The translations under genes and the position numbers were made by a program. The notes beneath the pieces are model-generated. The model worked only from the letters and a program-made list of their open reading frames with translations. It did not search any database and was not told the DNA's origin. From assembly GCA_014381745.1 (NCBI GenBank), contig JACNLA010000028.1:248001-312000 (forward strand): a stretch of 64,000 nt of DNA, given 5' to 3'. Origin of the DNA: Actinomycetota bacterium. Lineage in GTDB: Bacteria; Actinomycetota; Acidimicrobiia; Acidimicrobiales; MedAcidi-G1. Of this stretch, positions 1 to 64,000 are shown piece by piece; the stretch's first letter is position 1, and the number at the start of each line of letters is the position of its first letter.

Positions 1-281
1 CGTGCCTCAGGTGACATCAGGTAGATGCCGGGTCGATGAACTGCCCCAGCTACATGAACGAAGACCTCTGGCTGTTCCGCCACGCTTGTCGGCGGAACCG
101 TCACGAACGGTATGGATCCCTCCCGGCTCCCAGAGGATCCGACACGGGCAAGCAGGACAATCATGACGACAAGGGCCACCAGGGCACCCGCGCCCAGCAC
201 GCGCTGGGTCGTTGGTGGTCGTTCGAACAGGATTTCCTGGACCCGGCTCCTGATCGGGTCCGGCTGGATCTGGTCTGGCAC
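1..281 (-). CDS. comEA: ComEA-like DNA-binding competence protein, 5' part only
   Basis: This is the N-terminal part of a gene that continues past the left edge. I read about 93 codons from a GTG at 281-279, preceded by a GGAGG ribosome-binding site 6-7 bases upstream. The product has a short charged cytoplasmic N-terminus and one membrane segment rich in Ala/Leu/Val. The beginning of an SLBB domain follows (VFVHVAGAVHRPGIY), which is the signature found just outside the membrane in ComEA. In the family a C-terminal helix-hairpin-helix domain binds incoming DNA; that part lies outside the window. The gene may therefore mark a competence or DNA-uptake locus to the left. The SLBB call is firm; the name ComEA is inferred from the order TM then SLBB. 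Confidence 0.8.
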   Translation of the reverse strand, partial: MPDQIQPDPIRSRVQEILFERPPTTQRVLGAGALVALVVMIVLLARVGSSGSREGSIPFVTVPPTSVAEQPEVFVHVAGAVHRPGIYLMSPEA

Positions 282-367
282 GGCAGGCCTCCACACAAGG
301 TCGGTGCGGGGAAAGCCTCGGGTGCCGATCCAACGGCGGGCCGCCTCTCAGCGGCCGATTCTGAGAG

Positions 368-1069
368 TCAGTAAAGAGCGGAAGTGAGACGGCGGCGCCA
401 CTTGGCGGTTCGCTCGTCGTCAGGCCCTAGGACCTCGAGCAGGTCAACAAAGCGGTCTCTGGCTGCCTCGTCGACTGCGACGCTGCCGAGGAGTGCCTCG
501 AGCGCGGCATCGATGTCCGCGACTGCCTCGACCCGCGCTATTGCGGCCAGGCGGCGGCTCTCGGGCGACTCCGGAATCCCCTTAAGGAGCTCGAGCGCCT
601 CGGTGCGGTCACCGTCGTCGTCACGTTTGATGAGAAGCAGCGCCAGTCCACAAACGGCAGCAGCGTTGTCAGCCTCGAGTTCCAGGGCCTCACGCAGGGA
701 GGTCTCATCGCCGGCCTCGATCAGCAGATCGATCGGAGCGGGTTCAGCGTCGGTGATGAGGCTGTCCACGAATGACCGCACTGCCTCTTCGCCCTGTGCT
801 CCCACGAAGTTGCCGGCGACCTGGCCGTCACGGATTCCGTAGACGGCGGGGATCGACTGCACCTGAAAGGTCTTGGCGATTTCGGGGTTGGCGTCAATGT
901 CGACCTTGGCCAACTCGACACGGCCGTCGGTCTCGGCGATCACCTTTTCGATGATCGGCGTGAGAGAGCGACACGGGCCACACCACTCGGCCCACAGGTC
1001 GACGACGACGGGAACCTGGCTGGAACGGTCAAGAACCTGCGTCTGGAAGGTGGCGTCGGTGACGTCCAT
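368..1069 (-). CDS. Thioredoxin-domain co-chaperone (YbbN/CnoX-like)
   Basis: The 233-residue product has an N-terminal thioredoxin fold with the redox motif WCGPC at residues 29-33 and the cis-proline region SIPAVYGI. An all-helical C-terminal half follows, consisting of TPR-like repeats (LLIEAGDETSLREAL, AAVCGLALLL). Thioredoxin plus TPR is the layout of YbbN/CnoX, a holdase and redox protein of the cytoplasm. I chose the ATG at 1069 because the thioredoxin fold begins there; an upstream ATG at 1144 would add 25 atypical residues and overlap the divergent gene. Both active-site cysteines are present, so dithiol chemistry is possible, unlike in some YbbN proteins. Confidence 0.88.
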   Translation of the reverse strand: MDVTDATFQTQVLDRSSQVPVVVDLWAEWCGPCRSLTPIIEKVIAETDGRVELAKVDIDANPEIAKTFQVQSIPAVYGIRDGQVAGNFVGAQGEEAVRSFVDSLITDAEPAPIDLLIEAGDETSLREALELEADNAAAVCGLALLLIKRDDDGDRTEALELLKGIPESPESRRLAAIARVEAVADIDAALEALLGSVAVDEAARDRFVDLLEVLGPDDERTAKWRRRLTSALY

Positions 1070-1117
1070 GTGCTCAGGGTAGGGAGGCCCCTGTCGTGCT
1101 CCACTACCTTTCAGGCG

Positions 1118-2155
1118 ATGGATGACGTTCCGGGGATCAACCATGCAAGGGTGAGCCGCTGGCTCTCACCGCTGGTCGGTGGAATCGACGGCACCCTCAC
1201 CTTTTCAAAGATCGCCGGCGGCCACTCCAACCTCACGTTCGCTGTCAGCGACGAATCGGCTCGCCGCTGGGTTCTGCGCCGCCCGCCTCTGGGAAACGTG
1301 CTGGCAACGGCGCACGACATGGCGAGGGAGCACAAGGTCATCAGCGCCCTGGCCGACAGCGACGTTCCTGTCCCCGGAATCATCGGTATGTGCGCCGACA
1401 CAGACGTCAACGACGCACCCTTTTATGTGATGGAGTTCGTGGACGGCTCCGTCATTCGCACCATCGAGGATGCCCACCAGCACCCGGTCGATCTCCGGCG
1501 CCGGATGGGTCAGTCTCTCGTGACCGTGCTGGCTCGTATCCACGAGGTTGACGTGGATGCCGTGGGGCTCGCCGAGTTGGGCCGCCGAGAGGGCTACATA
1601 GCAAGGCAACTCAAGAGGTGGAAGAGGCAGTTTCTTGAGTCGGCTGACCGCGAGGTGCCACACGTCCTTGAGGTCCACGACACCCTGGCCTCCCGTATTC
1701 CCGAACAACAGGGGGTCGGCATCGTCCACGGTGACTACAGAATCGACAACACCATCGTGGGATCGGACGGCAATGTCGCTGCGGTCCTGGATTGGGAACT
1801 CTGCACCCTCGGAGACGTTTTGGCTGACGTGGCCGCCATGATCGCGTATTCAGACGAGCGGGCGTCCAGCGGGGCCGCTCTGCCGATGTCGGCCGAGGGT
1901 TTCCCGAACCCTGACGAGGTCCGGAGCCTCTACGAAGCCATCAGCTCGCGAAGTCTTGCCGATCTCGACTTCTACGTTGCGTTCGCATACTGGCGTACTG
2001 CCTGCATAATCGAAGGCGTGTACACCCGTTACGCAGCCGGGGCCATGGGGGCCGACGTCGATCCGGATGCAATCGCGGCTTTCGGCCAGCGCACCCTCGT
2101 CCTTGCCGATCTGGCACACGAGGCTGCCTCGCGTCTAGGCGCCACCGGATCGTGA
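1118..2155 (+). CDS. Aminoglycoside-phosphotransferase (APH) family kinase
   Basis: This 345-residue protein has the kinase-like APH fold. An N-lobe with the glycine-rich stretch KIAGGHSNLTF leads to the ATP-site region RRPPLG. The catalytic loop VHGDYRIDN is followed by the metal-binding LDWELCTLGD. These are the motifs of the phosphotransferase family related to ACAD10/FadE36, often found near acyl-CoA metabolism genes, and are not evidence for antibiotic resistance. The substrate cannot be read from sequence. I start at ATG 1118, which gives the fold without extra residues; an earlier GTG/ATG would overlap the divergent thioredoxin gene. The next gene (PAC2 family) starts 10 bases after this stop, so the two are probably cotranscribed. 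Confidence 0.85.
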   Translation: MDDVPGINHARVSRWLSPLVGGIDGTLTFSKIAGGHSNLTFAVSDESARRWVLRRPPLGNVLATAHDMAREHKVISALADSDVPVPGIIGMCADTDVNDAPFYVMEFVDGSVIRTIEDAHQHPVDLRRRMGQSLVTVLARIHEVDVDAVGLAELGRREGYIARQLKRWKRQFLESADREVPHVLEVHDTLASRIPEQQGVGIVHGDYRIDNTIVGSDGNVAAVLDWELCTLGDVLADVAAMIAYSDERASSGAALPMSAEGFPNPDEVRSLYEAISSRSLADLDFYVAFAYWRTACIIEGVYTRYAAGAMGADVDPDAIAAFGQRTLVLADLAHEAASRLGATGS

Positions 2156-2165
2156 AGGGCCTCAG

Positions 2166-3032
2166 ATGAGCCGCCTCTCTCCGCTGGTGGAGATTCTCAA
2201 CCAGCCGGACCTGGACAGACCTGTCCTTTTGATGGCGATGCAGGGATGGGTGGACGCTGGTGGAGCAGCCATGGCGTGCCGCAACGCAATCAGGTCAGAC
2301 CCAGATGACAGCCTTGTGGCCAGGTTCGACGCCGACCGCCTCCTCGACCACCGATCGCGCCGACCCACGGTGAACCTCGTCGACGGGGTGTCAAAGAGCA
2401 TCGACTGGCCCGTCATTGAGGTGCACCTCCTTGCTGGTAGCAGTGAACAGCACATGCTTCTGCTGGACGGACCGGAGCCCGACCATGAATGGCGTGCATT
2501 TGCAGGTGCCGTGGTTGGCCTCTGCGAACAACTGGGTGTCCAGATGGTGATCGGTCTGGGCGCCTACCCGGCAGCTGTCCCCCACACGCGCCCTACCCGG
2601 TTGTCCTGCACTGCGGGCTCGGAGGATCTGACGAAGGAACTGGATTTCGTGACATCGACGCTCTCCGTCCCGGCCGGGGCGCAGGCAGTGATCGAGGTTG
2701 AGGCAGCGGCCGCGGGGATTCAGGCGGTCGGGATATGGGCCCAGGTGCCCCACTATCTGGCGGCTGCCTCTTATCCCCCTGCATCTCTGGCTCTGCTCGA
2801 GGCGTTGGCCTCGCTGTCTGGGGGAACCTTCGATGCTGGTTCGCTTGCCCAGAAAACGCTGGCTACCCGCTCCCGCCTCGACGAACTGGTGTCACGAAAC
2901 CCCGACCATGTGACGATGCTCGAACAACTCGAGGCCGCCTACGACGACCTCCATGAGTTGGCGGATCGCCTGCCGACAGGCGAGGACCTCGCTGCAGAGC
3001 TCGAGCGGTTCCTCCGCTCACGCGACGACTGA
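2166..3032 (+). CDS. PAC2-family protein (proteasome assembly chaperone-like)
   Basis: This 288-residue protein matches the PAC2 family (proteasome assembly chaperone 2-like). Visible marks are the N-terminal block RPVLLMAMQGWVDAGGAA, the central LLLDGPEPDHEWRAF, and the conserved VIGLGAYPAAVPHTRP followed by an Asp/Glu-rich region. A C-terminal helical part ends in a run of acidic residues. In actinobacteria these proteins are widespread, and a direct role in proteasome assembly has not been settled as far as I know. No proteasome gene lies in this window. It appears to form a two-gene unit with the upstream kinase-like gene and converges on leuS with a nine-base gap. Confidence 0.85.
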   Translation: MSRLSPLVEILNQPDLDRPVLLMAMQGWVDAGGAAMACRNAIRSDPDDSLVARFDADRLLDHRSRRPTVNLVDGVSKSIDWPVIEVHLLAGSSEQHMLLLDGPEPDHEWRAFAGAVVGLCEQLGVQMVIGLGAYPAAVPHTRPTRLSCTAGSEDLTKELDFVTSTLSVPAGAQAVIEVEAAAAGIQAVGIWAQVPHYLAAASYPPASLALLEALASLSGGTFDAGSLAQKTLATRSRLDELVSRNPDHVTMLEQLEAAYDDLHELADRLPTGEDLAAELERFLRSRDD

Positions 3033-3041
3033 GCGGCGGCC

Positions 3042-5516
3042 TCAGACCACCAGGTTCACCAGAGCCGGGGCCCTGACGATCACCTTTCGGAGGGTCGCTC
3101 CGTCCAGAAAGTCGATGATCCGCTGCGACGCCAGAGCCTTGGCCTCGGCCTCCTCAGGGTTGATGTCGGAAGCAACCTCGATGCGGTCGCGAACCTTGCC
3201 GTTCACCTGCACGACCATGGTCACCGTGTCGTCTCTAAGTTTTGCCGGGTCGGCCTTGGGCCACGGTTCCGTGTGGACGTGCCCCCCGTTTCGCCTCTCC
3301 CAGAGTTCTGCACACAGGTGTGGTGCAGCAGGAGCCATTACCAGGAGGAGGGAGTTGACGGCGGCATCGAGCGTCGGTGCGTGCGGGCCCTCGTCTGACT
3401 GGACCCAGCGGTACAGGGTGTTGGTGAACTCCATGAAGCCCGCAACTGCCGTGTTGTAGGACCAACGGTCGTATTCGCCTGTGACCCTCTCGATCAGACG
3501 GTGTGTGGCCCGGTCGATTTCGTCATCAGCAGGCATCGCCTCACCACCACGTGCTGCGGAGGTCAGTGCTCCTCCGGGAACAGCGAGTCGCCAGACCCTG
3601 TGCAGGAACTTGGAGCAGCCGTCGATGCCGAAATCCTCCCAGTCAACGTCTTCCTGGGGTGGTTTCACCTGGAGGTGGGCCAGCCGAAGGGCATCGGCAC
3701 CCTGGGAGTCGAGGATCTCCTCAGGGGCGACGAGGTTCCCCTTGGACTTGGACATCTTGGTGCCCCCGAGGCGAATCATGCCCTGGGTGAAGAGTCGGCG
3801 AAATGGCTCGCGCAGGCCGGCCGGTGCCACTCCCAGGTCAGAGAGGGCCTTGGTGAAGAACCTGGCGTACATGAGGTGGAGAATGGCGTGCTCTACACCC
3901 CCTATGTACTGGTCGACCGGTAGCCACCGCTCAGCGGCAGCGGCCGAGAAGGGGGCCTCGTCACACCACGGGTCGGCAAAGCGCAGGAAATACCAGGAGG
4001 AGTCGACGAAGGTGTCCATGGTGTCGGTTTCGCGACGGGCTGATCCTCCACAGGCAGGGCAGGTGGCAGCCAGGAATCCCTCGTGGGTCGTGAGGGGCGA
4101 CTGTCCTGTCGGCATGAACTCGACGTCGTCCGGCAGGTCCACCGGGAGGTCGGCCTCGGGGACGGGTTGCTCGCCACAGGCGTCGCAGTAGACGATCGGA
4201 ATCGGGCAGCCCCAGTAGCGCTGCCGTGACAGCAGCCAGTCGCGGAGCCTGAAGTTGATGGTCCCCTCGCCCAGGCTTCGGGATTCGAGCCACTCGATAG
4301 CTGCGGCCTTGGCCTCGGGCATCGCCATACCGTCGAGGAAGCCGCTGTTTATCGCCGGGCCCTCACCTGTGTAGGCGTCGCCGTCGAAGTCGGCGGGCGG
4401 TTGAACGGTTCGCACGATGTTGCAATCGTGGGCAACGGCGAAGTCCCAGTCCCGCTGGTCCTCGCCGGGGACCGCCATTATCGCACCGGTGCCGTAGGTC
4501 ATGAGGACGTAGTCGGCCAGAAACAGCGGTACGGGCTCCCCGGTGAAGGGGTTGATGACGTGGCACCCGGTCGCCACGCCACGCTTGTCGAGGCTCCCCG
4601 TGCTCGAGAGTCGGTCTATGTCGGAGCGTCCGGCTACCGACTCGCGAAATGCCTCGACAGCCCCCCGCTCTTCGTCGCTGGTCAGCTCGTCAACCCGTGG
4701 GTGCTCCGGCGACATGACGGCGAACGTGATACCGAAGCTGGTGTCGGGCCGGGTGGTGTACACGGCCAGGGGCTCCACGTCGGTCCGGGGTCGACCATCG
4801 CCGTCGGCTATCGGGAGGCCGAACTCTGCGCCCTCTGAGCGGCCGATCCAGTGACGCTGCATGATCTTGACCTTTTCGGGCCAGTCCAGATCGTCGAGGC
4901 CGTCGAGCAGTTCCTGGGCGTAGGCGGTGATGCGGTAGAACCACTGCTCCATGTCGCGCCGGTCGACCAGGTCGCCTGATCGCTCGCAGGTTCCGTCGGG
5001 CAACACCTGCTCATTGGCAAGCACGGTCTTGCAGCCGGGGCACCAGTTGACCGGGGCCTCTCCCCGGTAGACGAGGCCGGCCTCATAGAACTTCAGGAAG
5101 ATCCACTGGGTCCACCTGATGTAGTCGGCGTCGTGGCTTTTGACCACACGGCGCCAGTCGTACACGGCTCCGATTCGGTTTAGGGACGCTGAAAGCGCCT
5201 CGACGTTCGCATCCGTGTTGATACGCGGATGCGTACCGGTCTTGATGGCTGCGTTTTCGGCGGGCAGGCCGAAAGAGTCGAAGCCGATCGGTGAGAGGAC
5301 GCCGTCGCCGCGCATGGTGCGGTAGCGGACCAGCAGATCACCCATCGTGTAGTTGCGGACATGGCCCATGTGCGCCGGACCGCTGGGGTACGGGTACATG
5401 GAGAGCACGTAGAAGGGTGGGCGCGGGTCGTCGTTGTCGACCTCGTAGGTGCCGTCGTCGCTCCAGTGCTGCTGCCAGCGCCGTTCGATTGACTGCGGGT
5501 TGTAGTGCTCAGACAT
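3042..5516 (-). CDS. leuS: Leucyl-tRNA synthetase
   Basis: The 824-residue product charges tRNA-Leu with leucine in the cytoplasm. The class I signature HMGH is at residues 49-52 ([12 protein letters not shown]), and the KMSKS loop is near residue 585 ([11 protein letters not shown]). The editing (CP1) insertion lies between them and contains the T-rich segment [10 protein letters not shown] and the conserved [13 protein letters not shown]. Two zinc-type knuckles (CPGC near residue 160 and CDAC/CPAC in the middle) are present. The length is normal for a bacterial LeuS. The start ATG at 5516 begins [11 protein letters not shown], typical of the family. The 120 bases upstream are too short for a T-box leader and show none. 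The gene converges on the PAC2 gene. Confidence 0.98.
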
Positions 5517-5637
5517 CGAAGCGAGGCTACCGACGGGTCGGCCCGGCGACCCGCATCCATGTCCGAGGGGTACCCGGAACCAGCGTCGGGGGCCGGTTGG
5601 CGGGCTGCCACCCGCTGGTACGCTCTCGGCGGATCTC

Positions 5638-5710
5638 GGGGCTATAGCTCAGTTGGCAGAGCGCCTCCATGGCATGGAGGAGGTCGAGGGTTCAATTCCC
5701 TCTAGCTCCA
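5638..5710 (+). tRNA. tRNA-Ala (anticodon GGC)
   Basis: A full cloverleaf can be drawn. The acceptor stem GGGGCTA pairs with TAGCTCC (one G-T pair), and the D arm is GCTC/GAGC. The anticodon stem CCTCC/GGAGG encloses loop ATGGCAT with anticodon GGC, and the T arm has loop TTCAATT. The discriminator base is A and CCA is not encoded. It sits between leuS and rsfS, both on the other strand. Confidence 0.96.
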
Positions 5711-5735
5711 CGAACCGCCCTTTCTGAAGTTCTCT

Positions 5736-6128
5736 TCAGAGTGCGAGGGGATGTCGCGGGCAGTCGCCCCAGAGGCGTTCAAGGTCGTAGAAGGCGCGCT
5801 GTTCGTCTGTGAACACATGGACCATGAATCCGCCATAGTCCATCAACACCCATTCGTTGTAGTCGGACCCCTCGATGCTCTCCGGTTTCAGATCTGCACC
5901 GATGAACACCTGCTCCTCAATCTCGTCGACGATCGCACGGACCTGACGTGTGGTAGAGCCGGCCGTGATCACAAAGAGGTCGGTCATTACCAGGACGTCG
6001 CCGACGTCGACAATCACCGTGTCGTGACCCAACTTGTCGGCGGCAGCGTCGACAGCCAGTCGGGCCAACCCGAGGTAGTCGGCAGTCGCCGTGGGATCTT
6101 CCCGGATCAGTGAGGTTTCGGAATCCAC
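5736..6128 (-). CDS. rsfS: Ribosome silencing factor RsfS
   Basis: The 130-residue protein is RsfS (Iojap family), which binds ribosomal protein L14 and blocks subunit joining when nutrients are scarce. Characteristic stretches are VIVDVGDVLVMTDLFVI, the STTRQVRAIVDEIEE helix, and the C-terminal EWVLMDYGGFMVHVFTDEQR. The length is normal. It lies 12 bases downstream of the nadD fusion gene on the same strand. A nadD - LCP-like - rsfS order is common in actinobacteria, so cotranscription is likely. Confidence 0.95.
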   Translation of the reverse strand: MDSETSLIREDPTATADYLGLARLAVDAAADKLGHDTVIVDVGDVLVMTDLFVITAGSTTRQVRAIVDEIEEQVFIGADLKPESIEGSDYNEWVLMDYGGFMVHVFTDEQRAFYDLERLWGDCPRHPLAL

Positions 6129-6140
6129 TCGGCTCTGATG

Positions 6141-7973
6141 CTAACCGGCTCTGGATGTGAAGTCCGCACCGACGACGACCGTCAGGTCGGCGACCGGGCT
6201 GGACGCCTCGTCGAAGATGACTCCGGCGTGTATGGCAACAGCCAATGCGGTTGCAGCCTGCTCCATGGCAGGATCCCTGTAGACGACACGGGTCTGGATC
6301 ACGTTGAAGTTCCTGAAGTTCCCAACCACCGCTATGTCGACACCTGCAGACCTGACAACCTGACGGGCGTAGGCGTCGATCGTCGGGTCGCCGGTCCCGT
6401 TCAAGAGGCGGACGGTCGGGGCAGAGCCGCTGTCGGGGGGAATGGGGAACGGGAACATTCGGTCAGCAATCTGATCCATTGCCACGGGGTCCGCTGCCAT
6501 CGAATCGCCCGACACGATCCACGGCGACGATTCCACTCGGATCTCACCCAGGGCCAGCACCTCGAGCAGCCGAACCATCTCCACGTCGACAGCCGGGAGG
6601 TGGGCCGAAGGCCCTGCTCCGGCTGATACCGCTGAGAGCCACGACTCCCAGAACATCGCATGTCGACGCAGGAGCCCCACGGAACCGCCTCTGTCGGGAA
6701 GTGCCAGCAGGTCAACAACGTCAGCCGCTTCGAGCGAGTTCTCGGCTGCCGAAAACCTGACAACGCTGGCGCCGTCAGCGGCCGTTTCGTAGAGGTCGTG
6801 TTTCAGGCCAATTGGCAGAGGGGACACCGGTTCGACGATATTGGTCCAACTTGTAGGCGTAAGGAGCGCCACCCCGGTGAAGTCACTTCCCAGGAGGGAA
6901 CCCAGATAGGCACGCTCGTTGGCGATTCCGTCGGTGGCGTGAAGGTCGGCAAGGCTGCAGGCATTACCCCCGCAGGCATCCAACGCAAGGCTCGGCGGTA
7001 CCACCAGGGCTGTTCCACCTCCCGAGGTCCGATCTGAAACAGCCAGAATTGTCAGCCCAACCAGGTTCGAGTCTTCATCCTCGGTCACCACCATCATCGA
7101 CCAGGTCTGCTCCACGAAGGCTTCGAAACCCGGGGCCAATGGATCGGTGACGGCCTCATGGGTCTGCCCGTCTTCACTGTTCAATATGGTCCGCAAGCCA
7201 TCCACCATTAACGTTCCCGACCAGATGACGGCCACGAGGAGAGCGATCGGGAAACCCCACCGCCACGCAGTCGCTGCCGGCGACCGGGAGCCGCTCCGGC
7301 GCGATTGCTCCTCGCCGGACCGTTTGGCACCGACGCCGGGGTCGGCCTCGCCGCTCACCGCTGAACTCTCATAGAGGCCGTAGCGGTCGATCAGGTCGGC
7401 CACGGCGTCAGGTACGTCGCTGCGGACTGACAACCCGGACTCAACCTGTCGCCTCAGACCCTCAGACGACATGTCAAGCAGGGGTGCCTCCAGCAGTTCG
7501 AAGTCCCAGCCGCTCGGGGGCCGGCCACCGTCATGGCCGGGACGATCTATTACAACGATCGCCGCATGCTGTTGCACATCGTCTGGCCGCACCCAACTCT
7601 CGAGAGAAGATGCCACATCGCTGCCGACCAGCAGGAAGAGTTCAGCCCCGGGATGGCGGCGCTCAAGCTCGCTGAGGGTGTCGGCCGTGTAGGTAGGTCC
7701 GCCCCGCTGCATTTCGAGGTCATCGGCCTCCAGCCCGTCGACCCCGTCGACTGCGGCCCTGACCATCTCGAGCCTCACCTCGGCTGGAGTCAGGCCGGAC
7801 TCCCGTGGACCCCCGACACCGGTCTTCTGCCAGGGGTCGTTTGCGACCGTCAGGAGAACAAGATCAAGATTCAGGCGGTCGCGCGCCTCGATGCCTGCCA
7901 GAACATGGCCGTTGTGCGGTGGATCGAAGGTTCCGCCGAGAACGCCGATCCGGCGGGGGTTGGTGCCGGGCAC
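6141..7973 (-). CDS. nadD: Nicotinate-nucleotide adenylyltransferase fused to a membrane-anchored LCP/LytR_C-like domain
   Basis: The 610-residue product joins two parts in one frame. Residues 1-203 form a complete NadD enzyme (NAD biosynthesis) with the nucleotidyltransferase motif GGTFDPPHNGH at 13-23 and the SSEGLR (ISSTxIR-type) motif at 169-174. A charged linker (205-235) leads to one membrane segment at about 239-258. An exported region of roughly 260-505 resembles a degenerate LCP (LytR-CpsA-Psr) domain, and residues 519-604 form a LytR_C domain (VRLLNGTG ... VVVGADF). The order predicts NadD inside the cell and LytR_C outside. In many relatives these are two adjacent genes, so fusion or a lost stop codon are both possible. 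The NadD call is firm and the LytR_C call good; the LCP resemblance is weaker. Confidence 0.9.
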   Translation of the reverse strand: MPGTNPRRIGVLGGTFDPPHNGHVLAGIEARDRLNLDLVLLTVANDPWQKTGVGGPRESGLTPAEVRLEMVRAAVDGVDGLEADDLEMQRGGPTYTADTLSELERRHPGAELFLLVGSDVASSLESWVRPDDVQQHAAIVVIDRPGHDGGRPPSGWDFELLEAPLLDMSSEGLRRQVESGLSVRSDVPDAVADLIDRYGLYESSAVSGEADPGVGAKRSGEEQSRRSGSRSPAATAWRWGFPIALLVAVIWSGTLMVDGLRTILNSEDGQTHEAVTDPLAPGFEAFVEQTWSMMVVTEDEDSNLVGLTILAVSDRTSGGGTALVVPPSLALDACGGNACSLADLHATDGIANERAYLGSLLGSDFTGVALLTPTSWTNIVEPVSPLPIGLKHDLYETAADGASVVRFSAAENSLEAADVVDLLALPDRGGSVGLLRRHAMFWESWLSAVSAGAGPSAHLPAVDVEMVRLLEVLALGEIRVESSPWIVSGDSMAADPVAMDQIADRMFPFPIPPDSGSAPTVRLLNGTGDPTIDAYARQVVRSAGVDIAVVGNFRNFNVIQTRVVYRDPAMEQAATALAVAIHAGVIFDEASSPVADLTVVVGADFTSRAG

Positions 7974-8074
7974 GTCGGTGAGGCTACCTGATCGACCATT
8001 CCACCGGCTGACACGCTCCTGACCTGCACTTCTTTGCCACTAGATACGCCTGTTTCACCGACCGGAGGACACCT

Positions 8075-8088
8075 ATGACATATGTCAT
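8075..8088. promoter_or_regulatory. Perfect 14-bp palindrome upstream of the sigma factor gene
   Basis: ATGACATATGTCAT reads the same on both strands. It sits about 160 bases before the sigma-factor start codon, in the divergent gap with the nadD fusion gene. Such a perfect palindrome could be an operator for a dimeric regulator of either gene. No family can be assigned from this alone. Confidence 0.4.
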
Positions 8089-8246
8089 GGGATCAGGTCT
8101 TCACACGGAGCCACAGTTGTGTAAGAATGTTCGCCAGACGAGGACACCGAAACAAGCATCAGAGCGGCCTGCCCTCCGTTTCCCCTTCAAATCAGCAATG
8201 CGATGTCGCGCCGCGACGTCCGTCCCGAAAGACATGTGAGCAACAA

Positions 8247-9077
8247 ATGAGTGATTCAGTAGGTCAGTACCTAAACGAGATCGGAATGGTCTCCCTCCTC
8301 AACGCCCAGGAGGAGCGCGAGCTTTCCCAGACCATCGAGGCCGGTGCAGCAGCGCGTGCCAAGAAGGAGGACGGCGAGACCGGTCGTGAGCTGGATCGTG
8401 CCATCCGTCTGGCAGCCCGGGCCAAGGACCGCTTCATCCGCTCCAACCTCCGCCTCGTCGTCAGCGTCGCGCGCCGCTACCCCCTGCCTCCCGGCATGGA
8501 GCTGCTGGACCTGATTCAGGAGGGCAACCTTGGTCTTGAGCACGCGGTCGACAAGTTCGACTGGCGCAAGGGATTCAAGTTCTCCACGTACGCCACCTTC
8601 TGGATTCGTCAGGCCATCGGTCGTGCCCTCGACCAGAAGGCCAGCCTGGTACGTCTTCCCGGCGACCGCTCGGCAAGCCTCAGGGCTGCGCTGCGCAATG
8701 TCTCCGGAAACGGCGACGAACTCGACGAGGAGCATGCACGCCTCCACCGGCTGACCACCCCCACCTCACTTGACCGCACCATCGGCGACGATGACAGCAA
8801 CGAGTTGGTAGACCTCCTCCCCGACTCCAAGCCCGGTCCGGAACACGAGGTCATGGCGATGGCCGAGAACGAGATAGCCACACAGCTCCTGGATGTGCTC
8901 GACAAGCGTGCCCGCTACGCCGTCGAACAGCGTTTCGGCATCGGCGATGGGCGCAAGCGCAGCTACCGCGAGGTAGGCGAGGACCTCGGCGTCACGGCTG
9001 AGGCCGCCCGGCGTCTCGTGAAGCGTGCGGTCAACACGGTCAGGGACCGTGCCACCGAGGTAATTGACGCAGCCTGA
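8247..9077 (+). CDS. Sigma-70 family RNA polymerase sigma factor (group 1/2-type)
   Basis: The 276-residue product has region 1.2 at its very start (VGQYLNEIGMVSLLNAQEE). Regions 2.1-2.4 follow (LRLVVSVARRYP, LDLIQEGNLGL, FKFSTYATFWIRQAIGRAL), then region 3 and a region 4 helix-turn-helix (YREVGEDLGVTAEAARRLVKRA). It lacks region 1.1 and is shorter than a housekeeping SigA. It could be a short primary-like factor or an alternative group 2 factor. I chose the ATG at 8247, where region 1.2 begins; an upstream ATG inside the palindrome would add 55 residues without sigma-like sequence. The 273-base gap to the divergent nadD fusion gene holds the promoter region. Confidence 0.9.
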   Translation: MSDSVGQYLNEIGMVSLLNAQEERELSQTIEAGAAARAKKEDGETGRELDRAIRLAARAKDRFIRSNLRLVVSVARRYPLPPGMELLDLIQEGNLGLEHAVDKFDWRKGFKFSTYATFWIRQAIGRALDQKASLVRLPGDRSASLRAALRNVSGNGDELDEEHARLHRLTTPTSLDRTIGDDDSNELVDLLPDSKPGPEHEVMAMAENEIATQLLDVLDKRARYAVEQRFGIGDGRKRSYREVGEDLGVTAEAARRLVKRAVNTVRDRATEVIDAA

Positions 9078-9082
9078 ATCGG

Positions 9083-9101
9083 CGGGCCCCACTCGGGCCC
9101 G
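9083..9101 (+). terminator. GC hairpin after the sigma factor gene
   Basis: CGGGCCC and GGGCCCG form a 7-bp perfect stem around a 5-base loop, starting six bases after the sigma-factor stop codon. No T-tract follows, so it may be a weak or factor-dependent terminator. Confidence 0.4.
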
Positions 9102-9154
9102 GCCACCGATAATCGATACGCCGCTCGACAGCGGCTACTCGTAGGCTCAACGCC

Positions 9155-10534
9155 GTGGACTCCACCGATATCACCCCCTCAGCGGCATGGTCCACCACGT
9201 CCTGGCGTGGCCATGTTGCCCACCAGCAGCCGGCCTGGCCCGATGCCGCTGCCCACCAGGCCGTCGTGGACCGACTCGCCACCATGCCGCCCCTGGTGTT
9301 CGCCGGCGAGGCCCGCGAGTTGACCGATCAGTTGGCGGCCGTCGCACGAGGCGAGGCTTTTCTGCTTCAGGCAGGCGACTGCGCCGAGTCCTTTGAGACC
9401 TCTGCTGATTCCATCCGCGACCGTCTCCGGGTGATACTCCAGATGGCCGTGGTTCTTACCTACTACACGGGCGTGCCGGTCGTGAAGGTAGGTCGCATTG
9501 CAGGTCAGTTCGCCAAGCCACGAAGCAGCGACACCGAGACCGTCGACGGGGTGGAGTTGCCATCCTTTCGGGGTCACATAATCAACGACACCGCCTTTAC
9601 GCACGGTGACCGGCTACCCGACCCGGAGCGCTTGATCACCGCCTACAACAGAGCGGCGTCAACGCTGAACCTCCTTCGTGCATTCACCAAGGGAGGTTTC
9701 GCGTCACTCTCCAGCGTCCACCAGTGGAACAGGGAGTTTGTGGCCGACAGCCCTGCCGGCCGGCGCTACGAGACGATGGCCGACGAGATCGACCGGGCCG
9801 TCCAGTTCATGGAGGCCTGTGGAATATCCGGCGAGACGCTCGCTGAACTGCGACAGGTCGACTTCTACACCAGCCACGAGGCTCTCCTCCTCGGCTACGA
9901 GGAGGCCCTCACCCGTCAGGACTCCCTTACGGGCGGATGGTACGACTGCTCGGCCCACATGCTCTGGATCGGGGAACGCACCCGCCAACCCGATGGTGCC
10001 CATGTCGAGTTCCTGAGAGGCGTCAACAACCCGATCGGCTGCAAGGTCGGACCTACGGCAACCGCCGAGGAGTTGTTGGCCCTCTGCGAGGCCCTCGACC
10101 CTGAGCGAACGCCGGGGCGTCTCACGTTCGTGACCCGAATGGGAGCCAACAAGGTTGTCGACCTTTTGCCTCCCCTGCTGTCGGCGGTCTCCGATGCAGG
10201 CCACCAGCTTGTCTGGGCCTGTGACCCGATGCATGGCAACACGTTCACCGCCGACGATGGGCACAAGACCCGCCACTTCGATGATGTTCTAGCCGAGGTT
10301 TCCGGCTTCTTCGCTGCGCACAGGTTCGCCGGAACCAATCCCGGCGGGGTCCACCTGGAGTTGACTGGTGACGATGTCACCGAGTGTCTGGGCGGCGGCG
10401 CCGAGGTGCTGACCGAGGACCTCGCAAGCCGTTACGAGACCATGTGTGACCCCCGCCTGAACGGAACTCAAAGCGTCGACTTGGCATTCAGGTTGGCTGA
10501 GTTGCTCCGCGACTCCCCCTCCTCAGGCACCTGA
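9155..10534 (+). CDS. aroG: 3-deoxy-7-phosphoheptulonate synthase, class II
   Basis: The 459-residue enzyme condenses phosphoenolpyruvate and erythrose 4-phosphate in the first step of the shikimate pathway. It belongs to the class II (plant/actinobacterial) type. Marks include LQAGDCAESF near residue 75, VVKVGRIAGQFAKPRS, FTKGGFASL, RGVNNPIGCKVGP, and the C-terminal WACDPMHGNT and GGVHLELTGDDVTECLGG. The cysteine in GDCAE and the His/Glu/Asp metal ligands are present. The start is a GTG (MDSTDITPSAAW), the usual region for the family. The gene is preceded by a 77-base gap after the sigma gene and converges on the VWA gene. Confidence 0.96.
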   Translation: MDSTDITPSAAWSTTSWRGHVAHQQPAWPDAAAHQAVVDRLATMPPLVFAGEARELTDQLAAVARGEAFLLQAGDCAESFETSADSIRDRLRVILQMAVVLTYYTGVPVVKVGRIAGQFAKPRSSDTETVDGVELPSFRGHIINDTAFTHGDRLPDPERLITAYNRAASTLNLLRAFTKGGFASLSSVHQWNREFVADSPAGRRYETMADEIDRAVQFMEACGISGETLAELRQVDFYTSHEALLLGYEEALTRQDSLTGGWYDCSAHMLWIGERTRQPDGAHVEFLRGVNNPIGCKVGPTATAEELLALCEALDPERTPGRLTFVTRMGANKVVDLLPPLLSAVSDAGHQLVWACDPMHGNTFTADDGHKTRHFDDVLAEVSGFFAAHRFAGTNPGGVHLELTGDDVTECLGGGAEVLTEDLASRYETMCDPRLNGTQSVDLAFRLAELLRDSPSSGT

Positions 10535-10540
10535 ACAGGC

Positions 10541-12016
10541 TCACACCAGCTTCTCTACAAACGCCTCCAGTTGACGTAGGTTTCTCACCTCAAAGGTGCC
10601 CTCGCAGTGGGTGGAGTACTCCCCCACGATCGAGTCGCCGGTGTCCCAGTAGGCACGCGGTTCGGGATTCAACCAGTAGACCTTGCGGGCCTTGTGCTGC
10701 ATGTCCTTGATGATCCAGGACTGTGATGCGTGGTAGTTGTTGCGGGCATCACCCAGGATCATCACGGTTGTCTTAGGCCCGACGTCTTTCCCGAAGCGCT
10801 CCCAGAACACCCCGAAGGCATGGCCGTAGTCGGAGTGGCCGTCCACCCAGACAACATCGGCCTCGGTGTTTACGCGGTGTACCGCCTCACCGATGTCCTC
10901 GACCCCCTCAAAGAAGCCCGTTACCTCGTCGAGGCCATCGATGAACACGAACGACCGCACCTTCGAGAACTGTCCGCTGATGGCGTAGACGAGGTGCAGC
11001 GTGAACCGGGCAAAGGCCGCCACCGAACCGGAGATGTCTGCCACGACCATGATCTCAGGCTTGGCGGGTCGTGGAAACCTGAACTTTGGTTCGGCGGGCA
11101 CACCGCCGTAGCTGAGGGAGTGTCGGATGGTGTTGCGAAAGTCGAGTGGCCCCTTTCGACCGTGGCGACGTTTGCGGGCGAGACGAACAGCCAGCTTCCG
11201 TGTCAACGGATAGATGGCTTTTCTCAGATCGGCCATCTCTTCGCGTGAGGCGTGCATGAAGTCGACGTCTTCGGGAAGGGGCTTTCGCAGGGTCCTGGCC
11301 ATTGCCTCGATTCCCCGGTCGGCAACCAGGCGCCGCCGGATCTCTGCTTCGATCTCCTGTTTGAGCTGCTCGATTCGGTCGCTGAACTCGTCGCGTTCGA
11401 GGCGTTCCTCGAGCTGTGTCAGGTCCTCGGGGGCTTCGTCGCGTGCCGCATCCATGAGGTCCTCCAGAACCCCGTCGAGGTCCAGGTTCCGCAGCGTTCT
11501 GTAGAGGTAATAGGTGCCACCAACGGGACGCCCTGGCTCCATGCCCGCATAGCGCATCACGGCCTGACGGGCGAGTGCCCGAAGCATCGCCTGGTCGCCG
11601 TTCATGAGCGCCTTCATGAGCATCTCGGCCAACTGCTCCGGGGTGAGGCCCGACATTGCGCCACCACCTCCCTGCGGCGCACCCTCGCCCGGAGGTCCGG
11701 GCTCGCCCTCGGCTTCGTCACCTTCACCAACCTCGGCCAGCGAGTACTCGTCGCCCCGCATTGAGAAGTAGACCTCGAACACCACCTCAAAGGTCCGCCA
11801 GTGGGCATGGTTCTTTACAAGGGTTGATCCGAGCGCGTACTTGAAGGCGTCCCGGTCGTGTATCGGAATATGGGTGACGGCCTCCATGGCGTCCAGGTTC
11901 TCGGTGAGGCTGACGGGCAGGCCGGCCTGTCGGAGTTCGACGATGAAACCCGACAACAGGTTCAACAGAGGCGTGTCCTCCATGGATCCGCCGGGTGTCT
12001 GCTCGGTAACTGTCAT
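10541..12016 (-). CDS. VWA domain protein, CoxE-like
   Basis: The 491-residue protein has a C-terminal von Willebrand A domain of the CoxE family. The metal-ion-dependent adhesion site DISGS lies near residue 325, followed by FVFIDGLDEVTGFF and VMILGDARNNYHAS. The N-terminal half is helical and acidic, with a low-complexity Gly/Glu/Pro stretch near residues 95-120. No signal peptide or membrane segment is visible, so it should be cytoplasmic. Its partner is the MoxR-type ATPase gene 19 bases upstream on the same strand. ATPase/VWA pairs are known to remodel or load cofactors into enzymes. No CO dehydrogenase genes are here, so the client is unknown. An internal ATG at residue 12 is an alternative start. 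Confidence 0.88.
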   Translation of the reverse strand: MTVTEQTPGGSMEDTPLLNLLSGFIVELRQAGLPVSLTENLDAMEAVTHIPIHDRDAFKYALGSTLVKNHAHWRTFEVVFEVYFSMRGDEYSLAEVGEGDEAEGEPGPPGEGAPQGGGGAMSGLTPEQLAEMLMKALMNGDQAMLRALARQAVMRYAGMEPGRPVGGTYYLYRTLRNLDLDGVLEDLMDAARDEAPEDLTQLEERLERDEFSDRIEQLKQEIEAEIRRRLVADRGIEAMARTLRKPLPEDVDFMHASREEMADLRKAIYPLTRKLAVRLARKRRHGRKGPLDFRNTIRHSLSYGGVPAEPKFRFPRPAKPEIMVVADISGSVAAFARFTLHLVYAISGQFSKVRSFVFIDGLDEVTGFFEGVEDIGEAVHRVNTEADVVWVDGHSDYGHAFGVFWERFGKDVGPKTTVMILGDARNNYHASQSWIIKDMQHKARKVYWLNPEPRAYWDTGDSIVGEYSTHCEGTFEVRNLRQLEAFVEKLV

Positions 12017-12035
12017 CTACCTGTCGGGGCCTGGC

Positions 12036-12929
12036 TCAGGCACCGCCGTCGACCAGATCGTCGGGCCGGTCGGCGAACTCCTTGACAGCCTTGTCGATAT
12101 CTGTCCGGTACTTCAAGAGGATGTTGACGGTGTCGGTGGCGGCCTGGGCGTCGACCTTGCTGATACCGAGCAGAACCAGTGTCCTGGCCCAGTCGAGGGT
12201 CTCAGACACCGAAGGGCTCTTCTTGAGGTCCAGCTGCCGGACCGACCGGACGATCCTGGCTACCTGGTCGGCCAGGTTGGCGTCGATGCCGGGAACCTTT
12301 GCCATGACGATCTCGCGTTCGCGTTCCAGGTCCGGGTAGTCGATGTAGAGGTACAGGCACCGGCGCTTGAGGGCCTCTGAGAGTTCCCTGGTGGCGTTGG
12401 AGGTAAGGAACACAAGGGGCACCTGGTTCGCTTTGACAGTGCCCAACTCAGGTATCGACACCTGATACTCGGAGAGGATCTCCAAGAGGAGGGCCTCTGT
12501 CTCGACCTCGAGGCGGTCGACCTCGTCGACGAGAAGGAGAACAGGGTCCTCGGCACGGATCGCCTCCAGAAGGGGCCTTGTGAGCAGAAACTCCTCGGAG
12601 AACAGGTCATCTTCGATCTCGGACCAGTCGTTGTCGTCTCCGCTGGCCTGGATCCGCAGCAACTGCTTCTTGTAGTTCCACTCGTAGAGGGCCTTGGATT
12701 CGTCCAGTCCCTCGTAGCACTGGAGTCGAATGAGGCGGGCGCCGGTGATCTCGGCGACGCTCTGGGCCAGTTGGGTCTTGCCGGTTCCAGCTGGGCCCTC
12801 GACGAGGATCGGCTTGCCTAGGCGGTCGGCCAGGTACACGACACCGGCAATGCCGTCGTCGGCGAGATAGTTGGCTTCTGAGAGTGATGTTCGGACGCCG
12901 TCCACGTCCTCAAAGCGAAAGTCCATCAC
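12036..12929 (-). CDS. MoxR-family AAA+ ATPase
   Basis: This 297-residue ATPase has Walker A GPAGTGKT at residues 45-52 and Walker B LLLVDEVD near residue 135. Sensor 1 is LVFLTSNATRELSEALKRRC, and a C-terminal lid follows. These mark the MoxR/CoxD group, whose members act with VWA proteins as metal-chelatase-like chaperones. The VWA gene follows directly, so the two very likely form an operon and a complex. The surroundings (aroG, proA) give no hint of the substrate enzyme. Confidence 0.92.
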   Translation of the reverse strand: MMDFRFEDVDGVRTSLSEANYLADDGIAGVVYLADRLGKPILVEGPAGTGKTQLAQSVAEITGARLIRLQCYEGLDESKALYEWNYKKQLLRIQASGDDNDWSEIEDDLFSEEFLLTRPLLEAIRAEDPVLLLVDEVDRLEVETEALLLEILSEYQVSIPELGTVKANQVPLVFLTSNATRELSEALKRRCLYLYIDYPDLEREREIVMAKVPGIDANLADQVARIVRSVRQLDLKKSPSVSETLDWARTLVLLGISKVDAQAATDTVNILLKYRTDIDKAVKEFADRPDDLVDGGA

Positions 12930-12976
12930 CCGAGCGTACCGATGGGGTCGATCCTGCCCGCAACCGGGCGGTGGGT

Positions 12977-14233
12977 TCAGGGTCGGATCTGGCCTGTTCC
13001 GCGGATGATGTACTTCTCGGTGGTGAGCTGCTCGAGGCCCATGGGACCCCGTGCGTGGAGCTTTTGTGTGCTGATGCCAATCTCGGCTCCGAAGCCGAAC
13101 TCGTCGCCGTCGACGAACCGGGTCGAAGCGTTGACGAGAACGGCAGCGGCGTCGACCTCGTTGGTGAAGCGGTCAGCCGCAATGGAATCGCCTGTGATGA
13201 TGGCCTCGCTGTGGCCGGAACCGTTCAAGTTGATGTGATTGATGGCTCCGTCGATGTCGTCGACTACCCGAATCGACATCTTGAGGTCCAGATATTCAGT
13301 CGACCAGTCTGCTTCTTCAGCCTGACCAATCCCCGGAAGCGTCTCGCGGGCCCTTTCATCACCGACCAGCTCGACACCATCCAGGACTGTGGCCGCCAGC
13401 GGCAAAAAGTCGGCCGCCACGTCGGCATGAACTACGAGGCTCTCGGCTGCGTTGCATACCGATGGCCTCTGTGTCTTTGCGTTGTGGACAATCCGTGCTG
13501 CCATGTCGAGGTCGGCGCCGGCATCCACGTACACGTGGCAGTTTCCGTCCCCGTCGATCACATATGGAACGGTGGCGTTCTCAAGGATCGAGGCGATGAG
13601 TGCCGGGCCGCCCCTGGGAATAAGGCAGTCCACGTACCCACGTTGTCGCATGAACTCCACCGCCGCTTCACGGCTGACGTCGTCGACCAGGAGGAGAGCA
13701 TCTTCAGGAAGGCCGCTCCCGAGAAGCGAGGAACGGATCGAGTCGGTAATTGCCAGGTTCGATGACAGGCCGCCCGAGGAGCCGCGCAGGAACGCCACGT
13801 TGCCGGACTTGAGACAGAGGCCGAACGCGTCGCTCGTCACGTTGGGCCGGTTTTCATAGATGATCGCCACAACCCCGAGCGGAACCCTGACCTTTTGCAT
13901 CTGAAGTCCGTTTGGTCGCACCCACTCAGCGGTAACCGTGCCGACAGGGTCGGGAAGGCCTGCCACCTGGCGAAGACCGTCGGCCATGGCTGCCACGCGT
14001 CCCTCATCAAGACGCAGGCGATCGACCAGCTGTTCAGAGGTTCCTGATGTCTCGGCTCGTTTCACGTCAACCTGGTTGGCTGCCAGGATTGTGTCGAAAT
14101 CAACTAGCAGGCCGTCTGCGGCAGCGTGGAGGGCGGCGTTCTTGGCCCCGGTCGTTGCCGCCGCCACGGCGGCTGCGGCCGCCCTCGCGCGTTTCGCCAG
14201 CTCCGAGACCGACGTATCCGCTGCTGTGTGCAC
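12977..14233 (-). CDS. proA: Glutamate-5-semialdehyde dehydrogenase (gamma-glutamyl phosphate reductase)
   Basis: The 418-residue enzyme reduces glutamyl 5-phosphate with NADPH in proline synthesis. Family marks are VPLGVVAIIYENRPNVT, the RGSSG loop, and the catalytic cysteine in RPSVCNAAESL near residue 255. The C-terminal EIGISTQKLHARGPMGLEQL is also typical. I start at GTG 14233, which gives the usual family length; the frame is open further upstream, but the extra ~85 residues do not look like ProA and would run into murJ. The partner gene proB is on the same strand about 1.8 kb away, with murJ inserted in the opposite direction between them. Confidence 0.95.
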   Translation of the reverse strand: MHTAADTSVSELAKRARAAAAAVAAATTGAKNAALHAAADGLLVDFDTILAANQVDVKRAETSGTSEQLVDRLRLDEGRVAAMADGLRQVAGLPDPVGTVTAEWVRPNGLQMQKVRVPLGVVAIIYENRPNVTSDAFGLCLKSGNVAFLRGSSGGLSSNLAITDSIRSSLLGSGLPEDALLLVDDVSREAAVEFMRQRGYVDCLIPRGGPALIASILENATVPYVIDGDGNCHVYVDAGADLDMAARIVHNAKTQRPSVCNAAESLVVHADVAADFLPLAATVLDGVELVGDERARETLPGIGQAEEADWSTEYLDLKMSIRVVDDIDGAINHINLNGSGHSEAIITGDSIAADRFTNEVDAAAVLVNASTRFVDGDEFGFGAEIGISTQKLHARGPMGLEQLTTEKYIIRGTGQIRP

Positions 14234-14328
14234 GATAAGAGAGGCTACCGACGCTCGGGGGCGCCAACCTCGGGAGATGGCGTGACGACTAACCTCGCTG
14301 CGATGAACGGGCCCGAGCCAGAGGTCAG

Positions 14329-15984
14329 ATGGTGACCAGCCGGACCTCACCGGAACACTCACCATCCGGCGGATCCACAGCAGTTGCCGGAGGCATCTTC
14401 CTGTCGAGGCTGGCCGGTCTGGTTCGTGAGTCCCTGCTGAGGTCGGTGCTGGGCCTCGGCCCGGCGGCGGACGCATTCGCTGCTGCACTGAGAATTCCCA
14501 ACGTCTTACAGAACCTGCTCGGGGAGGGCTCTCTTTCGGCCTCGTTCATTCCCGTCTACAGCCGCCTCCTCGGCGAAGGTCGTGAACGGGAGGCCGGCCG
14601 AGCCGCGGGCGCCGTTGCCGGCCTCCTGACAGCTCTGGCCGGCACGCTAACGATCCTCGGAATCCTCCTGGCCCGTCCGCTCACGATGCTCCTCACGCCG
14701 GGATTCGGCGGGACAAAGCTGGATCTCACCGTTGATCTGGTCAGGATCACCACTGCCGGTGTCGGTTTCCTGGTGCTGTCGGCCTGGTGTCTCGGGGTTC
14801 TCAACAGCCACCGCCGGTTCTTCCTCTCCTACGTGGCCCCGGTTCTCTGGAACGCAGCCCAAATTGCGGTCCTGGCTGCCGCCCTGTTCGGCTCATGGAA
14901 CCCAGTCGACGCTGCCCGTGCTGTTGCCTGGGGCCTCGTCGTGGGCGGGGTGCTCCAGTTCGGGATACAGGCGGTTGCCGTGGCGCGTCTGGCACCTGGC
15001 ATCAGGTTTTCCCTTGCCGCCCGCCTACCCGACGTAGCCGAGATCCGAAAGAGGTTCGGCCCCGCCGTGCTCGGCCGGGGTGTTGTTCAGCTGTCCAGCT
15101 ACCTGGATCTGATCCTGGCATCTCTGCTGGCCACGGGAGCCGTCGCCGGTTTGTTGTCGGCTCAGATGCTTTACGCCCTGCCGATCAGCCTGTTCGCCAT
15201 GAGCGTTGCCGCCTCAGAGTTGCCGGAGATGTCGCGCAGCACCGACACGGCGCTTCTGGTCGAGCGGTGTCACGCTGCCCTCAGACGAACCTGTTTCTTC
15301 GTCGCCTTCTCGGCCGTCATGTACCTGGTTGTCGGTGAGTCGATCGTGGGTGCTCTCTTTCGCTGGGGGGCCTTTGACGCCGACGACACGCGGGCCGTCT
15401 GGCTCATCCTGGCCGCCTACTCCCTGGGCCTTCCGGCAATCGGCGCGTCGCGCATCTTCCAGAACACCCTGTACTCAGTCGGCGACACGAAGGGTCCGGC
15501 CCGCATTGCGGCGATCAGGGTGGTGACGGCTGGCGCTCTGGGGGTGGCCCTCATGTTTCCGCTGGACAACGTAAGCGTGGTGGCCGGTGCCCTCTCTGGA
15601 GTTGACAACATCTTCGGTGGCGGTGAAACCCCTCTCGAGATTCCGGGTGTTGCCGGCGCACCGCATCTGGGCGCTGTAGGCCTTGCGCTCGGCTCAGCCG
15701 TGGCAGCATGGATTGAGTTGTGGCTGCTGACCCGTCTCGGACGCAGGACCGTGAAGAGCTTTCCTTCAGCGTCCGCATCGGTCGCTCCCCTGCTTCCCGC
15801 TCTCGCCATGGCTGCGGTCGTTGGCCTCATCATCGGATCCACGACTGGTGGTCTGCCACCCCAACTGTCGGCGCCTCTGGCTGTAACCGCGGCCGGGATC
15901 GCCTACACGGGCGTAGCGAACCTGACCGGCATTGGTGAGGCACGCCTTCTTCTTGGGCAGGTACTGAAGCGCTACAGGGACTGA
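14329..15984 (+). CDS. murJ: Lipid II flippase MurJ (MviN)
   Basis: The 551-residue integral membrane protein of the MVF/MOP superfamily moves lipid II across the membrane for peptidoglycan synthesis. The N-terminal signature is GGIFLSRLAGLVRESLLRSVLG, followed by ADAFAAALRIPNVLQNLLGEGSLSAS, which carries the essential charged residues of the central cavity. About 14 membrane segments can be counted. A Pro/Gly-rich insertion (FGGGETPLEIPGVAG) interrupts the C-terminal half near residues 425-440. It is flanked by proA and proB on the other strand. Other wall-synthesis genes (mre, mrdA, rodA) lie further along, so it is not part of their operon. Confidence 0.95.
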   Translation: MVTSRTSPEHSPSGGSTAVAGGIFLSRLAGLVRESLLRSVLGLGPAADAFAAALRIPNVLQNLLGEGSLSASFIPVYSRLLGEGREREAGRAAGAVAGLLTALAGTLTILGILLARPLTMLLTPGFGGTKLDLTVDLVRITTAGVGFLVLSAWCLGVLNSHRRFFLSYVAPVLWNAAQIAVLAAALFGSWNPVDAARAVAWGLVVGGVLQFGIQAVAVARLAPGIRFSLAARLPDVAEIRKRFGPAVLGRGVVQLSSYLDLILASLLATGAVAGLLSAQMLYALPISLFAMSVAASELPEMSRSTDTALLVERCHAALRRTCFFVAFSAVMYLVVGESIVGALFRWGAFDADDTRAVWLILAAYSLGLPAIGASRIFQNTLYSVGDTKGPARIAAIRVVTAGALGVALMFPLDNVSVVAGALSGVDNIFGGGETPLEIPGVAGAPHLGAVGLALGSAVAAWIELWLLTRLGRRTVKSFPSASASVAPLLPALAMAAVVGLIIGSTTGGLPPQLSAPLAVTAAGIAYTGVANLTGIGEARLLLGQVLKRYRD

Positions 15985-16015
15985 CGCCGACCCGAGTAGA
16001 TGATGTCCTTCCCGC

Positions 16016-17134
16016 TCAGGGCAAAACAACCAGGTCGTCGGCGTGGATCACCTCGTGGGACACGCCGTCGGGTAGTTCACCGGTGCGCATCCCCATGTGT
16101 GCCTCGAGAAGCCGGGCGTCCTGACGGACCATTCCCTTTGCAAAGACCACCCCGTCGGGATCAACGATCTCTACGGCGTCGCCGGCGTCGAAGGATCCGG
16201 TTACCCCGATGACCCCGGCCGGCAGAAGCGAAACGCGGCGCTCCTCGAGTGCCCTTCGGGCACCGGCATCAACTTGAACCCGGCCCGATGATCCAACTGC
16301 GAACGCGATCCAGAGGCGACGTGCACCTAGGCGTCCCTCACGGGCCCTGACAACCGTTCCGACACCAGGTGTACCGGCGCAGGCATCTACGACAACACCG
16401 GAGCGGCGCGCATCGGCAATGACCGTCCGCACTCCTGACCAACTGGCGATCTTGGCCGCCGCCAACTTGGATGCCATTCCCCCGCTTCCACGAAGCGACC
16501 CTGTGGCACCGGCAAGGCGTTCCAGTTCCTGGTCAATTTCGATGATCTCCTCGATCAGGGAGGCGTTTGCATCAAGACGCGGATCTGATGTCAGGAGGCC
16601 CGGGGTGTCGGTCAACAGCACGAGCAGGTCAGCCTCTACGAGGTGTGCCACCAGAGCAGCTATGCGGTCATTGTCACCGAAACGGATCTCGTCGTCGGCG
16701 ATCGCGTCGTTTTCGTTGACAACCGGGACAACCCCGAGCTCAAGGAGGCGTGTAAGGGTGCCGCGTGCATGCAGGTACTGCTTCCTCACAAAGAAGTCCA
16801 ACGGAGCCAACAGCACCTGGCCGACCATCAGGTCATGTCGCGCCAACTCCCGCTGGTAGGTGCCGATCAGGTGCCCCTGACCGACCGCCGATACCGCCTG
16901 GAGGGTGACCGCGTCCCGAGGGCGCCCGGCACCACCCATGCCGAGGTCCGGCAACCCTGCAGCAATGGCACCGGAGGTGACAACGACGACCCAGTGGCCC
17001 TGCTCACGCAGGATTGCCACCTCATCGCACAACTTCGCAACGAGGCCTGAGTCGATAACCCCCTCCTCGTCGGTGATCGAGGAGGTGCCGATCTTGACCA
17101 CCGTCGTGGTCCGTTTCCTGTCGCCCATGATCAC
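16016..17134 (-). CDS. proB: Glutamate 5-kinase
   Basis: The 372-residue enzyme phosphorylates glutamate, the first step of proline synthesis. The amino-acid-kinase domain shows VVKIGTSSIT near the start, VVVVTSGAIAAGL, VVNENDAIADDEI and the LRGSGGMASKLAAA block. A C-terminal PUA domain (roughly residues 280-365) is present, as in full-length bacterial ProB. Its start codon overlaps the obgE stop by four bases (ATGA), pointing to translational coupling. An ATG two codons later is an alternative start. proA is encoded on the same strand beyond murJ. Confidence 0.96.
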   Translation of the reverse strand: MIMGDRKRTTTVVKIGTSSITDEEGVIDSGLVAKLCDEVAILREQGHWVVVVTSGAIAAGLPDLGMGGAGRPRDAVTLQAVSAVGQGHLIGTYQRELARHDLMVGQVLLAPLDFFVRKQYLHARGTLTRLLELGVVPVVNENDAIADDEIRFGDNDRIAALVAHLVEADLLVLLTDTPGLLTSDPRLDANASLIEEIIEIDQELERLAGATGSLRGSGGMASKLAAAKIASWSGVRTVIADARRSGVVVDACAGTPGVGTVVRAREGRLGARRLWIAFAVGSSGRVQVDAGARRALEERRVSLLPAGVIGVTGSFDAGDAVEIVDPDGVVFAKGMVRQDARLLEAHMGMRTGELPDGVSHEVIHADDLVVLP

Positions 17135-18369
17135 TCTTCGTAGTCGAACTCGAGCCGACCGATGCGCACGGTTTCACCATCTCGCACACCGGCCCTGGCG
17201 AGCGCCCTGTCGACACCCATGTTCCGCAGCCGCTCGTGCAAATAGTCGAGTGCCTCAAGGTTGGTGAGATCGTTCAGGTTGGTGACCAACTTGACGCGCC
17301 TGTCGTTGATCTCCCATGTGCCGTCCTCGCCCCGTTCAACGGCGACGTCAACCGGTTCTGGTCGGTGTACGACCACCGCTGGGCGCCTCACCACGGTCTG
17401 GCGCGCCTCGACCACCAGATCAGCAAGCCGGTGGACCAGGGGTTCAAGGCCCTCGCCGGTCATGGCCGAGAGCCGTTCCCCGTCGAAGTCCAGGTCGGCC
17501 TCGGCTACGTCGGCGCGTGATCCGACGACGACACGTGGTCGGTCGAGCAGATCAGGTTTGTAGGCCTTCAACTCACCGAGGAGGACGCTCAGCTGTTCGT
17601 CGGTCGGGCGCTCAGCTGTCGGTGCCATGTCAAGCATGATCAGGAGCACCCGTGCCCTCTCAATGTGGCGCAGGAAGCGGTGTCCCAGGCCGCGGCCGTC
17701 GCTGGCACCTTCGATCAGACCGGGAATGTCGGCGACCACGAACTCGGTTCTGCCTTCAGGTCTGACCACACCGAGGCTAGGTTCGAGGGTTGTGAACGGA
17801 TAGTCGGCGATCTTCGGCTTTGCCGCCGAGACCCTCGAGATGAGCGTGCTCTTGCCGGCGTTGGGAAACCCCACCAGCGCCACGTCGGCCATCAGCTTCA
17901 ACTCCAGCCGCAGCCAGCGTTCCTCTCCCTCTTCGCCCTGTTCGGCAAAGGATGGGGCGCGTCTCCGGTTGCTGAGGAACTTTGCGTTGCCGCGGCCTCC
18001 TCGCCCGCCATCGCCTCCGAGCCAGCGGTCTCCGCTGACCATCAGGTCCGCCAGGACCTGTCCTGAGTGGAGATCGTGGACCGTGGTGCCCTCGGGGACC
18101 TTGATGATCAGGTCTTCGCCGGAGCGTCCGTGGCGTTTGCCTCCGGAGCCGTGGGTTCCGTTGCCGGCTCTTCGGTGTGGGTGGTCCCGGAACGCCAGCA
18201 GGGAGGCGACGTTGTGGTCGGCTTCAAGCCAGACGCTTCCGCCGTTTCCTCCGTCGCCGCCGTCGGGGCCTCCCTTGGGCACGTGGGCTTCCCGGCGAAA
18301 CGACACTGCACCGGCCCCACCGTCGCCGCCGCGTACGTTCAGCCCGCACTCGTCAACGAACTGCGACAT
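17131..18369 (-). CDS. obgE: GTPase ObgE/CgtA
   Basis: The 412-residue ribosome-associated GTPase has three domains. The N-terminal Gly-rich Obg fold covers about residues 1-158 (GGDGGAGAVSFRREAHVPKGGPDGGDGGNGG). The GTPase domain carries G1 GFPNAGKS, the G2 region DYPFTTLEPSLGVV and G3 DIPGLIEGA. A C-terminal OCT domain ends in DGETVRIGRLEFDYEE. In the family it acts in 50S assembly and stress control. In most bacteria obgE follows rplU-rpmA directly; here those genes are about 3.3 kb away with genes of the opposite strand in between. proB overlaps its 3' end by four bases. Confidence 0.97.
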   Translation of the reverse strand: MSQFVDECGLNVRGGDGGAGAVSFRREAHVPKGGPDGGDGGNGGSVWLEADHNVASLLAFRDHPHRRAGNGTHGSGGKRHGRSGEDLIIKVPEGTTVHDLHSGQVLADLMVSGDRWLGGDGGRGGRGNAKFLSNRRRAPSFAEQGEEGEERWLRLELKLMADVALVGFPNAGKSTLISRVSAAKPKIADYPFTTLEPSLGVVRPEGRTEFVVADIPGLIEGASDGRGLGHRFLRHIERARVLLIMLDMAPTAERPTDEQLSVLLGELKAYKPDLLDRPRVVVGSRADVAEADLDFDGERLSAMTGEGLEPLVHRLADLVVEARQTVVRRPAVVVHRPEPVDVAVERGEDGTWEINDRRVKLVTNLNDLTNLEALDYLHERLRNMGVDRALARAGVRDGETVRIGRLEFDYEE

Positions 18370-18433
18370 GCAGGCAGCCTACTTAGGACATCGGGAGTCC
18401 CCTGTTGTCTATTTGCCTCCCTAGGGTGTCTGG

Positions 18434-19591
18434 ATGGCGGTTCAGGAGGCCCACCCGGCTGCAGATGGCCCAACCGAGAGATCGGAGCGTTGGGCATCCA
18501 CTATGGAAGGCACTACCGATGCCAACACCGGGGACGGTGTGCGGACTGCTCATTCTGACAGCACTGCAAGAGCCGGCTCGGCTGGTGTCTTGGATCGTGA
18601 AGGTCGGGAGAGCAACAACGAGTTCTCCCTGTCGCCCGAAGCGACCAGAGCTGCCGACGGTGGCAGTCGCCTCGTTGAGGAACCTCCGGACCAGCTGCGC
18701 ACCTGCTTCGAGCGTGACCGTGACCGCATCCTGCACTCGACGGCGTTCAGGCGACTGGCCGGCAAGACCCAGGTCTTCGTGTTTCCTGAGGACCACCAGC
18801 GTTCAAGACTTACCCATGCTCTCGAGGTGGCCCAGGTGGCAACCTCGATAGCCCGTGCCCTGAGGTTGAACGTGCCCCTCACCGAGGCCATCGCTCTGGG
18901 CCATGACTGCGGTCATGGGCCCGGCGGGCACGCCAGCGAGGATGCCCTGTCTCCCTACCTGGAGGGTGGTTTCGACCATGCCGTCTGGGGGGCAGACATT
19001 GCGCTTTCCCCTCTCAACCTCTGCTCTGAAACCCTTGATGGCATTCGCAACCATTCCTGGTCCAGACCCGCTCCATCTACTCCTGAGGGCGAGGTCGTGA
19101 GTTGGGCTGACCGCATCGCCTACGTCTGTCACGACTTCGAGGATGCCGAGCACGCCGGCGTCGTTGAGGCTTACCAGCTGCCACTTCTTGTTCGGGAGCG
19201 CTGTGGCTCCACCCGGCGCGAGCAGTTGGCCGCCCTCATAGACGGGCTTCTCAGCGGCACCACGCGGACTGGCCGGGTCTCGATGGACGAGCCGGTGGCC
19301 GAGGCACTCGCCGCCTTCCGGACCTTCAACTATGAGGACATCTACCTTCGACCCGCGTCACTCGATCAGGCACGACGCGTCATCGACATGCTGCGGGCGC
19401 TTGTTGACCACATCACCGCGAACCCGCAGAACCTGCCCGCCGACGCCGACATGTCGGGAACCGATGCAACCCGTATCGCAACGGTCGGCTACGTGGGCGG
19501 CATGACCGACAGGTTCGCCTGCCGGAGCGCCGTTCGGCTTCTGGACTGGCCTGCCGAGCGGCTACCGGTGGGCCTGGACCTACGCCCCTGA
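18434..19591 (+). CDS. dgt: dGTPase-like HD-domain triphosphohydrolase
   Basis: The 385-residue protein belongs to the dGTPase family, which splits dGTP (or other dNTPs) to the nucleoside and triphosphate. The HD-domain metal ligands are visible as RLTHALEVA, GHDCGHGP and SWADRIAYVCHD. The usual N-terminal block RDRILHSTAFRRLAGKTQVF precedes them at about residue 95. The first 80 residues are low in structure and rich in Glu/Ser/Gly, so the true start may be the ATG at 18503 or later. It starts divergently from obgE with a 64-base gap and is followed by the frameshifted lipoprotein gene on the same strand. Confidence 0.9.
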   Translation: MAVQEAHPAADGPTERSERWASTMEGTTDANTGDGVRTAHSDSTARAGSAGVLDREGRESNNEFSLSPEATRAADGGSRLVEEPPDQLRTCFERDRDRILHSTAFRRLAGKTQVFVFPEDHQRSRLTHALEVAQVATSIARALRLNVPLTEAIALGHDCGHGPGGHASEDALSPYLEGGFDHAVWGADIALSPLNLCSETLDGIRNHSWSRPAPSTPEGEVVSWADRIAYVCHDFEDAEHAGVVEAYQLPLLVRERCGSTRREQLAALIDGLLSGTTRTGRVSMDEPVAEALAAFRTFNYEDIYLRPASLDQARRVIDMLRALVDHITANPQNLPADADMSGTDATRIATVGYVGGMTDRFACRSAVRLLDWPAERLPVGLDLRP

Positions 19592-19646
19592 GACTCCGGC
19601 GTCTTGTTCTGCTTTAATGGCTCATCGGCCGAGGTGAGGGACCCCC

Positions 19647-20090
19647 GTGGAACTACCTAGAAAAACGGGGATCTTGGTACTGTCGCTCTTGCTGTTTGCT
19701 GTCTCCTGTGCGGCCGGCGACCCGGTGGACGATTCGACTATCCCACCCTCCAATGCCTCGCCTGCGGCAACCTCCCAGGCGGCAGTTGCTGCACTCACCT
19801 CACCTGAACCATCGATTCCTGCCTCAACCACCGCCCCGGCAGAGGACGATGAGGAGCCCACGGCCGAGGATTCCGTTTCCGACGAGGTGCTCTCGGCCTT
19901 AGTGGATGAGGAGAGAACTGAGGCACCCTCGGAGGAGAACGGGGACGGGCACGAAGTTGAGACACCAGCAGAATCAGCGGAGCAGGGATCTTATGAAGGG
20001 CCACCGGTGGCCGATCTCCTAGGAATTCAGGCACCACAGTTCCAGGAGTGCCTCACCTACTACATCGCCCAGGTCGCCTGGCAGGCCTGA
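19647..20090 (+). CDS. Lipoprotein with Cys-bounded repeat, 5' piece of a frameshifted gene
   Basis: This 147-codon frame starts with a lipoprotein signal peptide (ILVLSLLLFAVSC, lipid cysteine at residue 21). A long acidic Pro/Ser/Thr/Glu-rich stretch follows, then the first half of a Cys-bounded repeat beginning QFQECL at residue 135. It ends at a TGA just after AWQA. The next frame over, open at the same place, supplies the second half of that repeat. Counting from Cys to Cys gives 95 bases, where the second repeat has 96. The simplest reading is one gene, 19647-21673, with one base missing near 20086-20091 (GCAGGCCTGAAG). It could be a real inactivating mutation, programmed frameshifting, or a sequence error. 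No function is known for the N-terminal part. Confidence 0.75.
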   Translation: MELPRKTGILVLSLLLFAVSCAAGDPVDDSTIPPSNASPAATSQAAVAALTSPEPSIPASTTAPAEDDEEPTAEDSVSDEVLSALVDEERTEAPSEENGDGHEVETPAESAEQGSYEGPPVADLLGIQAPQFQECLTYYIAQVAWQA

Positions 20091-21673
20091 AGCTCGGAAC
20101 GGATCAGCCATCCAGCGAGGAGGTAGAGATGGTCCTCTACTGCCAGGCAAGGTTCGCCTCGCCGGACGGACCCGGTGAGCTGGACGGGGGAGGTGACACC
20201 GCTCAGCCCGGTGGCGGAAACATCTTCACCTCAGGTCCGCCTGAACAGCAGGCCTGCCTGCGCGACGCCCTCGGAGATGCCGTGTTCGAGGCCATAGCAT
20301 CCGGGGAGCGCGTGCCCACCGAGGCCGACAACAGGGCGATGAACCCCTGTGTCGGAGGCGAGCCGGATCGCGGGGAGCCAGCCCCTGACAATCAGATACC
20401 AGGCAGCGCCAGCCCCCCATCCGATGAGAGCCCCCCGCCCGGTGGAGGCGGGAGTCTGGGCAGCCAGCCCCCCGAGATGCAGGACTGCCTACGGGGCGCA
20501 CTTGGAGACGCTCTGTTCGATGCAATCCTGTCCGGTTCCCAGGCTCCAACTTCCGCCCAGAACGCAACCATGGATGAAGCTTGTGGCTACGGCGGTCCCG
20601 GGCCAACCGCCCGCCTGCCAATTGGCGACTTTCCACTAGCCGATAGCCCACCGCCGCCCGAACGCAACTACCCGAAGGAGTCAGTGTCGTTCTCAGAGGC
20701 TCGCTTCATCCGAATGCTCGAGCTCCTCCGCGACGACCAGTACGTGGCAGACCTGCTGGCCGGGGGCTTCAACACCTGGGGCATTCAGGCCACCTACACG
20801 GTTGGAGACAACGGGAGCATTGAATGGCTGAACGTTTCGCAGTTGGTCGAGGCCATTTCGGTCGCTCGTAGGGCTGGCCTTGCCGTGAGGCTTGTACCTG
20901 CGCACTTCGAGGAGATGTTCAAAGACAGCCTGCCAGAGGAGAACCTCGCGGCCCTTTATCAGAACCGCCTGGTTGCAGCTCTGGAGCTGGCAGGTCTTGC
21001 CGAACGGCTGAACGTTGAGTACTTCACCCCGATTGGCGAGGCAGAGGGCCAACTGGATGATGGAGCATTCGGACCTGGTCTCGCAACCGATCTCGACATG
21101 AGCAATTCTGCCAGCATCCTGGATCCGACTCTTGACCCGAATCTCGTAAACCGCGTCTCGCTCATTAGCGAGTGGCTGGAGAACATGGCTCCAAGCCTCC
21201 GAGACGCGTTCTCCGGTCAACTCGTCGCACACTTCGGTACCCCACACACCGGGTACCGCGTACCGAGCTGCGACATCGTCGGGACGACACTTGACCACTA
21301 TGAAATAGAGGACCTTGATGTCTTTCGCTCCATGACTTCAGCAGGGCTCAACTCACTCGTAACCTCGGCCAGCGCCAGTGGAATCGGCTGGCGGGTGGTT
21401 GAGACCTACTTCTACTGGAGCGAGATCGCCGATCCCTACGCACAGGACGACCTCAATAGCATCGAGGCAGGCGACGTCGCAGAGTGGGAGGATCAGGAAC
21501 TGGTCGCACGCCTCCGGGACCTGCAGGACGACTACTTCAGGATTGCCCTTGAGGAGTACGGAGCCCTCTCGGGTGGCCGCGGCTTCGACTCCGGAGGCTG
21601 GATCAACCCGGGTGTGGAGATCGGTGGTTCGCCTGCCGAGGCTGTGATACGGGAGTTCTTCGCAGGCCGCTGA
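20048..21673 (+). CDS. Cys-repeat secreted protein with glycoside-hydrolase-like barrel, 3' piece of a frameshifted gene
   Basis: This frame is open from a GTG at 20048, but that is probably not a true start, since no signal peptide or ribosome-binding site precedes it. It continues the repeat begun in the upstream frame. Two further Cys-bounded units follow (residues 70-101, starting CLRDALGDAVFEAI; residues 147-179, starting CLRGALGDALFDAI), separated by Pro/Gly-rich linkers. From about residue 215 a globular domain looks like a (beta/alpha)8 glycosidase. It has FNTWGIQATY, then AGLAVRLVP, an acidic pair in TPIGEAE (E331/E333) and a late Glu in RVVETYFYW (E452). This spacing suits a clan GH-A acid/base and nucleophile, but no specific family is recognised. 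The hydrolase idea is inference; the repeats are directly visible. Confidence 0.75.
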   Translation: MPHLLHRPGRLAGLKLGTDQPSSEEVEMVLYCQARFASPDGPGELDGGGDTAQPGGGNIFTSGPPEQQACLRDALGDAVFEAIASGERVPTEADNRAMNPCVGGEPDRGEPAPDNQIPGSASPPSDESPPPGGGGSLGSQPPEMQDCLRGALGDALFDAILSGSQAPTSAQNATMDEACGYGGPGPTARLPIGDFPLADSPPPPERNYPKESVSFSEARFIRMLELLRDDQYVADLLAGGFNTWGIQATYTVGDNGSIEWLNVSQLVEAISVARRAGLAVRLVPAHFEEMFKDSLPEENLAALYQNRLVAALELAGLAERLNVEYFTPIGEAEGQLDDGAFGPGLATDLDMSNSASILDPTLDPNLVNRVSLISEWLENMAPSLRDAFSGQLVAHFGTPHTGYRVPSCDIVGTTLDHYEIEDLDVFRSMTSAGLNSLVTSASASGIGWRVVETYFYWSEIADPYAQDDLNSIEAGDVAEWEDQELVARLRDLQDDYFRIALEEYGALSGGRGFDSGGWINPGVEIGGSPAEAVIREFFAGR

Positions 21674-21682
21674 GCGGCAGGG

Positions 21683-21934
21683 TCAGTCGGTGAGGATGTC
21701 GACGAGCTTGCGCCCGCCGCGGTAACCGAACTTGACCACACCGTCGGCTGTGGCGAAAAGGGTGTCGTCGCCTCCACGGCCCACGTTGGTGCCGGGATGG
21801 AACTTGGTGCCGCGCTGACGCACGATGATGCTGCCGGCGGTTACTGCGCCGCCGTCGAACACCTTTACGCCCAGGCGCTGAGCATTGGAATCGCGTCCGT
21901 TGCGGGTTGAGCCACCGCCCTTGGTCTTTGACAT
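21683..21934 (-). CDS. rpmA: 50S ribosomal protein L27
   Basis: The 83-residue protein begins [22 protein letters not shown] and has the conserved [23 protein letters not shown] of L27. Its N-terminus reaches the peptidyl transferase centre. I start at ATG 21934; the frame is open further upstream but that sequence is the end of rplU in another frame. It follows rplU by four bases on the same strand, the standard pairing. Confidence 0.97.
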
Positions 21935-21938
21935 GTCG

Positions 21939-22247
21939 TCAGCCCCTCTTGATTCCCGTGATTTCGATCTCGGCCAGGTGCTGGCGGTGACCCCACCTGC
22001 GACGCTGGTTGCTCTTGTTCTTGTAGGTGAAGGCGTTGATCTTGGGGCCCCTTGCATCGGCCACGATGCGTACGGTCACCGCTGATCCTGCAAGTGCCTC
22101 TGGGGTTGCCAGAACATCGTCGCCGTCGACGAGCATGATCGGCTCGAACTCGATGTCGGCACCAAGATCGCCAAGGCGCTCTACGACGACACGTTGGCCT
22201 TCTTCGACCTTGTACTGCTTTCCGCCTGTGGCGATCACTGCATACAT
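21939..22247 (-). CDS. rplU: 50S ribosomal protein L21
   Basis: The 102-residue protein begins [20 protein letters not shown] and ends with KRRxGHRQ-type residues ([17 protein letters not shown]), the hallmark of L21, which binds 23S rRNA. rpmA follows four bases later. A 12-bp palindrome lies three bases before the start codon, and the RNase E/G gene lies upstream on the same strand. Confidence 0.97.
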
Positions 22248-22249
22248 AG

Positions 22250-22261
22250 AGCCTGCAGGCT
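22250..22261. promoter_or_regulatory. 12-bp palindrome just before the rplU start
   Basis: AGCCTGCAGGCT is a perfect palindrome ending three bases before the rplU start codon, where the ribosome-binding site should be. No clear Shine-Dalgarno sequence is visible there. It could fold in the mRNA or bind a protein; it could also be chance. Confidence 0.25.
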
Positions 22262-22326
22262 ATCTGGGAGGCGTATCGACACCACCGTGACCGATGACTC
22301 GTCTGGGTCCCGGAACGCTCCCCTGC

Positions 22327-24027
22327 TCATCGCCTACCGGCCCTCCCGGAGCCGGCCAGGAGCTTGTCGTCGAGCTCGACGCCATGACCACCGCAATCGT
22401 CGCAGATCGACGAGAAGGACTGCAGAAGCCCCTCCCCTATGCGTTTGCGGGTCATCTCGACAAGACCGAGGTCGGAGATGTCAAACACCTGAGTTCGGGT
22501 CTTGTCGCGTCCCAGGGCATCGCGCAGGGTGCGGGCCACGTTCTCGCGGTTCGACTTGACCTCCATGTCGACGAAGTCGATGACGATGATTCCGCCAATG
22601 TCGCGGAGCCGGAGTTGTCGGGCGATCTCCTCGGCGGCCTCCAGGTTGTTCCGGTAGACGGTTTCCTCGAGGCTCGACTTTCCGACGTTCTTGCCTGTGT
22701 TCACGTCGACGACGGTGAGGGCCTCGGTGGTCTCGATGATGAGGGATCCGCCCGATGGCAGCCAGACCTTGCGGTCGAGGGCCTTTCGGAGTTGTTCGTG
22801 CACGTGGTGGCGCTCGAACAAGGGCAGCGTCTCAACCTCGGGGTCGTGGTAGCTGATTCTGTCAACGAGGGCCGGGTTGATGCTCTCCACGTAGGAGCGG
22901 ACCTGTTCATACATTTCGCGGTCGTCGATGACGACGCCTCGAAAGTCCTTGTTGAACTCCTCGCGGATGAAGCGGAAGGCCATCTCGGGTTCCCGGTAGA
23001 GCAGGCTTGGGGCCTTGGCGCTCTTTGAGAGGGTCTCGATTTCCTCCCACTGCTGGGCGAGCCGACGGACGTCGCGGGCGATCTCCTCTTCGGTGATGTT
23101 CTCGGCTGCGGTGCGCACGATGATGCCGTGCTGCTTGGGCTTCACCTTGTCGAGGATTGAGCGGAGCCTCTTACGTTCGGAGTCGGGTAGGCGCTTGGAG
23201 ATTCCGTAGGTGGTGCTGTTTGGCACCAGCACCACGAACCGACCGGCCAGGGATATCTCCTGGGTGAGCCGTGCCCCCTTGTGCGCGATCGGGTTCTTGG
23301 TGACCTGGGCGATAATCGTCTGCCTTGCCCTCAGCACCTGTTCGATTCGGGGTCGTTGCCCACCCTCAAGGTCCTCGGCATCGAACTGGAGGTCACCCCT
23401 GTAGAGGACCGCGTTCTTGGGCGTTCCTATGTCGACAAACGCCGCCTCCATGCCCGGAAGGACGTTTTGGACCTTGGACAGGTACACGTTGCCGTGGATC
23501 TCGCCGACGTCGTCAGCAGGGCGGGACAGGTAGTGCTCGATGAGCGCCCTTCCCTCGAGGATCGCCAGTTGTGTGAAGCCATCCGAGACGCTTACGCACA
23601 TCAGGTAGCGGCCGATCGGCTTTCCCCTGCGTTCACGCCCACGCCGACTCTTCAGGGTCGCCTCGTCCAACTCGATGGGACCGTCGTCGGTGACGGCCTC
23701 TACAGGACGTCCCCTGTCCCGGTTCTGCCCGCCGCTGTGACCGCCCTGACCGCCACGACCACGACCGCGGCCGCCACGTCGGCGACGCCGCTTGCGCCCC
23801 CCGCCGTCACCGGAGCCGGAGCCGGGCTGTGATGACCGGTTCCCGCCGTCATCCGAGGATGGTGCGGGACGGCTGTCGCCAATCTGGGGTTTCGGAGCAG
23901 GACGGCTGTCGCCGATCTGCGGCTTTTTGTCAGACGATCCGGCAGGTGCCGGTCGGCTCTTCTGGTTGTCGGTGGAAGAAGAGGCAGCCGTCTCGGCCCG
24001 CCCCTCGCCACCAGTGTCTTGAGACAT
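22327..24027 (-). CDS. rne: Ribonuclease E/G family protein
   Basis: The 566-residue endoribonuclease processes rRNA and degrades mRNA. After a disordered N-terminal part (about 130 residues, rich in Arg/Gly/Pro/Ser, with the stretch IGDSRPAP repeated twice) comes the S1-type region GNVYLSKVQNVLPGMEAAFVDIG. The RNase domain holds the catalytic aspartates in VVDVNTGKNVG and VIDFVDMEV, and a zinc-link CDDCGG lies near the C-terminus. It lacks the long C-terminal scaffold of enteric RNase E, so it resembles actinobacterial RNase E/G with an N-terminal extension. A good GAAGGGA ribosome-binding site precedes the ATG. It lies between the radical-SAM pair and rplU-rpmA, the usual actinobacterial position. 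Confidence 0.95.
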   Translation of the reverse strand: MSQDTGGEGRAETAASSSTDNQKSRPAPAGSSDKKPQIGDSRPAPKPQIGDSRPAPSSDDGGNRSSQPGSGSGDGGGRKRRRRRGGRGRGRGGQGGHSGGQNRDRGRPVEAVTDDGPIELDEATLKSRRGRERRGKPIGRYLMCVSVSDGFTQLAILEGRALIEHYLSRPADDVGEIHGNVYLSKVQNVLPGMEAAFVDIGTPKNAVLYRGDLQFDAEDLEGGQRPRIEQVLRARQTIIAQVTKNPIAHKGARLTQEISLAGRFVVLVPNSTTYGISKRLPDSERKRLRSILDKVKPKQHGIIVRTAAENITEEEIARDVRRLAQQWEEIETLSKSAKAPSLLYREPEMAFRFIREEFNKDFRGVVIDDREMYEQVRSYVESINPALVDRISYHDPEVETLPLFERHHVHEQLRKALDRKVWLPSGGSLIIETTEALTVVDVNTGKNVGKSSLEETVYRNNLEAAEEIARQLRLRDIGGIIVIDFVDMEVKSNRENVARTLRDALGRDKTRTQVFDISDLGLVEMTRKRIGEGLLQSFSSICDDCGGHGVELDDKLLAGSGRAGRR

Positions 24028-24045
24028 TGCATGTTTCCCTTCTAG

Positions 24046-24771
24046 TCACGCCCGCAACTCTGCGAGCGGGGCAGGGGCGGCATCGACCGAAAGCGGCTCG
24101 ATGCGATCGTCTCCCTGCGACATCCATTGGTTCATCCTGCACACCGATCGGGCCCTAAGTGGCGGATCCATTGCCGCCAGCATCTCGTCCGGTCGAAGTG
24201 CACGGGGCTGGGTGCCAAGGTCGGCTGTCAACCGGACCCCGTCATCTGTCGCCCCAGTGACGTCGAGTGCGAGAACCTGGTGTCGGATGTCTTCGGTGAC
24301 GGTCCGGCCCTTTCGCTCACGCTCGACGACGATCTCATTGCGCGCCAGAAATTCAGCTATCTGCTGTGACGCCTCTCCATCTCTGATTCCGTCGATGACA
24401 ATCTCCCAGGTGCACGAGGTGACAGCCTGTTGGAGGGAGTCGGCTCCCCGGTCGGATGGCGCCACCGCCGTGACATCAAAGCCGGTTGGAAGGGCCTCGT
24501 CTATCCGACGCATCATCGCCGCGGCTTGAGCCGGGTTCCAGTCGGCATCATCGGCAGGTTCGAGCAGCTCAGCTTCGAGGTACTCGGCCCGGGATTCATA
24601 GCCCGTTGACAGGGCCAGTCCGAACGAAAGCTTTGGTCGTGGTGAAAAGCCCTCGCTGTATGCCACCGCCAGATCTGCCTTGCGCAGCGAACGTTCCCAG
24701 ATTCGGGCTACGTCGCGGTGACCCACGAAACGCACCTTTCCGGTCTTTGAGAATCGGATTCGGAGGCGCAT
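24046..24771 (-). CDS. TIGR03936 / DUF2344 family radical-SAM-associated protein
   Basis: The 241-residue protein matches the DUF2344 family: RIRFSKTGKVRFVGHRDVARIWERSLRKADL, then SEGFSPRPKLSFGLALSTGYES. The family always sits next to, or is fused with, the radical-SAM protein encoded just upstream. The two genes overlap in the sequence TGATG, so translation is coupled. A specific reaction has not been assigned to the pair as far as I know. It lies upstream of the RNase E/G gene. Confidence 0.92.
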   Translation of the reverse strand: MRLRIRFSKTGKVRFVGHRDVARIWERSLRKADLAVAYSEGFSPRPKLSFGLALSTGYESRAEYLEAELLEPADDADWNPAQAAAMMRRIDEALPTGFDVTAVAPSDRGADSLQQAVTSCTWEIVIDGIRDGEASQQIAEFLARNEIVVERERKGRTVTEDIRHQVLALDVTGATDDGVRLTADLGTQPRALRPDEMLAAMDPPLRARSVCRMNQWMSQGDDRIEPLSVDAAPAPLAELRA

Positions 24772-26738
24772 CAGGTTGCCGCCTCAGCCGTTTGCCTCGG
24801 CCTGGGAGCCAGGGTGACGGGAACACCGCCGCCTACGACATCTGGTTGACCTGTTCCCTGGCTTCCTCCTGCGGGGGGAACTGCCGAGGCCACGACGTGT
24901 TCAATTCCGTAGCCCGTGCAAGCGCCACAGTCGTAACAGGGAGTCCAGCGGCAGTCCTCGAGGCCGACCTCTTCGAGCGCATCGCGCCAGTCCTGCCAGA
25001 GGAAGTCCTTGTGAAGGCCGGCCGAGAGATGGTCCCATGGCAGGACCTCATCGAGGGTGCGGTGCCTGTACACGTACCAGTCCAGAGACAGGCCGTTCCT
25101 GGCCATGGCGTTCTCCCACAGGGAGATGTCGAAATGCTCGCCCCACTCCTGAAACACGCCGCCGTGGCGCCACACGTCCTCGATGACTGCACCCAGGCGA
25201 CGGTCTCCCCTGCTGAAGAGGCCTTCGACTACCGAGGCACGCGCGTCGTGCCACTTGAGCTTCACCCCGTTGTAGGTCTTTCCGCCGCTCCGAAGACCGT
25301 CGCGGAGGAGACCAATCTTGCGTCGCAGTTCGGTCTCAGTGTTCTGTCCGAACCACTGGAACGGTGTGAACGGTTTAGGGACGAAACCTCCGAGAGAAAT
25401 GGTCACGGACGGGCTGCGGTGATGCTCGCGCCCCACGTCGATGCACCTCCTTGCCAGATCCAGGATTGCCAGGGTGTCCTCGTCGGTCTCGGTCGGAAGG
25501 CCGGTTAGGAAGTAGAGCTTCGCCCTCCGCCAGCCCTGGGAGAATGCCGAGCCGACGGCTCCGTAGAGGTCCTCTTCGTTGATGAGCTTGTTGATGACCT
25601 GCCGGAGTCGCCATGATCCGGCCTCGGGGGCGAAGGTGAGGCCTGTGCGCCTGGCCTTTTGGATCTCTGCGGCGATGCCGACGGTGAATGCGTCTACCCG
25701 TAGGCTCGGCAGCGACACGGACACCTGTCCGCAGACATCGTCTGCAACGGCTGTTGCCACCACCTGCTCGATGCCGCTGAAGTCCGCTGTGCTGAGAGAC
25801 GTGAGGGCCACCTCGTCGTATCCGGTTCGGCGGAGGCCGTCGGTGACCATTGTCCGGACCTGTTCTGCCGGTCGCTCCCGGACCGGCCGTGTGATCATGC
25901 CTGCCTGGCAGAATCGACAGCCGCGTGTGCAACCCCTGAAGACCTCGACGTTGAGACGGTCGTGGACAACCTCGGTCAGGGGGACCAGTTGGTTCTTCGG
26001 ATACGGCCATGCAGCTAGGTCGGCGATGGTGCGCTTCTCGACCACGGCGGGTATGCCGGCGCTCCGTGGTGTCAGGGACACCAACCGGTCCCCGTCGAAC
26101 TCGGCCTCGTACATGGATGGCACGTAGACGCCCTCGATCCGAGCCAACTCCCTCAGGATCCCGTCACGCGATGACCGACCCGATGCCTTCCATTCCGCCA
26201 CCACCTCGGAGATCTCGGATACAACCTCCTCGCCGTCTCCCAGCACCGCAGCATCGATGAAGTCGGCGAGAGGTTCGGGGTTGTAGGCACAGTGGCCTCC
26301 GATGATCACGAGCGGGTCCTCAGCCCTGCGTTCGGTGGTGTGAAGCGGCACACCTGAGAGGTCAAGGCATTCCAACAGGTTCGTGTAGACCAACTCCGAG
26401 GAGAGGTTGAAGGCCAGGACGTCGAACTCGCCGGCGGCCCGGTGCGTGTCTACCGAGAACAGGGGCAGCCCGGTTCTGCGCAGCACACCCGCCATGTCGG
26501 TCCATGGCGCGTAGGAGCGCTCAGCGACCGCATCGGGCCGTTCGTTGATGATCTCGTACAGGATCTGAAGACCCTGATTGGGGAGCCCCACCTCGTAGGT
26601 GTCCGGGTAGATCAGGAGCCAGGCCGCCTTCTCGGGACGGTGCTCAGGGATAATCATCCCGTCTTCGCAACCGATGTAGCGGGCCGGCTTCTGGACCTCG
26701 CCGAGAACACGCTCGAGCTCGGGCCAGAGCGAACTCAT
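24771..26738 (-). CDS. TIGR03960 family B12-binding-domain radical SAM protein
   Basis: The 655-residue protein has an N-terminal Rossmann-like B12-binding-type domain (VIIGGHCAYNPEPLADFIDAAVLGDGEE). The radical SAM domain holds the iron-sulfur motif CTRGCRFCQAG (Cys-x3-Cys-x2-Cys). A C-terminal Cys-rich tail contains CYDCGACTG. I start at ATG 26738 (MSSLWPELERVLGEVQKP), where the family begins; a GTG/ATG further upstream adds 17 residues. It is coupled to the DUF2344 gene downstream and follows rodA. The substrate is unknown. Its position beside RNase E/G and ribosomal genes suggests RNA or ribosome modification, which is inference only. Confidence 0.92.
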   Translation of the reverse strand: MSSLWPELERVLGEVQKPARYIGCEDGMIIPEHRPEKAAWLLIYPDTYEVGLPNQGLQILYEIINERPDAVAERSYAPWTDMAGVLRRTGLPLFSVDTHRAAGEFDVLAFNLSSELVYTNLLECLDLSGVPLHTTERRAEDPLVIIGGHCAYNPEPLADFIDAAVLGDGEEVVSEISEVVAEWKASGRSSRDGILRELARIEGVYVPSMYEAEFDGDRLVSLTPRSAGIPAVVEKRTIADLAAWPYPKNQLVPLTEVVHDRLNVEVFRGCTRGCRFCQAGMITRPVRERPAEQVRTMVTDGLRRTGYDEVALTSLSTADFSGIEQVVATAVADDVCGQVSVSLPSLRVDAFTVGIAAEIQKARRTGLTFAPEAGSWRLRQVINKLINEEDLYGAVGSAFSQGWRRAKLYFLTGLPTETDEDTLAILDLARRCIDVGREHHRSPSVTISLGGFVPKPFTPFQWFGQNTETELRRKIGLLRDGLRSGGKTYNGVKLKWHDARASVVEGLFSRGDRRLGAVIEDVWRHGGVFQEWGEHFDISLWENAMARNGLSLDWYVYRHRTLDEVLPWDHLSAGLHKDFLWQDWRDALEEVGLEDCRWTPCYDCGACTGYGIEHVVASAVPPAGGSQGTGQPDVVGGGVPVTLAPRPRQTAEAAT

Positions 26739-26792
26739 GACCCGATCAGCGTATCGAGAGTCTGCCGAGACCGGCGCTACAGGTCTCAATCC

Positions 26793-27938
26793 CTACAGCG
26801 CGGATCTCGCCTTGTGGTGGTGGCGCCTCATGTGCACGCTCTGAACAAGACCCAACGCCACAAATGTGGTCACAATTGATGACCCTCCGTAGCTGACCAG
26901 CGGCAACGGAATGCCTGTGATCGGCATGATTCCGGTGGACATGCCAACGCTCTGGAACACCTGGAAGAGCAGCATCGAGAACACCCCGGCTGCCAGGAGC
27001 ATCCCGAACCTGTCATCGGCCATCCGTCCGATACGCCAGACACGTGCAAGCAACAGCGCTATCAGTGCAAGGACGACCGCACTCCCGACGAAGCCGGTCT
27101 CCTCGGCTATCACGGTGAAGATGAAGTCGGTCTGCTGTTCGGGTACCAGATCAGAGATGTTCTGGGTTCCCTCAAAGAGCCCGGTCCCCGTCAGCCCCCC
27201 GTTTCCGATTGCCACCTGCGCCTGCTCGAGGTTGTAGCTGGCAGCAGTGTTGGCCTCGTCGTCGACAAACACGAGGAGTCGCTTCACCTGGTAGTCGGCC
27301 AGGAGATCCGACTGAAGAACCATCACCATCCCGGTGAGGAGCATCAGGCCAAGGATCAACAGGTGACGGCCCTTCACCCCCGACACGAGGATCATCCCGG
27401 CCGCAATCGCTCCGTAGACGAGAATCGTCCCGAGGTCGGGCTGCATGAGAATCGCACCCACGGGGGCACCGACCATCACGACAGCGACAGCCAGACGTGC
27501 GGCACCTACCTCATGTACTGCTCCCAGCCATGCGGCCAGAGCGACGATGACTGCTACCTTGCCGAACTCTGACGGCTGGAACTGGTAGCTGCCGAACTGG
27601 AACCAGGCCCTGGCCCCCTTCACCTCGACCCCGATCAGGAGCACGCCTGTCAACAACACCATCAGGCCCAGGTAGGCGGGCAGGGCGAGGCGCTGCGCCC
27701 AGCGGTGCCCCACCCAGGCGGTCACCAACATGACCGCTGCCCCGATACCGACAAAGACCATCTGGCGGTTTAGGAAAGCCGTGTCAGCCGGACGTAGCTC
27801 GGTGACCGGACCCCGGGTCGCCGAGTAGACCATCACCACGCCAATGGCAGCCACGGCAAGTGCCAGCACCGGCAGCAGAAGGTCTATATGCCGCAGCACG
27901 GTCGGCCGGTCGAACCGGGGTTTGCGGATATCAACCAT
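26793..27938 (-). CDS. rodA: Rod shape-determining glycosyltransferase RodA
   Basis: The 381-residue SEDS-family membrane protein polymerises peptidoglycan glycan strands for side-wall growth, together with PBP2. About ten membrane segments are visible. The extracytoplasmic loop carries LEQAQVAIGNGGLTGTGLFEGTQ, and the signature GIPLPLVSYGGSS lies near the C-terminus. Its start overlaps the mrdA stop by eight bases, pointing to coupled translation with its partner PBP2. Confidence 0.96.
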   Translation of the reverse strand: MVDIRKPRFDRPTVLRHIDLLLPVLALAVAAIGVVMVYSATRGPVTELRPADTAFLNRQMVFVGIGAAVMLVTAWVGHRWAQRLALPAYLGLMVLLTGVLLIGVEVKGARAWFQFGSYQFQPSEFGKVAVIVALAAWLGAVHEVGAARLAVAVVMVGAPVGAILMQPDLGTILVYGAIAAGMILVSGVKGRHLLILGLMLLTGMVMVLQSDLLADYQVKRLLVFVDDEANTAASYNLEQAQVAIGNGGLTGTGLFEGTQNISDLVPEQQTDFIFTVIAEETGFVGSAVVLALIALLLARVWRIGRMADDRFGMLLAAGVFSMLLFQVFQSVGMSTGIMPITGIPLPLVSYGGSSIVTTFVALGLVQSVHMRRHHHKARSAL

Positions 27939-30186
27939 CGGTAGTTCCGAGGTTGGCTATGAGCTCATCGACCAGAGGCCCGCAGTCCACCCTCTCGCCT
28001 CGCACCCGGACGATTCCGTCGGCATCCAGAACCGGGCCGCTTGCCGGGTCGGCCGTCGGGTCGACTCCCTTGAGGCGCTCAAGCGTGTCGCCGGTGATCC
28101 ACTCGTACCAGGAGGCGCAGAGAGGCAGAGCGGCAGAGCGTGCATACCTGACAGCTGCCGTGGGTGCCTCGTCCACTGTGCCGGTAAGCACCGGTTCCAT
28201 GACCCTCGCCACGAGCGGTGCAGCGACCTGGCTACCGAAGCCGGCTTCTTCCATCACGGCGACCATCACGTGGGTTGGGGCATAGGCAGGTCCGAACGCG
28301 GCGAACAGGGATGTATCAGCCTTTCCACGCACCTCGGCAGTTCCTGTCTTGGCGGCAACCGGGAACTCCTCGAGCGGAAAGTAGGTGCCGTTGGTGGCCG
28401 TCGAGTTGAAGGCCCAGTAGGCGGTCCCCTCGGGATCCGCTGTCACGCCTGACAGGCCCTCGAGTACCAGTTCCCTAAACTCCGGGTCGATCTCCACCTG
28501 CGACACGGCACGAGCTCCGATGACACGCAGGGTCTCGCCGTCGCGATCCACCACCCTTCCGACGACGGTAGGGGCCATTCGCGTTCCACCGTTGGCGAAT
28601 GTGGCATACGCGTTGGCCAACTGAATAGGGGTGACGAGTACGTCTCCCTGGCCGATAGCGGTGTTCACGTTGTCGCCCGAGTACCACTCTCCGAACGGGA
28701 AGGCCACGGGGTTGTCCTCATGTCTCTGCTTCCGGTTGGCCGGGGTCGGCATGAAGCCGTCCTGTTCGAAGGGCAGGGGTACGCCGCTCTTGTAGCCAAG
28801 GCCATAGCTGGTGGCAGCTTCCTGAATGGCGGTCTCGGTGTGGAGAGGGTTGATGTAGACCGACTCGCCGATCGTGTAGTAGTAGACGTCGCTCGAAACG
28901 GTCAGGCTGCGAGGCAGGTCCACGTTCTCATAGGTCTTGCTGCCGGCGTTCTTGAAGACGCAGCCACTGGCCTCCTCCTCCTGTTCCTCAGCGTCGGCCC
29001 TGCAGCTCTGGAGGAAGTAGGACCCCGGGTCGTCCCAGAGTTCGTCCGCCTCTGGGACGCGTCCCACGCCGAACACGTCCTCGTGCCAAGCCGCGTGGGC
29101 GGTGAACAGCTTGAAGGTGGATCCGGGTGCGTACTCGCCCTGGATCGCCCGGTTGAACATTGGAAGGTCGTTGGCCGGATCGTTCAACTCGTTCCAACGA
29201 TCCACCGAGAACCCTCCGATCGACTCGTTTGGGTCGTAGGACGGATAGGAGGCCATCGCTACCACGCTCCCGCTGACCGGGTCCAAGATCACAACCGCTC
29301 CACCCGGCACCACGAAGGCGGCGGGATCCTCGCTCGACCCCTCCTCCCTTTCCGGCTGAACGGCACGTGCCAGTTCGACAGACCGCTCCAGTTCGGTCTC
29401 AACTAGCCACTGCACGTCGATATCGAGTGTGAGGATCACGTCGTCGCCGGGGATCGGTGCGAAGAACAGGTCCTTTCGTTCACGGACAATCTCGCCGCGA
29501 CGATCAACCTCGACGACACGTCGCCCGGCGACACCGCGCAGGTCGTCTTCGAACATCAACTCGATGCCGGCCTTTCCTATCTCGTCCCGCAGCCGGTACT
29601 CCTTGCCCGGCGACGTGTGACGGGACAGCAACTCAGCCTCGTTGACGGGACCGACCCAGCCCAGGACGTGGGTGGCAAGGTCCCCGTAGAGGTAGGACCT
29701 GACCGTGCTGTCCACGACGGTGACACCGGGATAGAGGTCTCGTCGCTCCCCGAAGAAGACAAGCAGGTCCTCGCTGACATCAAGCGCAATGGGTATGTCG
29801 TCGTAGTAGCCAAAGGCCCTGTCGGCAAGCGAAGCCTCAATGTCGGAAACCTTCAGGAGTTGGCCTGAACGGTTCACCTCGACGGCGATCCTGGTCAGCA
29901 TCCTGCGACGATCCACGGCGTCGAGGTCGGCCTCTTCCAGTTCGCGTGGGTTGATGGTGATCATCGTTGTGAGACGGTTGCCGACAAGCGTCCGTCCCTC
30001 TACGTCGAGGATCCTGCCCCGCGGCGCCGGCACGTCAATCACGCGCGTGATGTTGCTGGCGGCGGCGGCAACGGCCTGCTCGCTGATCATCACCTGCAGG
30101 TACCACAACCTCGCCCCAAGGGCCACGAAGAGTGAGACGGCTACAACAGCCAGCACCCGCATCCGGTATCGGGCTATCTCATCCAT
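27931..30186 (-). CDS. mrdA: Penicillin-binding protein 2
   Basis: The 751-residue class B transpeptidase cross-links peptidoglycan during elongation. An N-terminal anchor (VLAVVAVSLFVALGARLWYLQV) is followed by the dimerisation domain. The transpeptidase domain has the serine motif GSTFK near residue 355, SSDVYYY as the second motif and KTGTAEV as the third. An insertion of acidic residues (DAEEQEEEASGC) separates the first two motifs. The gene is 16 bases downstream of mreD and overlaps rodA, so the elongation complex is encoded as one unit. Confidence 0.96.
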   Translation of the reverse strand: MDEIARYRMRVLAVVAVSLFVALGARLWYLQVMISEQAVAAAASNITRVIDVPAPRGRILDVEGRTLVGNRLTTMITINPRELEEADLDAVDRRRMLTRIAVEVNRSGQLLKVSDIEASLADRAFGYYDDIPIALDVSEDLLVFFGERRDLYPGVTVVDSTVRSYLYGDLATHVLGWVGPVNEAELLSRHTSPGKEYRLRDEIGKAGIELMFEDDLRGVAGRRVVEVDRRGEIVRERKDLFFAPIPGDDVILTLDIDVQWLVETELERSVELARAVQPEREEGSSEDPAAFVVPGGAVVILDPVSGSVVAMASYPSYDPNESIGGFSVDRWNELNDPANDLPMFNRAIQGEYAPGSTFKLFTAHAAWHEDVFGVGRVPEADELWDDPGSYFLQSCRADAEEQEEEASGCVFKNAGSKTYENVDLPRSLTVSSDVYYYTIGESVYINPLHTETAIQEAATSYGLGYKSGVPLPFEQDGFMPTPANRKQRHEDNPVAFPFGEWYSGDNVNTAIGQGDVLVTPIQLANAYATFANGGTRMAPTVVGRVVDRDGETLRVIGARAVSQVEIDPEFRELVLEGLSGVTADPEGTAYWAFNSTATNGTYFPLEEFPVAAKTGTAEVRGKADTSLFAAFGPAYAPTHVMVAVMEEAGFGSQVAAPLVARVMEPVLTGTVDEAPTAAVRYARSAALPLCASWYEWITGDTLERLKGVDPTADPASGPVLDADGIVRVRGERVDCGPLVDELIANLGTTDG

Positions 30187-30202
30187 GACGTTGGTATGGC
30201 AA

Positions 30203-30721
30203 TCAGGAGGTGGCGGATCGGAGTCGGATCTCAGGTGGCAGGCCCCCGAGGACAGCCCAGCGGACGGCTCGGTTGACCGGCGGAGCTACTGCGGTCGTCA
30301 GGGCGGCCACCGTTAGGGCCTTGACGAGAAGTAGCGCCGGGTCAAAGGGTGGCAACCCGAACAGGAGGCCAACGGCTGCAACCATGAACATTCCGCATGC
30401 GATGGCCAGTAGCAGGGCGACCGCATCGGTCAACTTCGTGGAACGGATCATTCGCTGCTCAAGGCTGCTGACCGCAACAGCCAGTGGCGGAAACACGAGT
30501 GCGTGAAGCCCCAGAGGCGCCGACATGATCGAATCCTGCAGGAGACCGGCAAAGAAGGCCACCAATGCTCCCCTCTCGGGGCCTCCATGAAAGCCGGCCA
30601 GGATCGCCACGACGAGCATCAACTCCACCGATGACCCCTGGATTCTGAACTCGGTCAGGATGCTCACCTGGGCCACGAGCGCTGTGAGAAGAAGGGCCAT
30701 CACCCTCAGCTTGCTGCTCAT
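30203..30721 (-). CDS. mreD: Rod shape-determining protein MreD
   Basis: The 172-residue protein is a small integral membrane protein with five to six hydrophobic segments and an ILAGFHGGPERGALVAFFAGLLQD stretch typical of MreD. Its first codons overlap the mreC stop by four bases (ATGA). It links MreC and the elongation enzymes in the membrane. Identification rests on hydrophobicity, motif and location. Confidence 0.9.
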   Translation of the reverse strand: MSSKLRVMALLLTALVAQVSILTEFRIQGSSVELMLVVAILAGFHGGPERGALVAFFAGLLQDSIMSAPLGLHALVFPPLAVAVSSLEQRMIRSTKLTDAVALLLAIACGMFMVAAVGLLFGLPPFDPALLLVKALTVAALTTAVAPPVNRAVRWAVLGGLPPEIRLRSATS

Positions 30722-31557
30722 CTGTCAACCCCTGTCGGCTCGTCGACGATGAGCACCTTCAGAAAGCTGAGGTTCTCAAGGTCGGCTGACAACTCGACGA
30801 TTATCGAACGCCTGTAGTCGGCGTTCGCATCCGGGTCCAGGACCCTTCCGATGGGAATGTCGGCGGGAAACACGCTGCGCCCACCGGAGGTGACCACGAC
30901 CTCGTCGCTTTCGACCTGTGCGTCCAGGCGAACACCCGATTCGATTCTGAGGATTCCGTCTGTTCCTGTTCCCTTGGCCAAGCCCTCGTCCTGTGACGTG
31001 ACAAGCCTCACCCCTACCCTGAAGTCCGGGTGGGTGGCCAGCTGGACCAGTGAACGGGAACGGTCCACCTGTTCGAGGCGGCCGACCAGACCAGCGCCGG
31101 TGACCACGGCCATACCCTCCTCGAGGCCGTCGTCGGTGCCTTTGTCCACCTCTATTAGATGGTCTGTGAAGTTTCCCGGTGGGCTGCCGAGGATCCTCAC
31201 CACCACGGCTTCAAAGTCCGAGTAGTCGATGTCTACCTCGCTGAGCAGCCTGTTGAGCAGCTCGGTGTCGGCCTCTGAGGTAAGCGCGTTGCCGCGCATC
31301 CGGGCTAACTCGACCTCGAGACGTTCGTTCTCCATTCGGAGGTTCTCATAGCCGAAAATCCCGTTCCATGCGGTCTGGACGGGATCGGTGAGACGGTCGC
31401 TGAGAGTCCGAACTGGCTCCAGAATGTCTCTCACACCATGTTGGAATGCGTCCAGCGGTTGGAGTCCCCGGAACTGGAGCGTGAGAAGTGTGAGCGCTGC
31501 AGCCAGCAGGATCAGCAGCGTGGGGCGGGGCCTGTCGGCGGGCCGCTGGGCCGCCAT
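30718..31557 (-). CDS. mreC: Rod shape-determining protein MreC
   Basis: The 279-residue protein has one N-terminal membrane anchor (LLILLAAALTLLTLQF) and a coiled-coil segment around residues 70-100. The two beta domains typical of MreC follow, with IGSPPGNFTDHLIEVDKGTDDGLEEGMAVVTGAGLVGRL-type sequence. It sits between mreB (three bases upstream) and mreD (four-base overlap) and organises the elongation complex on the outer face of the membrane. Confidence 0.95.
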   Translation of the reverse strand: MAAQRPADRPRPTLLILLAAALTLLTLQFRGLQPLDAFQHGVRDILEPVRTLSDRLTDPVQTAWNGIFGYENLRMENERLEVELARMRGNALTSEADTELLNRLLSEVDIDYSDFEAVVVRILGSPPGNFTDHLIEVDKGTDDGLEEGMAVVTGAGLVGRLEQVDRSRSLVQLATHPDFRVGVRLVTSQDEGLAKGTGTDGILRIESGVRLDAQVESDEVVVTSGGRSVFPADIPIGRVLDPDANADYRRSIIVELSADLENLSFLKVLIVDEPTGVDR

Positions 31558-31560
31558 GGG

Positions 31561-32613
31561 CTACTGGTTGCCGTCGCCGAAGATGACGCTACCGAAGACG
31601 TCGAACTCCTCGAGCGCCCGACCGGCGCCGAGCACGACAGCCAGGAGGGGATCTGGTGCCAGGCGTACCGGCATCCCTGTCTCGGCGTGAAGCAGTTCAG
31701 GAAGGCCGACGAGGAGGGCTCCCCCACCTGCAAGGGTGATGCCGTGTTCCATGATGTCGGCGGCCAGTTCTGGCGGGGTCCGATCAAGGGTGACCTTTAC
31801 CGCATCCACAATGGAGGCCACGGGCTCCTCGATGGCCTCGCGTACCTCTGTCGTTGAGATTGTGACCAGTCTCGGGAGGCCGGTCATGAGATCACGTCCT
31901 CTTACCTCGGCCATGCGGTCCTGGGTAAGGGGGACCGCTGATCCGAGAGCGATCTTGATTTCTTCCGCTGCCCTGACGCCGATGCTCAGGCCATGCTCCT
32001 TTTTCATGAACTGTCCGATTGCCTCGTCAAGCTCGTCGCCTCCTATCCGGGAGGACTGGCTGGCTACCACTCCCCCGAGGGAGATGACCGCCACCTCGGT
32101 GGTTCCGCCGCCGATGTCGACGATCATGGATCCGCTGGGGGCTGCGATGTTGAGGCCGGCTCCGATGGCTGCTGCGATCGGTTCTTCGATGATGTAGGTG
32201 GGTGCCCGGGCTCCTGCGTATTCGGCCGCTTCCTGTACGGCCCGGCGCTCAACACCGGTCACACCGGATGGCACGCAGATGACCATTCGGGGCTTTGACC
32301 AGCGACGGTTGTGAACTTGCTGTATGAAGTAGCGAAGCATCTTCTCGCATACCTCAAAGTCGGCGATGACACCGTCCTTGAGGGGGCGGCTGGCCTTTAT
32401 GTGGCCAGGTGTTCGGCCGATCATGCGTCGGGCCTCGGAGCCGACCGCCAGTGGGGTTCCGTCAATAACGTTGATTGCGACTACGGAGGGTTCATCAAGA
32501 ACGATTCCCTCGCCTCGCACGTAGACGAGGGTGTTGGCGGTGCCCAGGTCGACTGCGATGTCGCGCCCGCCAAAGATCGGGTTCCTCGCTGTACGTGCTC
32601 CGCTGATGCCCAT
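31561..32613 (-). CDS. mreB: Rod shape-determining protein MreB
   Basis: The 350-residue bacterial actin directs side-wall synthesis. Phosphate loop 1 is DIAVDLGTANTLVYV and phosphate loop 2 is MIVDIGGGTTEVAVISLG. The adenosine motif GGGALLVGLPELL lies near the C-terminus. I start at ATG 32613 (MGISGARTARNPIFGGRD), the normal family length; the frame stays open for 62 more codons, but that part looks like promoter and leader. A small hairpin (AGCAC/GTGCT) lies in this 220-base gap before ndk. Confidence 0.97.
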   Translation of the reverse strand: MGISGARTARNPIFGGRDIAVDLGTANTLVYVRGEGIVLDEPSVVAINVIDGTPLAVGSEARRMIGRTPGHIKASRPLKDGVIADFEVCEKMLRYFIQQVHNRRWSKPRMVICVPSGVTGVERRAVQEAAEYAGARAPTYIIEEPIAAAIGAGLNIAAPSGSMIVDIGGGTTEVAVISLGGVVASQSSRIGGDELDEAIGQFMKKEHGLSIGVRAAEEIKIALGSAVPLTQDRMAEVRGRDLMTGLPRLVTISTTEVREAIEEPVASIVDAVKVTLDRTPPELAADIMEHGITLAGGGALLVGLPELLHAETGMPVRLAPDPLLAVVLGAGRALEEFDVFGSVIFGDGNQ

Positions 32614-32833
32614 CGGCAATTTCCGTTCGATCACATGTTCCGGGTTACAGGTGCACCGTACGCCCCGCCGACCACCCACCGGGGGCAGCACGTAACAGTG
32701 CTCCCGACGGGTGCTGCCAGATGCTCTGAACACCACGTTTCGGACGGGACCGTAACGCGTTCTGAGGTGTTTTGCCACTCTGGGCGCATGCTCGGCCACG
32801 CAGGGCGGACATGTTCACCATGATTCCCCGGAG

Positions 32834-33253
32834 TCAGGCCCTGATTTCAAGACCGGGAAAGAAAATCTCGATCTCCCGCTGGGCGGACTCGATCGCATCG
32901 GAGCCGTGGACAAGGTTCTCGGTCACAGCCAGACCGAAGTCTCCCCTGATCGTTCCCGGCGCCGCCTGACACGGATCAGTGGCCCCCATCAGGGTGCGGA
33001 CGACCCCCACGGTCCCCTCGGGACCACCGACGACGAGCAGCATGGCCGGTGAGCGAGACATGAACGCCACCAGGTCACCAAAGAACGGCTTCTCAGCATG
33101 CTCGGCGTAGTGGCGAGCAAGAACATCTCTGTCGAGGCTGCGCAACTCACTGGCCAGGATGGTCAGGCCCTTGCGCTCAAACCTGCCGATGATCTCGCCT
33201 ACGAGCCCCCTCTCAACCGAGTCGGGCTTGCAAATTACGAATGTTTTCTCCAT
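32834..33253 (-). CDS. ndk: Nucleoside diphosphate kinase
   Basis: The 139-residue enzyme transfers phosphate among nucleoside di- and triphosphates. The active-site histidine is in NLVHGSDAIESAQREI near residue 118, and the N-terminus TFVICKPDSVERGLVGEI is typical. Length is normal. It follows folC by 16 bases on the same strand, so the two are probably cotranscribed. Confidence 0.97.
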   Translation of the reverse strand: MEKTFVICKPDSVERGLVGEIIGRFERKGLTILASELRSLDRDVLARHYAEHAEKPFFGDLVAFMSRSPAMLLVVGGPEGTVGVVRTLMGATDPCQAAPGTIRGDFGLAVTENLVHGSDAIESAQREIEIFFPGLEIRA

Positions 33254-33269
33254 GAGCGCAGGCTAGGCC

Positions 33270-34592
33270 TCACATTTCGCTATCGAAATCCGGATCACCA
33301 GAAGAGCCGATATCAACTGCAGCCGCCCTCGCCTCAGCCAACACATAGAAGGATCCTGTCACCAACACCATGTCGTCATCGTCGGCCAGAGCGAGCGCCC
33401 GTCTCAGCGCCTCAGCCGCATCCGGTGCCACCTCCACCTCAAGACCCCTCTCGCTGCAGCACGACCCTAGAACCGCACCCGGGATAGCTCTCGGCGACGG
33501 TGCCGTGAAGACGATCACCACGTCAGGGTCGAGGCCGACGAGCTCATCGACCACGGCGCCGGGCTGGCGAGGCCCGAGCATGCCGAGCACCAGGATCCGC
33601 CGCGCCACAGGAAACACCTCTGGCGCCGTCTCGGCTAGAGCACGCGCCGCTTGGGGATTGTGTGCGCCGTCGAGGAGCACCAGCGGACGGCTGGAAATCA
33701 CCTCCAGCCGTCCGGGAATCAGCATCCCGGCAAACGCTTCAGAGACAACCTCGTCGTCAAGTTGGGTATCCAGCATCGCCTCGACGGCGGTCAACGCAAT
33801 CGCCGCGTTGTCAGCCTGGTAGAAGCCGTGCAGCGGAAGGTATACCTCGTCATGGCGGCCGAATGGTCCGAACAGGTCGATCATCTGACCGCCGACTGCA
33901 GGAGAAGATGCCGACACACCAAAGTCGCTGCCGCGCACAAGAAGTGGATCCGGCCCCTCAGCCATGAACACGTCAAGCAGCTCGACCGAGGTGTCACCGA
34001 GAACGAGGGGCCTACCTTCGACGATGATCCCAGCCTTCTCCATGGCAACAGCTCTACGCCAGTCGCCCACACCGTCGGTGTGATCCATGCCGATGTTGGT
34101 AATCACCGAGACCCTGGACTCGATGACGTTGGTGGCGTCGAAGCGACCAAGAAGACCCACCTCGACAACGGCTGCATCGACAGCCTCGTTGCTGAACCAC
34201 AGGAAGGCTGCAGCCGTAAGAATCTCGAAGTACGAGGGGTGTTCATCAAGAACTCCGACATAGCGGGCCAGATCCTCGATCAGATCGCCAAAGTCCTCTT
34301 CGGTGATCAACTCACCGGAGATCTTCAACCTCTCCCTGATGGTGTCCACATGGGGGCTGGTGTAGGAGCCCACCCGTAGGCCTGCAGAAGCCAACAGAGC
34401 ACTGGCCATGGCTGCAACCGAACCCTTGCCGTTTGTGCCGGTCACATGAATCGACGGAAGGTCGATCTGCGGATCACCCATCGAGGCGACGAGGCCCCGA
34501 ATGGAATCCAGGCTCAGACCATGGATTCGGCCTGCCGTTGCCTCAAGGTTTACGTACCCGTCGAGAAAGTCGAGGGCGTCGCGGAACTCCAC
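33270..34592 (-). CDS. folC: Folylpolyglutamate synthase / dihydrofolate synthase
   Basis: The 440-residue ligase adds glutamate to dihydropteroate or folates using ATP. The P-loop HVTGTNGKGSVAAM is near residue 50, followed by SYTSPHVDTIRERLKI. The middle domain has NIGMDHTDGVGDWRRAVAMEKAGII, and DGAHNPQAARAL marks the C-terminal domain. It is 15 bases downstream of clpX. Whether it does one or both reactions cannot be told from sequence alone. Confidence 0.96.
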   Translation of the reverse strand: MEFRDALDFLDGYVNLEATAGRIHGLSLDSIRGLVASMGDPQIDLPSIHVTGTNGKGSVAAMASALLASAGLRVGSYTSPHVDTIRERLKISGELITEEDFGDLIEDLARYVGVLDEHPSYFEILTAAAFLWFSNEAVDAAVVEVGLLGRFDATNVIESRVSVITNIGMDHTDGVGDWRRAVAMEKAGIIVEGRPLVLGDTSVELLDVFMAEGPDPLLVRGSDFGVSASSPAVGGQMIDLFGPFGRHDEVYLPLHGFYQADNAAIALTAVEAMLDTQLDDEVVSEAFAGMLIPGRLEVISSRPLVLLDGAHNPQAARALAETAPEVFPVARRILVLGMLGPRQPGAVVDELVGLDPDVVIVFTAPSPRAIPGAVLGSCCSERGLEVEVAPDAAEALRRALALADDDDMVLVTGSFYVLAEARAAAVDIGSSGDPDFDSEM

Positions 34593-34607
34593 GATCGCCG
34601 GGGCTTG

Positions 34608-35870
34608 CTAGGAGGCGGCGCGGTCGCGACGCTCGTCGTCACGGGGCAGCACCGTCGGCATCTGGCGCTCGCGAACCGTGTCGATGTCGACGACCACCTT
34701 TCCGGCTGCCTCGTCGCTTGGCAGGTCGTACATGACGTCCAACAGGACCTCTTCGAGGATCGCCCTGAGGCCGCGTGCCCCGGTACCCCTCTCAAGCGCC
34801 TGTTCGGCGATGGCGGCGAGAGCTTCTTCGCTGACCTCCAACTCGATCTCTTCGAACTCGAAGATCTTCTGGTACTGCTTCATGAGGGCATTGCGGGGCT
34901 CAACCAGAATCTGGACGAGGGCGTCGACCTCCAACTGGGAGACCGTGCCGACAACCGGCAGGCGTCCGATGAACTCCGGAATCAGGCCAAACTTGATCAG
35001 GTCCTCTGGTCGAACGGTGGCGAAGAGCGACCCGAGGTCCTTTTCGCTGGCGGTACGGACATCGGCACCAAAGCCCACGGCGACCCCGCCGAGGCGATTC
35101 TCGATTACCGTCTCGAGGCCGGCAAAAGCTCCACCGCAGATGAACAAGATGTTTGTCGTGTCGATCTGGAGGAACTCCTGGTGCGGGTGCTTGCGACCCC
35201 CCTGGGGCGGCACAGCGGCTGTAGTTCCCTCGAGGATCTTAAGGAGTGCCTGCTGCACCCCTTCGCCTGAGACGTCCCTCGTAATGGACGGGTTCTCGCT
35301 CTTGCGGGCCACCTTGTCTATCTCGTCTATGTAGATGATCCCTGTTTCGGCCTTTTTGATGTCGTAGTCAGCCGCCTGGATCAGCTTCAGGAGAATGTTC
35401 TCGACGTCTTCGCCCACATAGCCGGCCTCGGTCAGTGCGGTGGCGTCGGCGATCGCAAACGGGACGTTGAGCATCCGGGCCAGGGTCTGGGCCATGAGGG
35501 TCTTGCCGCAGCCGGTGGGACCGATGAGCAAGATGTTTGACTTCGAGAGCTCGACGTCGTCGCCGGGGCCGGCAACCGATTGAACGCGCTTGTAGTGGTT
35601 GTAGACGGCTACGGAAAGGATCTTCTTGGCCTGGTCCTGACCGACTATGTAGTCGTCAAGGAAGGAAAAGATCTCTCTCGGCTTTGGAAGCTCGCCCATC
35701 GAGAGGTCGCTCGGCTCGGAGAGTTCCTCGTCGATAATCTCGTTGCAGAGGTCGATGCACTCATCGCAGATGTAGACACCGGGACCGGCGATCAGCTTCT
35801 TGACCTGTTTCTGGGTCTTGCCGCAAAAAGAGCACTTCAGCAACTCTCCGCCTTCACCAAACTTCGCCAT
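34608..35870 (-). CDS. clpX: ATP-dependent Clp protease ATP-binding subunit ClpX
   Basis: The 420-residue AAA+ unfoldase feeds substrates to ClpP. The N-terminal zinc-binding domain has CSFC and CDECIDLC. Walker A is GPTGCGKT, Walker B is [10 protein letters not shown], and the ClpP-binding loop and C-terminal small domain follow. I start at ATG 35870 ([17 protein letters not shown]), preceded by an AGGGGG ribosome-binding site. clpP lies 67 bases upstream on the same strand. Confidence 0.97.
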
Positions 35871-35937
35871 GTCGCACCCCCTGTCCTGTCGTATCTGAGA
35901 TGTGGAACTACCTAGTTCAGCACGAAACCGGCCTGAA

Positions 35938-36585
35938 TCAGGTGACCGCCGATATTGCACCGCTGTTGTCGGCCATGTCGCGCGAGTCGATCACCTCGTC
36001 GATTATCCCGTATTCCTTGGCCTCCTGCGCCGTCATGACGAAGTCACGGTCCGTGTCGGAGTGGATCTTTTCGACCTCCTGGCCAGTGTGGTCGGCCAGA
36101 ATCTCCTCGAGTTGAGCCTTCAGCCGCTGAATCTCACGTGAGGCCAGCTCGATGTCAGAGACCTGACCCTGGGCGCCTGCATAGGGCTGATGGATCAGGA
36201 CTCTGGAGTGAGGAAGTGCCAGACGTTTGCCGGGGGCTCCGGCAGCCAACAGCACGGCCGCGGCCGATGCCGCCTGACCGAAGCAAATGGTTGTGATATC
36301 GGGCTTGATGTACTGCATCGTGTCGTAGATGGCGAAGAGGGCGTTGATGTCGCCGCCGGGCGAGTTGATGTAGAGGCTTATGTCTCGGTCGGGGTTCTCG
36401 GACTCGAGGTGCAGGAGTTGAGCGCAGACCAGGTTGGCAATGGTGTCGTCGATCGGGGTACCGATGAAGATGATGTTCTCTTTGAGGAGCCGCGAGAACA
36501 GGTCAAAGGCCCTCTCGCCGCGGCTGGTCTGTTCGACCACCGTTGGAACCAGGTAGTTGTGTACGTTCAGGTCTGCCAGGGTCAT
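35938..36585 (-). CDS. clpP: ATP-dependent Clp protease proteolytic subunit ClpP
   Basis: The 215-residue serine protease has the catalytic Ser in [15 protein letters not shown], the His in [14 protein letters not shown] and the Asp near TDRDF. Its start overlaps the tig stop in the sequence TGATG. Only one clpP copy is seen in the window; many actinobacteria carry two, so a second may lie elsewhere. Confidence 0.97.
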
Positions 36586-38015
36586 CAGGTGCCCTCCTCC
36601 ATCGTCTCCGCCGGGCCGTTCCCACCGTCGGTCTCGGCGGAATCACCAGTTTTACCTAGTTCATCGGTCTCATCAGGGATCATTTCCGGTACCGGCTCGG
36701 GATCTTCGGGCGCATCCAGCACTGAGCGGTCCACCGGGTTGCCATCTTCGTCGACTATCTCGACCCTCTCGAGCAGCCAGTCGAGCGCAGCCTGTTTGCG
36801 CAGATCAGCCCTCACCTCGATCATCCGGCCCGACCCGGTGAGCATCTCGACCACCGTGGCCACATCGGACTGCGCCTGGGATGCGAGAGTCTCGAGGTAG
36901 GACTCGAGCGTTTCCGGGTCGGGGTCGAGGCCCTCAGCCTCGGCAACCGCCCGCAGCCCGAGATCGACCCGGGCTGCCACCTCGGCCGTTTCCCGGTACT
37001 CGTTGCGGAGGGTTGCAATGTCGCTGCCGATTGCCTCCAGATAGCGCTCAAACTCAAGCCCCTGGGAGTTGAGTCGCATCGCCATATCGCGGATACGCCC
37101 GTCGATCTCGGCATCAATCAGGGCCTCGGGCATGTCCATGTCGATCAGGTCGCCGACCGCCTGTGCCGTACGGTCCCGCACGAGCATCCCGGCCTGGTCC
37201 CACTTCATGGTGTCGATCCGGTCTCGCAGGTCTGCAAGCAGTTCATCGGCCGTGTCGAACTCGGAAGCTGCCACAGCAAAGGCATCGTCGACATCGGGCA
37301 GCACCTTGGCCTGGACCTCTCTGATTTCGATCCGGAAGTTGAGGAGGCCCTCCCCATCGGGGTGCTCGGCGTCGAACTCAACCGTGTCGCCGGCGCTGGC
37401 TCCCCGAAGGTTCTCGTCGATCTCGGGCACGACGGCCCCGGCTCCTACCTCGTAGAGATAGTCGGTGGTGGTGAGGCCCTCTACGGCTTCGCCGCTGAGG
37501 GTTCCCTCGATGTCGATGGTGACCTGGTCGCCGTCGGCGGCGGGACGCTCAACGGTCTCGAGGGTGGACTGCTGGTTGCGAAGCATCTGGATCTGGCTGT
37601 CGACCTCTGCGTCGGTGGCGACAGGGGCCGGAATCTCGACCCGCAGGGAGCTGTGGCCGGCAACGGAGGGACGTGGACGGACGGGAACCACCGCGTCAAA
37701 GGTGAGGTCGCCGTCTTCGACACCGCCGGTTATCTGGATCTCGGGTGAATCGATTACGTCAACTTCAAGTTCGGCGACAGCCCGGCCGTAGTAGTCAGGA
37801 AGCGCTGATTGAAGGGCCTCCTGGCGGCCGGCTCCCGTGCCGAGGCGTGCTTCGAGAATCTTGCGGGGTGCCTTGCCGGGTCTGAAGCCGGGAAGCCTGA
37901 CCTCGCGCGCCAGACGCTTGTAGGCCGCATCAACGGCGGTGTCGAACTCGGCAGCGTCGACGGCCACGGTCAGCTTGACCCGATCACCGTCCAGGGTCTC
38001 AATTGTTGTCTCCAC
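36585..38015 (-). CDS. tig: Trigger factor
   Basis: The 476-residue ribosome-bound chaperone and peptidyl-prolyl isomerase has the ribosome-docking motif [12 protein letters not shown] near residue 45. An FKBP-type domain ([19 protein letters not shown]) and the helical chaperone arms follow. The last 55 residues are very acidic with many Glu, Asp and Pro, longer than in most tig proteins. It is the first gene of the tig-clpP-clpX-folC-ndk run, the usual order. Confidence 0.96.
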
Positions 38016-38086
38016 AGTGCCCGGAGTGTACCGGCGGGCAGGTTGGCCTCGGCCCGGGATTCAGCTGCCTGTCTGCATGCCGAGCC

Positions 38087-38112
38087 AGGCCTGTATCAGG
38101 CCTGTATCAGGC
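38087..38112. repeat. 11-bp tandem duplication at the 3' end of the decarboxylase gene
   Basis: AGGCCTGTATC occurs twice head to tail, followed by a partial third copy (AGGC). The last copy includes the stop codon of the decarboxylase gene on the minus strand. It looks like a recent replication-slippage duplication in the gap before tig. Confidence 0.8.
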
Positions 38113-39471
38113 GAGCGTGTCGAGCACCACCTCAAGATCTTCGACGGTCGTCCGAGGGTTGACCATGCAGAATCGCAGAGCAGGGGCACCGTCAACCGAG
38201 GTGGGCACCACCAGTGCCGAACCCTCGGTCAGGAGGGAGTCTGACCAGCTCGCATACTGCTCCAGGGTCCACCCGGTCCTGCGGAACGCCAGAATTGAGA
38301 GGGTCGGTTCCATGATCAGGTCAAGGTGGGGTGCCGCTTCGATGAGGGCGGCTCCAGCGCGGGTCACAGCGAGGGTCTGTTCGACCGCCTCGGAATAGGA
38401 GCGGGTGCCGTGGACGGTGAGCGAGAACCAGAACGGAAGTCCTCGGGGCCTGCGGCTGAGATGGTGTGCATAGTCGCTGGGGTTCCATTCGCCTCGCTCG
38501 TTGATCGACTCGAGGTAGCCGGCCTCCTGCGTGTGGGCGCGCCGTGCGTCGTCGGGGTCCCTGTACAACAGGGCCGCGCAGTCGTACGGAGCGAAGAGCC
38601 ACTTGTGCGGGTCCACGATCAGGGAGTCGCAGTGCTCTATCCCGTTGAAGAGGTGGCGAATCGACCCGGCGGCGAGGCCGGCTGCGCCGTAGGCACCGTC
38701 GACGTGGAACCAGAGAGAGTTTGCGGCGGCAACCGAGGCCACCTCGTCGAGGGCGTCGACCACACCAAGGTTGGTCGTTCCGGAGGTGGCGACTACAGCG
38801 AACACCTCGGTTCCCTCGGGACGTGTCGCGACTGCTTCGGCCACGGCATCACCCCGGAGCCTCCTGTCCGGGCCTGTCGGGGCAAGGAGGACGTCGACGT
38901 CCATCACCCGTGCCGCCGAGCTCACCGAGGAGTGGGCATCCTCTGAGGCCACCACTGCCCATCGGCCTGGCCTCTTATGGGTGCCGCCGCGACGTCTGAC
39001 GGCCTTGTCCCGGGCTGCCACCAGAGCCGAGAGGTTTCCCATGGTTCCGCCGGAGACGAAGCAGCCTCCGGCAGTCTCGGGCATGCCGGCCAGGTCGGCT
39101 ATCCATCTCAGGGCCTGGTTCTCGGCGTAGATGGCACCGGCGCCGTCGAACCACCAGGTGGCCGACATCGCCGATGCACCCACAACAAGGTCAAAGAGAA
39201 CAGCAGCATCTGTGGGAGCGCACGGAACCCACGCGAAGTAGCGGGGATGGTCGACAGAGAGGCAGGCTGGCGCCAGGTGGTCAGCGAAGATGGCGAGTGC
39301 CGCAGCCCCGCCCAACCCCTCCTCTGTGATGGTCATTCCGACAGCCTCGCCAAGCCGGTCGGCGGCCACGGGCGTGTCTATAGGTGGCTCCATGCGAATC
39401 CGGTCGAGCGCATACTCGAACACTGACTGCGCCAACTCGTCGGTCGCCTCGCTGTATTCATGCATACCCAT
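38107..39471 (-). CDS. Pyridoxal phosphate-dependent group II decarboxylase
   Basis: The 454-residue enzyme belongs to the family of aromatic-amino-acid, glutamate and diaminobutyrate decarboxylases. The cofactor lysine is in DPHKWLF, with the partner aspartate in WFHVDGAYGAAG, and SGGTMGNLSALVAARDKA binds the phosphate. The substrate cannot be decided from sequence. I start at ATG 39471, which has a GGGAGG ribosome-binding site eight bases upstream; another ATG is two codons further in. It lies between tig and tRNA-Gly and is not obviously part of either operon. Confidence 0.93.
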   Translation of the reverse strand: MGMHEYSEATDELAQSVFEYALDRIRMEPPIDTPVAADRLGEAVGMTITEEGLGGAAALAIFADHLAPACLSVDHPRYFAWVPCAPTDAAVLFDLVVGASAMSATWWFDGAGAIYAENQALRWIADLAGMPETAGGCFVSGGTMGNLSALVAARDKAVRRRGGTHKRPGRWAVVASEDAHSSVSSAARVMDVDVLLAPTGPDRRLRGDAVAEAVATRPEGTEVFAVVATSGTTNLGVVDALDEVASVAAANSLWFHVDGAYGAAGLAAGSIRHLFNGIEHCDSLIVDPHKWLFAPYDCAALLYRDPDDARRAHTQEAGYLESINERGEWNPSDYAHHLSRRPRGLPFWFSLTVHGTRSYSEAVEQTLAVTRAGAALIEAAPHLDLIMEPTLSILAFRRTGWTLEQYASWSDSLLTEGSALVVPTSVDGAPALRFCMVNPRTTVEDLEVVLDTLA

Positions 39472-39554
39472 TGCTTCCACCTCCCGGCGGGAGGCTACGC
39501 ACATGCCGACCGGACGGCTCGCCTAGCGTGCTCCCGGATACGCTTTCTGGCGCC

Positions 39555-39626
39555 GCGGGTGTAGTTCAACGGCTAGAACCTCAGCCTTCCAAGCTGATGA
39601 TGAGGGTTCGATTCCCTTCACCCGCT
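39555..39626 (+). tRNA. tRNA-Gly (anticodon TCC)
   Basis: The acceptor GCGGGTG pairs with CACCCGC, and the anticodon loop CTTCCAA gives anticodon TCC. The T-loop is TTCGATT, the discriminator base is T, and CCA is not encoded. It stands alone between the decarboxylase and phosphodiesterase genes. Confidence 0.96.
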
Positions 39627-39673
39627 CATTTGCCGCAGCTGTCAGCGGCGAGCCGGTCGCCGGGATTCCGCCT

Positions 39674-40540
39674 GTGGCCCGTATCCTCGACCCGGTGCTG
39701 ATCGCCCAGATCTCCGACTGCCATATCCGCGACAGCGTGGGCATGTTCGGTGGCCTCGTGGACACCTCAGAGACCCTGGCGGGAGTTGTTCGTCACCTCA
39801 ACGACCTGAACCCTGCGCCCGACCTCGTGTTGGCAACGGGTGATCTGACCGACGACGGCACTGAAATCCAGTATTCGATGTTTCTAGACCTCGTGTCCGA
39901 TCTGGCGATTCCTCTCCTTCCCCTACCTGGTAACCACGACGTGGGCGATGCCTTCCGGGCGGCTTTTGCCGACCGCCTACCGGACACGGTCGCCGAGGGC
40001 CACTGCAGCTACGTGGTCGACGACCACCCTGTCAGGCTGGTCGGGCTTGACACCCTGATACCCGGTCGACACGACGGCCGCTTCGACGAACGGCACGAGG
40101 AATGGCTGGACCGCGTGCTGCACGCGGCACCCGAACGACCGACCCTGGTCTTCACCCATTTCCCACCGTTCACGTCGGGCCTGACGTTCATGGACCTGTC
40201 AGGCCTGGACGGTGCCGACCGTCTGCGGGACGTCCTGAAACGCCACCCTCAGGTGAAGCTCCTGGTTGCCGGCCACCTCCACCGGCCCATTCAGACCACG
40301 ATCGGCTCGACCCTTGTCTCGGTGTGTCCCTCCACGGGCAACCAACTGGGCCTCGAGCTTGACCCCATGAGCGGATCCGCTGTCGACGAGCCGCCGGCAT
40401 ACCAGTTGCACAACTGGGACGGCCAGAACTTCGTTACCCACACGGCGACGGTGTGGGCGGGAAAGCGGATGGACCTCTCAGAGTTCGTCGCCGAGGTGCA
40501 CCGGCGTTCGGCCGCCGGCGAGGGCTCGCCGAAGTCCTGA
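39674..40540 (+). CDS. Metallophosphoesterase, CpdA/class III phosphodiesterase type
   Basis: The 288-residue protein shows the full two-metal phosphoesterase set: ISDCHI, GDLTDDG, LPGNHDVG, VFTHFPPF and VAGHLHRP. This pattern matches the class III cyclic nucleotide phosphodiesterase family (CpdA/Rv0805), though such enzymes often prefer other phosphodiesters. The usual DxH is DCH here. The start is a GTG; a second GTG seven codons later is possible. It converges on the RamB-type gene. Confidence 0.88.
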   Translation: MARILDPVLIAQISDCHIRDSVGMFGGLVDTSETLAGVVRHLNDLNPAPDLVLATGDLTDDGTEIQYSMFLDLVSDLAIPLLPLPGNHDVGDAFRAAFADRLPDTVAEGHCSYVVDDHPVRLVGLDTLIPGRHDGRFDERHEEWLDRVLHAAPERPTLVFTHFPPFTSGLTFMDLSGLDGADRLRDVLKRHPQVKLLVAGHLHRPIQTTIGSTLVSVCPSTGNQLGLELDPMSGSAVDEPPAYQLHNWDGQNFVTHTATVWAGKRMDLSEFVAEVHRRSAAGEGSPKS

Positions 40541-40558
40541 TCTGGCCTGGTTGTTCGC

Positions 40559-42037
40559 TCAGCCTGGCCCGGCCTGGCGGTCAAGGAACCGGTAGACGTT
40601 CAAGAGGTCAATACCCGGGAACGAGGTGAACTCCTGGCTGGCCGGGGGCAGAGCCGCAAGGACGAAGCTGCGTTCGGCAGCCGAGGGCCATGCAATGCCT
40701 TCCCAACGCTCCAAAATGTCGGGGTCGATGAGATCATCGTCGGTCCGGGCGCTGACACGCCGGAGGGTCTCCCCTCCCCTGAACCATTTCGAGTCGGCTG
40801 CACGGCAGCCGAGGGTGACCGCAAACGGGGTCCGCTCGGTGGCGTTTTCTATGTAGGAGACACACCAGAACTCGCCGGCCTCGGTTGTCGTGAACTGGTA
40901 GTGGAGTATCTCGGACCCACCCCAGGCCTGTCGGGCACCCCACCTGCGACCCAGTCGGGCCCCCTCGAGGGCGCCGTCGGGGTCGCAGGGAAACTCGATT
41001 CCATCGTTCTCGTAGGCCTTTGTGATGGTTCCCTCAGGATCGGTCCGCAGGAAGTGCACCGGGATGTCCAGCTTCGCTGTTGCCAGGTTTGTGAACCTGT
41101 GGGCTGCCATCTCGTATGAGACGTAGTACCTCTCCTTGAGGTCCTCGATGGAGAGGTCGTGGTCGGCCTTGGCCGACTCGAGGAAGCCGAGTGCTGCCGT
41201 TTCCGGGACAAGCACGGCAGCGGCGAAGTAGTTGGACTCGATGCGTTGCCGCAGATAGCCCTCGAAGTCCGTGGTTTCGGCGTGCTCGAGCACGAAGTGT
41301 CCAAGGGTCTGAAGGATGACCGAGCGGGCCGCCCTGACGGTGAGGTCGTCGCGCTGTGGGATGTAGATGATTCGCTTGCGGGTATCTGTGACCGAGCGTG
41401 CGGTCATGGGCATTCCCTTTACCCGTTCGACCGTGAAGCCGTAGTGGGTTGCCAGGTCGGTCAGGTGCTTCTCGGAGGGCGGGCCCTCACCCGCGTAACC
41501 AGCCGCGGCCAGGCCCTCTGCAGCGACCTGCTCGATGCCGGCGAAGTAGTTGTCCCTTGCCCGCATCTCGGTTCGCAGAGCCAGGTTGGCGCTACGGGCA
41601 CGATCACCTGCTTCGAGGCTTGCCAGCCCCGTCCTGGTCACCGCCAACCCGGGCAGAGCGTTGTAGAGGCCGACCAGAGCCTCAAGGGCGTCATCTTCGA
41701 GGCGCGCACCTGCCCTGACCGCGGGTAGGTCCAGGGCTGCCCGCCAGTTACCTGCCTGGAGACGCTCCAGGTCGATCTCGAGCGCCGCACGACGGGTGGG
41801 CGGTGTCGGATCCAAAAGGTCCGCGGTGCTGCACCCGAGGGCAGTGGCTAGCCCGGCAAGAACGCCCAACTTGGGTTCGATTCGGCCGTTCTCCACCTGG
41901 GACAGGTAGGAGGCGGGTCGCTGGATCTGCCTACCCAACTCGGCAAGTGTCAGACCAGCGCTACGCCGGTGATACCTGAGCCGGTGACCGAGCACCAGGG
42001 GGTCATAGGCGGTGCCCTCTGCTGGTGTTTCGAGCAT
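40559..42037 (-). CDS. ramB: RamB-type transcriptional regulator (XRE HTH, ImmA/IrrE-like, ScfR family)
   Basis: The 492-residue protein has an N-terminal helix-turn-helix of the XRE type (AELGRQIQRPASYLSQVENG, about residues 33-52). A central ImmA/IrrE-like domain follows with TLGHFVLEHAE, where the usual HExxH protease site is altered. The C-terminal region is typical of short-chain fatty acyl regulators. RamB of Corynebacterium and Mycobacterium controls acetate and glyoxylate genes. Here the gene is divergent from aceB-aceA and shares a 187-base gap with them, which strongly supports the same role. A GGAGAA ribosome-binding site precedes the ATG. Confidence 0.9.
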   Translation of the reverse strand: MLETPAEGTAYDPLVLGHRLRYHRRSAGLTLAELGRQIQRPASYLSQVENGRIEPKLGVLAGLATALGCSTADLLDPTPPTRRAALEIDLERLQAGNWRAALDLPAVRAGARLEDDALEALVGLYNALPGLAVTRTGLASLEAGDRARSANLALRTEMRARDNYFAGIEQVAAEGLAAAGYAGEGPPSEKHLTDLATHYGFTVERVKGMPMTARSVTDTRKRIIYIPQRDDLTVRAARSVILQTLGHFVLEHAETTDFEGYLRQRIESNYFAAAVLVPETAALGFLESAKADHDLSIEDLKERYYVSYEMAAHRFTNLATAKLDIPVHFLRTDPEGTITKAYENDGIEFPCDPDGALEGARLGRRWGARQAWGGSEILHYQFTTTEAGEFWCVSYIENATERTPFAVTLGCRAADSKWFRGGETLRRVSARTDDDLIDPDILERWEGIAWPSAAERSFVLAALPPASQEFTSFPGIDLLNVYRFLDRQAGPG

Positions 42038-42183
42038 GGACTACTTCTCCTGGTTCGAACAGACGGTCCGTCTCTGTGTCTGGCGCACACGGTACTCAGA
42101 CATGTCGAAAATCTCCAATAATTGCGAATAGCGGACATCTACAGCGATCTTCAGCCCCGCCTGCTACCGGCTCGGCCCGAATA

Positions 42184-42189
42184 TTGACA
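42184..42189 (+). promoter_or_regulatory. Possible -35 element of the aceB promoter
   Basis: TTGACA matches the -35 consensus exactly and lies 41 bases before the aceB GTG in the ramB-aceB gap. No good -10 hexamer follows at the usual distance, as might be expected for an activator-dependent promoter. AT-rich patches ATTGCGAATA (42121-42130) and ATTGACAAATA (42183-42193) could be regulator sites. None is proven. Confidence 0.3.
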
Positions 42190-42224
42190 AATACTCTCTG
42201 TGACATCATCTGTTGGGGGCTCTC

Positions 42225-43820
42225 GTGGGCGAAACATCAAACCTGGACGGGATCCAGATCAGCGATCACCCCCTCAGCACCGAGGTGTTCACGCCCGGGG
42301 CCGAGGCATTCGTGGCCGACCTCGTCCGCTCGTTCCGCGACCGACGAACCGACCTGCTCCGAAACAGGGTCCTTCGCCAGGACCGTCTGAACTCGGGGTG
42401 GCGCCCAGATTTCCTCCCCGAGACCTCTGAGATCAGATCAGGGGCATGGACAGTTGCACCACCGCCGACCGACCTCATGGACCGCCGGGTGGAGATCACG
42501 GGCCCCACCGACCGGAAGATGATGATCAACGCCCTCAACTCCGGCGCACGGGCGTTCATGGCCGATCTGGAGGACTCGACAAGCCCCACATGGGACAACG
42601 TGCTCGAGGGCCAGGTGAACCTACGCGACGCTGCTCGCCGCAACCTCGAGCTGAGCAGTGCGGGCAAGGAGTACAGCCTCAACGACGAGATCGCCACCCT
42701 CATGGTCCGCCCCCGGGGCTGGCACCTCGACGAGAACCACGTGGTCGTCGACGGGCAACCCGCCCCGGCCAGCCTCGTGGATTTCGGCATGGCATTTTTT
42801 CACAATGCCCGCGAAGCACTCGAGCGAGGCACCGGCCCCTACTTCTACCTCCCCAAGTTGGAGGGTCATCTTGAGGCCCGCCTCTGGAACGACGTCTTCT
42901 GTCACGCCCAGGATGCGCTCGACATTCCGAGGGGATCTATCAGGGCGACGGTTCTAATCGAGACCGTCCTGGCTGCCTTCGAGATGGACGAGATCCTCTA
43001 CGAGTTGCGGGAACACTCCGCCGGCCTCAACGCCGGGCGCTGGGACTACATCTTCAGCGTTGCCAAGAAGTTCGCCAGCGACCCCCGATTTGTGCTCCCC
43101 GACCGTGCCGACGTGACGATGACGGTCCCGTTCATGAGGGCGTACACGGAGTTGATGGTTGCAACGTGTCACAGGCGGGGAGCCCACGCCATCGGCGGCA
43201 TGGCCGCCTTCATCCCCAACCGCCGTGACCCCGAGGTGACAGAACAGGCCCTGTCCCAGGTGGCTGCGGACAAGCGGCGCGAGGCGACTGATGGTTGTGA
43301 CGGAACATGGGTTGCTCACCCCGACCTGATTGCTGTTGCGCTGGCCGAGTTCGATGCGGTCCTCGGAGACGGAGCCAACCAGGTCCAGCGACAGCGCTCG
43401 GACGTGTCCGTGACAGCCGACGACCTGCTTTCGGTAGACCAGACCGGTGGCGCCGTCACAGCCGGCGGCCTCGACACCAACGTTTATGTGGGGCTCCGGT
43501 ACCTGGCCTCATGGCTGGCTGGCACGGGGGCGGCAGCAATCAACAACCTCATGGAGGACGCTGCCACCGCCGAGATCAGCAGGGCACAGGTCTGGCAGTG
43601 GGTCCGTCATGGTTCAGAGCTGGAGGACGGTCGCACGATCACACCCGATCTTGTGAGAGGCGTCATCGACACCCAGATGCTCGTAATCGCCGAGGATCTA
43701 GGCGCCGAGGCCTTCGAGACTCTTCCCTTCGACAAGGCCCGAGAGGTTTTTGAGCAGGTGGCGCTGGCCGACGAGTTCGTCGAGTTCCTCACCCTCCCCG
43801 CCTACAAGCTCCTGGACTGA
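42225..43820 (+). CDS. aceB: Malate synthase A
   Basis: The 531-residue enzyme condenses glyoxylate and acetyl-CoA to malate in the glyoxylate shunt. The family marks are [42 protein letters not shown] and [24 protein letters not shown]. The late [13 protein letters not shown] is also typical of isoform A. I prefer GTG 42225, which follows a G-rich ribosome-binding site (GGGGG, six bases upstream); a TTG at 42213 in the same frame is the alternative. aceA follows 71 bases after the stop, so both enzymes of the shunt are expressed together. Confidence 0.96.
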
Positions 43821-43891
43821 ATACGAAAGCAACACAAGAACCAACACGGGCCCACCTGAGGGTGGACACCAGAGCGAAAGAGAGCCAGACG

Positions 43892-45178
43892 ATGCGAGAC
43901 AGTTTCCACAAACAGGTCGAGGACCTGGAACAGGACTGGGCCGAGAACCCACGTTGGGCCGGCACACAGCGCGACTACAGCGCGGCCGACGTGGTGCGCC
44001 TGCGCGGTTCGTACCTTCCGGCGTGTTCGCTGGCCCGCCATGGTTCAGACAGGTTGTGGGAGCAACTCCACGACATGGACTACGTGCACGCCCTTGGAGC
44101 CATGAGCGGCGGACAGGCTATCCAGTATGTCAAGGGCGGCCTTCCGGCCCTGTACCTGTCGGGCTGGCAGGTGGCCGGCGACGCCAACACCGCCGGCCAC
44201 GTCTACCCGGACCAGAGCCTCTACCCGGTCAACTCCGTACCGACCCTCGTGGAACGCCTCAACAACGCCCTCCGACGTGCCGACCAGATCGAGTGGTACG
44301 AAAACGACGGCGAGGTGCTGCGCGACTGGCTGGTTCCGATCGTGGCCGATGGTGAGGCCGGTTTCGGCGGCGCCCTCAACGTCTTCGAGTTGATGAAGCG
44401 CATGCTGCGTTCCGGTGCTGCGGGCGTCCACTTCGAGGACCAGTTGGCATCTGAGAAGAAGTGCGGCCACATGGGCGGCAAGGTTCTGATTCCGACCCAG
44501 CAGCACGTTCGTACCCTCACAGCGGCCCGCCTGGCCGCCGACGTGCTGGGCGTGCCGTCAATCCTGATCGCACGCACCGATGCACTTGCGGCAACGCTGA
44601 TCACAAGCGACGTGGACGAGCGCGACCGGCCGTTCCTCTCTGGCGGCCGTACCGCTGAGGGGTTCTTTGAGACCGAACCCGGCATGGCCACGCCTATCTC
44701 CAGGGGCCTCGCCTATGCGCCCTACTGCGACCTCATCTGGTGCGAGACCGGCACACCGACGCTCGAGCAGGCCCAGGAGTTCGCCGACGCGATCCACGCC
44801 GAGTACCCGGACAAGATGCTGGCCTACAACTGCTCACCCTCCTTTAACTGGAAGGGGGCACTCGACGACGCCACCATTGCCACGTTCCAGAAGGAACTGG
44901 GGGCCATGGGGTACAAGTTCCAGTTCATCACCCTGGCAGGCTGGCATGCGCTGAACGCCTCGGCCTTTGACCTGGCACGTGGCTACACGAAGAGCGACAT
45001 GACCGCGTACGTCGAGTTGCAGCAGCGTGAGTTTGGAATGGAAGACGACGGCTACACGGCCACCCGCCACCAGCGCGAGGTAGGCGCCGGCTACTTCGAC
45101 CAGGTAGCCACCGTCATCTCGGGCGGCTCAGCATCGACGTTGGCCATCACAGGCTCAACTGAAGAGGAGCAGTTCTAG
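43892..45178 (+). CDS. aceA: Isocitrate lyase
   Basis: The 428-residue enzyme splits isocitrate into glyoxylate and succinate. The catalytic loop KKCGHMGGK, the metal-binding SILIARTDA stretch and [12 protein letters not shown] are all present. I start at ATG 43892 ([16 protein letters not shown]); an upstream GTG at 43862 would add 10 residues. The gene is second in the aceB-aceA pair under the divergent RamB-type regulator and is followed by a strong hairpin. Confidence 0.97.
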
Positions 45179-45222
45179 AGGTCACCCTCCCCTAGGTACC
45201 GGCCCGCCTGGACTGCTCCTGG

Positions 45223-45249
45223 TCCCCGATCGCCAGCCGCGATCGGGGA
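45223..45249 (+). terminator. 11-bp perfect hairpin after aceA
   Basis: TCCCCGATCGC and GCGATCGGGGA pair perfectly around loop CAGCC, 45 bases after the aceA stop. Only a weak T-stretch follows, so it may work with Rho or as an mRNA 3' stabiliser. Confidence 0.65.
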
Positions 45250-45287
45250 TCGTTACCCACGGCCCTGGTCTGTTCTACGGTCACGCC

Positions 45288-46547
45288 GTGCCCGCATCAA
45301 TGCTCCGTCGCTGCTCTCCCATTCCCGTGGCGGTGTTGATCCTGCTTGCCCTCACCACCCCGACCGCCTCAGCTGACGAGATCGCCACCGAGTCGACCCG
45401 GAGTCAGGTTCCACTCGGCGTCGTGATGCTCGACGGGATTGCCTTCCCGATCGTCGAGGAGCACCCTGTAGCACCAACGGTCCTCACACCATGTGCGAAC
45501 GAAATTCGACTCATGGCCGGAACAAGGCTCGAGACCGTCGACATTGTGATCGACCCCGGCCATGGCGGCCCCGAGACCGGGTCCGTCGGCGTCGGCAGGC
45601 TCTATGAAAGGGACCTCAACCTGGATGTAGCGCTCCTTGCCGAACAGGAGCTTGTGGACCTCGGCTACTCGGTGACTCTTACCCGACGGACCGACCTGCA
45701 CATGCCGATCCGCCAGCGCACCTCCATCGCCAGCGCGCTGGCGCCGCGCGTGTTCATCTCGATACACCACAACGGCGGTGCTGTACGCCCCTCGGACGAC
45801 CCCGGTACAGAAACCTTCCACCAGGTCGATAACCCCGATTCCAAGCGCCTTGCAGGAATCCTCTACGAGGAACTCCATGAGACCTTCTCTGCCTACGACG
45901 TATCCTGGGTGGACACGGTCCATCAGGGTGCATCGTCGCGCCTGAAGGCGTCGGGTGAAGACGCCTACGGGGTATTGCGTCTGGCGCCCGAGGTGACATC
46001 TGTTATCACCGAGGCCCTGTACATGTCCCATTCGCCCGAGGCAAAGCTGATGGCCGACCCCGCTGTTCAGGCGGCCGAGGCCGCCGCACTGGCAAGGGGC
46101 ATCGACCGCTACCTGACAACCGATGATCCCGGCTCGGGATTTCGAAGGTCCTTTGTTGACCCCGCCATGACAGGCACGGGAACCGGAGTTGGCTGCGTCG
46201 ACCCGGACTACGCCAGTTGGTCCGAGGTCACCTCGGCCTACGACGCTGTCGAACATGAGGCTCTCCTCGTAGCTGCCGGTCGCCTCGGCAGGTCACCGGA
46301 CTGGATGCAGCGCTTCGGGGTTCGCACCCTCGACTTCTTCAGTCGTCTCGAACGGCGCACATCGGACGTATCCCGACCATCGCTGCGGACCCCGGGCACG
46401 TCGGGAGACGTGCTCGTGACCTCCTCATGGACCGGTGAGGAGCGAAGGGTCCTGCAGCGCGTGGCCGACCTCTACGAAATCACCGAGGCTGAAGCCCAGA
46501 AACTGGGTGCCGAGCTCATGGTGCTCCTGGCCGGCCGTCTCGGATGA
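45288..46547 (+). CDS. N-acetylmuramoyl-L-alanine amidase (Amidase_3), secreted
   Basis: The 419-residue protein has an N-terminal signal peptide (PVAVLILLALTTPTASA, cleavage after ASA near residue 29). A zinc amidase domain follows, with VIDPGHGG near residue 88, the Glu in YERDLNLDVALLAEQEL, SIHHNGG and a late EALYMSHSPEA. It cleaves the bond between MurNAc and the peptide stem. About 130 residues follow the domain, helical and of unknown role. It starts 38 bases after the aceA hairpin, so it has its own transcription. Confidence 0.92.
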   Translation: MPASMLRRCSPIPVAVLILLALTTPTASADEIATESTRSQVPLGVVMLDGIAFPIVEEHPVAPTVLTPCANEIRLMAGTRLETVDIVIDPGHGGPETGSVGVGRLYERDLNLDVALLAEQELVDLGYSVTLTRRTDLHMPIRQRTSIASALAPRVFISIHHNGGAVRPSDDPGTETFHQVDNPDSKRLAGILYEELHETFSAYDVSWVDTVHQGASSRLKASGEDAYGVLRLAPEVTSVITEALYMSHSPEAKLMADPAVQAAEAAALARGIDRYLTTDDPGSGFRRSFVDPAMTGTGTGVGCVDPDYASWSEVTSAYDAVEHEALLVAAGRLGRSPDWMQRFGVRTLDFFSRLERRTSDVSRPSLRTPGTSGDVLVTSSWTGEERRVLQRVADLYEITEAEAQKLGAELMVLLAGRLG

Positions 46548-46557
46548 GACAGAACGC

Positions 46558-46983
46558 TCACTCGTCTCCCCAGCCGCCCCTTCGTTCGGATTTGCGCTGA
46601 CCCCGCTGACGTTTGGCTCGCAACCTTCGCTCGACCGCTCCCCTACCGGGCCTCGTCGGGCGCCTCGGCCTTCTGGTCTCCCGGGCCTCCTGGATCCGCT
46701 GCTCGAGCAGGTCAAGGGCACGGTGGCGGTTTCTGGTCTGCGACCTGCTGGCATCAACGACAACCCGAATGGTCGAGCCCAGCTTCTCGATAAGCACCGT
46801 TCTGACCTCATCGTCGATTCCGCGCGCTGCGGTGAGGTCAAGGTCGGCCTCAACCCTTGAGTTGACCCGGTTGGCGTGCTGACCACCGGGCCCACCCGAG
46901 GGGCCAAAGCGCCAGGTGACCTCTGATGCAGGAACCCTGCAACCCGGGCCGGCTGAAAGGACCCGATCGTCTGGCCGCGACAT
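46558..46983 (-). CDS. arfB: Alternative ribosome-rescue factor ArfB (peptidyl-tRNA hydrolase)
   Basis: The 141-residue protein has the GGQ loop GPSGGPGGQHANRVNSRVE and a very basic C-terminal tail rich in Arg and Lys. This is the layout of ArfB/YaeJ, which enters the empty mRNA channel of stalled ribosomes and frees the nascent chain. The size is right; full release factors are much longer. It converges on the amidase gene with a ten-base gap. Confidence 0.93.
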   Translation of the reverse strand: MSRPDDRVLSAGPGCRVPASEVTWRFGPSGGPGGQHANRVNSRVEADLDLTAARGIDDEVRTVLIEKLGSTIRVVVDASRSQTRNRHRALDLLEQRIQEARETRRPRRPTRPGRGAVERRLRAKRQRGQRKSERRGGWGDE

Positions 46984-47036
46984 GGCCCAAGGGTAGGTCT
47001 TGGGGCCGGGTGTGTCGGAGTACCGCTGGTAGGCCC

Positions 47037-47990
47037 CTACTGCCCGTCCCCAGGGCCCGGGTCGATCGGGATTGCGCCAGCGTGCATGCCGACAGCACGC
47101 CTCAACCTGAGCGAACCCTTCGGGCGGGCGGTTCTGAACGTCAGCCAGAGGACGGCTGAGAGGGCAACGCCCCCGCCAGTCAGGGTGCTCGTGGTGGGAA
47201 CCTCACCGGGCCAGATCCACAGCCACATTGGCGCCAGGACGATCTCGCTGATCAGGAGCAGAGCCGTGTCTGCGGGTGGCACGAACCGGTGTGCGTAGTT
47301 GAAGATCGGTGTCGCTACTCCGACGAGCACCCCACCGCCGATGAAGCCCAGTGCCACATCCCTGACCGGCAGCACAATGCCGGGGCCCGCCAGAGAGACG
47401 GCACCGGCCACCACCGCAACAGCAAAGCCACCGATAACGGTCGGTACGCCCGGGTCCCGTATCGGTGAGCTTCGAATCAGGACGGTGTAGCCACCGAGGA
47501 ACATCGGTAGCAGCAGGGCCAGAATGACCCCCAACGCGTCTCCGGTTCCGAAGCCGGCACCGACCATGATTCCGACACCGACCGCTGCGACGACCATGGC
47601 GATGACCGTGTCCCGGCCCACCGACTCGCGCAGGAAGATGCGACCGAGGAGGGCAGCGAAGAACGGGCTGGTGACCTGCAGTAGGAGGATGAATGCTGCG
47701 GTCACCCGGCTGAGGGCAACAATGAAGAGGGTGAACATCGCCCCGAGTACCAGACCGGCCAGGATCTGCCTGGCTCCGGCGTCGGCGATGGACCGGAGCG
47801 GATTGCGGCCGACCAGAACGATCATCAGCGCTGCGACGAGTCCCGCTGAGAGGCCGCGGTAGAAGAGGTACTGCCATGCGTCGGCTTCGACCAGAGCTCG
47901 GAATGTGAGGGCCCCGAAGCTGAACATGACACCGGCAGCCAGGACCATCAGGGAGCCCTGCAACCTGGTGACGGTTAGTGTCATGTTCAC
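47037..47990 (-). CDS. DMT-superfamily (EamA) transporter
   Basis: The 317-residue protein has ten membrane segments in two EamA repeats, with the usual VLAAGVMFSFGALTFRALVEA opening and ITxPxFxALLGxIFLxE-type block (VTSPFFAALLGRIFLRES). Substrates of this family range from amino acids to metabolites and cannot be told here. The start is a GTG; an ATG two codons later follows GGGGTG and is an alternative. Confidence 0.88.
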   Translation of the reverse strand: MNMTLTVTRLQGSLMVLAAGVMFSFGALTFRALVEADAWQYLFYRGLSAGLVAALMIVLVGRNPLRSIADAGARQILAGLVLGAMFTLFIVALSRVTAAFILLLQVTSPFFAALLGRIFLRESVGRDTVIAMVVAAVGVGIMVGAGFGTGDALGVILALLLPMFLGGYTVLIRSSPIRDPGVPTVIGGFAVAVVAGAVSLAGPGIVLPVRDVALGFIGGGVLVGVATPIFNYAHRFVPPADTALLLISEIVLAPMWLWIWPGEVPTTSTLTGGGVALSAVLWLTFRTARPKGSLRLRRAVGMHAGAIPIDPGPGDGQ

Positions 47991-48059
47991 CCCGCTGCAT
48001 CGTTAGGAGCCGGAAGCATGCCCCTACGGCACCGGATCGCCAAATCGGAACTGGGCCAA

Positions 48060-48138
48060 TGGCGCCCCCGGGAGGATTCGAACCTCCGACCTTCGGAATA
48101 GAAGTCCGCTGCTCTGATCCGGACTGAGCTACGGGGGC
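48060..48138 (-). tRNA. tRNA-Arg (anticodon TCT)
   Basis: The minus strand folds as a tRNA with acceptor GCCCCCG/CGGGGGC, D arm GCTC/GAGC with an 11-base loop, anticodon loop CTTCTAT (anticodon TCT) and T-loop TTCGAAT. The discriminator is G and CCA is encoded. The top pair of the anticodon stem is a G-A mismatch. Confidence 0.94.
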
Positions 48139-48150
48139 CAGGGGGTGAGG

Positions 48151-49284
48151 CTATCCGTCGCTTCTGAATCGTCCGGGCAGCAGGCCGGAAACGTCGGCAT
48201 CGCCGAAGGTCGCCGACGGCGAGCCACCAAGCGCCAGGTCAGCCAGGAGAAGGCCGGCTCCACGGGATGTCTGGATACCGCAGCCGCCCTGTCCGACGCA
48301 CCACACGAACTGCGGCGTCTCGGGATCGGGGCCGATAGCCAGCGAGCGGTCCGGGGTGAAGGTGCGCAGACCCGCCCACGCCGAGTTGACCGACCGGATC
48401 CCGAGCGTGGTGGCCTCGTTGATCCGCTCGATGGCGAGTGCCACGTCGAGTTCCTCTGGTTTGGCGTCGCATGGTTCCGAGGGCGTCTCATCCCCCAGGG
48501 AACACAGCATCTGCTCGCCGTCGTGCTTCACGTACCAGTTGTGTCCGATTTCGGCGGCGAAAGCCCAACCTGTTGTGTCACAGCCGGGACCGTTCACCAT
48601 GAAGGCGGTGCGCCGACATGGCTGCAGCCCTATTGGCTCCACACCGGCACGCTTCGCCACGACGTCTCCCCATGCGCCGGCGGCGTTCACGATGACATCT
48701 GCGCCAACGTCGCCGTCGGTGGTCTCAAGGCTCCACCCGTCACCGTCTCGGCGGGCGACATCCACCCGGGCGGAGGTGGCGATCTGACCACCGGCGCGTC
48801 GAAAACCCCGCACATAGGCCTGATGGAGGGCCCCGACGTCAACATCGGCACAGTCAGGCTCGAGGGCCGCTCTGTGAATGAGCTCCCGACGTAGCGGCGG
48901 GAAGTACCCCATCGCCTCGTCGACGGTGAGCTCGACCGTCGGAGACGGAAGCAGGCTGCCCTCAGCCAGCAGGTCATCCATCTGGTCGGACTCCTCCTCG
49001 GAGCAGATGGTCATCACTGTGCGCGGCGACAGGAGCGGCGCATCGACAAGGCCCTCGGGGGTGTCGTGGAGAAAGCCAACGCTCGCCCTGGTCAGGATGC
49101 GGTTCGGGATTGTGCTCAGGTTCTCAACGAGGATCGCAGCGGAACGCCCGGTGGTGTGGTGGGCGAGCACCGGCTCAGCCTCGAGGAGCAACACATCGGC
49201 ATCCGGGTACGCCTCGACGAGGTGGTAGGCGGCGCTAACGCCGGCTATTCCCCCACCGATCACCGCAATCCTCACGCCAGCCAC
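48151..49284 (-). CDS. FAD-dependent oxidoreductase, DadA/D-arginine dehydrogenase-like
   Basis: The 377-residue flavoprotein starts with the dinucleotide-binding motif VIGGGIAGVSAAYHL, with the FAD-binding Glu at the end of LLLEAE and then HHTTGRSAA. The middle has VIVNAAGAWGD, and the C-terminal block is VGQGGCGIQTSRGAG. This pattern is typical of D-amino-acid oxidase/dehydrogenase-like proteins, particularly the D-arginine dehydrogenase group. The exact substrate is not certain. The start is a GTG; the next GTG three codons later is possible. It lies between the Arg and His tRNA genes. Confidence 0.87.
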   Translation of the reverse strand: MAGVRIAVIGGGIAGVSAAYHLVEAYPDADVLLLEAEPVLAHHTTGRSAAILVENLSTIPNRILTRASVGFLHDTPEGLVDAPLLSPRTVMTICSEEESDQMDDLLAEGSLLPSPTVELTVDEAMGYFPPLRRELIHRAALEPDCADVDVGALHQAYVRGFRRAGGQIATSARVDVARRDGDGWSLETTDGDVGADVIVNAAGAWGDVVAKRAGVEPIGLQPCRRTAFMVNGPGCDTTGWAFAAEIGHNWYVKHDGEQMLCSLGDETPSEPCDAKPEELDVALAIERINEATTLGIRSVNSAWAGLRTFTPDRSLAIGPDPETPQFVWCVGQGGCGIQTSRGAGLLLADLALGGSPSATFGDADVSGLLPGRFRSDG

Positions 49285-49365
49285 CCCGCATGTTCACACA
49301 GAGTCACCCAATACGAAAACACCTGCACCGCTCTGGCTCTGCACCCGTATCATGACGGGCTACTT

Positions 49366-49444
49366 GGTGGCCGTAGCTCAGTTCGGTTAGAGCACCTGGT
49401 TGTGGTCCAGGGGGTCGGGGGTTCAAATCCCCTCGGTCACCCCA
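49366..49444 (+). tRNA. tRNA-His (anticodon GTG)
   Basis: The extra G at position -1 (49366), needed for histidine identity, is encoded. The acceptor GTGGCCG/CGGTCAC, anticodon loop TTGTGGT with anticodon GTG, discriminator C and an encoded CCA complete the gene. Confidence 0.95.
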
Positions 49445-49482
49445 TGTGTGGATCCGCCCACCGGTAGGATCTGCCGTCGCAG

Positions 49483-49558
49483 GCGCCTCTAGCTCAATTG
49501 GCAGAGCATCGGACTCTTAATCCGCAGGTTCCGGGTTCAAGTCCCGGGGGGCGTACCA
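49483..49558 (+). tRNA. tRNA-Lys (anticodon CTT)
   Basis: The acceptor GCGCCTC/GGGGCGT has two G-T pairs. The anticodon loop CTCTTAA gives anticodon CTT, the T-loop is TTCAAGT, the discriminator is A and CCA is encoded. The accessory-like stretch begins right after it, and short copies of its 3' end recur at 50.65-51.78 kb. Confidence 0.96.
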
Positions 49559-49635
49559 CAAAATCTAGAACTGGGCCTGATGCCCCTCTGGTCGGAGCCC
49601 AAATTCTGTCACACCGGCAATTAGGGGTCCAGACT

Positions 49636-50161
<526 letters not shown>

Positions 50162-50216
50162 ATGGGGCTGCGGATCCCATCGAACCTACACGCGGTGCTG
50201 ATCGCGATTCGGATAG

Positions 50217-50597
50217 TCAATCGGACCAGTGTCGCAACAGTTTAAACGAGTAGATGCCCGTGCTGTGCCCGTCGTTCCAGGCGATGTTCACGCCCCAGGC
50301 GCCGTGCAACTCGGCATCCGTGATCTGTAGCCGGGTCGGACTGCCATGACGGGGCCAGGCTTCCTCGCCGCGCTCCCGTAGCGTGCGACATGTCGCGCAC
50401 GGGCATGACAAGCGAAGTCTCATCAGGTCGAAATTCGCCACGTGTCCATCAGCGAACGTGACGGTTAGTCCCTCGCCCCGTCTGACCTCAATATCAACAG
50501 CGTCGTAACGGTCCTCCACCCGACCATCATGCCTCCGTGTGCTGCGTAGGTCTGACGACCATCCCTGGAGCTGCCTTAGCGCCCCTGGCGGAGCCAC
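50217..50597 (-). CDS. DUF971 (gamma-butyrobetaine hydroxylase N-terminal-like) protein
   Basis: The 126-codon frame shows the DUF971 pattern: VTFADGHVANFDLMRLRLSCPCATCR, then the GAWGVNIAWNDGHSTGIYSFKLLR ending. In gamma-butyrobetaine hydroxylase the same fold is the zinc-binding N-terminal domain; stand-alone copies occur widely, some near iron-sulfur assembly genes. The Cys-x-Cys-x2-Cys pattern here (CPCATC) would serve zinc or metal binding. The first 26 residues do not fit, so a GTG at 50519 may be the true start. It is 200 bases downstream of the PhyH gene on the same strand. Confidence 0.8.
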   Translation of the reverse strand: MAPPGALRQLQGWSSDLRSTRRHDGRVEDRYDAVDIEVRRGEGLTVTFADGHVANFDLMRLRLSCPCATCRTLRERGEEAWPRHGSPTRLQITDAELHGAWGVNIAWNDGHSTGIYSFKLLRHWSD

Positions 50598-50650
50598 TCT
50601 GGGCGGTGCCAGGGCGTACGGCCAAAGGCCCGTTCTGTGTTTGATGTCCC

Positions 50651-50666
50651 GCTCCGGGGGGCGTAC
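50651..50666 (+). repeat. Copy of the tRNA-Lys 3' end (left of phyH)
   Basis: CCGGGGGGCGTAC (50654-50666) matches 13 of 13 bases with the 3' end of the tRNA-Lys gene (49544-49556). The slightly longer GCTCCGGGGGGCG (50651-50663) recurs exactly at 51707-51719. The PhyH gene lies between the two. Confidence 0.5.
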
Positions 50667-50797
50667 TCATAGACACAGAATGGTGAAGCCCAGAAATCTC
50701 AAGTCCCGGCGCAAGAGACGCCGACGCGGGGACATGCCAGAGACATGGGAACTCCACAGAGCACCGCCGCCATCGTCGACCTGCAGTTTGCTCCAGA

Positions 50798-51655
50798 TCA
50801 ACCGTTGGAGGCGACCGAGTGCCGTACAAGTGGGAACTTGTCACCAACAACCTGATCTCCCAACGAGAGCAACGGGTCGATGTAGGTATCCAGCGCAGGC
50901 TGTCCGTTATAGGTCACGTCATCACCGAGCCAGTTGACGGAGAAAGCTGCCCGCCGTCGGTCGAGGCGATTGCCGGGTGCGCAATGGAGTGTGTGGGACC
51001 ACCAAATCAGCATGTCTCCCGGCTGCAGGCTCGTTGCCAAGATGCGACCGTCCAGACTGATGGGCGGCAGAGGTAACTCAGAGCGGGCGTGGCGGTAAGG
51101 GACGCTCGGATCGTCGAAGTCGAGAGCGCGATAGAGGGTGGACGAACTGTGCGAACCAGCCAGAAATCGCAGTGCCGATTCGAGCGGAATGTGATCCAGT
51201 GCAACCCAACTGTTGACCACCTTCGTTCCATCAAGTGGATAGTAGGAGTGGTCTTGGTGCCAGGGCGTGAGCGCGCTGTCGCTGTGAGCTTCCTTGATCA
51301 ACAAAAAGTCGTAGAACAGCGTCAGGGTCGAGCTGTCGAGCAGTGGCCACACGAAATCGGCAAGGGGCGATTCGAAGATGAACCGCTGGAAGGGTTCCAC
51401 GGTCTGCCAAGCCCCTGAACTGAACGAGAACTGACCCTCGTCACCCCCGCGCTTCACTACCTCCAGGTCGACGCTCGCACCGGCTAACGCTGCGGCGATT
51501 CCGTCTTCGACGATCGAGAGCCACGAGGCTTCGAACGCTCCCCTGAGGCAGACGACGCCGTCGTCGCCGAGGGCCTGGCGTGCATCGCCGTCAGCGCTTG
51601 CCGAGCCGGCAACGAACGACTGGATCGAACCGTCAACTGCGTCCGTTCCTGACAC
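50798..51655 (-). CDS. Phytanoyl-CoA dioxygenase (PhyH) family protein
   Basis: The 285-residue protein is an Fe(II)/2-oxoglutarate dioxygenase of the PhyH family. The metal-binding His-x-Asp is in PWHQDHSYYP (H133, D135), the distal histidine in HTLHCAPGN (H224) and the 2-oxoglutarate Arg near R235 (RRRAAFSV). Known relatives hydroxylate lipids, ectoine or halogenated small molecules; the substrate here is unknown. The gene is flanked by short repeats matching the tRNA-Lys 3' end and followed by the DUF971 gene on the same strand. Confidence 0.88.
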   Translation of the reverse strand: MSGTDAVDGSIQSFVAGSASADGDARQALGDDGVVCLRGAFEASWLSIVEDGIAAALAGASVDLEVVKRGGDEGQFSFSSGAWQTVEPFQRFIFESPLADFVWPLLDSSTLTLFYDFLLIKEAHSDSALTPWHQDHSYYPLDGTKVVNSWVALDHIPLESALRFLAGSHSSSTLYRALDFDDPSVPYRHARSELPLPPISLDGRILATSLQPGDMLIWWSHTLHCAPGNRLDRRRAAFSVNWLGDDVTYNGQPALDTYIDPLLSLGDQVVGDKFPLVRHSVASNG

Positions 51656-51706
51656 TTGGGAATCCTTTCAACCTTGTGCATTCAGGTCAACCTCTTGGAG
51701 TCGTGT

Positions 51707-51724
51707 GCTCCGGGGGGCGAACCA
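51707..51724 (+). repeat. Copy of the tRNA-Lys 3' end (right of phyH)
   Basis: CCGGGGGGCGAACCA (51710-51724) differs from the tRNA-Lys 3' end at one of 15 bases. Its first part, GCTCCGGGGGGCG, is identical to the copy on the other side of phyH. Confidence 0.45.
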
Positions 51725-51763
51725 GGATTCCCGGACTATCCGGTCCGGAAACCGTCACGCACG

Positions 51764-51777
51764 CCGGGGAGCGTACC
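51764..51777 (+). repeat. Third copy of the tRNA-Lys 3' end
   Basis: CCGGGGAGCGTACC differs at one of 14 bases from the tRNA-Lys 3' end and lies in the same orientation, between phyH and the ZIP gene. Confidence 0.4.
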
Positions 51778-51880
51778 CAGCGAGTCGAAATGAGCAGTCG
51801 CCATCCATTCCGGCACCCTCATCGGAGAGATCCGGCGAGGCGGCATCGGTAGAGCACAATCCTGCCACCTGCGTTGCATA

Positions 51881-51895
51881 TGGGAACGATTCCCA
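51881..51895. promoter_or_regulatory. Zur-like operator in the ZIP transporter promoter
   Basis: TGGGAA-CGA-TTCCCA is an interrupted palindrome with perfect 6-bp arms, of the length and style of actinobacterial Zur boxes (TGA/TGG...TTCCCA/TCA with a 3-base centre). It fits exactly between a possible -35 (TTGCAT, 51874-51879) and a -10 (TTATCT, 51896-51901). The TSS would fall at or next to the ATG at 51910, giving a leaderless mRNA. Zinc repression is inferred. Confidence 0.55.
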
Positions 51896-51909
51896 TTATC
51901 TTTTCCCAC

Positions 51910-52773
51910 ATGGATCCCATCTTCTTGTCCCTGTTGATTGTCGTCGCCTCCCTAGGGCCGGGCCTGCTGCCACGGGTGTTCGCCGACAGGGTCTCGTCGA
52001 AGGGTCTGGCGGACCTGACCGGCGTCGCATCCGGCCTGCTGCTGACCTCGGCGTTCCTCATCGTTGTCCCGGAGGGATTCCACACGGCTACCGCAGGTGA
52101 CGACACATTGGCTTCAGATCCCGTGGTGCTGGGCCTTGCTGTCCTGGCCGGATTCGGATTGTTGTTGGCGTTGGAGGGCCTGGGAATCGGCCACGCCGTC
52201 CACGAGGAACACCACGACAACGCCACCGGACACGGTCACCAACACGTGCACCACCCTTCCTCGGGGCGGGTGCTCGCAATCGGGCTGTCAGTGCATGCCC
52301 TGGCAGATGGCGTCGCTATCGGGGCGGCAGCCGCATCCGGTGAGACGTCGTTCTCGCTGCTAGTGGCCTTTGCGGTGCTCGTTCACCGCGTTCCGGTAGC
52401 GCTGAGCCTCGGGGTGTTCCTGCTCCACCAGGCGGGTGGACGCAGGTCGGCCCTGACCGGCCTCCTCCTGTTCACCCTCGCCACACCGGTTGCCCTCGTC
52501 CTCTCATACCTGGTGCTAGACGGCGCAGATGAATCCATCCTGGCCCTCGTGCTGCTCTTCTCGGCTGGGACCTTCATCTACGTGGCCACGGTCGACACCC
52601 TGCCGGCCGTCCACAATCCGACCACCGGCCGACGCTCGGTGCGCAACGTGCTGGCTGGCGCTGCGGCGCTCTCCTTAGTCCTGATACTGCTGAGCAGCGC
52701 TGGGGTGTTGAACCACAGCCACCACGAGGGCGAAGGCCACAACGACGACGCTCACACCGAAGAGAGTCATTGA
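51910..52773 (+). CDS. ZIP-family metal (zinc) transporter
   Basis: The 287-residue membrane protein has seven to eight membrane segments. A His-rich cytoplasmic loop lies near residues 95-120 (HEEHHDNATGHGHQHVHH). The metal-path motifs are LSVHALADGVAIGAA and LVHRVPVALSLG, and the C-terminal tail is again His-rich (NHSHHEGEGHNDDAH). These are marks of ZIP importers for Zn or related metals. I start at ATG 51910, which would make the mRNA leaderless; frame-open codons further upstream (TTG 51874, ATG 51880) would place the operator inside the gene. The next gene lies 274 bases away on the other strand. Confidence 0.88.
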   Translation: MDPIFLSLLIVVASLGPGLLPRVFADRVSSKGLADLTGVASGLLLTSAFLIVVPEGFHTATAGDDTLASDPVVLGLAVLAGFGLLLALEGLGIGHAVHEEHHDNATGHGHQHVHHPSSGRVLAIGLSVHALADGVAIGAAAASGETSFSLLVAFAVLVHRVPVALSLGVFLLHQAGGRRSALTGLLLFTLATPVALVLSYLVLDGADESILALVLLFSAGTFIYVATVDTLPAVHNPTTGRRSVRNVLAGAAALSLVLILLSSAGVLNHSHHEGEGHNDDAHTEESH

Positions 52774-53047
52774 TCCTGCTCTTCGGCGATTACGACGCGT
52801 AGCCCAATACTTCGATGTCCTCGAATAGGTGATCCCCGCAGAGGCTCACGTCGAAGAGGATCGCCCATGGCCGCTTACTCCAACTCGGACCCAGAGCGCC
52901 ATGCTCGGCCCTAGGACCCGCGCTCCTGGGAGTGCCCGAGACCCGGTGATCGACAGCTATTGGAATAGGTGACGCTCACCGGGGGCACTCCAGCGATACG
53001 GGCAACTCCCTTTCGGGATTGGCCATGGTCACCGAGAGCGCGCCAAC

Positions 53048-53680
53048 TCAGAGGATCCGCCGCAGGACAGCGGTTCGCATGTCCCTGGGCACGCCGATCT
53101 CAGCCGTCGCAGCGAGGCGTTCACCGAATCCGGGATCCTGGCGAACCGAACTGGTCGCCTCATCAAAGGCTGCGACCGAGTCATACGCCCAGATCAGGCG
53201 CACATAGTTGGGCAGCCCCCACTGACTGAAACTCACCGACACAGGTGCTCCCCCGACACCATTGACATAGTTCGCCAAGTCGACGGCCCAGGCAACGGAA
53301 GGTGCCACCTCTGCCGGATTCATCTGCCACGCGACGCTCGATATCACGTTCGGGACCTCAGACATGTCGCCGACGGCGTGGACGACGTTCCACAACGAGT
53401 CCACAGGGTTGGATGCCATGTGCTCCCCACTTGCTGCCACCTTCGCCAACCATGCTTCGTCCTCCGCATAGGCTCGCGCCACCGCGTCGGTGTAGGCGCC
53501 GTACTCCCCCACCATTGCACTTACCCCAAGAGAGCCGACTGGTGCCCCGAGCAGTGCCTGCCAAAGAGAGAAGTCGTACCCGGTACTGGCACTTATGTGG
53601 GAAACGGCATCAGACATCGCAGCCGTGCCGTCGATCAGAGAACTCGGCTTCAGGGTTAATTCTCGGTTGAAAATATACAT
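53048..53680 (-). CDS. Unknown protein, two-lobed alpha/beta, possibly NIPSNAP/dimeric-barrel-like
   Basis: The 210-residue soluble protein has no signal peptide or membrane segment. The N-terminal half (FNRELTLKPSS ... YDFSLWQALLGAPVGSLGVSAMV) and the C-terminal half (ISSVAWQMNPAE ... SVSFSQWGLPNYVRLIWAY) look like two related beta-alpha-beta lobes ending in aromatic-rich strands. This resembles the dimeric alpha/beta barrel of NIPSNAP or ABM proteins, a weak inference. A GGGGA ribosome-binding site precedes the ATG. The next gene, divergent across 294 bases, encodes a GYD protein of the same fold class. Confidence 0.6.
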   Translation of the reverse strand: MYIFNRELTLKPSSLIDGTAAMSDAVSHISASTGYDFSLWQALLGAPVGSLGVSAMVGEYGAYTDAVARAYAEDEAWLAKVAASGEHMASNPVDSLWNVVHAVGDMSEVPNVISSVAWQMNPAEVAPSVAWAVDLANYVNGVGGAPVSVSFSQWGLPNYVRLIWAYDSVAAFDEATSSVRQDPGFGERLAATAEIGVPRDMRTAVLRRIL

Positions 53681-53974
53681 TTCTGGTCCCCACTCTTTCT
53701 ATGTGCCAATGAAGGATTTCAGCGGCGAAGTAGATCTACCCCCCCCATGATCGCGTGTCAACTGGTAGACCCCGCTACTGGCAGGCACTCTTGAACTGCT
53801 TCCCCAACGCCACTACCGTTCCCCCGAACAGTTTCGAAAAGATGGGGACGTCGTCACACGTGTGGCACAGGCGGCGTTGTGGCCACCGGGATCATTCGGG
53901 GACTCCAGCAGTTCTGAAGTCGGCGATTGGTGACCCCTCCCTCTGAGGAAGACCGAGCAACCAAGGAGAGCGCA

Positions 53975-54304
53975 GTGCCCAAGTACATGTTCAACGCCAG
54001 CTACACCACCGACGGTGTTCAGGGACTCCTGTCCGGCGGAGGGTCAGCCCGAGTGGCTGCTGCTCAGTCAGCCATGGAGTCAGTAGGTGGAACCCTCGAG
54101 GCCTTCTACTTCACCTTCGGCGAGAACGACGCCGTGATCATCGCCGATTTCCCCTCAAACGCTGATGCCGCCGCAGTGAGCCTTGCCGTCTCGGCGTCGG
54201 GAATGGTCAGCGGAGCAATGACCGTGCTGTTGACACCGGAGGAGATCGACGCCGCTGCCGCCACCGTCAGCGGAGCAATCACCTACAACCCGCCAGGGAA
54301 CTGA
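53975..54304 (+). CDS. GYD domain protein
   Basis: The 109-residue protein starts PKYMFNASYTTDGVQGLLSGGGSARV and continues with GGTLEAFYFTFGENDAVIIADFPS, the typical GYD pattern of a ferredoxin-like alpha/beta fold. The role of this family is unknown. I start at GTG 53975, which has an AAGGAGAG ribosome-binding site; the frame is open further up without homology. It is a short, probably monocistronic gene. Confidence 0.85.
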   Translation: MPKYMFNASYTTDGVQGLLSGGGSARVAAAQSAMESVGGTLEAFYFTFGENDAVIIADFPSNADAAAVSLAVSASGMVSGAMTVLLTPEEIDAAAATVSGAITYNPPGN

Positions 54305-54648
54305 GCAGGGCGCCGACCGGCGTAGCTGCCCACGTTCGCATACAGAGTTGTGTGACGGCTCTGGGAGATACCTTTCCGAGTCGCCGATGCCCTCCTGACC
54401 GGCGGACGCCTACCCGGTGGCCAACTGACCTGGAACTGGTCGCCAACCGACAAGGGTTCGAGCACGTGCGGTCGCTGATCCGCCGAAAATGCCGGCTGGA
54501 AGCAGCATCCAGCCGCCTGACGGCTCCAATCCTCCGGGTGTTTGGTAGAGAAGAGGTCGTCCCTGCAACCACCTGTGCCGTGATGACCCACCTCGACGCC
54601 TAGGGCTCATCCGTCAGGACCGGACCCCTCCACCTATAGGGTCCCCCG
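54305..54648. other. 344-base gap with no recognised gene
   Basis: Both strands hold short open frames (up to about 100 codons), none with a ribosome-binding site or recognisable family, and their residue makeup (Arg/Pro-rich) is that of chance frames. The segment may hold decayed sequence or promoters for the lipoprotein gene at 54649. Confidence 0.5.
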
Positions 54649-56043
54649 ATGCCCAATACCGGCCACTTCTTCCTTCTCGCTGTCCTTTTGTCCTCCTGCG
54701 CCGGGGGTCCGGAAGCATCGCCGGCGCCTGACACGACCTCTGCCGCAAGCACAACAGCAGGCACCACAACCGCGCCTATAACAGCTCCCGCAGTGACGAC
54801 GGCCCCACCGAGTACGGCTGTTCCGACAACCTCCGCACTGCCAGCGTCCACAACAGCAGCCACGACCACATCCGCTCCAGACGCCACGACGACAACCACG
54901 ACAAGCACGACAACGACGTCAACCCCAACTTCCTCCACAGCACCGCCCTCGACAACTCCCCCTGAAACCACCGCTACCCCGACAACCACGACGACAACCA
55001 CGACAATCCCGCCACCCACGGACCCGCCGGGCACAACGGTCGCCTGCGGCGACGGCGACACCTACCGCTACTGCGTTGCGGCTGGAGCACCCATTGCGCC
55101 AGCTGGAACCGACGTGTGGGGGCAGTTGACCGGCTATTCGCCCGAGGTCCTGTGCGCCTCGGACCTCGACAACCAGGTGTGTGAGCTCCTCACTGAGACA
55201 CTCCTCGTAGCGGCAGCCGAGTGGGGCAACTACGGACCCACCGAGTACTGGGTGATGGGTATAGACGAGGAGGCTGCCATAGACCTGATAGGCGCCAACT
55301 GTGACAGGCGGGCTGCAGCAGGCCAGCAATCTCGGAGTTACTGCATGACCCACAACACGGCCGACAGCGAGCACAATATGATCTCCTATCAGGCTCTTGG
55401 TGCCGAGGCAGTCGCAGTTGGGCGGCCCAGCGGCTCGGCCGGGAGAAACGGCCAGCGCGACTGGAACATCCACTTCTTCGCCACTTCAATTCCTTACGCC
55501 TTCGCCGGCATGTTCGACCTTCCCTACGCTGACGAGCAAAAGACCGTCTTCCACGAGTACTTCCACGCCGTCCAGCACGCCCACATCCAGACACGCGACT
55601 TTGACGAACGCAGAAGCATGATGGGCCCAACCTGGTTTGTCGAAGGTGGAGCCGAGTTCATGGCCCAGACCGCCTCGCAACGCATGCGCGACTCAGGCGC
55701 TCTGAGAGCGTCCGACTGGAACCCCCTCACCGAACGGATGACCTGGCCAATGGAAGAGGTCAAGGAATGGATGTCATCCAATCCCGGGGCTTCAGCCTCA
55801 CAGATTCCATACGGACCGGATCAGGGCATTGCCTACAGTTACGGCCTCTGGGCCCACGCCTGGCTGGCCGACAGGTTCGGACCCGACGCTCTGCTTGGCT
55901 CCTACTACCCGCGTTTGAGCGACCTCGGCTTTGAGGGCGCCTTCCAGAACGCCTACGACATGAGCACCACAGAGTTTCTGGCCGAGTTCGACCAGTTCCT
56001 CCTGCTGCCAATCCAGGAGCAGTTGGAGATCCTCCCCGGGTAG
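54649..56043 (+). CDS. Thr-rich-stalk lipoprotein with HEXXH metallopeptidase-like domain
   Basis: The 464-residue protein begins with a lipoprotein signal (FFLLAVLLSSC, lipid cysteine at residue 17). A Thr/Pro/Ser-rich stalk follows to about residue 125, long enough to span the wall. The C-terminal domain has HEYFH at residues 302-306 (HEXXH zinc site) and WFVEGGAEF at 329-337, where E332 or E336 would be the third ligand. This is the gluzincin pattern seen in peptidase MA-like and related families. Four to six Cys in the domain could form disulfides. The substrate is unknown. The next gene (PPOX family) starts 29 bases later on the same strand. Confidence 0.8.
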   Translation: MPNTGHFFLLAVLLSSCAGGPEASPAPDTTSAASTTAGTTTAPITAPAVTTAPPSTAVPTTSALPASTTAATTTSAPDATTTTTTSTTTTSTPTSSTAPPSTTPPETTATPTTTTTTTTIPPPTDPPGTTVACGDGDTYRYCVAAGAPIAPAGTDVWGQLTGYSPEVLCASDLDNQVCELLTETLLVAAAEWGNYGPTEYWVMGIDEEAAIDLIGANCDRRAAAGQQSRSYCMTHNTADSEHNMISYQALGAEAVAVGRPSGSAGRNGQRDWNIHFFATSIPYAFAGMFDLPYADEQKTVFHEYFHAVQHAHIQTRDFDERRSMMGPTWFVEGGAEFMAQTASQRMRDSGALRASDWNPLTERMTWPMEEVKEWMSSNPGASASQIPYGPDQGIAYSYGLWAHAWLADRFGPDALLGSYYPRLSDLGFEGAFQNAYDMSTTEFLAEFDQFLLLPIQEQLEILPG

Positions 56044-56072
56044 CCACCTCACCCGAGGGTTAGCATCCCCTC

Positions 56073-56495
56073 GTGGCCGAAATGACCGACGTCCAGCGCG
56101 ACGAGTTCCTCACCGACGTGAGGGTGGCAGTCCTCGTTATAGAGCGCTCCGACAAGGCTCCCCTCTGCGCCCCCGTCTGGTACCGCTACGTGGACGGCAC
56201 CTTCGAGGTCACCATGGACGACGACTCAGCCAAGGTCGTGCTCCTCCGGCGTTCCGGGCGGGCAAGCATCTGCGTTCAAGACGAGTCACCGCCCTACAGC
56301 TACGTCACCGTAGAGGGCTCGGTCACGGTTGAGTCCCTGGCCGGCCCCAGACGCCACAACCTGATCCTGGAGATGGCCACCCGCTACCTCGGCGACGAGG
56401 CCGGCCGCCACTACGCCGATGGGTTCTCCCCCGATGACGACAGCGGGGCACTAATGACCCTGCGTCCGCGTCGCTGGCAGACCGCTATGTACTGA
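56073..56495 (+). CDS. Pyridoxamine 5'-phosphate oxidase-family protein
   Basis: The 140-residue protein shows the split-barrel flavin-binding fold: RVAVLVIERSDKAPLCAPVWYRYVDGTFEVTM, then GRASICVQDESPPYSYVTVEGSV. In actinobacteria many such proteins use F420 or FMN rather than making pyridoxal phosphate, and a specific role cannot be given. The start is a GTG; an ATG three codons later is possible. It converges on the Ddn-like gene. Confidence 0.85.
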   Translation: MAEMTDVQRDEFLTDVRVAVLVIERSDKAPLCAPVWYRYVDGTFEVTMDDDSAKVVLLRRSGRASICVQDESPPYSYVTVEGSVTVESLAGPRRHNLILEMATRYLGDEAGRHYADGFSPDDDSGALMTLRPRRWQTAMY

Positions 56496-56507
56496 GACTC
56501 CGAGGAG

Positions 56508-56939
56508 TCAACCCGAAGGTTCCAGTACGACCAGGGGGATCTCCCGGTCGGTCTTTTCCTGATAGCCGGCGTAACCGGAGTAGGCGGCCGTTACCAGCGG
56601 CCACAGCCTCGCCCGCTCACTGGCAGGCACCACGCTGGCACGCATCGGCATGGCTGAGCTCCCCTTCACTGCGACCTTGACCTCCGGATTCTCAACGAGG
56701 TTCAGGTACCAGGCGGGGTGGATGTCATCTCCACCCCTGGATGCGACGATCACCAGCGCCTCGCCCTCCTGATGGGGAGAGGTCAACATGACCGTCCGCT
56801 CCTGCCCTGACCGCCGGCCAACGGTGGTCAACTTGAGAACGGGCATTCCGGCCGTCCTCCAGCCCAGCCTTCCTCCGCTGAGGCCAAGCAGCCCACGGTG
56901 AAGGCGGTTAGAGAACTTGAGCATCCCGTCACTTGGCAT
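56508..56939 (-). CDS. Nitroreductase/deazaflavin-dependent oxidoreductase (Ddn family)
   Basis: The 143-residue protein matches the Ddn family of F420-dependent reductases: LLGLSGGRLGWRTAGMPVLKLTTVGRRSGQERTVML, then VIVASRGGDDIHPAWYLNLVENPEV. It suggests the organism makes the deazaflavin cofactor F420. Together with the PPOX-type protein facing it, two split-barrel flavin/F420 proteins lie back to back here. Confidence 0.9.
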   Translation of the reverse strand: MPSDGMLKFSNRLHRGLLGLSGGRLGWRTAGMPVLKLTTVGRRSGQERTVMLTSPHQEGEALVIVASRGGDDIHPAWYLNLVENPEVKVAVKGSSAMPMRASVVPASERARLWPLVTAAYSGYAGYQEKTDREIPLVVLEPSG

Positions 56940-57016
56940 GCAGGGATGTTACCGGCAGGACCAAGCGCCGATCGCCAGCGCCGACCGCCCCCACCGCCGT
57001 GCGGAAGCCTGCCATC

Positions 57017-58234
57017 ATGCGTGACGTGTCAGCTATCAGGCAGGTTTGCCCCCGTTGCGATGCCTCCCTGCAGCCAGGTTCGAGGTTCTGCCACCTCTGC
57101 GGAACACAAGTGGACGAAGCCGTTGCACCCAGCACCCGGGCCGTGTCACGACCGACAAGGGTCCTCCTCCTAGCCGTCGCCGCAGCTCTGGCGATCAAGG
57201 TCCCGGCCCTGTTCGGTCTGGAGTTCGAAGACGGAGGCGGAAGATCTGGCGACTTCTACCTGCGAAACCTGGGCCTCTTCTGCCTTCCCTTCCTTGCTGT
57301 CCACCTGCTCCGGAACGGCACGGCACCCCGCCGGCTGTACATGTCGCTGGCTCTGGTGTTCGCCGTCGGCGCAGCCTTCACCAACGCGTACCCGTTCGAG
57401 TCGTCCGGCTCAACAACCGCCCTGGTGGCCATACACATGCCGGTGGCCCTGTGGGCAGTCGTCGGTGTCGCCCATTCGGGAGTCCCAACCCCCACACAGG
57501 CACAGCGGCTCGCCTTCGTCCGCTTCACGGGTGAGTGGTTCATTCGCTACGCGCTGTTGGCGCTGGGCGGGATGGTCCTCATGGGTCTGGCTGCGGGCGC
57601 ATTCACCGCCGCCGGCCTCTCGGACGACACCCTCGAATCGATGCTCACCGGGTGGCTGCTGCCCTGTGGGGCCATGGGTGCCGTTGTGGTGGCCGCATGG
57701 ATGGCCGAGGAAGGTCAAGGGGCCACCACGATCCTCGCTCCGACCCTCGCCCGTGTGTTCACACCCCTCTTCACGGTGTTCCTTGCAGCCCTGCTGGTCA
57801 CGGTCACCGTCAGTGGCGAAGGCATCGGATCGGACCGGGAGGTGCTGATCCTCTTTGACCTGGTGCTCGTCGTGGTGTTGGGCCTCGTCCTCTACACCAC
57901 GTCAGCCAGGGGCCCGGGAGAGCGACCGACCCTGCTCGACCGACTCAGTGCGGTCCTCATCACCTGTGCCGTAGGGGTGGACACCGTCGCCCTCGTGGGC
58001 ATCGCACGCCGCATCGGCGACCACGGCCTCAGCCCCAACCGAACTGCCGCCCTTGGCTTGAACCTGCTCCTCTTGGTCAACCTGGTGTGGTCGCTCGTGC
58101 TGCTGGCGGGCTTCCTGCTACGGCGCCGACCCTTCGGGGCCCTAGAGGTGTGGCAGGCCCGTTTCCTTCCGGCCTTCCCCGCGTGGGCCGTCCTGGTAGT
58201 TGTCGCCTTCCCACCGGCGTTCGGATTCGCCTGA
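57017..58234 (+). CDS. Zinc-ribbon multi-pass membrane protein, unknown
   Basis: The 405-residue protein starts with a zinc-ribbon (CPRCDASLQPGSRFCHLCG, near residues 10-28). A loop and about ten membrane segments follow. The segment RRIGDHGLSPNRTAALGLNLLLLVNLVW resembles the DUF4153-type core, a weak clue. I start at ATG 57017, where the zinc ribbon begins; the frame stays open up to 56933 across the divergent Ddn start. Function is unknown; a double zinc-ribbon/membrane layout often senses or sorts proteins. A UUCG-loop terminator follows the gene. Confidence 0.7.
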   Translation: MRDVSAIRQVCPRCDASLQPGSRFCHLCGTQVDEAVAPSTRAVSRPTRVLLLAVAAALAIKVPALFGLEFEDGGGRSGDFYLRNLGLFCLPFLAVHLLRNGTAPRRLYMSLALVFAVGAAFTNAYPFESSGSTTALVAIHMPVALWAVVGVAHSGVPTPTQAQRLAFVRFTGEWFIRYALLALGGMVLMGLAAGAFTAAGLSDDTLESMLTGWLLPCGAMGAVVVAAWMAEEGQGATTILAPTLARVFTPLFTVFLAALLVTVTVSGEGIGSDREVLILFDLVLVVVLGLVLYTTSARGPGERPTLLDRLSAVLITCAVGVDTVALVGIARRIGDHGLSPNRTAALGLNLLLLVNLVWSLVLLAGFLLRRRPFGALEVWQARFLPAFPAWAVLVVVAFPPAFGFA

Positions 58235-58343
58235 TACGGCATCCAGCCAGATTCCGCGGCCGACTTGATCCGCCAATAGAGTTCAATCACTGGCGGCTGG
58301 CTGAGGAGCCACCGCTGGACACGGTTTCCCACCGTGCGAAGAG

Positions 58344-58366
58344 CCCCCGCTTCGGCGGGGGTTTCC
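58344..58366 (+). terminator. Rho-independent terminator with TTCG tetraloop
   Basis: CCCCCGC (58344-58350) and GCGGGGG (58355-58361) pair perfectly around the stable tetraloop TTCG, followed by TTTCC. It lies between two converging genes and serves the zinc-ribbon membrane protein gene. Confidence 0.85.
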
Positions 58367-58372
58367 TCGTTC

Positions 58373-58819
58373 TCAGCCTCCGAGGGCAGCGATCATGCGG
58401 TCGCGGGCAACCTCAATGGCCCTGAACGGCCGCAGCATCACCCTGAACTCGATGATCAGACCTTCATCGTCACAGGTGATTATGTCCACGCCGTTCACAT
58501 GGATGCCGTCCAGGCGCGTCTCGAACTCCAGTACCGCATGATTGCCGTCAAGCACCTTCTTCGTGTAACGGAAGCTTCCCCCTGGGATCTCCTCAGACTC
58601 GGTCGACTCCTCGGGGCGGTCGCCTGGGAACACCTGGTAGGCGGCGTTCAGGTACATGGATGTCAGGTCACGTCCGTGCTGTGGTTTGAACAGGACTGGT
58701 GACCAGAACACCACCTCGGGATGGAGCAGGTCCTCAAGTTGAGCAGCAGGGTCTCCGGCAAGGAAGGCGTGCCAGCCGAGCATTGTCCGGCGAATCGGAT
58801 CGCTCGCTTTGTCAGCCAT
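58373..58819 (-). CDS. NTF2-like (SnoaL-type) protein
   Basis: The 148-residue protein has the cone-like NTF2 fold: LGWHAFLAGDPAAQLEDLLHPEVVFWSPVLFKPQHGRD, then KKVLDGNHAVLEFETRLDGIHVNGVDIITCDDEGLIIEFRVMLRP. These proteins include isomerases, hydrolases and binding proteins, and no catalytic set can be named here. I start at ATG 58819; an upstream GTG/ATG at 58867 would add 16 residues. Confidence 0.82.
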   Translation of the reverse strand: MADKASDPIRRTMLGWHAFLAGDPAAQLEDLLHPEVVFWSPVLFKPQHGRDLTSMYLNAAYQVFPGDRPEESTESEEIPGGSFRYTKKVLDGNHAVLEFETRLDGIHVNGVDIITCDDEGLIIEFRVMLRPFRAIEVARDRMIAALGG

Positions 58820-58932
58820 GCTCACAGTGTCGCCGACCGGGCCATGCGCAGCGCAACCGGGGCCCATCGGCGGGCACCCCGTCGGGGTGTGGCAGGATCA
58901 CCAACCCGGAACGGCCAGAGAAGGGACCGACA

Positions 58933-59127
58933 ATGGCTACCTACGAATGTCCATCATGTGGAATGTCCGTCAACGCCACCTGTGGAGCGTGCGACGCTCC
59001 ACTGGTGAACGACACGCTCACCAGAGACGACGGATCGACCGTGCAGGTCTCCCGGTGCCCGAACGAACACGGCAAGATCAAATCACCGATGTGCTGCGGC
59101 GCTGACATGTCCTGCTCTGTCGCCTGA
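58933..59127 (+). CDS. 64-residue Cys-rich zinc-ribbon-like protein
   Basis: The very small protein has eight cysteines: C6 and C9 in YECPSCG, C17 and C20 in ATCGACDA, C42, a CC pair at 54-55 and C61. The first four look like a zinc ribbon or rubredoxin-like knuckle, and the last four with His46 could bind a second metal. An AAGGGA ribosome-binding site precedes the ATG, and the methyltransferase gene starts 15 bases after the stop. Function unknown. Confidence 0.75.
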   Translation: MATYECPSCGMSVNATCGACDAPLVNDTLTRDDGSTVQVSRCPNEHGKIKSPMCCGADMSCSVA

Positions 59128-59142
59128 GGAGGCTCTTCACCA

Positions 59143-59898
59143 GTGGGCCTGCTTCACCACGAGCGATACCCACGCTCGGGCAACTACGACCCTGACTGGG
59201 TTCTCGAGAACCAGATGGGTCCCAACGCCCTCTGGCTGCTCGAGTCCCTGACCGAGGTCATGTCGATCAGCCCCGGGATGCGGGTGCTGGACCTGGGCTG
59301 CGGACGGGCCATGACGTCGATCTTCATGGCACGGGAGTTTGACGCCAGGGTGTGGGCAGCAGACCTCTGGATCGACCCGGTTCAGAACCGGACCCGAATC
59401 GTGGAAGCCGGAGTCGATGATCTTGTAACCGCGGTTCATGCCGAGGCCCATGCCCTGCCGTTCGACAAGGGATTCTTCGACGCAATCGTCAGCATCGACG
59501 CCTACCACTACTTCGGTACCGACGACCTCTACCTCGGCTACCTACTCGACTACCTCCGACCCGGCGGAAGGCTCGGGATCGTCGTTCCAGCCCTCATTGA
59601 GGAGTTCGATAATGCAGTTCCCGACCACCTCCTGCCCTTCTGGCAGTGGGAGTACTGCTGCTTCCACTCCCCCTCCTGGTGGGTGCGACACTGGGACAAG
59701 ACCGGACTGGTGACAGTGGAAACCGCCGACATAGTGGAGGAGGGTTGGAAGGACTGGCTTGACTTCACTCACCATTCCCTTCACTCGATGAGCGCCGAAA
59801 TGCGACTTGAGGCAGAGGTTGAGATCCAGATGCTCAGGGCCGACGCAGGTGCAAATCTGGGTTTCGCTCGGGTTGTCGCGTCGGAGTCCCACCAATGA
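59143..59898 (+). CDS. Class I SAM-dependent methyltransferase
   Basis: The 251-residue protein has SAM motif I VLDLGCGRAMTS near residue 49, motif II in VWAADLW, an acidic loop at VHAEAHALPFDKGFFDAIVSIDAYHYF and YLRPGGRLGIVVP. It fits the UbiE/small-molecule methyltransferase group; the substrate is unknown. The start is a GTG after a GAGGAGG ribosome-binding site. It overlaps the YczE gene downstream by four bases. Confidence 0.9.
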   Translation: MGLLHHERYPRSGNYDPDWVLENQMGPNALWLLESLTEVMSISPGMRVLDLGCGRAMTSIFMAREFDARVWAADLWIDPVQNRTRIVEAGVDDLVTAVHAEAHALPFDKGFFDAIVSIDAYHYFGTDDLYLGYLLDYLRPGGRLGIVVPALIEEFDNAVPDHLLPFWQWEYCCFHSPSWWVRHWDKTGLVTVETADIVEEGWKDWLDFTHHSLHSMSAEMRLEAEVEIQMLRADAGANLGFARVVASESHQ

Positions 59899-60509
59899 CC
59901 CCGCCCGGGCGCGTGCTCAGACGAACTCCGCGGCTGCTCCTGGGCCTGAGCCTCTTCGGGATCGGCCTCGGCATGATCGTGCTCGCCGACTACGGGTTGC
60001 CCGGCTGGGACGTCTTCCACCAGGGCCTCGCCGAACAGACCCCTCTCACGATCGGAACAGCCGTGATCCTCGTGGGCGCCCTCCTGCTCCTGGCGATGCT
60101 GGCCCTTAGGGAGCCGATCGGGATCGGAACCATCGCCAACGTCATCGTCGTCGGTGTGGTGCTGGACGCCATGCTCTGGCTCTTCGATGAGCCGACCAGC
60201 GTGACCGTCCGTGTCACCCTCACCCTCACGGGGCCAATCGTCGTGGCCATCGGCTCGGGCTTCTACATCGGCGTGCACATGGGCCCAGGTCCTCGTGACG
60301 GCATCATGACAGCCCTGGGCCGGCGTGGTATCACCATCTGGAAGGCCCGGTTCGGCATCGAGGCGGTCGCACTCGTCGGCGGAATGCTCCTCGGCGGAAC
60401 GGTCGGGTGGGGCACGGTCTGGTTTCTCATCGTTATAGGCCCGACCGTCCACTTTTTCTTGAAACACCTCTCCCTGCCGGTCGAAGCAGACGAGGTTGCT
60501 GCTGCCTGA
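59895..60509 (+). CDS. YczE/YitT-like membrane protein
   Basis: The 204-residue protein has five to six membrane segments with the pattern GIGLGMIVLADYGLPGWDVFHQGLA and GFYIGVHMGPGPRDGIMTAL, typical of the YczE/YyaS group. Members are small, poorly known membrane proteins. It is translationally coupled to the methyltransferase gene by an ATGA overlap. Confidence 0.85.
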   Translation: MTPPGRVLRRTPRLLLGLSLFGIGLGMIVLADYGLPGWDVFHQGLAEQTPLTIGTAVILVGALLLLAMLALREPIGIGTIANVIVVGVVLDAMLWLFDEPTSVTVRVTLTLTGPIVVAIGSGFYIGVHMGPGPRDGIMTALGRRGITIWKARFGIEAVALVGGMLLGGTVGWGTVWFLIVIGPTVHFFLKHLSLPVEADEVAAA

Positions 60510-60627
60510 GGCGCGTCGGATGCTGACAGGACCTTCGCCCCTAACATCTCAATCCGACCCCACCTACGTTCAAGTTGTCACCGGGCACGGGGGCCGCCCG
60601 TGCCGCTAGACCAACGAGGTGCCGCCT

Positions 60628-60924
60628 ATGTACACGATCAGGGAAAAGGGCAGGAACGGAAGCCTGGAGATCACATCCGATTCGCTCGTCCGGGTGATCC
60701 ACGAAAAGGAACCGCCCAACTTCTGGACGAAGCGACGGGTTCACGACAAACTCAAGGTGATACCTCTCGAGTCGGTCACCCACGTCATGTACCGCCCGAA
60801 CAGGTTGAGAACCGACGTGGTGACCATCTCCACCCCTGACAAGACCTGGAAGTGGAAGGTCGTACACGCCGCTGAGTTCGTTACAGAGTTGAACGACGCT
60901 GTGGCATCACTGCAAAACGCCTAA
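60628..60924 (+). CDS. Small PH-domain-like protein, unknown
   Basis: The 98-residue protein has a beta-rich pattern (SLEITSDSLVRVIHEK, VTHVMYRPNRLRTDVVTISTP, KWKVVHAAEFV) resembling a bacterial PH domain of short form. A helix rich in Asn and Ala closes it. I start at ATG 60628 after a GAGGTG ribosome-binding site; a GTG at 60619 is also possible. No function is known. Confidence 0.6.
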   Translation: MYTIREKGRNGSLEITSDSLVRVIHEKEPPNFWTKRRVHDKLKVIPLESVTHVMYRPNRLRTDVVTISTPDKTWKWKVVHAAEFVTELNDAVASLQNA

Positions 60925-60954
60925 CCAAAATTCGACAACGAGTAGGGTCCCGGC

Positions 60955-61599
60955 ATGCTGGGGGTCACGTCGATGCTTGCCACCGTTGTCCGGTCGGTAT
61001 CCGTCTGGGCCAGCCGAGTGGCAGCTATCGGCCCCACCGACAAGGCTGCGCGGAACTACGGCAGGTTCGGCGAAGGGAGCATCGTGGCATGGCCGCCCGG
61101 TGCCGGGTTTGGCGAGCGCTGGATCTGGCTCGGTAGCGACACCCTCATTGCCGCCCACGTCACGCTGTCGGCCGGCATGGGCCCAGGACAGGAGATGGTT
61201 ACAGACCCGGTAGTGAAGATCGGTGACCGCTGCGTGATCGGTAGGGGAACTGCGATCGTCGGGCACTTCTCCATCGACATTGGCGACGACGTCTACATGG
61301 GGATGAACATCTACATCACCGACCAGAACCACGGCTACGCGGACCTCAGCCAGCCCATCGGCACCCAGACACCCAACGACGACGCCGTCTCAATCGGCTC
61401 GGGCAGTTGGATCGGATCCGGAGCGGTGATCCTCCCCGGCGCCAGGATCGGCAGCCACGTCGTCGTAGGAGCCAACTCGGTCGTCCGCGGCGAGATCCCA
61501 GACAACTGCGTGGTGGTCGGATCACCGGCGCGGGTGGTTCGCCGACACGACGGCTCGGCGTGGGTGCGGGATACCCCGGACCAACCCGGACCTGGCTGA
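60955..61599 (+). CDS. Left-handed beta-helix acyltransferase
   Basis: The 214-residue protein has the hexapeptide repeat fold: VVKIGDRCVIGRGTAIVGHFSIDIGDDVYMGMNIYITDQNHGY, then IGSGSWIGSGAVILPGARIGSHVVVGANSVVRGEIPDNCVVVGSPARVV. Such enzymes move acetyl or other acyl groups to sugars or amines in exopolysaccharide or cofactor routes. The DQNHGY loop carries the likely catalytic His. An N-terminal helix precedes the repeats. The acceptor is unknown; the next gene encodes a transporter ten bases on. Confidence 0.9.
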   Translation: MLGVTSMLATVVRSVSVWASRVAAIGPTDKAARNYGRFGEGSIVAWPPGAGFGERWIWLGSDTLIAAHVTLSAGMGPGQEMVTDPVVKIGDRCVIGRGTAIVGHFSIDIGDDVYMGMNIYITDQNHGYADLSQPIGTQTPNDDAVSIGSGSWIGSGAVILPGARIGSHVVVGANSVVRGEIPDNCVVVGSPARVVRRHDGSAWVRDTPDQPGPG

Positions 61600-61608
61600 G
61601 GCTGCATC

Positions 61609-62814
61609 TTGCCAGCACCGGAGGAACACAGAAGCAGACACGGGTGGTCCGGCGTAGCAGCACTCGGGCTCCTCACGATCACCTCCTACGGATCATGGAT
61701 GTACGGGTTCGGCGTCCTGATCGGACCGATCAGCGACGACATGGGTTGGAGCACCACAACCCTGGGTGTCACGTTCGGTGCGGCAATGCTGTTGACGGGC
61801 CTCGGGTCCTTTACCGGAGGACGCCTCCTGGACCGCTTCGGCGGGCCCGGCCCGTTCCTGCTACAGGCACTACTGGGGGGCGGCCTCCTCCTTGCCTCAA
61901 CCTGGGCCGACCACCCGGTCAGCTTCGGCCTGTTCTACGCGCTGGGCGCCGGCATCACCGGAGCTACCGGCTTCTACCACGTGACAACTGCTGCTGCAGC
62001 CCGCCTGCGCCCCCATCGCCCGGACCAAGCCATAGCGGTGGTAACACTCATCGGCGCCTTCTGCAGCCCCATCTACCTCCCGCTGACGGCATGGATGGTC
62101 ACGGCGTGGCACTGGCGCACGGCCGCACGCATCCTTGCCCTGCTGGCAGTGGCCGGTGGATTCCTGGCAGCATCCCTTACGGCTAACGCACGCAGCTCCC
62201 ACTCAGGTCCTTCCCTGAGGCCGCTGGATGCGATCCGCAGCGCCCTGGGACGACCCGCAATCCAGCGAATGATGGCTGCGTACGTCATGACCGGCATCGC
62301 CTTCACGTCGGTGCTCGTCTACCAGGTCCCCATCCTCACGGCCTCCGGCCTGAGCCTCGCCGCGGCAGGAACCATCGGAGGCCTCCGTGGCCTGTTTCAG
62401 TTCTTCGGCCGCCTCGGCCTGACCGGTCTGGTCGAGCGCCACGGGTCCGGTGCCCTCTTGAGGTTGGCGTTCCTGGTCAGTGCCGTTGGCATCGCCTTCC
62501 TTCTGTTTGGAACCATCCCGGCCGGAGTGGTCTTTGCGCTCATGGCCGGCCTCGCAATGGGCGCCAGCACACCTCTCCAGAGCGTGTACGCACGTAGCCA
62601 CTTCGACGAGGGCGACCTCGGCCTCCTCATGGGCCTCCAGGGGGTATCGATGGGTCTCGCCGGTGCTCTCGGGCCGGTCATGGGGGGCATCATGCGCGAC
62701 CTGTCGGGAAGCTGGACCCCGACAGTAATCATGGGAATCGTGACCATGACCCTGGGTGCATGGCTTCTGAAACCAGACGAACACCGACCTGTCGGCGACA
62801 CCGCAATCCAGTGA
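61609..62814 (+). CDS. Major facilitator superfamily transporter
   Basis: The 401-residue protein has 12 membrane segments in two halves. The N-terminal half carries GGRLLDRFGGPGP, a variant of the MFS loop motif. The C-terminal half shows FFGRLGLTGLVERHGS. This resembles the OFA/monocarboxylate type. The start is a TTG. The substrate is unknown. Confidence 0.88.
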   Translation: MPAPEEHRSRHGWSGVAALGLLTITSYGSWMYGFGVLIGPISDDMGWSTTTLGVTFGAAMLLTGLGSFTGGRLLDRFGGPGPFLLQALLGGGLLLASTWADHPVSFGLFYALGAGITGATGFYHVTTAAAARLRPHRPDQAIAVVTLIGAFCSPIYLPLTAWMVTAWHWRTAARILALLAVAGGFLAASLTANARSSHSGPSLRPLDAIRSALGRPAIQRMMAAYVMTGIAFTSVLVYQVPILTASGLSLAAAGTIGGLRGLFQFFGRLGLTGLVERHGSGALLRLAFLVSAVGIAFLLFGTIPAGVVFALMAGLAMGASTPLQSVYARSHFDEGDLGLLMGLQGVSMGLAGALGPVMGGIMRDLSGSWTPTVIMGIVTMTLGAWLLKPDEHRPVGDTAIQ

Positions 62815-62953
62815 ACATCCTCGGAGCAGCGGAGCCCCTTATGTCCCGGGGTGCCCTATCCTGTGTCCGCAGGAACCGCTGCTGCCGAAGAGACCTCGGC
62901 GGTTGTCGGATCCTGCAGTCCGAACATCGCTCCAACCGGATCTGAGGCCGAGC

Positions 62954-64000
62954 ATGCAGACCCTGGAACCAACGGCGCTGACGCTCAAAGACGTCATCGA
63001 CGTGGTGCCTGCCTCCTGTCGGAAGCGTTCAACTCCTCGGGGGCTGGCGCTAGTTGTCCGCGATCTGGTGCTCTACGCAGCGGTGGTAACCGGAATCGTG
63101 CTCAGCCCGGCCTGGTGGTTGACCCTGATCCTGATTCCCCTTGCCGGCATCATGGTGGCCGCAATGTTCGTCCTCGGCCACGATGCCGCCCACGGTGTCC
63201 TGACCGACAACAACCGCCTCAACGGGATTCTGGGTCGCCTCCTGTTCGTTCCGTCATTCCACATCTACGAGGCCTGGATCCTCGGCCACAACCGCATTCA
63301 CCACGGCCACACGGTCAGACAGGGAATGGACTTCGTCTGGCATCCGGTGACCGTCGATCAGTACAGGGCCATGGGTCCCTGGGCACGCCTCCGTCACCGC
63401 GTTGAGTGGTCGGTGATAGGCCCTCTCCCCTATTACCTGCGTGAGGTCTGGTGGAACAAGATGATCGCCTTCCGCCAGCCTCCTGCCAAGTGGGCCGGAG
63501 CGATCCGCCGAGACCGCTACATGCTCTACTCAGCGGTCCTTCTGGTGGCTACCGGAGCCGCCTTCCTCGGTGGCCTGGGTTCGGGCAACGTTCTGGGAGC
63601 CCTCTGGATGATCACCAAGTTGATGGTGATCCCGTTCCTCATCTTCACCCACGTCATCGGCTGGACCGTCTACGTCCACCACATCACCCCTGAGATCCGT
63701 TGGCACACCCGCCGCGGATGGTCCAAGGTGGCGGGCCAACTGGATGGCACGACCATCCTCCGCATGCCCAAGGTCGTGGATCTCTTCTTCCACTGGATCT
63801 TCGTGCACACACCCCACCACGTGGACATGCGCATTCCCTGCTACCGCCTGAACGAGGCCGCCAAGGCCATCACGGCTGCCTTCCCCGATCGCACCATCGA
63901 CCGCAAGTTGCGCCTGCGCACCTACCTGATGGCCACCCGCACCTGCAAGCTCTACGACTTCGAGGAGGGCACCTGGCTCTCCTACCGGGCAGCCCGCACC
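62954..64000 (+). CDS. Fatty acid desaturase family protein, 3' end cut by the window edge
   Basis: The frame is open from ATG 62954 to the right edge (349 codons) with no stop. The three histidine boxes of membrane di-iron desaturases are present: GHDAAHG near residue 75, HNRIHHGHT near 115 and HTPHHVD near 300. Membrane segments lie between them (LVLYAAVVTGIVLSPAWW, LILIPLAGIMVAAMFVLG). It would put double bonds in fatty acids or hydroxylate lipids. The C-terminus is outside the window. It has 139 bases of upstream gap with no clear promoter. Confidence 0.9.
   Translation, partial: MQTLEPTALTLKDVIDVVPASCRKRSTPRGLALVVRDLVLYAAVVTGIVLSPAWWLTLILIPLAGIMVAAMFVLGHDAAHGVLTDNNRLNGILGRLLFVPSFHIYEAWILGHNRIHHGHTVRQGMDFVWHPVTVDQYRAMGPWARLRHRVEWSVIGPLPYYLREVWWNKMIAFRQPPAKWAGAIRRDRYMLYSAVLLVATGAAFLGGLGSGNVLGALWMITKLMVIPFLIFTHVIGWTVYVHHITPEIRWHTRRGWSKVAGQLDGTTILRMPKVVDLFFHWIFVHTPHHVDMRIPCYRLNEAAKAITAAFPDRTIDRKLRLRTYLMATRTCKLYDFEEGTWLSYRAART

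Follow-up and report, generated by a model that had tools for sequence, protein, structure and literature searches.

Two overlapping reading frames in the window (the whole stretch of 64,000 nucleotides that was analysed) are almost certainly the parts of one lipoprotein gene, broken by a single frameshift within the first of its cysteine-bounded (Cys) units (Table 1). An initial annotation of this DNA had proposed that a one-base frameshift within a repeat splits a lipoprotein gene, and this proposal is supported by homologues of the same architecture that are encoded in single ORFs (L057, L058 and L059). We consider it probable that the gene encoded a surface glycosidase lipoprotein, and that it was recently broken by a frameshift that would lie in the organism's own DNA. 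The organism appears to be marine, judging from four Acidimicrobiales MAG records, of which one derives from Tara Red Sea samples; its species was represented by one genome, as assembly sequence, in all the comparisons made here.

Table 1. Coordinates of the split gene, its parts and its surroundings, as positions of the window.
Feature	Position	Strand	Remarks
Stretch between dgt and rpmA	19592..21682	.	2.1 kb here, ~10-80 bp in same-genus genomes
First reading frame	19647..20090	+	GTG start, 147 aa, ends TGA; signal, stalk and 13 residues of Cys unit 1
Second reading frame	20048..21673	+	Remainder of unit 1, then units 2 and 3 and the C-terminal barrel
Cys unit 1	20049..20143	+	95 bases Cys to Cys inclusive; interrupted by frame change
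Cys unit 2	20255..20350	+	96 bases Cys to Cys inclusive, 32 residues
Cys unit 3	20486..20584	+	99 bases Cys to Cys inclusive, 33 residues
Clan GH-A-like barrel domain	20640..21670	+	Barrels of the intact homologues are ~25% identical to it
Putative catalytic Glu in PIGEAE	21029-21046	+	Alignment to homologues
Putative catalytic Glu in WSEIAD	21416-21433	+	Gapped alignment
Short palindrome around GCCGCTGAGCGGC	21661..21677	.	Beside rpmA; contains last codons and stop of second frame

The first frame carries an N-terminal signal peptide with a lipobox cysteine, as is characteristic of bacterial lipoproteins. The signal peptide reads MELPRKTGILVLSLLLFAVSC, with the lipobox Cys codon at 19707-19709, and is typical of lipoproteins, as called by eye and pattern alone and without a signal-peptide predictor. 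It is followed by an acidic, Ser/Thr/Pro/Ala-rich stalk of 95 residues, with 25 Asp/Glu against one Lys/Arg. The second frame lies at -1 relative to the first, which it overlaps from approximately 19997 to 20090, and is 541 aa long counted from its GTG and 558 aa from stop to stop. As judged from GC content by codon position, the coding frame switches within 20040-20100: the low-GC position, which corresponds to the second codon position, moves between the frames over this interval, indicating that both stretches are coding and that the frame changes there. Promoter and terminator scans found nothing.

Inclusive counting from Cys to Cys confirmed the lengths and coordinates that the initial annotation had given for the three units. 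For comparison, we built a repeat profile from 18 units of this and related genomes, leaving out unit 1, and the two parts of unit 1 were searched either separately or as a read-through with X at the junction, with one read-through bearing a residue in this place as a scoring control. The joined halves scored 8.4 bits, against 0.8 and 3.8 bits separately, and this score was reached in 18 of 20,000 trials in which the same residues were shuffled, such that the read-through unit 1 exceeds more than 99.9% of shuffles. With a residue placed at the junction, the score was 9.8 bits (matched by 9 of 20,000 shuffles). Units 2 and 3 matched the profile, which includes both of them, with E-values of 9.5e-17 and 7.3e-15. 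Unit 1 is therefore diverged, and the weakest of the three, but its match is above chance. Across the A5 units (L002-L017, L060-L080), the consensus reads roughly LRxCLIxxxGQxxxEELAxGRQPxPxExxAMGPCMG.

The full-length, single-ORF barrel homologues L057 (540 aa), L058 (558 aa) and L059 (523 aa), all from Acidimicrobiales MAGs, each contain a lipobox, a stalk, one or two Cys units and the same C-terminal domain as the window gene. The initial annotation had called for a search for intact proteins with a signal peptide, three Cys repeats and a barrel; these elements do occur together in one ORF, with one or two units and not three. The window gene has a disabling lesion where intact homologues stay open, as expected of an interrupted coding sequence, those homologues not being its orthologues. 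The Cys-repeat lipoproteins of UBA2974, SAT127, RS454 and cluster2_bin.79 combine a lipobox, a Thr/Ser-rich stalk, one or two Cys units and a barrel in one ORF, and differ from the window gene in being intact, and in their Thr-rich stalks, where that of the window is rich in Asp/Glu. Their barrels are ~75% identical among themselves and ~25% identical to that of the window, indicating that no true orthologue of the gene was seen.

The Cys unit was identified in 11 of 48 genomes from the family, spread over two of six genera, and among the 396 genomes of a phylum sample it was found in this genome only. It had no match in Pfam or NCBIfam, and we found no published account of, or name for, a lipoprotein family of this kind in the literature. 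In the copies for which the N-terminus lies on the contig, the unit is preceded by a lipobox signal and a low-complexity stalk, in agreement with the earlier reading of the product as a lipoprotein with Cys repeats, and the window gene shares the lipobox, the stalk and units of ~30-33 residues that define the family. The outer domain that follows the Cys unit is an NHL-like propeller in another contig of the same genome (C20) and in G006, G019, G023 and G027; another propeller-like type, identified by eye, in G004 and G023; and a barrel in UBA2974, SAT127, RS454, cluster2_bin.79 and the genome's own contig C2. Thus, a putative Cys-bounded spacer module of uncultured Acidimicrobiales carries different outer domains, a GH113-like barrel among them. 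The break itself is ordinary; of more interest is the small lipoprotein family, for which neither Pfam nor NCBIfam has a model.

We investigated the identity of the C-terminal domain, for which the initial annotation's guess of a barrel agrees with a GH113-like barrel modelled on a homologue. By sequence, the window barrel matched nothing in Pfam, NCBIfam or the PDB, a homologue profile gave two chance matches only against PDB sequences, and a search of 397 genomes of the order with the window barrel recovered itself only. A scan of genome contigs with this barrel as the sole query likewise gave no relative. The window domain modelled alone, with no alignment, gave a pLDDT of 36. In contrast, the barrel of L058, modelled from five aligned rows that included the window domain, gave a mean pLDDT of 67 and a pTM of 0.73, and its nearest structures are GH113 beta-mannanases (AaManA, 4cd6/4cd8/3civ; BaMan113A, 7dv7), with a Foldseek E-value of 9.6e-10 and a Z of 14.4 over 249 residues at 4.8 A (Z for 4cd6). 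The model supports a (beta/alpha)8 barrel, closest to the GH113 beta-mannanases of clan GH-A, with other clan GH-A enzymes close behind, so that the family within the clan is not fixed by these matches. The window domain matches a joint barrel profile, which contains it, with an E-value of 7e-97.

A (beta/alpha)8 barrel with a Glu/Glu pair for catalysis is common to the mannanases of GH5, GH26 and GH113 (PMC9032380). As in GH113 and clan GH-A, the L058 model has one Glu just after strand 4 and another in strand 7, which correspond in the alignment to PIGE and WSE of the window, and a more distant relative (G391) conserves the pair as well. The strand-4 Glu aligns consistently (PISE/PVSE/PIGE), and the strand-7 Glu of the window depends on a gapped alignment. 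Unlike in GH113, the barrel is joined to a lipobox, a stalk and Cys units, the identity is 10-14% over the structural match, and the window gene is broken; as Pfam and NCBIfam gave no match and the PDB no credible one by sequence, we describe the domain as one that "works like" GH113 rather than as a member of it. Since the homologue barrel models nearest to GH113, with the Glu pair conserved, the window product was likely, by its fold, formerly a surface-tethered clan GH-A glycosidase.

We propose that the original product consisted of a lipobox anchor, followed by the acidic Ser/Thr/Pro/Ala stalk, three Cys units of 32-33 residues and the GH113-like clan GH-A barrel. The Cys units may have acted as a spacer or display module, and the fold of the barrel and its conserved pair of Glu suggest extracellular cleavage of a beta-linked polysaccharide as its probable role. 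A single-base frameshift in the first Cys unit would then have recently inactivated this gene, at a site that is empty in relatives. The present output would be a lipoprotein stub of 147 residues, with no complete repeats and no enzyme, and the barrel may now at best be a leaderless cytoplasmic fragment. Gene callers would report two unrelated "hypothetical proteins" where one gene existed.

The gene occupies the convergent dgt-rpmA junction, the length of which varies among the compared genomes, and which contains a whole extra gene only here. In four genomes of the same genus (G001, G003, G005 and G006), ~10-80 bases separate dgt and rpmA, and no lipoprotein gene lies between the two; they are also close in G015 and G009, of the same family, and the junction of G015 is empty. 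The comparison of the locus among relatives, which the initial annotation had recommended, could thus be made at dgt-rpmA, and it returned empty sites, with the gene in this genome only. Given these empty sites in relatives, this lineage probably acquired the gene there; losses in all the others are possible but would take more events. The palindrome beside rpmA is partly present at the empty sites of G001 and G003. In a survey of prokaryotic pseudogenes, these were enriched for putative horizontal transfers (PMC522871). The window gene resembles pseudogenes from recently gained genes in that survey, in that it is found at this site in this genome only and is disabled by a frameshift, and differs from them in having a single lesion.

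Four causes of the break had been put forward: decay, phase variation, a frameshifting event and an assembly error. Decay is the most likely of these, an assembly error is possible, and neither phase variation nor a frameshifting event finds support in the sequence. We judge that a recent, real inactivation is quite probable, as opposed to an error of the record. An artefact of assembly, consensus or mixed strains, by which a base was lost from the record of a gene that is intact in the organism, seems unlikely. The contig comes from a 2.19 Mb assembly of 44 contigs, as might suit such an artefact, and the gene is otherwise free of lesions over 2 kb, with both putative catalytic residues retained, so that decay would have to be very recent. 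However, an audit of the non-overlapping conserved ORFs of the same contig, with G003 as reference, identified no frameshift in 146 ORFs (165,693 aligned bases, or 166 kb), indicating that the assembly is not generally frameshifted; the audited genes, being conserved, are expected to show fewer real lesions anyway. The longest homopolymer at the junction, furthermore, is of two bases, and a second member of this accessory family, on contig C2, is also broken, by an in-frame stop.

It is very unlikely that real inactivation is to be replaced by two separately translated products, the second being a leaderless protein that starts at ATG 20129. The sequence GAGGAGGTAGAG lies just upstream of this ATG, which is preceded by a ribosome-binding-like GGAGG, but GAGGAG...ATG encodes Glu-Glu...Met, residues that other Cys units have in corresponding positions, so that its coding role accounts for the GGAGG. 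A second protein would moreover have no signal peptide, although Cys units occur in lipoproteins, and in none of the relatives seen did the halves form separate genes. The initial annotation had named just these two observations, separate intact halves in relatives or a signal peptide on the second frame, as contrary to a single gene, and neither was found.

Programmed -1 ribosomal frameshifting is hardly credible as a means of joining the frames: their -1 relation and overlap would suit it, but the overlap contains no X XXY YYZ heptamer, the intact homologues require no shift, and the junction falls within a repeat, not at a domain boundary. Surface proteins are frequent targets of phase variation, yet a phase-variable on/off switch is just as improbable here, as the junction has no simple-sequence tract (homopolymer runs of 5-6 occur only elsewhere in the gene) and a scan found no invertible or inverted repeats flanking the gene.

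We additionally identified a paralogous lipoprotein on contig C2 (L053 / L016; G000:C2, 21972-24209), which consists of a propeller-like domain, one Cys unit and a barrel. It has an in-frame TAG within the barrel, and the same frame is open beyond it, at 60-64% identity to intact barrels. Two of the three members in the genome are therefore broken, which suggests that the function is being lost, the number being small and noticed post hoc. Counterparts of the C2 gene in the same genus (L098 in G005, L099 in G006 and L100 in G003) keep the propeller-like domain and have a different C-terminal half, indicating that the outer domain has been exchanged; this half resembles an alpha/beta-hydrolase by eye, with HGGAF and GGSAG motifs.

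A more speculative reading, which we regard as improbable, is that the Cys-unit lipoproteins form a strain-variable surface display system, with a shared anchor and spacer and exchangeable outer domains that are gained, swapped and repeatedly inactivated. The outer domains of such a system would be the propeller types and the divergent barrels, the pressure on it might come, for example, from phage or grazers, and the frameshift would represent one among several off-states that recur in the population.

Elsewhere on the contig, the in-frame stops flagged by the audit and read out proved to be start-codon over-extensions, non-coding frames or tRNA; the few other flagged matches included a spurious-looking antisense ORF of 797 aa and some early stops relative to G005 and G006. 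A candidate second frameshift at window positions 39384-40540, seen as a two-frame match, was rejected: a tRNA-Gly (39555-39627) lies beside a phosphoesterase-like gene, and the over-long single ORF of G005 spans both. The tRNA-Gly is directly upstream of the phosphoesterase-like gene, and an automatic audit may mistake an over-long ORF that crosses a tRNA for a frameshift.

Follow-up and report, generated by a model that had tools for sequence, protein, structure and literature searches.

Collagenases of peptidase family M9, such as ColG, ColH, and ColT, possess an activator domain. For ColG, the residues His523, Glu555, Tyr599, and Tyr607 are named in the excerpt of PMC9574867 considered here, which also describes a phosphonate inhibitor that touches Glu555 and Tyr607, and a Gln situated one turn after the HExxH motif of collagenases steadies the zinc histidines according to an excerpt of PMC3711286. 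A tested precedent for a collagenase-related gluzincin that is displayed off the cell is flagellinolysin, for which the available part of PMC5595980 singles out an Ala three residues beyond the ligand Glu. In the present analysis, we compare with these systems a gene from the window, i.e., the whole stretch of 64,000 nucleotides that was analyzed, whose product seems to join an active site of this kind to a lipid anchor and a long stalk. Its features are the following:

54649..56043, + strand: lipoprotein metallopeptidase gene, 464 aa plus stop, ATG start
54649..54699, + strand: predicted lipoprotein signal peptide with lipobox LLSSC (residues 13-17; codon of Cys17 at 54697-54699)
54700..55038, + strand: Thr/Pro/Ser/Ala-rich stalk (residues 18-130, 113 aa, 88% of them Thr, Pro, Ser, or Ala)
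55039..56040, + strand: predicted gluzincin catalytic domain (residues 131-464, equal to 1-334 in domain numbering)
55552..55566, + strand: HEYFH, with presumed zinc ligands His302 and His306 and general base Glu303; aligned with HEYTH of ColG
55633..55659, + strand: WFVEGGAEF, with Glu332, presumably the third ligand of zinc, and Ala335; aligned with WFDEGTAEF of ColG
55834..55836, + strand: Tyr396 (domain Y266), candidate transition-state tyrosine

Lipid anchor, stalk, and their variation among relatives

The hydrophobic N-terminus of the protein (residues 1-17, MPNTGHFFLLAVLLSSC) terminates in a lipobox-like LSSC, and from this signal peptide, which closes with the Cys of a lipobox, lipidation is predicted. 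Its n-region is devoid of Lys and Arg, and that of the nearest relative, L002, contains one Lys. Thr accounts for 47 of the 113 residues of the stalk, which is unique in the window, as no other ORF of at least 100 codons in the six frames contains a 60-residue stretch with at least 75% Thr/Pro/Ser/Ala and 25% Thr. The lipid anchor and the stalk of about 100 residues that had been proposed in the sequence-only reading are therefore both borne out. Two short tandem repeats of DNA occur within the coding sequence of the stalk; phase variation by way of them was considered and dropped, because the repeats are few and short and because a broken copy in the same genus (G527) shows no signal peptide in any frame read. 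A stalk glycosylated in the PMT manner, i.e., O-mannosylated, is unsupported as well, since PMT (PF02366) found no match in the window's genome, which is 95.86% complete, in a search that was positive for 8 of 14 controls. A match to a PHROGs tape-measure protein over residues 23-156 (E 6.5e-5), mostly within the stalk, was taken as low complexity, and a scan for promoters and terminators gave nothing above shuffled controls.

Comparison with L002, which belongs to the same genus and whose ORF is identical in reading to that of G488, reveals 80% identity for the domain and 46% for the stalk. The dN/dS ratios for this one pair are 0.20 for the domain and 0.28 for the stalk, whose synonymous sites are almost saturated with changes, and point to purifying selection on the domain between the window protein and L002.

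A loose detector finds a lipobox-like N-terminus in 47 of the 52 family ORFs whose 5' end is closed, counting that of the window. Twelve of the 47 have no ATG at the expected distance and need another start codon, and the early Cys picked in L008 and L049 is followed by a better lipobox. Among the five ORFs it missed, L038 displays a plain lipobox by eye, L045 is seemingly cut, L048 is the broken copy, L017 (from a viral contig) carries just a Sec signal, and L004 is devoid of a lipobox. The segment between Cys and domain, counted with a domain boundary slightly unlike that used for the window stalk, extends over 10 to 393 residues in the relatives and consists of 16-82% Thr/Pro/Ser/Ala; as it varies so freely, the family is not defined by a Thr/Pro stalk. 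Judging from these N-termini, anchoring to the membrane is general in the family, whereas the Thr-rich stalk is not. Two contigs of IMG/VR (L016, 4386-5354, and L017, 4440-5414) encode a secreted relative that has a Sec signal but lacks a lipobox, and the neighbors of L016 resemble, by eye, genes of actinobacterial phage (ribonucleotide reductase, wall-binding peptidase, and nuclease). A relative of 716 residues (L013, 1489-3636) has a long region N-terminal to the peptidase domain; a Pfam comparison up to E 0.01 yielded no match for it.

Catalytic residues across the family

The family was collected as 84 domain matches (E <=1e-3) in the ORFs of 72 loci, which were reduced to 67 domains by removal of sequences with more than 95% identity. 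These 67 include fragments, split hits, and weak motif-only members, and for each site only the sequences covering it were counted. The HExxH motif (domain H172, E173, and H176) is unbroken in 61 of 61 covering domains and the ligand Glu (E202) is kept in all 62, while the Gln one turn past HExxH (Q179) is found in 59 of 61, and the Ala three residues past the ligand Glu (A205), the same Ala as in flagellinolysin, in 61 of 62. The candidate transition-state residue Y266 is Tyr in 50 of 57 covering domains, Phe in three, and something else in four. At Y258 (residue 388), which corresponds to a Tyr599-like position, Tyr occurs in only 32 of 56, and position 206, a second-shell site after the third ligand, is Glu or Asp in only 37 of 62. 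Two further positions, C88 (Cys in 46 of 50) and C102 (Cys in 48 of 51), form a conserved pair that would suit an oxidizing exterior. The unbroken state of the motif may owe something to selection, as the domains were collected by a profile that rewards the motif.

The window protein carries HExxH and, on the following helix, the downstream ligand Glu of gluzincins, and from these zinc binding is predicted. A surface lipoprotein of the gluzincin type with intact catalytic residues, as had been suggested from HEYFH and WFVEGGAEF, is well supported by the sequence, in which both motifs are present, and catalytic activity at the cell surface seems likely. A surface protein that is catalytically dead or non-proteolytic, for example an adhesin that keeps the gluzincin fold, might be suspected from the replacement of Tyr396 in 7 of 57 covering domains, but the intact HExxH (61/61) and ligand Glu (62/62) make such a protein very improbable.

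Distribution, genomic context, and proposed role

Relatives were drawn from GTDB contigs (three loci) and viral contigs (two loci). Genomes with a match number 49 of 395 in the class, where at most five candidates were scored per genome, 7 of 198 in the order, and 17 of 48 in the family, some of these matches being short or weak. A profile search throughout the phylum matches 18 of 396 genomes; the best match outside the class (E 7e-12) covers 157 profile positions and the others 49-123, and since this coverage is short, full-length members are not seen outside the class among these 396 genomes. Three of the seven genomes of the window's genus contain a match, among them G527, in which the 5' end of the copy is broken, the stalk being out of frame and a signal peptide not apparent. 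As the gene is absent from four of the seven genomes and broken in a fifth, it is dispensable there. Searches with the window domain up to E 0.01 gave no match in 50,697 phage records or in plasmid records, and an Actinomarina-like query found nothing in viral contigs.

Matches also occur in a related family with genomes of about 1 Mb (f65), where 31 of 42 genomes match the A1 profile and 33 match the A4 profile, two of the latter weakly, and where all eight high-quality genomes match both. By the A4 profile, the number of matches per genome ranges from 0 to 11 in f65, with 11 in G294 and nine, one of them a fragment, in G223. An entire contig of 7,012 bases (L064, G294:C14) consists of six head-to-tail HExxH ORFs, the last one truncated by the contig end, and clusters of two or three paralogues are found in L065-L070, some with HExxH ORFs of other families interspersed. 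A different HExxH family, with the motif GDPxIHExxHxxNH, occurs among or near the f65 paralogues in L069 (5000-6274), L070 (1060-2337), and L068 (3-1376), and its ORF in L069 shows only a weak match to Peptidase_M90. A tree of 50 rows, calculated with a warning of long branches, mixes paralogues of the window's family with those of f65 (L015 with L064/L067, L071 with L024/L026, and the second domain of L003 with L043), suggesting that several subfamilies predate the split between the two families or moved between them. The f65 loci have a GC content of 32-34%, that of Ca. Actinomarinales is about 32.5% according to the portion of PMC7771536 considered, and judging from genome size, GC content, and class, f65 probably represents Ca. 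Actinomarinales.

A different way of multiplying the domain is encountered in L003 (Acidimicrobiales bacterium BH16, 5632-10109), in which an ORF of 866 aa contains two catalytic domains with a Thr/Pro-rich linker between them; the ORF that follows has one catalytic domain and the beginning of another, which the contig edge cuts off. The contig of L003 is that of G181 from the window's family, which suggests that the window's order is Acidimicrobiales. This relative would represent an alternative build, in which a single protein carries catalytic domains in a row, connected by Thr/Pro linkers. Such tandem domains, together with the divergent tandem paralogues and the secreted relative on two IMG/VR contigs, might be read as signs of a defensive or competitive surface protease directed against phage, bacteriocins, or proteins of grazers or neighbors, the arrays being the product of an arms race. 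We regard this as quite improbable, as the single pair tested is under apparent purifying selection and the phage records, at E up to 0.01, contain no match to the window domain.

In L004 (4610-6948 on a Rhodobacteraceae contig), a relative with 39% identity, PG_binding_1 (PF01471, 30.3 bits against a cut-off of 23) takes the place of lipobox and stalk, so that, in this case, the domain apparently acts next to the wall. The ORF lies about 270 bases downstream of one that was read by eye as an IS transposase, which suggests lateral transfer. L004 would agree with a peptidase for envelope maintenance that trims the cell's own surface proteins or acts within the wall, the stalk providing reach through the peptidoglycan. 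Such housekeeping is nevertheless ill-suited to a presence as patchy as 3 of 7 genomes in the genus and to a copy number as loose as 0 to 11 in f65, and the proteins of eight window neighbors have no counterpart beside relatives outside the genus save one weak match, in a tblastn search against loci that mostly include only about 1.5 kb of flank. An envelope role is therefore unlikely in our view.

Immediate neighbors of the window gene include one for a PPOX-like F420-type oxidoreductase (56073-56495), 29 bases downstream, which recurs in loci L002/L019 and L048 of the same genus; it was considered as a functional partner, but is not found beside other relatives in the tblastn search with its mostly short flanks, and no link is claimed. 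Two genes and about 1.9 kb separate the presumed zinc peptidase from a ZIP-family metal transporter encoded upstream (51874-52773), a proximity that is probably due to chance. The eight window proteins scanned comprise no amino-acid or peptide transporter, and the window's genome holds two peptide-binding-type proteins (SBP_bac_5). A second, weak HExxH relative in this genome (L063, 1333-2685, G000:C13) has a lipobox-like N-terminus and gives no Pfam match up to E 0.01. It adjoins genes for a branched-chain amino-acid ABC permease and an ABC ATPase on the opposite strand, an arrangement that is only suggestive of a link to feeding.

Considering all of this jointly, we lean towards a surface-tethered, lipid-anchored, collagenase-like gluzincin endopeptidase that feeds amino-acid uptake. 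In what we take to be a single-membrane actinobacterial cell of the Acidimicrobiales kind, the protein would, after export and lipidation at Cys17, stay attached to the outside of the cytoplasmic membrane, and its flexible Thr/Pro stalk would allow the domain to be located within the wall or outside it; it may be wall-spanning, as in the sequence-only reading. His302, His306, and Glu332 would hold zinc, Glu303 would activate water, Tyr396 would stabilize the tetrahedral intermediate, and the domain would cleave extracellular proteins or long peptides. With the enzyme tethered, the products would be freed beside the cell's own transporters for amino acids and peptides. We infer this nutritional role, along with zinc binding, activity, and a location outside the membrane; the feeding role draws indirect support from the multiple copies and arrays in genomes of about 1 Mb, the tethering, and the auxotrophy and preference for exogenous amino acids reported for Ca. 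Actinomarinales.

The usual picture of streamlined marine bacteria is that they live on small dissolved molecules. It is possible, if on balance doubtful, that an undescribed family of tethered collagenase-like enzymes has been multiplied in streamlined ocean actinobacteria, namely Ca. Actinomarinales, as a protein-digesting apparatus supplying amino acids that these cells cannot make. If so, some streamlined marine bacteria would attack protein directly and retain the products at the cell, as may be envisaged for the genome of about 0.9 Mb with 11 matches. Ca. Actinomarinales, as distinct from the window's organism, are reported to be auxotrophic for Arg, His, and Trp and to prefer exogenous amino acids, and a cyanophycinase is reported for them (PMC7771536, in the part considered), while the words peptidase, protease, lipoprotein, secreted, proteolytic, and collagenase are absent from the main text of that paper. 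Literature searches for peptidases, proteases, or lipoproteins of Actinomarina and for metalloprotease-lipoproteins of Acidimicrobiia, which covered largely non-subscription literature, did not bring up the family among the matches listed.

Relationship to described gluzincin families

The window protein passes no cut-off of the curated Pfam and NCBIfam libraries, and its domain alone finds no PDB sequence up to E 10. With the Pfam model of M9 (PF01752), the domain reaches 21.5 bits against a cut-off of 26 and the whole protein 20.6 bits, a sub-threshold match with an E-value of 3e-4. The A4 profile, composed of 50 domains, i.e., 49 of the 67 with at least 230 profile positions plus L016, and with the window's own row representing L001, matches the chains of ColG, ColH, and ColT in the PDB with E-values from 1.9e-4 (ColG) to 9.3e-3. 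In the alignment with ColG, the HExxH of the family, the Gln that follows it by three residues, W..EG.AE, and Y..G coincide with their collagenase equivalents. Counting along the HMMER alignment, anchored on His523 and Glu555, equates domain Y266 with Tyr607 and Y258 with Tyr599 of ColG; His523 is presumably the first His of HExxH, which agrees with the spacing to Glu555. By alignment, the active-site set of M9 (HExxH, Gln, ligand Glu, and a Tyr607-like Tyr) is thus present in the family. M9 (20 members) and M61 (17 members) are the commonest Pfam matches of the 50 members up to E 1, and Peptidase_MA_2 (PF13485) was set aside with just 2 of 50 members at E <=1. The family had earlier been called unfamiliar, which is true of the curated databases, although a distant kinship to M9 is recognizable. 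If our reading is correct, a protein family left blank by the curated libraries searched would obtain a name.

A model of the domain, built from eight sequences, has a pTM of 0.81 and a mean pLDDT of 77, and its helices 166-181 and 198-219 carry HExxH and the ligand Glu, respectively. Residues 130-164, which directly precede the active-site helix and in which the Gly-Gly motif ahead of the edge strand and the calcium-site Glu of collagenases would be expected, have pLDDT values below 50 and are poorly covered by alignments. A second model, for the diverged second catalytic domain of L003, is uninformative (pLDDT 49, pTM 0.53). Foldseek returned 66 rows up to E 10, none below 1e-3, led by ColT, ColH, M1 enzymes, and lugdulysin, with TM-scores, normalized by the model, of 0.41-0.48 in the first 16 rows. 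The chains found by Foldseek were re-examined with VIA-align, and as the matches to M30, M1, and M9 all represent related gluzincin folds, the fold class is clear. That the His and Glu residues come together in the predicted fold, on which the sequence-only reading had made its proposal depend, is favored indirectly by structural alignments that span the active-site helices of the model. Its view that the domain is not recognized beyond the gluzincin pattern was too pessimistic, given that the profile reaches M9 via the active site and that the model matches M30, M1, and M9. Which named family appears closest depends on the method, namely M9 by sequence and M30 by the modeled structure.

By structure, lugdulysin (M30) is the top VIA-align match (Z 14.1, rmsd 4.0, 237 residues), but it differs in sequence with 13% identity and an E-value of 0.26 for the A1 profile over the HExxH region, and it is not among the matches listed with the A4 profile. 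Catalytic domains of M1 aminopeptidases and leukotriene A4 hydrolase follow with Z 11.1-13.1 over 207-238 residues. M1 aminopeptidases give weak matches to the A4 profile from HExxH to Tyr (E 0.05 and above), but only 1 of 50 members reaches the Pfam model of M1 (E 0.019), and the window protein lacks the large additional domains of M1 enzymes. The putative metalloproteases of the MXAN_6640 family (NF045524) are matched by 18 of 50 members at E <=0.1, the best at 7.5e-7, whereas the window domain, with 19.1 bits, stays short of the cut-off of 140. Flagellinolysin (NF033876), which is a gluzincin related to collagenases and lies within flagellin, is similar in that a compact collagenase-like domain is placed outside the cell, and its model matches 44 residues of the window protein over HExxH with E-values of 1.9e-6 to 4.7e-6. 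It differs in that the window protein reaches 27.6 bits against a cut-off of 205 and is predicted to be anchored by lipid and stalk instead of forming part of a flagellin. The M9 collagenases, i.e., ColG, ColH, ColT, and those of Grimontia and Vibrio, share HEYxHxxQ, W(F/Y)xEGxAE, the downstream Tyr, and the fold match (Z 11.4 for the Vibrio collagenase against the model of the window domain). In contrast to them, the window domain stays below the Pfam cut-off for M9 and, as lipobox and stalk are all that precedes it, is devoid of an activator domain of the collagenase type.
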